IMG/VR virus record: IMGVR_UViG_3300034170_000010
Span: 1-25,443 of that record
DNA length: 25,443 nucleotides
Direction: 5' to 3' (one strand)
Origin: a virus
The position numbers and the translations under genes are program-made. The notes below the pieces were generated by a model. It saw only the letters and a program-made list of their open reading frames with translations, made no database searches and had not been told where the DNA came from. Shown in pieces: positions 1 through 25,443 of this stretch (its first letter is position 1; the number at the start of each line of letters is the position of its first letter).

Positions 1-1
1 G

Positions 2-157
2 ATTGCCGAGTGTCTGGCTGATGGCCGCATCAACTTGCCGCAAGCAGGCGAGCTGACTCTGGACTGCGAGACAGCGATTGCCGCACTGGGCACTCTGGAT
101 AGCACGACGGATTATGTTCGCCACGTACTGACCGAGCGAGCAGTGGGCGCACTGTGA
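2..157 (+). CDS. 3' end of an unrecognised phage gene (partial)
   Basis: An open frame enters from the left edge and encodes about 51 residues, ending with ...HVLTERAVGAL and TGA at 155-157. The true start lies upstream of the window. The GTG of the next frame overlaps the stop (GTGA at 154-157), the usual arrangement of co-translated genes in this genome. The fragment is acidic and soluble-looking, with no motif that I recognise. Its position just before ligase and RNA polymerase suggests the tail of the middle or DNA-metabolism gene block. No function can be assigned. Confidence 0.6.
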   Translation: MAECLADGRINLPQAGELTLDCETAIAALGTLDSTTDYVRHVLTERAVGAL

Positions 158-453
158 ACCTGCTGGATGTTTCGGTGAATCTGGAACTCGCTGCGAACGT
201 CCGCACCATCCGCACGACTGTCTATGTAGGCGGTCGGGCGGTGGCAATGGCGGCTAACGTAGTTTCCGAGGAGCAGGCAGCCGACCTGTTTACCCGCGAC
301 CTGATGGTCAGCGCACAACTGGGCGAAGTCGCCCGGTTCATTGCAAAGAACGGAGTACCAAACGATGTATCAGTTACCGCAACGCCGGACGTTGGTGCAC
401 AAGGCAATCGAACCTCGGAAGCTCTCGGCCAAGATCCAGCGCGTACTGCGTGA
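154..453 (+). CDS. Hypothetical protein, 99 aa
   Basis: This is a GTG-initiated frame, MNLLDVSVNLELAANVRTIR..., whose start overlaps the previous gene's TGA by GTGA, suggesting translational coupling. It continues 89 bases into the ligase gene in another frame. The first two thirds look like a real small protein (mixed beta/alpha, alanine and valine rich). The last 30 residues (TPDVGAQGNRTSEALGQDPA...) look like low-complexity read-out of the ligase start. I recognise no family. The ligase ribosome-binding site (GGAG near 352) lies inside it. The long overlap is odd for this genome, where overlaps are mostly 1-4 bases, so either the gene is real with a non-conserved tail or its 3' end has been extended by a lost stop. 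Confidence 0.5.
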   Translation: MNLLDVSVNLELAANVRTIRTTVYVGGRAVAMAANVVSEEQAADLFTRDLMVSAQLGEVARFIAKNGVPNDVSVTATPDVGAQGNRTSEALGQDPARTA

Positions 454-1342
454 TCGTGCTGACGACATCTTCGAAATCAAATACGACGGGTGCCACTGCA
501 TCCTAGTGAAGAAGGACGGTAAAGCTTATGCGTTCTCTCGCCAAGGTGAGCCGGTGCTGGCTGCTATGGACCACGTTATCGCTGAGCTTGAAGCAATCAG
601 CGAAGACAACTTCGTCCTATTTGCCGAAGCTTGGCACGAATACCTCGATCACTCCATCATCAATGGCACGTTCCGCCGGTCATACGTGGCTGCGGGATCG
701 GAGCTACTGGAAGCCGTCGTCTTTGACTACGTGCCGCTTGCGGACTTCGAAGCGGGCGTTTGCCCGGTGCGGTACAAGACAAGGCGTGATCGTTGTTTCG
801 AGATCGTGCATGCTATCCAGCGCCGTATCTTTCCCAGTGGTACTGAGTCTAGCAGCCCTGTCCGTCTCGCATATGCGAGCTACTGCACAGAGCATGGACA
901 GGAACTCGTGGATGACTCTCGCAAGCGCTTTGGTGCGGTGTTCGCCATCGACGGATTCATGCGCAAGGATCGAAACGGTACTTGGAAAGCTGGCAGCGGC
1001 GCGTGCGGCACGGTCGTAAAGATCAAGGATCACATGAGCATCGACGTTAAGCTGCTGCGCTTCAACGAAGGGCACGGTAAGTTCGCTGGCATGGTAGGTT
1101 CCCTGACCGTGTTGTGGGGCGAGCAAGAGCTGACCGTTGGCGGTGGCTGCATGACTGATGACGAGCGCCGGGAGCAGTGGGTGGAGTACCAACGCTGGCT
1201 GTTGTCTCCGAGTCTCGCTGTACCTGCCGGGCTGTGGATCGGCAAGATCGTTGAAGTACACGGGCTGGCTGTTAGTCAGCATGGCATGATCCGCGAACCT
1301 CGCTTCATTCGATTGCGGGAAGACAAGACAGAGGGCGAGTGA
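365..1342 (+). CDS. ATP-dependent DNA ligase
   Basis: The 325-aa product seals nicks using ATP through a ligase-AMP intermediate and should join fragments during phage replication or recombination. The nucleotidyltransferase motif I is visible as EIKYDGC, with the adenylated lysine at about K39. A motif III-like segment LFAEAWHEYL, a motif IV-like DGFMRKDRNGTW and motif V VVKIKDH...DVKLLRF follow in the right order, then a C-terminal OB-fold-sized region. T7 ligase is 359 aa with Lys34, so size and motif I position fit. I chose ATG 365 because GGAG precedes it at good spacing; an in-frame TTG at 341 has no clear ribosome-binding site. It ends in TGA overlapping the ATG of a tiny frame (1342). 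Lying directly before the RNA polymerase is noteworthy, because in T7 the ligase is an early gene far from the head genes. Confidence 0.9.
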   Translation: MYQLPQRRTLVHKAIEPRKLSAKIQRVLRDRADDIFEIKYDGCHCILVKKDGKAYAFSRQGEPVLAAMDHVIAELEAISEDNFVLFAEAWHEYLDHSIINGTFRRSYVAAGSELLEAVVFDYVPLADFEAGVCPVRYKTRRDRCFEIVHAIQRRIFPSGTESSSPVRLAYASYCTEHGQELVDDSRKRFGAVFAIDGFMRKDRNGTWKAGSGACGTVVKIKDHMSIDVKLLRFNEGHGKFAGMVGSLTVLWGEQELTVGGGCMTDDERREQWVEYQRWLLSPSLAVPAGLWIGKIVEVHGLAVSQHGMIREPRFIRLREDKTEGE

Positions 1343-1413
1343 TGACACAGTGGCGAGACGAGCCGTGCGATGAAGAACACGACGAGCGAGACGCTTGGGA
1401 CTTCCGTAAATAG
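1342..1413 (+). CDS. Very short acidic peptide gene, 23 aa
   Basis: ATG at 1342 overlaps the ligase TGA (TGATGA), and the frame runs MTQWRDEPCDEEHDERDAWDFRK to TAG at 1411-1413. It fills the gap between ligase and RNA polymerase almost exactly, and its end carries the AGAGG ribosome-binding site of the polymerase. The peptide is strongly acidic (ten Asp/Glu of 23) and has no recognised family. It may be a real micro-peptide or only a leader that couples polymerase translation to ligase. Evidence is limited to start-stop overlap and tight packing. Confidence 0.4.
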   Translation: MTQWRDEPCDEEHDERDAWDFRK

Positions 1414-1421
1414 AGGTAGTG

Positions 1422-3827
1422 ATGGTCACGCAAGCAGAGCTTGAGCAGCAAATGGTGGACGGTGGCCGGGCCAAGGTGCTCGGTTCCTTCAAACGAAACG
1501 AGGAGGCAGGTGCAGCACACAACAACCCTTACGCCTCAGCGGTCTACCGTAGGTTTGTTCAGCCGCTTGCGGACTTGATTAAAGCCTACTGTGCGGAGCA
1601 GAAGCGTGGCGTCAGGGCTGCAAGTAAGGCCCTGATGCGGCCACATGATCCAATGGTACTGGCCTTTCTGACTGTCCGCATGCTGATGGACACGACGCTA
1701 CAGGCTAAGAACAATGCGCCGACCGCAGTAGCCCGGCTACTCGGGCAGTCGATCTACGGGGAAGCGCTACTTGAGAAATTCGAGAACGTGGACCCGGCCC
1801 TATACTTCACGCTGGTCAAGGACTTTGAGCGGCGCATGACAAAGAGCGAACGCCATCGGTTGACGGTGTTCAAAATGCAGGCCGAGAAGGCTGGCATAGA
1901 TCTGCCTGTGTGGACGCCTGAGGACAAGTTGGCCGTAGGCACCATACTGATATACCTCGCACAAGATGCGGGCCTGATCGAGATCTCACGGCGCACAGAG
2001 GGCAAGCGCGACGTGCGTGAGTACCGGCTGACCGAGGATGTCGCCGGGATGCTGAACCAGATCAAGGGATTCGTGGCCGGGATTCAGCCAATGTCGCTGC
2101 CGTGTGTGGCCCCGCCGCTGGATTGGACGGACGCTAATACCGGCGGCTATCATACGGACGTTATGCGGCGTGTGGCCCCTTGCTGCATCCGTGGCAGGCC
2201 GCGAGTCGAGGACCTGACCGATGTACCGGCGATCCCGTTGCGTGCCCTGAACGTGCTACAGAGCCGGTCGTGGCGCATCAACGGTGACGTGCTGGCAGCG
2301 GTCGATGCAGTCGGCTCACGTTTCGATGTGGGCGAGGTGCTGGCACAGGCTGAGCTGCCGAAGCCGCAGGCGCCTGACTGGCTCACCGAGGATCTGACGA
2401 AGGAGCAGATGCACGGCGGGCAGTTGGCCGAGTTCGCGGCATGGAAGGTGGAAATGCGCGAGTGGTACACCGAGAGCAAGGAGCGCGGTGTGCAGTGGGG
2501 TCGGTACTATGAGGCTCTGCGAGTAGCAAGACAGTTCCGAGACGTTCCGTTCTGGTTCGTCTACCAGTATGACTACCGAGGTAGGGCATATGCGAACACA
2601 CGGGGCGTTAGCCCGCAAGGTTCAGACCTCCAGAAAGCGCTGCTCCGCTCTGCTGATGGAGTCCCAATCACAACCGCCGCCGCCAAGTTCTGGTTCTACA
2701 CAGCCGGAGCTAACAGGTTCGGCTTTGATAAAGCACCTCTTGAGGAACGCTACCAATGGACAGTAGACCGCCGAGCGCTGATCTGCAATATCGCTATGGC
2801 CCCACTGGAGAACCGCCAGTGGACAGAAGCAGACAACCCCTTCCAGTTTCTGGCGTGGTGTTTCGAGTTCGCATCGTTGGAAGCAATGCCGGAGAGCTTT
2901 CGTTCGCACTTGGCGCTGGGTCAAGACGGGAGTTGCAACGGGTTGCAGCACTTTTCAGCCATGCTACGGGACAGTGTGGGTGGACGAGCGACCAATTTAG
3001 TGCCTTCGCTTACGCAGCAGGACATCTACCGTCTTGTCGCCGAGGAGACGTCGAGAATTTTATCAGCGTTGACGGTGGTGGATACAGCCCCTTTTGCCCG
3101 CCGATGGCAGGCACACAGTCTGAGCCGCGACCTCGTGAAGCGATCCGTTATGACTTTGCCATACGGATCGACGAGGTTCAGTTGCTCTGACTTCATCTAC
3201 AGCGAGTATGTAGCCAAGCACAAAGCCCCGGAGTTCGACAAGTCGGAGTACAGGGCGGCGGCAAGGTGGCTGAGCGTGCCTGTGTGGGACGCAATCGGGA
3301 ATGTGGTGGTCAAGGCAAGGGAGGCCATGCAGTGGCTACAGGACGCATCTGACGAGCTTATCGAGGCCGGGATCGACGAGATCAATTGGCGGTCGCCAAG
3401 CGGATTCATGGTGCGCCAGCGCTACGGAAAGCTGGACTTCATCAAGGTCGAGACGCGGTTGGCGGGCGGGGTGAGAATCCGGCCCACAATCCGCATGGAG
3501 GTCGAGGAGCCGTGCAAGCGGCGGCACCGGAACGGGATCGCTCCCAACTTCATTCACTCGTGTGATGCGGCGCACATGCACTTCCTGATCTGTGCCGCCG
3601 ATGACGCGGGGCTGGGACATCTGGCATTCATCCATGATGACTACGGCACCACGGCAGAGGGCACTGAGACGCTCCACAGGCTCATCAGGGAGACGTTCGT
3701 CACGATGTACGAGCAAGGATGCCCGTTGACCATCTTCCGCGACCTGTACGGCATCACAGCCCCGATTCCCGAGTACGGCGATTTGGATATCCGAGAGGTG
3801 ATAAACTCGGTGTATTTCTTTGCCTGA
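1422..3827 (+). CDS. T7-type single-subunit DNA-directed RNA polymerase
   Basis: This 801-aa enzyme transcribes the phage genes from phage-specific promoters without host factors. Landmarks follow the T7 enzyme (883 aa) in order: DYRGRAYANTRGVSPQGSD (about 384-402); the catalytic DGSCNGLQHFSAMLRD with Asp502 matching T7 Asp537; the O-helix RDLVKRSVMTLPYGS with Lys573 and Tyr581 matching Lys631 and Tyr639; a specificity-loop region around 656-680; the second catalytic motif AFIHDDYGT with Asp739 matching T7 Asp812; and an aromatic C-terminus ...VYFFA resembling the T7 FAFA foot. It is shorter than T7 RNAP, mainly in the N-terminal domain. ATG 1422 is preceded by AGAGG at 5 bases; GTG 1419 is too close to it. 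A candidate target promoter begins immediately after its stop codon. RNAP placed just before head genes resembles phiKMV-type genomes. Confidence 0.97.
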   Translation: MVTQAELEQQMVDGGRAKVLGSFKRNEEAGAAHNNPYASAVYRRFVQPLADLIKAYCAEQKRGVRAASKALMRPHDPMVLAFLTVRMLMDTTLQAKNNAPTAVARLLGQSIYGEALLEKFENVDPALYFTLVKDFERRMTKSERHRLTVFKMQAEKAGIDLPVWTPEDKLAVGTILIYLAQDAGLIEISRRTEGKRDVREYRLTEDVAGMLNQIKGFVAGIQPMSLPCVAPPLDWTDANTGGYHTDVMRRVAPCCIRGRPRVEDLTDVPAIPLRALNVLQSRSWRINGDVLAAVDAVGSRFDVGEVLAQAELPKPQAPDWLTEDLTKEQMHGGQLAEFAAWKVEMREWYTESKERGVQWGRYYEALRVARQFRDVPFWFVYQYDYRGRAYANTRGVSPQGSDLQKALLRSADGVPITTAAAKFWFYTAGANRFGFDKAPLEERYQWTVDRRALICNIAMAPLENRQWTEADNPFQFLAWCFEFASLEAMPESFRSHLALGQDGSCNGLQHFSAMLRDSVGGRATNLVPSLTQQDIYRLVAEETSRILSALTVVDTAPFARRWQAHSLSRDLVKRSVMTLPYGSTRFSCSDFIYSEYVAKHKAPEFDKSEYRAAARWLSVPVWDAIGNVVVKAREAMQWLQDASDELIEAGIDEINWRSPSGFMVRQRYGKLDFIKVETRLAGGVRIRPTIRMEVEEPCKRRHRNGIAPNFIHSCDAAHMHFLICAADDAGLGHLAFIHDDYGTTAEGTETLHRLIRETFVTMYEQGCPLTIFRDLYGITAPIPEYGDLDIREVINSVYFFA

Positions 3828-3852
3828 AATCAATTGGGCACCTATAGACTAC
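3828..3852 (+). promoter_or_regulatory. Putative phage RNAP promoter, copy 1
   Basis: The motif AATTGGGCACCTATAGACT, preceded by AATC and followed by AC, starts right after the RNA polymerase stop. The TATAG core with G as +1 (3847) and a GGG block at about -11 to -9 fit the layout of T7/SP6/K11-type promoters. Three other intact copies occur, all in gaps before late genes or at the right end. Repetition, position and core support the call; recognition by this polymerase is inferred. Confidence 0.85.
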
Positions 3853-3867
3853 AGAGGAATAATTACT

Positions 3868-4107
3868 ATGTTTAAATCTATTTATTACTTCTTATACTCT
3901 TTCTTCTTTGTAAGAAAAGAAGTTATCTATACTACCCAGATTGAGGTAGTTAAGGTGGAGGTACTAAGTCAGAATGCTTACAACCGACTGGTCAAGCAAT
4001 TGGAACCTCCAGTTGTCTCGGCCAGCGACACGGCACACACGACCGGGTACAAGCTCGGTATCCAGCGCTCTCTGACCTTGATTCAGAAAGACTTCACGCA
4101 CGGTTGA
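3868..4107 (+). CDS. Small AT-rich hypothetical protein, 79 aa, N-terminal hydrophobic segment
   Basis: Start ATG 3868 follows AGAGGAAT at good spacing, 21 bases after the putative transcription start of promoter copy 1. An upstream in-frame ATG at 3820 lies inside the polymerase gene and would translate the promoter, so I rejected it. The product begins MFKSIYYFLYSFFFVRKEV, an aromatic-rich hydrophobic stretch (residues 4-15) followed by basic residues and a polar C-terminal half. It may be membrane-associated, but the segment is short for a full transmembrane helix. The first 100 bases are clearly AT-rich compared with neighbours. Promoter repeats flank it on both sides. It should be strongly transcribed. 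Function unknown. Confidence 0.75.
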   Translation: MFKSIYYFLYSFFFVRKEVIYTTQIEVVKVEVLSQNAYNRLVKQLEPPVVSASDTAHTTGYKLGIQRSLTLIQKDFTHG

Positions 4108-4129
4108 ATCAATTGGGCACCTATAACTA
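4107..4129 (+). promoter_or_regulatory. Variant copy of the phage promoter motif lacking the +1 G
   Basis: AATCAATTGGGCACCTATA is identical to the other copies through -1, but the following base is deleted: the sequence reads ...CTATAACTAGGAG instead of ...CTATAGACTAC. The first A of the motif is the last base of the preceding gene's TGA. It overlaps the AGGAG ribosome-binding site of the next gene. It could be a weaker promoter starting with A, or a decayed one. Confidence 0.55.
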
Positions 4130-4139
4130 GGAGAACATT

Positions 4140-4625
4140 ATGTGGGCGGTTAGCTGGATCAATGGCGAATTGGAACCATGCCTGTGGAAAGACCACCAGC
4201 AGCGGATTCTGATCGTCGGGGAGCTGGAACACCTCAAGGAGAAGTATGAGGAAGCCACCGGTTGGGAGTGCGTCGATCCTCTGACCTACTTCCAAGAGAT
4301 CGAGCACGGCTCCCTGTTCGTCTTCGTGGATCATAAGGTACTGTGCCTGAACGAGGTCCGCCCCGGATTCAGCAAGGAGAGAATCCTAGCTGAGGAATTC
4401 GTCGGGCAAGGGATCGACACAGAGACAGTGGTTGCGGTCTGCCGAAAGGTGTGCGCCACCATCGGCCTCAAGCGATTCGTTGTCGGCACCCGAGCACCCG
4501 CCAATGGGCGGATAGCCGGACTGGCCAAGATGTATCAGCGTCAGGGCCTATCCGTATCGACAATCGAACTGATGGGAGAAGTACATGAGCAGCAAAAAGA
4601 TCCGCAAGGTGGTGGCCAAGTTTGA
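4140..4625 (+). CDS. Hypothetical protein, 161 aa (weak GNAT-like appearance)
   Basis: ATG 4140 is preceded by AGGAG at 6 bases. The product (MWAVSWINGELEPCLWKDH...) is a soluble alpha/beta protein. Residues of about 60-110 form a beta-rich stretch (GSLFVFVDHKVLCLNEV), then helices and a C-terminal block KRFVVGTRAPANGRIAGLAKMYQRQGLSV. This pattern of strand, helix, then late strand and helix recalls small GNAT-like phage proteins such as T7 gp13, but I see no clear acetyl-CoA loop, so the resemblance is weak. The C-terminal tail overlaps the next gene by 41 bases. Its place before the gp7.3-like gene suggests a virion or assembly role. Confidence 0.75.
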   Translation: MWAVSWINGELEPCLWKDHQQRILIVGELEHLKEKYEEATGWECVDPLTYFQEIEHGSLFVFVDHKVLCLNEVRPGFSKERILAEEFVGQGIDTETVVAVCRKVCATIGLKRFVVGTRAPANGRIAGLAKMYQRQGLSVSTIELMGEVHEQQKDPQGGGQV

Positions 4626-5007
4626 CCTTGGGCATCAGGTAGGCAAGAAGCTTGGCCTGCCCGATCCGTCCGGCGATCTGTTCTATGGCAGCGATAAGGC
4701 ACTGAGCCCCGCTGAGCAGGCGCAGAAGAACGCACTGGACATGGCCAAGCAGCAGGCACAACAGGCAGAGCAGGCAGCAGCGGCACAGTTGGCAGCCAGT
4801 AACGAGGTTGCACAGCAGTCAGCGCAGCAGGTCCAGCTCAATCAAGACCGCGAGGTTGCAACCGCTCAGGCGGTAGAGGCTGGCAAGGTATCCACCGAGC
4901 GCCCGACGGTGCAGTTGGAGTCTGACATTCAGCCAGTCACCACTGCCCGCAAGAAGTTCCGTGGCTCCGGCACTAGCACCAAGACAGCAGCGAGTGTGCG
5001 TGTATGA
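4585..5007 (+). CDS. T7 gp7.3-like virion/tail assembly protein
   Basis: This 140-aa protein starts MSSKKIRKVVAKFDLG and ends ARKKFRGSGTSTKTAASVRV. T7 gp7.3 has the same architecture: a basic N-terminus rich in KK/VVK, a Gln/Ala-rich middle and a basic, Ser/Gly-rich C-terminus, and it too lies just before the portal gene. Residues of about 50-95 are strongly Gln/Ala rich and probably helical (QAQQAEQAAAAQLAAS). In T7, gp7.3 is a small virion protein needed for tail assembly or adsorption. ATG 4585 has GGAG upstream and sits inside the preceding gene. Its TGA overlaps the ATG of the portal (ATGA at 5004-5007). The family link rests on composition, ends and synteny rather than long identity. 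Confidence 0.75.
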   Translation: MSSKKIRKVVAKFDLGHQVGKKLGLPDPSGDLFYGSDKALSPAEQAQKNALDMAKQQAQQAEQAAAAQLAASNEVAQQSAQQVQLNQDREVATAQAVEAGKVSTERPTVQLESDIQPVTTARKKFRGSGTSTKTAASVRV

Positions 5008-6554
5008 TGGATGCAGATAAAGTCTGCGGCAAGTCCATCTGGGATAGCATGACAATGGACCGAGAGACGATGATGTCTCGCAAGGAACGGTTGTCAGAAG
5101 TAACGATCCCGAGCACTCTGCCGGACAAGAACTATCAAGTGAAGAACGAGTCGCTAACTCATGGCGCGACATCGTTGGGTGCCCAAGGCGCGATCAACAT
5201 CGTGAACAAGCTGATGCTGGCTATGTTCGCACCGGGCGTGAGCTTCATGCGCTTGGAACTGGCCGCTGCCGAGAAAGCCCGCTTCATCGAGCAACTGCAA
5301 TTGAAAGACGACAGCCTGCTGACAGACGTTCTGGCAGAAGGCGAGCGTGAGGCACTGCGGGTACTGGAGCAATCCGGTTCCCGGCCTGCGCTGTACGAGG
5401 GCTTATCGGCTTTGGTATGTGTCGGCGATGTGCTGATGGACCTCAGTGACAAAGACATCATCAGCTTTATTAGCCTGCGAGATTATGCCGTGGAGCGTAA
5501 TCGAAAGGGCCAAGTCCTGCGACTTGTGTTCCGCGAAATCACTCGGGTCCAAGACCTTGAGGATGAAGCGGAGAAGGAGTACCGCCGTGCGGTGCCTACC
5601 TGCAAGCCGCGTGATAAGGTCACGGTCTATACGACTGTCAGGTTTACTCGTGGCATGTACCGTTCTACAATCTATGTCGAAGACGTTGAACTGTCTGCGC
5701 GACATAGCGGCAAGTGGAAGACTGAGAACATGCCTTACCGGGCATTGACTTGGCGCTTGCCACTGGGTCAGGACTACGGCGTAAGTTTGGCTGAGGACTA
5801 CAGCAATGACCTCGGTACTCACGACATCGTGTCTGACTCGATGGCGGATGGTGCGGTACTTGCGTCGCAGTTCCGATGGGCATGCAACCCCGGTGGGCTT
5901 ACGCAGCCGGAGGATGTGACCAACGGTAAGAACGGCGACGTGATCCCGGCTGACCCGAAAGACCTGTCATTGGTATTCGCTAACATGGGCAACCAGTTGG
6001 CCACTATCATGCAGATCGAAGAGGTCTATGCCCGGCGCATTGGTCGTGGCTTCTTGATGAACAGCGCCGTAACCCGTGACAGCGAGCGAACTACCGCTGA
6101 GGAAGTGCGCATTCAGGCTATGGAACTTGAGCAGTCGCTCGGCGGTGTCTATTCCAGACTCGCTATCGACATGCAGGCACCTATCGCCAGATGGCAACTC
6201 CGCGCTGCGAACATCAACATCCGTGGCACCAAGATCCAGCCTACTATCATCACCGGTCTGGATGCACTGAGCCGTTCGGCTGAGCTGCAACGACTGATGG
6301 GCTTCATCGGCGACGTGGCAACACTGGCCGGTATCCCGGAAGAGACGCGGGAAATGATTAACGAGGAGCCGATTATCTCGGACATGGCAGCAGGCCGAGG
6401 CGTCAACCGCACCAAGTACGTTGCAACCGCTGACGTTGTGAACCAACGACGGCAGCAGCGAGAACAGGCTGCGGCAAACCAACAAGCAGTGCAGGCCGGT
6501 GTTGAGGCCGGGGCACAGCAACAAGTCAATCAAGCACAAGGGGCAGCACAATGA
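5004..6554 (+). CDS. Portal (head-tail connector) protein
   Basis: This 516-aa protein should form the dodecameric ring at the packaging vertex through which the terminase pumps DNA and to which the tail joins (T7 gp8 is 536 aa). It contains the podovirus connector hallmark near the N-terminus, SLTHGATSLGAQGAINIVNKLMLAMFAPGVSFMRL, followed by the alpha/beta wing and stem regions. The C-terminus (about 481-516) is Gln/Ala rich, as in relatives. The start is ATGATG at 5004/5007, overlapping the previous stop with no strong ribosome-binding site, so translation is probably coupled. Its TGA overlaps the scaffold ATG (6551). Position between the gp7.3-like gene and scaffold matches T7 and phiKMV. 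Confidence 0.95.
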   Translation: MMDADKVCGKSIWDSMTMDRETMMSRKERLSEVTIPSTLPDKNYQVKNESLTHGATSLGAQGAINIVNKLMLAMFAPGVSFMRLELAAAEKARFIEQLQLKDDSLLTDVLAEGEREALRVLEQSGSRPALYEGLSALVCVGDVLMDLSDKDIISFISLRDYAVERNRKGQVLRLVFREITRVQDLEDEAEKEYRRAVPTCKPRDKVTVYTTVRFTRGMYRSTIYVEDVELSARHSGKWKTENMPYRALTWRLPLGQDYGVSLAEDYSNDLGTHDIVSDSMADGAVLASQFRWACNPGGLTQPEDVTNGKNGDVIPADPKDLSLVFANMGNQLATIMQIEEVYARRIGRGFLMNSAVTRDSERTTAEEVRIQAMELEQSLGGVYSRLAIDMQAPIARWQLRAANINIRGTKIQPTIITGLDALSRSAELQRLMGFIGDVATLAGIPEETREMINEEPIISDMAAGRGVNRTKYVATADVVNQRRQQREQAAANQQAVQAGVEAGAQQQVNQAQGAAQ

Positions 6555-7357
6555 AGCGTTTCGGTATCGTAGGTATGGGTCTGTTCGGCATGATGGCAAT
6601 GCGCGGTTACGCCGAGGGCGAGCCAGAAGCAGCCGCTGCGGCAGCCGCTGCCGACGCTGAGGCCATTGCGGCCCCGGCCAAGGCTACCACCAAGCTCGAC
6701 GAGCCAGCGGCCGCTGCGGCGCCCAAGGAGCAGCCGGGCGATGCGGAGATTCTGGACAAGGCGGGCTATGCCCCGGCTGAGGGTGATCCCGGCCTGACCT
6801 ACGCCATGAAGTTCTTGGCGAGCAATGGCTTCAACGCCGACAACCAAGCCGTCGAGGCCGCGTTTGACGGCGACTTCTCGCTGCTCAAGGCAGAGCTGGC
6901 GCAGAAGGGCATTGCAGGCTGGGAGCAGGCTCTGGGGCTGGCTGAGCAGTCGTATGAGCGACACGTCAAGGCCAACGATGCCAAGGCCGAGGAAGTGGGC
7001 AAGACCGTCACCGGCATCGCCGAGAGCATGGGCGTGGACTGGGAACAGGCCGTGGCTCATGTGAGCAAGACGGCGACCCCTGCTGAAAAGACCGCGATCA
7101 ACTCCCTGCTGTCTGACCCGGCAACCGCTCACATCGCCGCACGCTTCATTGGTGGCACCTTCATCGAGTCAGGCGACACGGAAATCGAACCGGCTGCCAA
7201 GGCCGTGGGTGCCGAAGTTAAATCGCATGCTGGCCCTGCTGGCGGCGCTCTGACTCGTGCGCAATACAATGCTGAAATGAGCAAGCTGCGCGACACGCTG
7301 GGCAATGATTACATCAACAGCCCGCAAGCCGCCGCGCTGTTCCGCCGCCGCCAGTAA
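6551..7357 (+). CDS. Capsid assembly (scaffolding) protein
   Basis: This 268-aa protein is the internal scaffold that guides capsid shell assembly and then leaves; it corresponds to T7 gp9. It lies exactly between portal and capsid. It is acidic and alanine rich, with long low-complexity segments (residues 23-62), helical regions in the middle (LAEQSYERHVKANDAKAEE) and a basic C-terminal tail ending LFRRRQ, the usual capsid-binding end of scaffolds. Oddly, the N-terminus MKRFGIVGMGLFGMMAMRGYAEG reads like a signal peptide; internal ATGs at 6584 and 6590 could give shorter forms. AAGGGG lies 7 bases before ATG 6551, which supports the long start. Confidence 0.9.
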   Translation: MKRFGIVGMGLFGMMAMRGYAEGEPEAAAAAAAADAEAIAAPAKATTKLDEPAAAAAPKEQPGDAEILDKAGYAPAEGDPGLTYAMKFLASNGFNADNQAVEAAFDGDFSLLKAELAQKGIAGWEQALGLAEQSYERHVKANDAKAEEVGKTVTGIAESMGVDWEQAVAHVSKTATPAEKTAINSLLSDPATAHIAARFIGGTFIESGDTEIEPAAKAVGAEVKSHAGPAGGALTRAQYNAEMSKLRDTLGNDYINSPQAAALFRRRQ

Positions 7358-7367
7358 TGGCAAACTG

Positions 7368-7391
7368 GGTGCCCAAAATCAATTGGGCACC
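7368..7391. repeat. Perfect inverted repeat overlapping the capsid promoter
   Basis: GGTGCCCAA (7368-7376), a 6-base loop AATCAA and TTGGGCACC (7383-7391) form a perfect 9-bp stem. The right arm is the GGGCACC part of the promoter motif, so this promoter copy alone sits in a palindrome. In transcripts reading in from upstream it would fold into a hairpin; no T-run follows, so it is not a standard intrinsic terminator. Confidence 0.7.
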
Positions 7392-7401
7392 TATAGACTA
7401 C
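7377..7401 (+). promoter_or_regulatory. Putative phage RNAP promoter, copy 2 (capsid promoter)
   Basis: This intact copy of AATTGGGCACCTATAGACT has its putative +1 G at 7396, 37 bases before the capsid ATG. The conservation shared with the fibre and right-end copies continues downstream through ..GAACCATT. Its place directly before the major capsid gene matches T7 phi10, the strongest late promoter. Confidence 0.87.
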
Positions 7402-7432
7402 GAACCATTTTACGCACTTCTAGGAGCATCAT

Positions 7433-8419
7433 ATGTCTCGCGATTCGTTTAACGTAACACGCCCTAACTCCAAGCTCGGTGGTGTTGATCCATTCGAGCT
7501 GGTGCTGGAAGAATTCGCCGGTATCGTCGAAGAGTCGATGCAGACTCGTTCCGTCACCGAAGGCTGGCTGACCATCAAGACCATCAAGGGCACCGCGACC
7601 GTAACCAAGGACGCCATCGGTGAATCCACCCTGCAAGTTCTGGTTCCGGGCACCACTCCTGACGGCACTGCAAACCAGTTCTCCGACAACTCGGTAACTG
7701 TGAAGACCGTTATCTTGGCTCGCTCGGCGCTGCCGATGCTGGACGTGTTCCAGACCAAGTACGACACTCGCAAATCCATCGGTAACGAACACGGCAAGAA
7801 AATGGCCAAGTTCCGTGACGCCGCGTTCCTCGTTCAGATGGCCAAGGCCGGTATGGCCACCACTTCGAAGTACGGCGCACTGCCGGGCCACTTCGGCGGC
7901 ACTCAGGTTACTCTGGCCGCTGCTGGCGACGAGAACGATCCGGCCAAGCTGTACAAGGCCATCAACCGTCTGCTCGCGCTGATGGAAGAAAAGGATGTTG
8001 TCCCACAGGAAGACGGTCACGCACTGTTCGTCCGTCCGGGCATCTACTACGCTCTGATGGATGCTGAGCAGATCGTCAACGGCGACTACCTGACCTCGGA
8101 AGGCAACAAGATCCAAGGCGTACCGGTCCTGAAAGCACTGGGCGTACCGATCATCAAGACCAACAACATGCCACACACCAACACCGTCAGCACTCCTGAC
8201 TCCGTTGCGACCCTGATGGGCGGTGACTACGCCGGTGACTTCTCCAAGTTGCTGATGCTGCTGGCTTCGCCTAAGGCGATCTTGGCAGGCGAGACTATCT
8301 CGCTGGAATCCGATGTGTTCTACGACAAGCTGTCGAAGTCGTGGTACGTTGATGCTCACATGGCGTTCGCTGCTACCACCGACCGTCACGAACACGCAGG
8401 TGCAATCCTGTCCTTCTAA
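7433..8419 (+). CDS. Major capsid protein
   Basis: The 328-aa protein (T7 gp10A is 345 aa) builds the icosahedral shell with the HK97 fold. It is preceded by its own promoter and a strong AGGAG site 6-7 bases before ATG 7433, and followed by a strong terminator, the arrangement expected for the most abundant phage protein. Recognisable segments include an N-terminal arm, a beta-rich region (GWLTIKTIKGTATVTKDAIG), KFRDAAFLVQMAKAG, and FVRPGIYYALMDAEQIVNGDY ahead of GVPVLKALGVPIIKTNNMP. Codon choice is markedly biased to C-ending codons, consistent with high expression. I saw no T7-style -1 slippery site near the stop. Confidence 0.96.
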   Translation: MSRDSFNVTRPNSKLGGVDPFELVLEEFAGIVEESMQTRSVTEGWLTIKTIKGTATVTKDAIGESTLQVLVPGTTPDGTANQFSDNSVTVKTVILARSALPMLDVFQTKYDTRKSIGNEHGKKMAKFRDAAFLVQMAKAGMATTSKYGALPGHFGGTQVTLAAAGDENDPAKLYKAINRLLALMEEKDVVPQEDGHALFVRPGIYYALMDAEQIVNGDYLTSEGNKIQGVPVLKALGVPIIKTNNMPHTNTVSTPDSVATLMGGDYAGDFSKLLMLLASPKAILAGETISLESDVFYDKLSKSWYVDAHMAFAATTDRHEHAGAILSF

Positions 8420-8426
8420 TCCACTC

Positions 8427-8458
8427 ATCCTCAGGGGCTTCGGCCTCTGGGGATTTTT
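8427..8458 (+). terminator. Intrinsic terminator after capsid gene
   Basis: A 12-pair stem (ATCCTCAGGGGC with GCCTCTGGGGAT, two G-T pairs) closes on a TTCG tetraloop (8439-8442) and is followed by five Ts (8454-8458). It starts eight bases after the capsid TAA. This is the position and form of T7 Tphi, which partly stops the phage polymerase after the capsid gene, so downstream tail genes would be read at lower level. Confidence 0.93.
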
Positions 8459-8475
8459 AGGTCCAAGGAGGATCA

Positions 8476-9060
8476 ATGCTCGTAACGCAGCTCACTGTCG
8501 TTAACGCATGCCTCGCCTCTATGGGTGAGGAGCCCATCAACTCGCTGGCAGAGGAAAACGCATTCGTCAACTCTGCTAAGTTCGCACTTGAGAACGCCAC
8601 GATCAACGAGCAGTCTGCTGGTTGGTGGTTCAACAAAGAGTGCCTTAAGATGTACCCGGACACGGCTGGCCGCTATCTGGTCCCCGCCGACGTGATCGAT
8701 CTGTCCATCGATAGCAATCCTGCATGGCTGACACAGCGCGGCGGTCGTCTCTACAGCACTGCCGAGGGCAAGTGGCTGGAAGGAACGCAACCGTACACCG
8801 CAGCCATCACCCGCTTACTCGCCTTCGAAGACGTACCCTTCCATGCCAAGCGCCTTATCAAGGCTGCGGCAGTGATCCTGTTCCAGCAGTCATACGACGG
8901 CGATACCGTCAAGATTGCCGAGGCGCAGGAAGAGTACCGGCAGGCGTATCTGCTCTGCAAGGCCCAACACATCCGGGCCGTCGGCGCCAACTTCGGTACG
9001 GCTGACATCCGTCTGGCCAACATGGCAGGTGGGCGGCGCGGTCTGAGGACTCCACGATGA
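8476..9060 (+). CDS. Tail tubular protein A (gp11-like)
   Basis: The 194-aa product matches T7 gp11 (196 aa) in size and position and has the family's start MLVTQLTVVNACLASMGEEPINSL and a conserved middle GWWFNKE..YPDTAGRYLVPADVIDLSID. It forms the dodecameric gatekeeper ring between portal and nozzle. A strong AAGGAGG site lies 5 bases before ATG 8476, immediately after the terminator. Its TGA overlaps the ATG of gp12 (9057-9060), so the two tube proteins are coupled. Confidence 0.93.
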   Translation: MLVTQLTVVNACLASMGEEPINSLAEENAFVNSAKFALENATINEQSAGWWFNKECLKMYPDTAGRYLVPADVIDLSIDSNPAWLTQRGGRLYSTAEGKWLEGTQPYTAAITRLLAFEDVPFHAKRLIKAAAVILFQQSYDGDTVKIAEAQEEYRQAYLLCKAQHIRAVGANFGTADIRLANMAGGRRGLRTPR

Positions 9061-11558
9061 AGAAGAGTGACAGCTACGCTTCCCTAATCCGGGGAGTTAG
9101 TCAACAGGTGCCACACGACCGGGTTGAAGGACAGCACTGGGATCAAGACAATTTGATCTCCGATCCAGTCCGCGGACTCTCTCGCCGCCACGGCTCTCAA
9201 CTGATGGACCGTACTGCCCTGTCCCGAGCAATCAATGCCGAAGACATCGCAGACGCCGCCAGCCGAGTAGAGCAGACCGTGTTCGTCGAGGGCTCCGAGT
9301 ACTCGTTTCATCACCGCTCCGGCAACTTTGTCGGTAGCCAGATCAACCCGCTGGTCATTGTGAACAAGGACACGAAGAAGTTCGTCCCTGTCGTCACTGC
9401 GGATGGCGGCACCGTGACCATGCTGAGTGAGGGCGTAAGCTCGATCACCGCAGCCGGTCGCTTCGTTGTCATGTCCTCGGTCAACCGTCCGGTGCAGTAC
9501 ACGCTAACGGACAAGACGCTGCCGTCTGCCCCGCTGCATGTGGTGTGGGTGCGTGGCGGTGCCAACAGCCGGACGTTTAAGGTGTTCGTTACAATCGCTG
9601 GCGTCACTCAGACGTTCTCGTACACGACTCTCCCGGCGTACTACCAAGGCGTGCTGGATACCTCGGACATCCTGCCGTATCTCGATCCGCCAACCAACGC
9701 AACGCCCAACCCGCTGTATGGCAAGCTGGTCAATGACCGGACAAACGCCTACAACACAGCAGTCAGTCAGCACATTGCAGCAGTGGCACTGGACATCGCT
9801 CCGGCAAACATTGCGCTCAAGCTGGCGAACCTGATGATCGCAGCGGGCTACACCGACGTTGTGGCTGATGGCCCGTATATCCGTATCGGTATTATCGGTG
9901 CGGTTATCACTGTGGATGACGGCGGTAACGGCGACTTCATGCGTGCGGTGTCGCAGGAAATCACAGCCGCAGAGCTGGTAACTCCACGGCACTACGATGG
10001 CAAGATCATTAAGGTCGTGCCCAAGCAGGCCAACGCCCTAGCCTTCTACCTCAAGGCGGAAGCAACGAGCGGTGTGGCTGGCGAGTTCGGTGAGGTGGTG
10101 TGGCGCGAAGTTAGCGGCATTGACATCGAGCTGACATGGCTGTTCGCAATCGGTGTGTTCATCAGCGGCACGTTCTACATTGCGCAGAACCCGACCGACC
10201 TGTCTACCCTCATCGGGCAGCCGGTGCCGATCATCGAGCCTACCAGCTCCGGGGATCTGGACAGTTCGCCTATCCCCGAGTTCTTCGGGCGCATCATCAC
10301 CTACATGCGGATGTTCCAAGACCGCCTTATGATTGTGGCAGGATCGACGGTGTTCCTCAGCAAGTCCGGGGACTACTTCAACTTCTTCCGCAAGTCCTCT
10401 CTGGCCGTGTCGAACGACGATCCAATCGAGGTGTTCGCTCAAGGGACCGAGGACGACATCATCACAGCCGGTGTGCAGCATGACCGCAACGTGATCCTGT
10501 TCGGGCAGCGGTATCAGTACATCGTACCGGGCCGCGAGAACATGACGCCCAACAACCCGTATGTCGGCGTACAGGCCACCTACGAAGACGCCAACCTCAC
10601 TACGCCATCTGTGGCCGGGTCACTTCTGTTCTTCTGCCAACGGCGCGAGGGCCGACTGACTCTACAGCAGATGTCGCCGGGTAGCGTAGCTGACAGACTG
10701 GATGCGTTCGATATCTCAAGCCAGCTAGACGGCTATCTCACCGGTGATCCAAAGCAGATCGTTGCTATGACGGCGCCGGGAGTGGTCTATGTGCGGACGA
10801 AGGATCTGCTGAACGGCTTCTATGTCTACAGCTACCTCGACTCAAGCGATCAGGCTGAGAGACGGTTCGACAGTTGGTCCCGTTGGGTGTTTGATGAGTC
10901 CCTCGGTACGCTGATGGGCATCACTCAGGACGACAGCGGCCTACTGGCCATTACCGCACGGACAACCTCTGCGGGTACTGAGCTTATACTTGACCGCTTC
11001 GTGCGTGAGACAGGGCCGAGCGACTACCCGTATCTGGACAGCCAAGAGCCAGCAGCTACCACCAAGCACATCGGGGCGAACGCCTGTGTCGCATTCGACA
11101 ATACCTCTGAACGTCACCTACTCGGGACTTCATTGGCATTGCGTGCAGACATCGAGACGCAGTTCCCTACTGAGCTGGACGCACTGCGAGCAGGCACACT
11201 CTATGATTCGTATGTCACCCTCACGTCGCCGTATATCCGGGACCGAGACGACAAGATCATTCTGGATGCCCGACTCACAGTGTCGAAGCTGACGGTATCG
11301 CTGTCCAACGCAGCGGCGGCAATCGTATCCGTTAGCGGGAATCGCGGTGTGACATGGAAGACATCCAAGTCTTGGATCTACCGACCAGTAGGGCTGTGGG
11401 TGCTTAACACTCAGGAGACAGCAGAGGACGCAGTTATCACTGCGCCAGTCATGAAGGAGAACATTGCCTACCGGGCCAAGATCAGTTCACGTAGCTGGCT
11501 CCCGTTGACTATCTCTGTAGTTGAATGGGCAGGCCAAGCGTTCACAAGCAGGAGATAG
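9057..11558 (+). CDS. Tail tubular protein B (gp12-like nozzle)
   Basis: The 833-aa protein (T7 gp12 is 794 aa) forms the hexameric nozzle of the short tail, below gp11, where the fibres attach. The N-terminal signature SLIRGVSQQVPHDRVEGQHWDQ..VRGLSRRHGS is typical of podovirus nozzle proteins. The rest is beta-propeller-like with many Asp/Gly turns (FFGRIITYMRMFQDRLMIVAGSTVFLSKSGDYFNFF is the conserved blade region around residues 419-450). The ATGA overlap with gp11 replaces a strong ribosome-binding site. Its TAG (11556-11558) lies between the ribosome-binding site and start of the next gene. Confidence 0.94.
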   Translation: MKKSDSYASLIRGVSQQVPHDRVEGQHWDQDNLISDPVRGLSRRHGSQLMDRTALSRAINAEDIADAASRVEQTVFVEGSEYSFHHRSGNFVGSQINPLVIVNKDTKKFVPVVTADGGTVTMLSEGVSSITAAGRFVVMSSVNRPVQYTLTDKTLPSAPLHVVWVRGGANSRTFKVFVTIAGVTQTFSYTTLPAYYQGVLDTSDILPYLDPPTNATPNPLYGKLVNDRTNAYNTAVSQHIAAVALDIAPANIALKLANLMIAAGYTDVVADGPYIRIGIIGAVITVDDGGNGDFMRAVSQEITAAELVTPRHYDGKIIKVVPKQANALAFYLKAEATSGVAGEFGEVVWREVSGIDIELTWLFAIGVFISGTFYIAQNPTDLSTLIGQPVPIIEPTSSGDLDSSPIPEFFGRIITYMRMFQDRLMIVAGSTVFLSKSGDYFNFFRKSSLAVSNDDPIEVFAQGTEDDIITAGVQHDRNVILFGQRYQYIVPGRENMTPNNPYVGVQATYEDANLTTPSVAGSLLFFCQRREGRLTLQQMSPGSVADRLDAFDISSQLDGYLTGDPKQIVAMTAPGVVYVRTKDLLNGFYVYSYLDSSDQAERRFDSWSRWVFDESLGTLMGITQDDSGLLAITARTTSAGTELILDRFVRETGPSDYPYLDSQEPAATTKHIGANACVAFDNTSERHLLGTSLALRADIETQFPTELDALRAGTLYDSYVTLTSPYIRDRDDKIILDARLTVSKLTVSLSNAAAAIVSVSGNRGVTWKTSKSWIYRPVGLWVLNTQETAEDAVITAPVMKENIAYRAKISSRSWLPLTISVVEWAGQAFTSRR

Positions 11559-11560
11559 GT

Positions 11561-12277
11561 ATGTGGTGGATGGTAGCGGTTATGGCCGCACAAGCACTGG
11601 AAAAGGGCAAGGAGGTAAAGGCACAGGCCAAGGTGGACAAGGTAACAACCAAGTCCGCCACCAAGGTCAACAACATGCTGACGGCATCGAGCAACATTCT
11701 GGCCAAGGCCAAGGGTGACTTGAACCGCTATCAGCAGGCCAACAGCAACAAACACAAGCTGATCGCCGGGGCGGAGAATGTGGAGTCCCAACGGACCAAC
11801 ATGCTGCGCCTCAGTGACGAGGCTGTTCGTGGCAGCTTCGATGCCCGCATTGCCGCTAGCGAGGTGGCCGGAGCACTGGCTGCTTCCGCAGGTGGTGCGG
11901 GCATCGGTGGCAGCTCATTGGACATGATCGACGCAAGCAACCGTATCCGCCAACAGCGGGCACAGGAGCTGCAAGACCGGCAAGTAGACAACCAGCTCTA
12001 CGACGCACAGCGGTCGATCGATCAGACCGTAGAGTCTACGGTGCTGGGGCTGGATGACATCCAGTTCAACGACTCTATCAACTACATGAAAGAGCAGGCA
12101 CCGTACATCAAGGAGCCAAGCTGGGCAGCCATCGGCGCTCAGGCAGGCATGCAGTTCGCCACTACGTTCAACAGCGTAGGCGGGTTTGAGAAGCTGAGCA
12201 ATGCGTGGAAGGGTGGCGGTGATGCCTCTACCTTCGGCGCGCAGGCCGGTCAACTCGTTTCCACTCAACTCAAATAG
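11561..12277 (+). CDS. Internal virion protein, T7 gp14-like (ejected)
   Basis: The 238-aa protein corresponds to T7 gp14, ejected into the outer membrane at infection to form part of the DNA channel. Its start MWWMVAVMAAQALEKG parallels T7 gp14 MCWMAAIPIAI, and GGSSLDMIDASNRIRQQRAQEL parallels the gp14 EGSSMDRIKRV region. The N-terminal 12 residues are hydrophobic, the middle is helical and Gln/Ala rich. An in-frame ATG 36 bases upstream lies inside gp12 and lacks a ribosome-binding site; AGGAG sits 6 bases before ATG 11561. It is somewhat longer than T7 gp14 (196 aa). Confidence 0.88.
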   Translation: MWWMVAVMAAQALEKGKEVKAQAKVDKVTTKSATKVNNMLTASSNILAKAKGDLNRYQQANSNKHKLIAGAENVESQRTNMLRLSDEAVRGSFDARIAASEVAGALAASAGGAGIGGSSLDMIDASNRIRQQRAQELQDRQVDNQLYDAQRSIDQTVESTVLGLDDIQFNDSINYMKEQAPYIKEPSWAAIGAQAGMQFATTFNSVGGFEKLSNAWKGGGDASTFGAQAGQLVSTQLK

Positions 12278-12285
12278 AGGTACAT

Positions 12286-14553
12286 ATGGCACAGACCAAC
12301 TTGCCGGGGCCGGGCTCCTATGCACTGGAGGCCGGTGGACTTGTCTCACAGAAGAACGTCAGCCGGCAACTCGGTCAGACGGGTATCGCTGGTGGACAAG
12401 TCTTCTCCGCACCAGCACAGCGCCGGGTAGAGATTGACACAGGCACCAGTGACCTGCTCATGCAGCTCGGGAACAAGATCCTTGAGCCGCAGATCAAGAA
12501 GCTGCAAACTGAGCAGTTCCTAAAGGGCGCACAGCGGGTTGCCCAAGGGGAAGCACTCAAGGACATCGTGAGCGAGCAGCCAGCGTTTACACAGATCTTC
12601 GGCCCATCCAGCTCGGTACAGGGCGCACGGGCCGTGGCACAGATGCGCGGCGTGGATGACTACATCACTTCCGTAGCCAACGACATGCCGAGCCTACAGA
12701 AGCTCAGCAGCCAAGAGTTCGGACAGAAGATCACTGACAAGATGGGCGACTTCCTGACTGGCGACAGCGTAGCAGACGCCGCGATCCAGCTTAAGATGGT
12801 TGAGTCCACCGGCTCCCTGTTCAAGGCGCATACGAAGGCGAACTACAAATACACTCAGGACACGATGCAGGGTAACGTCGTCAGTTACATGCAGTCCGGT
12901 GGCGCTAAGCTCAAGGCGCTGTCTGGCCAGTTGCTCAACGGCACCATGAACCAGAAGGATCTGGATGAGGCCAAGGCGGACTATGTGGCCAACCTGATGC
13001 CTATCGAGGGCCAATCGGGCGAGTCGTACTGGGGCGGCATCGAAGCTGCTACCATCGACGCTCTGGCCACCGGCAACCATCACGCAGCCAATGCGGTGTT
13101 CGACTCCGGCCTGTTCAACAGCGCACCGGCAGAGACACGCAAGAAGATGCTGGATGCCCGGTTCACCTACGAGGCCCGGACGCAGGAAACTGCGGGCTTC
13201 GCTGAGTTCGGCCCACGTATCGGCCAGCTCAAGGGCTTGGCTGCTGCGGGCCAGTTGACCAATGCACAGATCGGCTCCGAGATCGACAGCATCAACACTG
13301 AGTACCGCCTCAAGTACGGCATCGACCGGCCACTGTTCAAGCGTAAGGAGCTTGAGAGCCTGTACTCTGGCAACATCAGTGCGCTGTACAACCGAGAGGA
13401 GCAGGACAAACGCGACATGGCCAGAGAGGGGCGAGCAGATCAGCGCGAGGCTGCCAAGGAACAGGCCAAGGCCAACACCGAGCTGCGTAAGTCGGCACAG
13501 CTTACTGACCTAATCATGGCTGGCGCGGGCAACATGGCCGGTATGGCAGGGTACACGTCGGATGAGATCAACATGGGCGTATACAAAGGTGCGCAGGTTG
13601 TTGCTCAGGCAGGTGGCAACGTCGGGGCCTTCCTCGTAAGGCAGTACAACGACGGTGATGGGCACGTCAATGCGATCTACAAGAACCAGTTGCAGGCTGG
13701 CGTCAAGGCCGCAACAATGGAAGGGCACAGCGGCAAGGCATTCGAAACGTCTTACGGTATGTTCAAGCAAATCAGCCAAGAGCCGGGCGGCAAGGCTGCG
13801 GCAGTTGCCTATCTTGGCGACGACGGTATCCGCATGATGAAGTACGACCAGTTCGTACAGAGCAAGCTGACTCCTGAGGTGGCCTATCAACTGGCGTTCG
13901 GCACTCCAATCGACACCAGCCGCAAGTCTGCCGACAAGGACATCATGAAGCAGATTCAGAAGACAGTAACCAGCAATGAGCCGGGTATGTTCAGCAAGGC
14001 GTTCGGTGGTTCCATCCCACTAACAGCTCAGTCGCAGCGTGTGCTGACCACTATGGTGGCCGCGAACTACGACAAGCTGGCAAGCAACATGGGCATGGAC
14101 GACGATGCGGCCATGAAGGTTGCGCTTAGCGTAGCCGAGAAGGAACTGGACGTTGTTGGGCCGTATGTCATTCCGAAGGGCGGTGATCGCAAGCCAGTCT
14201 ATCAGTTGATTGGCGCTGACGAGAAGGTTGCCGGCTCTGTGTTCAGCGAGTTCATCGCTACACGAGCACGAGAGAACGGCGTAACCACTGAGCTGCCGGG
14301 GAGCAAGCCGCAAGGCAATGCGTTCCAAGGTTCTGTGGATCTCATCACGATGGGTGCAGTACCGGCGATTGGCCGCTGGGCTGATCGCAACTTCGGGGCT
14401 GAGCCTAACGTAATGGTTATGCGACTGCCTGACCAGAACGGTGTTGGCATGTTCGGGGTGACTATCACTACCCCAGACGGCAAGATGACCAACTTCCCCG
14501 TAACCTCTAAAGAGGTCCGGGCCTATTATGAGAAGTCGAAAGACTTCAAGTAA
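12286..14553 (+). CDS. Internal virion protein, T7 gp15-like (ejected)
   Basis: The 755-aa protein (T7 gp15 is 747 aa) lies between the gp14-like and gp16-like genes, as in T7, and would form the periplasmic part of the DNA ejection tube with gp16. The sequence is mostly helical and Gln/Ala/Lys rich, with a charged coiled-coil-like stretch at about 369-405 (NREEQDKRDMAREGRADQ). I see no lysozyme or transglycosylase motif in it. AGAGG is 5 bases before ATG 12286, eight bases after the preceding stop. A stable hairpin follows its stop. Confidence 0.87.
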   Translation: MAQTNLPGPGSYALEAGGLVSQKNVSRQLGQTGIAGGQVFSAPAQRRVEIDTGTSDLLMQLGNKILEPQIKKLQTEQFLKGAQRVAQGEALKDIVSEQPAFTQIFGPSSSVQGARAVAQMRGVDDYITSVANDMPSLQKLSSQEFGQKITDKMGDFLTGDSVADAAIQLKMVESTGSLFKAHTKANYKYTQDTMQGNVVSYMQSGGAKLKALSGQLLNGTMNQKDLDEAKADYVANLMPIEGQSGESYWGGIEAATIDALATGNHHAANAVFDSGLFNSAPAETRKKMLDARFTYEARTQETAGFAEFGPRIGQLKGLAAAGQLTNAQIGSEIDSINTEYRLKYGIDRPLFKRKELESLYSGNISALYNREEQDKRDMAREGRADQREAAKEQAKANTELRKSAQLTDLIMAGAGNMAGMAGYTSDEINMGVYKGAQVVAQAGGNVGAFLVRQYNDGDGHVNAIYKNQLQAGVKAATMEGHSGKAFETSYGMFKQISQEPGGKAAAVAYLGDDGIRMMKYDQFVQSKLTPEVAYQLAFGTPIDTSRKSADKDIMKQIQKTVTSNEPGMFSKAFGGSIPLTAQSQRVLTTMVAANYDKLASNMGMDDDAAMKVALSVAEKELDVVGPYVIPKGGDRKPVYQLIGADEKVAGSVFSEFIATRARENGVTTELPGSKPQGNAFQGSVDLITMGAVPAIGRWADRNFGAEPNVMVMRLPDQNGVGMFGVTITTPDGKMTNFPVTSKEVRAYYEKSKDFK

Positions 14554-14554
14554 C

Positions 14555-14590
14555 TTGGGTACTACACATCTGCGGGTGTGTAGTGCCAAA
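14555..14590. promoter_or_regulatory. Intergenic hairpin between gp15-like and gp16-like genes
   Basis: ACTACACA (14561-14568) and TGTGTAGT (14577-14584) form a perfect 8-bp stem around an 8-base loop. The stem extends outward through T-G and two G-C pairs, and with one mismatch to TT/AA. No T-run follows. It lies 22-50 bases before the gp16-like ATG. It may be an RNA processing or stability element, as T7 late mRNAs are cut at such structures, or a pause site. Confidence 0.65.
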
Positions 14591-14611
14591 CTTACTCAGC
14601 AGGAGAGCAAC

Positions 14612-17600
14612 ATGGATTTAATGAACACCAAGCCTGCCGACATCAAGGCAGACATCGAGCAGCGTAAGACAGATCGTCAAGTGGCCAAGGCCACAGACGT
14701 AGCAAGCAAGCCAACTCCTCTGGAGAAGGCAGCAGTAGACAGTGCACAGACTGCAACGTTTCTCTCCGCAGCCGTTGCCGGTGTCGATGAGAAGCAGGCT
14801 CTGGCACAGGCCACAGCAGTACGTTCCGCAGCGCTGGGCAGCGCACAGGATGAGGCAGTCAACATGCTCGTATCCACCTTGCCCGGTAATGGCGAGATCG
14901 TGGATGTTGCAGCAGGCATGGCCAAGGCGCAAGCAGGCCAAGAGCTGAAAGAGATCAAGGACCGCACCACCGGTTTCGGCGAGCAGATCGGTGCCGCGTT
15001 CAGTGAAATGACCGCACTTCCTGCACTGCTGCGCATGATCGACCGCCCAAGCACCACTGCTGACCCGAGCTTCGACTACATGGCTCAGCGGGACAAGGTG
15101 GAGTTCGGACGTGCTGAGGAGGACCGTCAATGGTTACGTGAATCGGAGTCGGAAGCGGATATGACGCAACGCCTGACCGAGTTGAAGGCCAAGGACGAGC
15201 GACTTGCCACCATTGGCGCACACGGCCAGTTCATCGCTACCGCAGCATCCCTTACTGGCGGCCTCGTTGATCCAGTCGGCATCGTTGCAGGTCTGGGTGT
15301 GGGCAAGGTGGCTCAACTGGCCGGTATCGGTGCCCGTGTGGCGCTGGCAGAAGGCAAGGTTGGGCAGGCAATCCTATCTGGCGCAGCAGAGGGTGCAGTC
15401 GGTAACGTCCTGACAGACGCTGCACTCGATGCCGCTGGCGGTCATGTGACCTTTAGTGACTATGTGTCCTCCGCAGCGTTCGGTGCAGTGTTCGGCCAGC
15501 TAGCTCTGGTTGGTGGCCGTCCGGTAACTGAGAAGCTGCCTACCGGGGACCATATGGCGCCCGAGTTCATGGGTCCGCGGACTCCACAGGAAGCCGCTGG
15601 CGACCTGCAAGCCCGTGCCGCTGAGCAGAACATGGACCTGTATGCTCAGGCACAGGGCCGTCTGTCTGAGGACGCTACGCCGGAGGAGATCCGCGTAGAG
15701 GCAGACAACATCATGCGTGAGCAGGCTGACCAGATCAACCGTATCGCGTTCTCGGAAGTACCGGAACAGGACCGTATGTTCCCAACCTTCGATCTGGAGG
15801 TGCGGGAAGACGGAACAGTGCCTATGCTGGACGAAGTAATGCGCCCACCGGCTGAGCGTATTGCTGTGTCGGAGCGCTGGGGCATCAACATGAACACCGT
15901 AGAGGACGGCACTGAGCGCAAGATGCTTGGCGAACTGGCCGCACGGGCGGAAGGCTGGAACGCAGCTAACCCATTGCAGGCAGAGCGGGCGGATTCTATC
16001 CTTGCCCGTGTACCTTGGCTGGCATCGAGCGGTTTGCAACTGGCACGTAGCGAGAACCCGGTAGCCCGGATGATCGCAGGCGTACTGCTTGAGTCTACCT
16101 CGGGCACCACTGGCCGTCGACGGACTGCGGCCATCACCAAAACCATGCGGGAGCGTGTATACCTTGAAGACCTTGTTGGCTACGAAGAATCTTACCGTCA
16201 ATGGCGGAAGGCGAACGGCGGTAGCGCTTACCGTGATGTGCTTGGCAGTGACCATCGCTCTAACTTTGATCGTCTCGTTGCCAATGATCGCGAGAATCGA
16301 CGCCTCGGCACCAGAACCGATTCCGATGCGAATGTTCGCACTGCTGGGGATCATCTGGATGCAGGGTATGATCGTATGCGCCGGGACCAACAAACCGTTG
16401 GTACGATTGGTGCGTCACGCCTCGGAGATTCGTCTATTGGCTATGCTCACCGTGCTCTTAGCTCTCGCTGGGTAATGAAGGCCACCAATGAAGAGATCAA
16501 AGCACTCAGCAACAAACTCGCGGAACAACTCCAAGTTGGCTGGGACGATGTTCAATTTGCTCGCCAGATCGCTACTCGTTATGTGGAACGAGCGCGAACT
16601 TCCGCCTACGGAGGCACAGCAGTCCCAGCTAACTTGGCGAGCCCAGAAGCTGCTGGCGTGCTACGGGACGTGCTGCGCTCGTTATCTGTGGGAGACGCGG
16701 ACATCGAGAGAGCAATGGGCCGATTCAGTCGGGGTGGCGCTAGCCATACTAAGAAACGATTGGACTTAGACCTGAGCGAGCACATCGACATGCCGGACGG
16801 CAGCAGCTTTCCGCTGATGAATGCCTTCGAGACTGACCAAGCTGGCCTGTACCTCCAGTATGCACGACGTGTCAGCGGCGATCTGGCCCTGACGCAGTAC
16901 GGCGTACATGGAGATCAGGGCATGAAGGTGCTGCGCAAGGCAATGGAGTTCGGTCCTAACGGCAAGCGTGCCACTGCTTCCGAAATGGAGGCGTTCGATC
17001 AGGTAGCAGCCGAGTTCTTCGGTCGCCCAATGGATGGCACAGGCAACAAGCACCTCGGTAATTTGCGTATGCTCACTGCCTCTAGCCGTCTCGGCGGCAT
17101 GGCCTTCACTCAGTTCGCCGAAATGGCCAACAGCATTGCTCTGCTTGGCGTCACCGGTGCCATCAAGCAGGTTGGTATGGTGCCCGGCCTCATTGCCGAT
17201 GTGGCCAAGGGCCGACCGAGCGAGCTGCTCAAGTCCATCGAGCAGATCGGTGGGCCGCTGGGTCAGGATCATCGCGTAGTGTTCCCGTATCAGGAGCCCA
17301 ATGACGTGAAGATCTATGGCCGCGACAGCCTGAACGCCTTCGACCGCATGGTCCGGGCAGGCAGCAACGCATTGCCGTGGCTCTCGGGCTGGCACATGGT
17401 GCATGCTGCTCAGGTGCGCGGCATTAGTGAACAGATAGTGCACAAGGCGTTCCGCTTCATCAACACCGGCGAAGAGAATGCTGCGCTGACCTCTATGGGT
17501 ATGAGTGCAGAACTGGCTGCCCGCATCAAAGCGGACCTGCCTAACATCGCCACCTTCGATGAGGCTGGCAATCTTGCAACCCTGAACCTGACTAAGGCCA

Positions 17601-18187
17601 CCGATCATGCCGCTGCTGCCGAATTCGTGCAGGCGGTACACCGGGGCGGGAAGCAGATCATTCAGGGCACCTACATTGGAGAGACTGGCAAATGGGCACA
17701 CAACGATCTGATGCGGATGCTGGTTCAGTTCCGCTCATTCACCTTGACTTCTATGGAGAAACAGTGGACACGACAGCGCTCCGACGTTGGTACAGCAAAA
17801 GCTTTCGGCCTGCTGATGGGGCAGATGGCGTTCGCGCTGCCAATCCACCTAAGTCGGGTTGCGATCAATGCTACTGGGAGGGAAGACAGCAATGAGTACC
17901 TTGAGAAGCAGCTTCACCCGGCTATGCTGGCGCGAGCTGTCCTCAACTACACGTCTATCAGTGGCCTTGCTGGCGATGTGCTCGATGCTGGGGCTAGCCT
18001 CACTGGCCTTGAAGCTTCTGGTGTACGTGGCAACAGCGGCTCTGTGCTTGGCAATATCCCTTCCCTTGGGTATATTGAATCTGGCGCCAAGGTACTGACA
18101 CAACGCGATGCCCGAGAGGCTATCCGCATGCTTCCGGGCGGCAACCTGCCGTTCCTGACTCCTGTGGTTAACTCCCTGACCGAGTGA
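14612..18187 (+). CDS. Internal virion protein, T7 gp16-like (ejected)
   Basis: The 1191-aa protein corresponds in place and size to T7 gp16 (1318 aa), the large core protein ejected into the cell envelope to carry DNA across the inner membrane. Residues of about 205-302 are rich in Gly/Ala/Val and strongly hydrophobic (LTGGLVDPVGIVAGLGV...), suitable for membrane insertion. The C-terminal 150 residues (MLVQFRSFTLTSMEKQW.., ..LPGGNLPFLTPVVNSL) look like the conserved family end. The N-terminus is a charged helical region without the E..S transglycosylase motif seen at the start of T7 gp16. AGGAG lies 6 bases before ATG 14612; an in-frame ATG at 14528 falls inside the preceding gene and would span the hairpin. 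The stretch of about 16150-16800 uses more A/T-ending codons than its surroundings. Confidence 0.9.
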   Translation: MDLMNTKPADIKADIEQRKTDRQVAKATDVASKPTPLEKAAVDSAQTATFLSAAVAGVDEKQALAQATAVRSAALGSAQDEAVNMLVSTLPGNGEIVDVAAGMAKAQAGQELKEIKDRTTGFGEQIGAAFSEMTALPALLRMIDRPSTTADPSFDYMAQRDKVEFGRAEEDRQWLRESESEADMTQRLTELKAKDERLATIGAHGQFIATAASLTGGLVDPVGIVAGLGVGKVAQLAGIGARVALAEGKVGQAILSGAAEGAVGNVLTDAALDAAGGHVTFSDYVSSAAFGAVFGQLALVGGRPVTEKLPTGDHMAPEFMGPRTPQEAAGDLQARAAEQNMDLYAQAQGRLSEDATPEEIRVEADNIMREQADQINRIAFSEVPEQDRMFPTFDLEVREDGTVPMLDEVMRPPAERIAVSERWGINMNTVEDGTERKMLGELAARAEGWNAANPLQAERADSILARVPWLASSGLQLARSENPVARMIAGVLLESTSGTTGRRRTAAITKTMRERVYLEDLVGYEESYRQWRKANGGSAYRDVLGSDHRSNFDRLVANDRENRRLGTRTDSDANVRTAGDHLDAGYDRMRRDQQTVGTIGASRLGDSSIGYAHRALSSRWVMKATNEEIKALSNKLAEQLQVGWDDVQFARQIATRYVERARTSAYGGTAVPANLASPEAAGVLRDVLRSLSVGDADIERAMGRFSRGGASHTKKRLDLDLSEHIDMPDGSSFPLMNAFETDQAGLYLQYARRVSGDLALTQYGVHGDQGMKVLRKAMEFGPNGKRATASEMEAFDQVAAEFFGRPMDGTGNKHLGNLRMLTASSRLGGMAFTQFAEMANSIALLGVTGAIKQVGMVPGLIADVAKGRPSELLKSIEQIGGPLGQDHRVVFPYQEPNDVKIYGRDSLNAFDRMVRAGSNALPWLSGWHMVHAAQVRGISEQIVHKAFRFINTGEENAALTSMGMSAELAARIKADLPNIATFDEAGNLATLNLTKATDHAAAAEFVQAVHRGGKQIIQGTYIGETGKWAHNDLMRMLVQFRSFTLTSMEKQWTRQRSDVGTAKAFGLLMGQMAFALPIHLSRVAINATGREDSNEYLEKQLHPAMLARAVLNYTSISGLAGDVLDAGASLTGLEASGVRGNSGSVLGNIPSLGYIESGAKVLTQRDAREAIRMLPGGNLPFLTPVVNSLTE

Positions 18188-18189
18188 CC

Positions 18190-18214
18190 AATCAATTGGG
18201 CACCTATAGACTAC
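18190..18214 (+). promoter_or_regulatory. Putative phage RNAP promoter, copy 3 (fibre promoter)
   Basis: This intact motif has +1 G at 18209 and lies two bases after the gp16-like stop, before the tail fibre, the location of T7 phi17. Downstream conservation (GACTACGAACCATT) equals that of the capsid copy. Confidence 0.87.
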
Positions 18215-18225
18215 GAACCATTAAT

Positions 18226-18241
18226 GGGGCCTCCGGGCCCC
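18226..18241 (+). promoter_or_regulatory. 5' leader hairpin with UCCG loop before tail fibre
   Basis: GGGGCC (18226-18231), loop TCCG and GGCCCC (18236-18241) form a 6-bp all-GC stem with a UNCG-type tetraloop, starting 17 bases after the putative +1. It ends 16 bases before the fibre ATG; AGGA and a short T-run (18249-18253) lie between. Such a leader hairpin could stabilise the mRNA; with the T-run it might also act as a weak attenuator. Confidence 0.65.
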
Positions 18242-18257
18242 TATAGGATTTTTACGC

Positions 18258-20627
18258 ATGCCGACAACCTACTACGCAACCAACATCTTCGCAGCAGATG
18301 GCATCAAGACGGAGTGGGATTTCTCCTTCGCCGGTGTCGATGATGCCTCCGCACTGGAGGGTATCGTCCCGTATCTGTACCCCGAGGACGTTAAAGCCGC
18401 CGAAGTCTACTTCGATGTGGATGGCGCGGTAGTAACCGTACCACGTACCGTCGAACTGACTGGCCCGAACAAGGCCAAGATCGTCGGTCTGCCAATTGCG
18501 GCGGGCCACACGGTAAAGATCTACCGACAGACCGAGATTCGCTTCCCACTGGTCAACTATCGTGACCGGCAGAGCGTCAGTGAGCTGGATCTGGACTTGG
18601 CCAACCGCCAAGCCATCTTCATCGCACAGGAAACGCTGGACGTGTCCGCCGATAACTTCGGTCTGGACGCGTTGGGCAACTTCGACGCCAAGGATCACCG
18701 CATTATCAATGTGGCTGACGGCGTGGACGACAAGGATGCAGTCAATCTTGGTCAGGTCCAAGCATGGCGCACGACTTTCGAGTTGAACTGGCGCTTCCTT
18801 GAGCCTACCGATGGCCCGCAGCCTACAGTCCGCGACAACGGTGAGCCGCTGGAAACTGGCGATCAGTGGATGGACCGGATCACCGGCATCGTCTACAACC
18901 GCCGTGCTGGTGTGTGGGAACCGAGCAACGTGGATGCTCTCGCATTGGCAGGGCCGGGCGGCTCCGGCACAGTTGGGTACACCGACAGCTCTGCTGTGGT
19001 ATCCACCGTGCAAGAAGGCATCCGTGCCGTCGAGGCGCGCATCGCTGCCACTGAGGGTGATGTCACTGGGATCGAAGCTGCAATCGCTGCCCTACAGGCC
19101 GTGAATGCTGCCAACGTGACCAACCGCGCATCGCCGCTGATGTCCCGTTCGCACATGGTCATCACATCGCAACACCTCATGAACGTGCTAGGTGACTCGA
19201 TCTCCGCAGTAGCGTACTCCGGCAATGCCTACTCCAACGGCTACGTCTCCCTGCTCGCCAAGGCTGTCAACGGCGCGTTCGGTGCACGCAACCTCGGTGC
19301 CATTCCAATGGACCCGATGGACAATGCTGACCCGGCCTACAAGACTCTGCAACTCCACACCGTAACGTACAGCGGCAACTGGGGCACTCGTGCTGCCGGT
19401 GTATCGCCGTTCGACTTCCCGGTTGGCCTACAGGGCTCGGCTGCTGGCGATGCCATCAATGGCAAGACCTTCCAGTCCAGCACTTCCGGTGCGTACTTCG
19501 AAATCGAAGTGCCGTCTATGAACACTCTGGCCTTCATCTATTATGTCGGCCGACCGGGCGGCGGTCAGTTCAACGTGACTGTCAATGGCGGCGCCCCTGT
19601 GGTGCTGGACACTGCATCTGCGACACTGACCTACAACAAGACGTACCCGATCAACTGCGCCGACAACGGCCAAGGCATCAGCACCATTCGCCTGACCAAG
19701 ATCGACAACCTCCCAACCGAGGTGCAGTCGGTGGTCCGCTACCAGAAGGCCAACACTCCGGCAGCCGAGCACTTCCAGCTCGCCAACGTGTGCAACTTCT
19801 CGGTGAGTGGTCGTCAGATGGTGTCGTTGACTGAGGCAGGGATCGCTGCTGCTGCAAGCTGTGCCTGCTTGGTCGTGCCTCTTGGCTACAACGACCTCGC
19901 CGCAGAGACGAACGACATCTACTACACCAACCTGCTGACTCGTGTGAACTGGATCATCCAGTACGCCAATCAGACGCAGTGCCTCGTGGTAGTGCCGGAC
20001 TTCTGCTGGTACAGCGCCCCGACTTCTCGGGTCCGCACTCAGCTCAAGCGCATCGCCGTGGAAACCAATGGTATCTACATCGGCTTCCCGGACAAGCTCA
20101 AGCCTAACGGCGCCATACCGACTGATCCGTTCCCAACGGCGAGTGAGCTGGTATCCGTGCTGCGCCTGTTCGCAGACAATGCTCACCCGAACTACAAAGG
20201 CAATGAGTGGATCTTCCACCACATCGCCCTTGCTCTCGGACTGGACATCACGTCTCGCCGTGCTGCGCTGTTGCAGGATATGCCTTTCGCTCTGCGCTTG
20301 CAGGGCACGCTCAAGAACATTGGTGGCCAGATCTCCTCGATCTCGCGTATCCCTAATGGGTACATGTACAGCCTCTCTGTTGCTGCTGACACTACGGGCA
20401 CCAACATTGCGCCAGTAGGCTCAGTGCCGGTTGCTGCCGTACCGTCCCGCTTCCAGCCGGTTGTCTCCGGTCGCTACACTCCGTACCCTACTGCCTACTC
20501 CCTCACCGGTGTTGCCAATAGCTACGTCACTGTTGGTGCCTTCGGCGCTGGCGGTGCTGTGAACGGTACTGTGGTCGCTGCATCGCAAATCAACGGTACG
20601 TTCGTCGTACTCGACTATCTGGAATAA
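18258..20627 (+). CDS. Tail fibre / receptor-binding protein with SGNH (GDSL-like) hydrolase domain
   Basis: The 789-aa protein has three parts. Residues 1 to about 130 are the T7 gp17-type N-terminal tail-attachment domain (TTYYATNIFAADGIKTEWDF..., VYFDVDGAVV, KIYRQTEIRFPLVNYRDRQSV..LDLANRQAIFIAQE). A linker with KDHRIINVADGVDDKDAVNLGQV and a short coiled coil (about 250-284) follows. Residues of about 305-665 carry the SGNH blocks: block I VLGDSIS (Ser314), block II NFSVSG (Gly518), block III PLGYND (Asn545) and block V DNAHPN (Asp640, His643). Between blocks I and II lies an insert of about 150 residues that looks beta-rich and may bind sugar. The C-terminus is a beta-rich tip. SGNH enzymes deacetylate or cleave esters, so the fibre probably de-esterifies an O-acetylated surface glycan. 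AGGA precedes ATG 18258 by 9 bases; a promoter and leader hairpin lie just upstream. Confidence 0.92.
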   Translation: MPTTYYATNIFAADGIKTEWDFSFAGVDDASALEGIVPYLYPEDVKAAEVYFDVDGAVVTVPRTVELTGPNKAKIVGLPIAAGHTVKIYRQTEIRFPLVNYRDRQSVSELDLDLANRQAIFIAQETLDVSADNFGLDALGNFDAKDHRIINVADGVDDKDAVNLGQVQAWRTTFELNWRFLEPTDGPQPTVRDNGEPLETGDQWMDRITGIVYNRRAGVWEPSNVDALALAGPGGSGTVGYTDSSAVVSTVQEGIRAVEARIAATEGDVTGIEAAIAALQAVNAANVTNRASPLMSRSHMVITSQHLMNVLGDSISAVAYSGNAYSNGYVSLLAKAVNGAFGARNLGAIPMDPMDNADPAYKTLQLHTVTYSGNWGTRAAGVSPFDFPVGLQGSAAGDAINGKTFQSSTSGAYFEIEVPSMNTLAFIYYVGRPGGGQFNVTVNGGAPVVLDTASATLTYNKTYPINCADNGQGISTIRLTKIDNLPTEVQSVVRYQKANTPAAEHFQLANVCNFSVSGRQMVSLTEAGIAAAASCACLVVPLGYNDLAAETNDIYYTNLLTRVNWIIQYANQTQCLVVVPDFCWYSAPTSRVRTQLKRIAVETNGIYIGFPDKLKPNGAIPTDPFPTASELVSVLRLFADNAHPNYKGNEWIFHHIALALGLDITSRRAALLQDMPFALRLQGTLKNIGGQISSISRIPNGYMYSLSVAADTTGTNIAPVGSVPVAAVPSRFQPVVSGRYTPYPTAYSLTGVANSYVTVGAFGAGGAVNGTVVAASQINGTFVVLDYLE

Positions 20628-20646
20628 CCTTTAAGGAAGGACCACA

Positions 20647-20823
20647 ATGGACTCCAACTCCCGCGCCATGACCATCTTCGCTTCCGCTCAAGGCGCGGCA
20701 GTTGGTTTGTACAACGGCCTGATCGACGTTCTGCCCGTAGCCATCTTGCTGATGTCTGCGGTGCTGACTGGGCTACAGCTCTACGTCTTTGTACGTGACA
20801 AGTTCATCAACAAGAAGGATTAA
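20647..20823 (+). CDS. Holin (T7 gp17.5-like / pinholin-like), 58 aa
   Basis: ATG 20647 follows a strong AAGGAAGG site 6 bases upstream. The protein MDSNSRAMTIFASAQGAAVG... has a weakly hydrophobic N-terminal helix (about 9-24), a strong membrane helix (about 27-49, LIDVLPVAILLMSAVLTGLQL) and a short basic tail RDKFINKKD, a common holin layout. T7 has its holin (gp17.5, 67 aa) at the same place between fibre and small terminase. A SAR endolysin in this phage means only depolarisation is needed, so a pinholin is plausible. A second Met at residue 8 could give a dual start, but it has no ribosome-binding site. Confidence 0.8.
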   Translation: MDSNSRAMTIFASAQGAAVGLYNGLIDVLPVAILLMSAVLTGLQLYVFVRDKFINKKD

Positions 20824-20827
20824 TTCA

Positions 20828-21133
20828 ATGGCAGCTACAGAAGGCTTGATGGGCAACCTTCATGCGATGTTTGCGCAGTACCTCATGGACTGCATGACTC
20901 GCAAGGGTAAGGACGAACATGGAGAGGAGTACGACATCCCAATGACTGCGGCGGAAGCTGCGGTGCTGCGGGCGTTCCTCAAGGACAATAACATTCAGGC
21001 TGACCCCGATGGCTCCAAGGACGTGAAGGCGCTTAGCGCTGGACTCGCTGCGGCCACTGCGGGCACCGTATCAGCTGAGGAAATGCAGGCCATCTTTGAT
21101 GACTTCGAAACCTCACCGATGCGTATGCAATGA
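20828..21133 (+). CDS. terS: Terminase small subunit
   Basis: The 101-aa protein (T7 gp18 is 89 aa) sits between holin and large terminase as in T7. It has a helical acidic pattern: LMGNLHAMFAQYLMDCMTRK, then PMTAAEAAVLRAFLKDNNI, a helix-turn-helix-like segment that would bind packaging DNA, and an acidic end EEMQAIFDDFETS. The start ATG 20828 is four bases after the holin stop, with AAGGAT inside the holin end as ribosome-binding site; an upstream in-frame ATG at 20789 lies within the holin. It ends in ATGA overlap with the large subunit. Confidence 0.85.
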   Translation: MAATEGLMGNLHAMFAQYLMDCMTRKGKDEHGEEYDIPMTAAEAAVLRAFLKDNNIQADPDGSKDVKALSAGLAAATAGTVSAEEMQAIFDDFETSPMRMQ

Positions 21134-22887
21134 GGGTACTCAACGCTGAGGAGAAGCAACTGCTTCTCTTGCAGCGCACCTTCCCAACTTTCTCCCGGTT
21201 CCTCATCGTCATGATGAAGGTGCTGGGCTTCCAGACCACCGGTCTGCAACTCGACATCGGGCAGTTCCTTGAGTTCGGCCCGAAGGACTTGATGGTACAG
21301 GCGCAGCGGGGTCAGGCAAAGACCACGATCACCGCGCTGTTCGCTATCTGGTACTTGATCCACCACCCTAAGGGCTCCGTGCTTGTGGTGTCTGCCGGTG
21401 GCAAGCAGGCGAATGAGATCTCTACGCTCATCGTCAAGCTCATCATGAACACTGACATCCTGTCGTGCATGAAGCCTAACGCCAACAAGAACGACCGTCA
21501 ATCGGTCGAGGCGTTCGACATCAACTTCGACCTCCGTGGTGTACAGAAGTCGCCGTCCGTTGCGTGTACCGGTATCACCGGTAACTTGCAAGGTAAGCGT
21601 GCAACCCTGCTTATCGCGGATGACGTGGAGTCCTACAAGCTGGCTCGTACCGCAACGATGCGTGAGCAACTGATGCAGAACTGCCGCGACTTTGCATCCA
21701 TTGTGCAAGACGCCGCTGGCCGCATCATCTACCTCGGCACCCCGCAGACGGACAGCTCGATCTACAACCAGCTCCCGCAGATGGGCTTCGCAGTTCGTGT
21801 CTGGCCCGGTCGCTATCCGACTGCTGACCAGATGGAGAACTACGGCTCAGCGCTCGCCCCGTACATCCGTGGCGCTCTTGAGCTTGACCCTGACCTCCAG
21901 ACTGGCGGTGGCCTCGACGGCTCTCAGGGCCAGCCTACCGACCCTCAGCTCATGCACGAGGAGTCGTTGCAGTCCAAGGAAATGAAGCAAGGCCCGGCGT
22001 TCTTCCAGTTGCAGCACATGCTGTCGACGAAGCTCTCTGACGCCCTGCGCTACCCGCTCAAGCCCGTCAACATCGTCGTGATGCGACTGGGCGACAAGCT
22101 CCCGCTGAACGTCGTCCGTGGCATGTCGCACGATCACGTTCGTGACTACACCGCTGGCTCTCTCAAGTTCCAGATGACGACTCCGCAGTACGTATCCCAA
22201 GACGTGGCAGAGCCGACCATCAGGCACATGCGAATTGACCCGGCAGGCGGCGGTAAGAACGGGGATGAGACTGGCTACGCTGTGACTGAAATGCTCAACG
22301 GCACCGTGTTCGCTCGGACTGTTGGTGGTGTGCCCGGTGGCTTCGAGGACAAAGACCTCAAGGAACTGGCACAGATCGTCAAGCGCTGGAACCCACAGAT
22401 CATCGACATCGAGAAGAACTTCGGCTTCGGCGCCTTCACTAAGGTGTTCATGCCGTATCTCACCGCTGTCGGCTGGACTGGTGGCATCAACGAGACGTTC
22501 GAATCCACTAACAAGGAACAGCGAATCATCGACATCCTTGAGCCTATCATGGGCCGAGGCTCTCTCGTCTTTGACGAAGCGTTCATCCTTGCTGACTGGG
22601 AGTCCACTCAGCGTCACCCGATGGACAAGCGACAAACGTACTGCCTCATGCAGCAGATTGCTAAGATCACTCGTGATCCAAAGTGCCTGATCCATGATGA
22701 CAGACTCGATGCACTGGCTGGCTCTGTCGGCTTCTGGATCAAGCAGCTTAACCAAGACAGCTCTACCCGTGAGGCCGAGGCCCGCGCTGCTGTACTGGCA
22801 CAGAAGATGCTGGACCCTTTCAACAAGCGTCGGTATGACCGACCTGCTTCCTCTAAAAACCGTCAGTCTGTAATCCGCAGACGCTAA
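21130..22887 (+). CDS. terL: Terminase large subunit
   Basis: The 585-aa packaging motor (T7 gp19 is 586 aa) pumps DNA through the portal and cuts concatemers. The ATPase part has Walker A QRGQAKTT (about 59-66, Lys64) and Walker B LLIADDVE (about 160-167), with motif C-like IIYLGTPQ near 199-206. The C-terminal RNase H-like nuclease has acidic residues in RIDPAGGGKNGDE (Asp370), IIDIEKNFG (Asp426, Glu428) and HDDRLDALAG (Asp523/524/527). Start ATG overlaps the small-subunit stop. The match in size to T7 and direct-repeat podoviruses suggests packaging that creates terminal repeats. Confidence 0.96.
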   Translation: MRVLNAEEKQLLLLQRTFPTFSRFLIVMMKVLGFQTTGLQLDIGQFLEFGPKDLMVQAQRGQAKTTITALFAIWYLIHHPKGSVLVVSAGGKQANEISTLIVKLIMNTDILSCMKPNANKNDRQSVEAFDINFDLRGVQKSPSVACTGITGNLQGKRATLLIADDVESYKLARTATMREQLMQNCRDFASIVQDAAGRIIYLGTPQTDSSIYNQLPQMGFAVRVWPGRYPTADQMENYGSALAPYIRGALELDPDLQTGGGLDGSQGQPTDPQLMHEESLQSKEMKQGPAFFQLQHMLSTKLSDALRYPLKPVNIVVMRLGDKLPLNVVRGMSHDHVRDYTAGSLKFQMTTPQYVSQDVAEPTIRHMRIDPAGGGKNGDETGYAVTEMLNGTVFARTVGGVPGGFEDKDLKELAQIVKRWNPQIIDIEKNFGFGAFTKVFMPYLTAVGWTGGINETFESTNKEQRIIDILEPIMGRGSLVFDEAFILADWESTQRHPMDKRQTYCLMQQIAKITRDPKCLIHDDRLDALAGSVGFWIKQLNQDSSTREAEARAAVLAQKMLDPFNKRRYDRPASSKNRQSVIRRR

Positions 22888-22900
22888 TAGGAGATACATC

Positions 22901-23458
22901 ATGCAAGTTACTACTCTGTTGAATCCGGGCCAGAACCCTTTGGCACAAACCATCCGCCGCGAAGTGGCGCGTATTATCTCCCAACTGGAGGGTGCCGACG
23001 TTCTGGGTACTCCTGAGGCGCTGTTCGCAGCCTTCCTCGCGGATGCTGCATCCAAGACTCCGGGCTACGCCGGTCCTGTACTGCCAGCTACTCAGGTAGT
23101 CGTATCCAACGCAGGCTCGGTGCCTGTCAAGAACAGCGCCGGTAGCAAGACCGTCACCGGCACTGCAACCGTAGCCGCTGGCGTGCTGACTGGCGTGGGC
23201 CTCGCTGCTACTGAGGCAATCGTCTCCAACGCACAGGGCGGCATCGCTGTCACCAACTCCGCAGCAGTGGCCATTCCCGGCACTCACACCGCTCGCGTAG
23301 CTGCTGGCTTGGTGACTCGCGTCGATCTCGCAGCTACCGTTGGTACTGTCGTGCAGGGCGTCAAGCAATCGGGCTGGACCGTCACTGGCACCGGCACCTT
23401 CTTCACCCCAACCGTGGTTGCTGGTGTTTGCACTGGCGGCGTGCTGTCTGCTTCCTAA
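22901..23458 (+). CDS. Unknown repeat-built beta protein, 185 aa (possible virion decoration or spike)
   Basis: AGGAG lies 7 bases before ATG 22901. Residues 1-55 are helical (QTIRREVARIISQLEGADVLGTPEALFAAFLADAAS). From about 62 there are three imperfect repeats of about 40 residues: VVVSNAGSVPVKNSAG..VTGTATVAAGVLTGVGLAAT, IVSNAQGGIAVTNSAA..IPGTHTARVAAGLVTRVDLAAT and VVQGVKQSGWTVTGTGTF..TVVAGVCTGGVLS. The repeats are Thr/Val/Gly/Ala rich and should form beta strands. This is typical of virion surface proteins (decoration or head fibre), but I recognise no family. It lies between large terminase and the lysis cassette. The endolysin start overlaps its stop (TAATG). Confidence 0.75.
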   Translation: MQVTTLLNPGQNPLAQTIRREVARIISQLEGADVLGTPEALFAAFLADAASKTPGYAGPVLPATQVVVSNAGSVPVKNSAGSKTVTGTATVAAGVLTGVGLAATEAIVSNAQGGIAVTNSAAVAIPGTHTARVAAGLVTRVDLAATVGTVVQGVKQSGWTVTGTGTFFTPTVVAGVCTGGVLSAS

Positions 23459-23928
23459 TGCGTAACAAGGCCATCGGCGGTGCAGCTCTAGCGGCTGCCA
23501 TCGCTGGCCTTTACCAGCTAGAGGGGCTGGAACTGTCCGCTTACCGAGACATCGCAGGAGTCCCCACCATCTGTGCGGGGACCACCAGCGGCGTCAGGAT
23601 GGGCGACAGGGCCACTCCACAGCAGTGCTGGGACATGACGGTACGTGACTATCAACTTCATGAGCGCGCAGTCCTGAGAGGCATCAGCGTGCCCCTGAAC
23701 GTGAACCAGCAGACCGCCCTGACCTTCTTCTGCTACAACGTGGGCATCGCCGCCTGCATGGATTCCACCGCCTTCCGCAAGCTCAACGCCGGTGACTACC
23801 GTGCGGGCTGTCAGGCGATGGCTCTCTTCAACAAAGTGACCGTCAACGGGCGCAAGGTCGTTTCCAAGGGCCTCGTCAACCGTCGGGCGGCAGAGGTTCG
23901 CCAATGCTTGCTTCCCGTATCGCCGTGA
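23458..23928 (+). CDS. SAR endolysin (T4-lysozyme-type muramidase)
   Basis: The 156-aa protein has an N-terminal signal-anchor-release segment MRNKAIGGAALAAAIAGLYQ (Ala/Gly-rich, weakly hydrophobic) followed by the glycoside hydrolase 24 triad E22-x8-D31-x5-T37 in LEGLELSAYRDIAGVPT, then ICAGTTSGVRMGD. It cleaves the glycan strands of peptidoglycan after release from the membrane. It has several cysteines (CAGTT, QQCWD, CYNVG, AACM, GCQAM, RQCLL) outside the SAR segment, so activation is likely R21-like by refolding rather than P1-like thiol exchange; this is inference. Start ATG overlaps the preceding TAA as TAATG, without a clear ribosome-binding site. phiKMV-type phages use the same enzyme class. 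Confidence 0.93.
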   Translation: MRNKAIGGAALAAAIAGLYQLEGLELSAYRDIAGVPTICAGTTSGVRMGDRATPQQCWDMTVRDYQLHERAVLRGISVPLNVNQQTALTFFCYNVGIAACMDSTAFRKLNAGDYRAGCQAMALFNKVTVNGRKVVSKGLVNRRAAEVRQCLLPVSP

Positions 23929-24221
23929 TTCTCGCCCTGATCCTCGCCACCTGTGCCGCTGTGTACGGGCTCAGCGAGGCCAGCCTTGCTCGTGGCCTTC
24001 TCCAAGACCAGATCAAGCTGACACAGGCCGCAGAGGAGCGCACACGCAAGATCCAATCCAACCTTCGTGCCGTGAGATCCGATTATGCCACATCTGAGCT
24101 ACGTCTTCGGGCTGCTCTTGCTACGACTCCTGATCGTGGGACTCCTCGTCCTGTCTATGACGAGCTGTGCCGTCGTGCCAAGTGCGCCAAGCTGGACTCC
24201 ATGCCAACACCCGCTGATTGA
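23904..24221 (+). CDS. Rz: Rz-like inner-membrane spanin
   Basis: The 105-aa protein begins with a membrane helix MLASRIAVILALILATCAAVYGL and continues with a charged coiled coil (about 28-70, LARGLLQDQIKLTQAAEERTRKIQ), the shape of i-spanins that reach across the periplasm. AGAGG lies 7 bases before ATG 23904, inside the end of the endolysin, so the genes overlap by 25 bases. The partner Rz1 starts within this gene in another frame. Together they fuse inner and outer membranes at the last step of lysis of a Gram-negative host. Confidence 0.88.
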   Translation: MLASRIAVILALILATCAAVYGLSEASLARGLLQDQIKLTQAAEERTRKIQSNLRAVRSDYATSELRLRAALATTPDRGTPRPVYDELCRRAKCAKLDSMPTPAD

Positions 24222-24318
24222 TCCCTCGACGGACCACGGCGTTTACAGAGCCCTCCTTGCCTATGAGCAGGAGATCGACACATGCAACGCCCTGAATGGG
24301 CAAGAGGTAACACAATGA
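24085..24318 (+). CDS. Rz1: Rz1-like outer-membrane lipoprotein spanin, nested in Rz
   Basis: The 77-aa frame starts inside Rz (out of frame) and has a lipoprotein signal: hydrophobic LLLLRLLIVGLLVLSMTS before Cys28, then CAVVPSAPSWTPC with prolines. Acylation of Cys28 would anchor the mature 50-residue protein in the outer membrane. The lipobox MTSC is slightly off consensus. It extends 97 bases past the Rz stop and ends in an ATGA overlap with the next gene. The nested layout is the classical Rz/Rz1 pattern. No strong ribosome-binding site is visible. Confidence 0.83.
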   Translation: MPHLSYVFGLLLLRLLIVGLLVLSMTSCAVVPSAPSWTPCQHPLIDPSTDHGVYRALLAYEQEIDTCNALNGQEVTQ

Positions 24319-24830
24319 ACGGATACAACGGTCGTACCAACCAACCCGAGCGTATTTACTCTCTCGGCGGCGCTCTGATGACTACTGACCAGACTCGCGG
24401 CTTCGTAGAGAAACGTCAGTTTCGTGCGTACAAAGAGTTCACTGCGCTTACCGTCATCAAGATGGTCTTCGCTAAGCCCTTCTACCTGACTGCACAGAGT
24501 CTCTGGACCGGTCAAGGTGCTGCTCGCCTCGTTGTAAGTACAGGTGGTGTGGAAGGCGGGACGTTCGTCACTATGCCTACTAAGTTCTGCAAGTGGTTAC
24601 TGGATGGCGCTATCGCTGGCAACACTCTCGTGACTACTGGCGGCACCGTGACCATCGTTAACGAACGTGAAGTACTGCGTGCTGACTCTGGAACTACCGG
24701 TGGCGGTGCGGGTAACGGTACTGAACTGTCCGGCAGACGCGCATTACCTGCTGGTACTTACTACTTCACCATCACTCCTACCGGGACTACCTCCGGGATG
24801 TACTCTCTGGAGTGGGAAGAGTTCGTTTAA
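24315..24830 (+). CDS. Unknown beta-rich protein, 171 aa, last gene (possible virion protein)
   Basis: ATG 24315 overlaps the Rz1 TGA and has AGAGG 7 bases upstream. The product MNGYNGRTNQPERIYSLGG... has an early helix-like region (RGFVEKRQFRAYKEF), then many beta strands with Thr/Gly turns (LTAQSLWTGQGAARLVVSTGGVEGGTFV, NTLVTTGGTVTIVNERE, AGTYYFTITPTGTTSG) and ends SLEWEEFV. I recognise no family. Beta-rich, Thr/Gly-rich composition and right-end position in a late operon suggest a virion decoration, head-fibre or adhesion protein, but this is speculation. A hairpin follows its stop. Confidence 0.75.
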   Translation: MNGYNGRTNQPERIYSLGGALMTTDQTRGFVEKRQFRAYKEFTALTVIKMVFAKPFYLTAQSLWTGQGAARLVVSTGGVEGGTFVTMPTKFCKWLLDGAIAGNTLVTTGGTVTIVNEREVLRADSGTTGGGAGNGTELSGRRALPAGTYYFTITPTGTTSGMYSLEWEEFV

Positions 24831-24841
24831 GCCTACTGTAC

Positions 24842-24867
24842 TAAGTCCTCTGCTATCAGAGGGCTTA
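24842..24867 (+). terminator. Hairpin after the last gene (possible terminator or processing site)
   Basis: TAAGTCCTCTG (24842-24852), loop CTAT and CAGAGGGCTTA (24857-24867) form an 11-pair stem with one T-G pair. It begins 11 bases after the last stop codon. No T-run follows (ACTAGAG does not qualify), so it is not a textbook intrinsic terminator, but its position fits 3' end formation or transcript protection. Confidence 0.6.
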
Positions 24868-24958
24868 CTAGAGTTGGACCCAAAAATAATATCCTTACGC
24901 GCTAGGCCCCCTCCGACTCATACTGAGCGACTACCCCCCGGTGCCATCCATCAGGGCA

Positions 24959-24995
24959 GCACCTCGGGCCAATCCGTCGTTTCCCAACGAGGTGC
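24959..24995. repeat. 8-bp perfect inverted repeat in the right end
   Basis: GCACCTCG (24959-24966) and CGAGGTGC (24988-24995) are perfect inverted copies separated by 21 bases. The spacing suits either a hairpin with large loop or a dimeric protein site two helical turns apart. No function is known. Confidence 0.5.
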
Positions 24996-25007
24996 ACAGT
25001 GTCTCAC

Positions 25008-25095
25008 GGTATCGACGAGGCTGTCAAGGGGTATCGACGAGCGGTATGCCGGGCAATTCCCATGCAAGACAGATGCCATATGGAGAATCGACGAG
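25008..25095 (+). repeat. Three ATCGACGAG direct repeats
   Basis: GGTATCGACGAG occurs at 25008-25019 and 25030-25041, exactly 22 bases apart, and ATCGACGAG again at 25087-25095. They lie in non-coding DNA between the last gene and the right-end promoter. Iterated sites in such a position could bind terminase or a replication protein. Confidence 0.6.
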
Positions 25096-25236
25096 AAGGG
25101 GCCTGAGAGGGCACAGGAGACGCGACAACGGCAGGGCCTAGCGTTGGTATGGACGGCAGGAGAACGTGGCAGGAGCAGAATATGGGCAGGCAAAGGCGGG
25201 CTCTATCTGTCTTGTTTCCCTGCATTCATTGGCTCA

Positions 25237-25261
25237 AATCAATTGGGCACCTATAGACTAC
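25237..25261 (+). promoter_or_regulatory. Putative phage RNAP promoter, copy 4 (phiOR-like right-end promoter)
   Basis: This intact motif has +1 G at 25256, followed by ACTACCAACCATT, nearly the same as the capsid and fibre copies. It points right with no gene ahead in the window. T7 has phiOR in the same place, used for concatemer-related transcription and as a replication origin in vitro. A role in packaging or replication is therefore likely. Confidence 0.85.
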
Positions 25262-25310
25262 CAACCATTTAATAGGCTTGAGGTCCGGGCAGGCTTGATC
25301 TGTCTACAGG

Positions 25311-25405
25311 CACACACACAGAATCAACACACAGTCAACACACACAGACACAGAGAGGACAGAGGACACACAGAGATAGACAGAGGGATTGACAGAGAGA
25401 ATCCC
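25311..25405 (+). repeat. CA/GA-rich, nearly T-free repeat tract with phased ACAGAG hexamers
   Basis: Bases 25311-25386 contain only three Ts. The left part has (CA)n and two TCAACACACA copies (25324-25333, 25335-25344). The right part has ACAGAG at 25350, 25359, 25370, 25380 and 25392. GGGATT (25385-25390) and AATCCC (25400-25405) form a 6-bp stem around the last hexamer. T7 has its own short repeat arrays next to the terminal repeats; this may be an equivalent. Confidence 0.65.
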
Positions 25406-25443
25406 AGCATGATACATACGCACGTCATGTACATAGATGAAGA

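Follow-up and report, generated by a model that had tools for sequence, protein, structure and literature searches.

Does the tail fibre of this T7-like virus end in an active enzyme, and, if so, which substrate would that enzyme meet at the cell surface? The fibre gene consists of a single 789-codon open frame on the forward strand (18258–20627) of the window, by which we mean the whole analysed stretch of 25,443 nucleotides. The first-pass annotation had read its product from the letters as a fibre with a T7 gp17-type N-terminus and an SGNH esterase domain carrying a large insert. Our analysis makes it highly probable that the tip of this fibre is an SGNH serine esterase with a CBM35-like insert that deacetylates a surface polysaccharide of the host.

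Gene neighbourhood, anchor and exchange of the fibre tip

The virus record (25.4 kb) follows a T7-like late gene order, comprising RNA polymerase, scaffold, capsid, tail and internal virion proteins, fibre, terminase and endolysin. The nearest annotated relative of the fibre region is Pseudomonas phage VSW-3 (Napahaivirus; P. fluorescens), in which the fibre gene is likewise flanked by genes for internal virion proteins and for terminase. Identity to VSW-3 is 71% and 81% in the internal virion proteins and 86% in the terminase subunits. By analogy with VSW-3, our single guide to the host, a Pseudomonas-type host is likely.

The first 170 residues of the 789-aa product (18258–18767, forward strand, as for all features described below) form a virion-attachment domain of the T7 gp17 type. 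Pfam family PF03906 (Phage_T7_tail) matches aa 46–168 with an E value of 3e-18, a YadA_stalk match follows at aa 148–169, and T7 gp17 (7boz) and related fibres in the PDB match the same N-terminus. The anchor proposed in the first-pass annotation is thereby borne out. The fibre is presumably homotrimeric, to which the YadA_stalk match and a weak coiled-coil match point indirectly. A linker (aa 171–290; 18768–19127), delimited by the domain matches and the comparison with VSW-3, precedes the enzyme region and includes a probable coiled coil, to which a weak match was obtained at aa 245–291.

The VSW-3 fibre (VSW3_27) shares both the gene neighbourhood and the anchor, which is 64% identical over aa 4–240, and protein similarity ends at aa 240. 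At the DNA level, similarity to VSW-3 breaks off at position 18875 and restarts at 20642, a gap which indicates that the whole tip was exchanged in one piece. The C-terminal part of VSW3_27 is pectate-lyase-like (PF12708), whereas that of the window protein is SGNH esterase-like. Judged by this sequence comparison, the fibre tip is a swappable cassette.

Other features were observed in the vicinity of the fibre gene. Directly before its likely ribosome-binding site, a GC-rich hairpin, GGGGCCTCCGGGCCCC, occupies positions 18225–18257, and a similar hairpin, GCGGCCTCCGGGCCGC, stands at the corresponding place before the fibre gene of VSW-3; this element is perhaps a processing or termination signal. 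Between the fibre and the terminase small subunit, at about 20634–20790, lies a short frame that encodes a hydrophobic stretch (MDSNSRAMTIFASAQGAAVGLYNGLIDVLPVAILLMSAVLTGLQLYVF...), a possible holin, where VSW-3 has a 58-aa ORF. Elsewhere in the window, positions 22901–23458, 24282–24830 and 4140–5007 encode conserved phage proteins whose function is unassigned in PHROGs (phrog_9732, phrog_13935, phrog_19910, phrog_9212).

Catalytic blocks and their conservation

Based on the AlphaFold2 model and structure matches described below, the SGNH core is divided into two parts, the first with block I (aa 306–383; 19173–19406) and the second with blocks II, III and V (aa 511–665; 19788–20252). The four motifs named in the first-pass annotation, GDS (aa 312–314), NFSVSG (Gly518), GYND (aa 543–546) and DNAHPN (aa 640–645), lie exactly at the residues first assigned to them and in SGNH order. 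The interval between blocks I and II, originally put at about 200 residues, is 204 residues when counted from Ser314 to Gly518. In these blocks, Ser314 (19197–19199) is the predicted nucleophile, Gly518 (19809–19811) and Asn545 (19890–19892) are the predicted oxyanion-hole residues, and Asp640 (20175–20177) and His643 (20184–20186) are the predicted triad acid and catalytic base, respectively.

The residue alignment comprised 14 full-length enzyme domains, the window protein included, from different phages and tail types and from secreted proteins. The equivalents of Ser314, Gly518, Asn545 and His643 are unchanged in all 14, which places the protein in the SGNH superfamily by its conserved Ser, Gly, Asn and His in blocks I, II, III and V. 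Block spacing is also kept, with 180–204 residues from S to G, 27–28 from G to N and 91–105 from N to H. The Asp640 equivalent is replaced by Asn in three of the domains, those of Pseudomonas phage UFJF_PfDIW6 and loci L006 and L008. Judging from the alignment, these relatives may work with a Ser-His dyad or an altered triad, the third triad member being dispensable or replaced there. Within the PfDIW6-like group (L002, L006, L008), block V was found to read NDLHPN, with an Asp one position later than the Asp640 equivalent.

Family searches gave a similar picture at the level of the group. The PHROGs family phrog_15518, listed there as of unknown function, matches aa 230–672 with an E value of 2e-50, and Pfam Lipase_GDSL_2 matches 12 of the 15 members of the wider alignment A4 (best E 2e-11). 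Searched by itself, the window protein misses the Pfam GDSL cut-off (E 0.12), and the NCBIfam search returned no family for it. The phrog_15518 match, the invariance of the four residues and the Lipase_GDSL_2 matches together put the motif set beyond chance.

Since this invariance extends across different tail types and secreted proteins, it indicates selection for catalysis. It thus speaks against an SGNH fold that is catalytically idle and acts as a lectin-like receptor binder, with recognition left to the CBM-like insert. Such a binder appears improbable to us, even though the fibre does contain a domain of the sugar-binding type, Asp640 is replaced in three relatives and the active site of a CE2 esterase is described as having an additional non-catalytic binding function (PMC2661963). 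In the catalytic esterase that we favour, Ser314 would be activated by His643 and Asp640, and Gly518 and Asn545 would form the oxyanion hole.

Conservation differs along the tip. Mean identity to the window protein is 31% and 36% in the two core parts, 24% in the insert and 16% in the beta-rich C-terminal region (aa 672–789; 20271–20624), which is the least conserved stretch and is modelled with low confidence. This last region is a possible trimerisation or receptor-binding tip. The greater variability of the insert and the C-terminal region relative to the core fits roles in specificity, and these two regions would be expected to set the preference for particular sugars.

Predicted fold, inserted domain and known counterparts

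The AlphaFold2 model of aa 286–789, built from 15 sequences, has a mean pLDDT of 73 and a pTM of 0.78, with some low-confidence stretches and values of about 83–96 around the conserved blocks. It contains a three-layer alpha/beta/alpha SGNH core, to which many SGNH structures align at Z 13–16 over 165–190 core residues, and about eight beta strands at aa 403–495 (19464–19742) that split the two core parts. The SGNH fold anticipated from the motifs was thereby recovered by structure prediction and comparison, with carbohydrate O-acetylesterases as the nearest hydrolases among the matches listed.

The peptidoglycan O-acetylesterase Ape1 tops the fold matches listed (Foldseek, VIA-align 2), with 4k3u at Z 23.4 over 308 residues (3.6 A, 11% identity) and two further Ape1 structures, 8gld and 8gkd, at Z 23.1 and 23.0. 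These alignments span model positions 5–380, corresponding to aa 290–665, and Ape1 is the sole match among those listed that covers core and insert jointly. The non-Ape1 structures listed reach Z 16.3 or less with 165–190 residues aligned, the size of the SGNH core. Placed indirectly, by alignment-end arithmetic, His643 (model 358) falls on Ape1 His369, and Ser314 (model 29) and His643 fall on the catalytic residues Ser10 and His157 of TesA.

In Ape1 itself, the catalytic residues are Ser80, Gly236, Asn268, Asp366 and His369, and residues 104–221 form a CBM35-like domain (PMC6174289), which a review places inside the SGNH domain (PMC9487903). As in Ape1 of Neisseria and Campylobacter, a CBM35-like domain separates block I from block II in the SGNH core of the window protein. 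Ape1 is a cellular periplasmic enzyme without a fibre anchor, whereas the window module is encoded within a virion tail fibre gene. For this reason, the modelled enzyme is classed as Ape1-like in its domain plan and not as Ape1 itself.

The fold matches listed also include TesA and PatB, and lipases, thioesterases and, with PatB, an acetyltransferase are found among SGNH proteins. It would nevertheless be quite improbable that the window enzyme is an esterase or acyltransferase with a different substrate, such as one acting on a non-acetyl ester or transferring acetyl groups instead of removing them, as TesA and PatB fit the core only (Z 16.3 or less) and the insert and domain plan fit carbohydrate O-acetylesterases. 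Least probable of all, and very improbable, is an enzyme that targets peptidoglycan and helps cell wall penetration: Ape1, the one listed match that spans core and insert, does act on peptidoglycan, but its identity to the window enzyme is only about 11%, the module forms the outermost part of the fibre, Aristophanes gp41, likewise modelled on Ape1, deacetylates capsule (PMC8471582), and the virus has an endolysin-domain internal virion protein (phrog_342) for the wall.

The insert was also modelled alone (aa 384–500), with an AlphaFold2 pLDDT of 78. This model has a beta-sandwich fold of the CBM35 type and aligns with CBM35, CBM36 and CBM6 modules at VIA-align Z 9–12; CBM35 structures score Z 10–12, with CBM36 and CBM6 within about 1–2 Z units, and the exact family among the three is not separated by Z. 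The CBM of the mannan esterase CEX (6hfz) reaches Z 12.1 and the insert of C. jejuni Ape1 Z 9.8, while the top row is held by the glycosyl hydrolase 3nqh at Z 13.3. With phmmer, 7qiu and 3fi7 gave weak matches to the insert region. Binary-toxin components (Foldseek) and EphA7 (VIA-align) resembled the insert as well and were set aside as generic beta sandwiches. The suggestion that the beta-rich insert could be a carbohydrate-binding module is supported at the fold level, and we describe it as a predicted sugar-binding domain with a CBM35-type fold.

Several phage enzymes provide proven points of comparison. Gp41 of the Acinetobacter phage Aristophanes (QNO11465; Autographiviridae) combines a T7-like N-terminus with a C-terminal half that its authors modelled on Ape1 (4K7J), and NMR demonstrated that it takes an O-acetyl group off the K26 capsule (PMC8471582). 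It shares the long spacing between blocks I and II with the window enzyme, differs in its block I (GTS instead of GDS) and has no overall sequence similarity to it (BLASTP E 0.5, with a weak match in the insert only). Gp63.1 of Escherichia phage G7C, cited as a proven deacetylase in PMC13123978, is likewise an SGNH esterase in a tail protein, and its motifs in blocks II, III and V are similar. Unlike the window fibre, it has a Tail_spike_N anchor and a gap of only about 70 residues from block I to block II, and its galactose-binding-like domain (aa 514–665) comes after the SGNH core, whereas the beta domain of the window protein is inserted within it. In Pfam, the G7C_GBD and G7C_C domains are present in gp63.1 and none was found in the window protein. 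Gp63.1 had been expected as the nearest structure and is not among the matches listed; its sequence has no insert between blocks I and II. Possum gp66 is a further proven deacetylase (PMC9569702).

Comparable arrangements occur more widely. In CE20 carbohydrate esterases, a beta-sandwich ancillary domain is inserted into the SGNH core and shapes the active site (PMC12313940), and the window protein also has a beta-sandwich domain inside its core. CE20 enzymes differ in their GQSNM-type block I, DxH block V and flanking beta-sandwich domains, and no CE20 structure is among the matches listed for the model of aa 286–789. SGNH tips on T7 anchors are described for the T7-like Pectobacterium phages Q19, PP47 and PP81 (PMC7693777), and Klebsiella prophages commonly carry SGNH tips, two of which have been confirmed as esterases (PMC13123978). 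The esterase reading is well supported because the predicted fold, the conserved catalytic residues and the experimentally proven counterparts (Aristophanes gp41, G7C gp63.1 and Possum gp66) agree, and the initial view of the fibre as probably an enzyme is strengthened by this modelling and analogy.

Relatives of the enzyme module and its proposed role

Through tblastn against phage records, the enzyme part was found in only three other phages, represented by four records: Vibrio phage Valp1 (32% identity), Pseudomonas phage UFJF_PfDIW6 (31%) and Vibrio phage 209E38-1 (27%). Profile-guided scans of IMG/VR yielded thirteen loci; alignment profiles were needed, as a single-sequence search of the same collection gave zero relatives. 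The plasmid collection yielded none. In bacterial genomes, the first scan gave no match and the second a single contig (L019, uncultured Shewanella), to which the 395 genomes of its order added a single hit that fell in the N-terminal portion of the family profile. The anchors ahead of the enzyme domain are T7-type in the window, tail-collar-type in Valp1 (phrog_1780) and phrog_1640-type in PfDIW6, L014 and L017, and other N-termini were observed in L003, L009, L011, L015 and L016. With such differing anchors, the enzyme domain behaves as a transferable cassette.

Two relatives, L007 (ORF 3938–5230) and L019 (ORF 3875–5185), encode the module as a stand-alone, secreted-type protein whose N-terminus bears a twin-arginine-like signal and whose tail is GlyGly-CTERM-like; NCBIfam gave weak TAT-signal and GlyGly-CTERM matches, each in one alignment member. 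The L007 gene lies in a prophage, where its neighbours are helicase-loader and Q-like antitermination genes to one side and genes for an integrase and a small terminase to the other, and a second copy of the module was not found in that record. The Shewanella gene is located between transposase-like genes. Both secreted proteins are possible factors of lysogenic conversion or superinfection exclusion. A broader proposal, which we hold only tentatively and consider unlikely, is that the Ape1-like module is a mobile cassette with two uses: fibre-tip deacetylation at entry in unrelated phages, and a secreted, surface-anchored prophage protein that strips those acetyl groups from the lysogen and blocks rival phages.

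For the window fibre, the most likely course is that, at adsorption, it binds an O-acetylated polysaccharide on the surface of a Pseudomonas-like host. LPS, exopolysaccharide and alginate-like glycans, the examples given in the first-pass annotation, are candidate substrates between which these data make no choice. Acetyl groups would then be taken off without cleavage of the chain, and this deacetylation would aid virion binding and movement towards the outer membrane.

Deacetylating phage tail proteins are already known, and the window fibre is a further, well-supported and ordinary example that leaves the general picture unchanged. For phrog_15518, a tail-protein family of unknown function, the analysis provides a predicted fold together with a likely active site, and the family joins the tail enzymes of phages with a probable role in polysaccharide deacetylation. 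Additionally, the comparison with VSW-3 documents a clear exchange of tips in a pair of closely related phages of the Pseudomonas type, with a lyase-like and an esterase tip on the same anchor. These results are of use for annotation and host-range work, and the secreted, prophage-borne relatives offer the testable idea that lysogens may remove phage receptors from their own surface.
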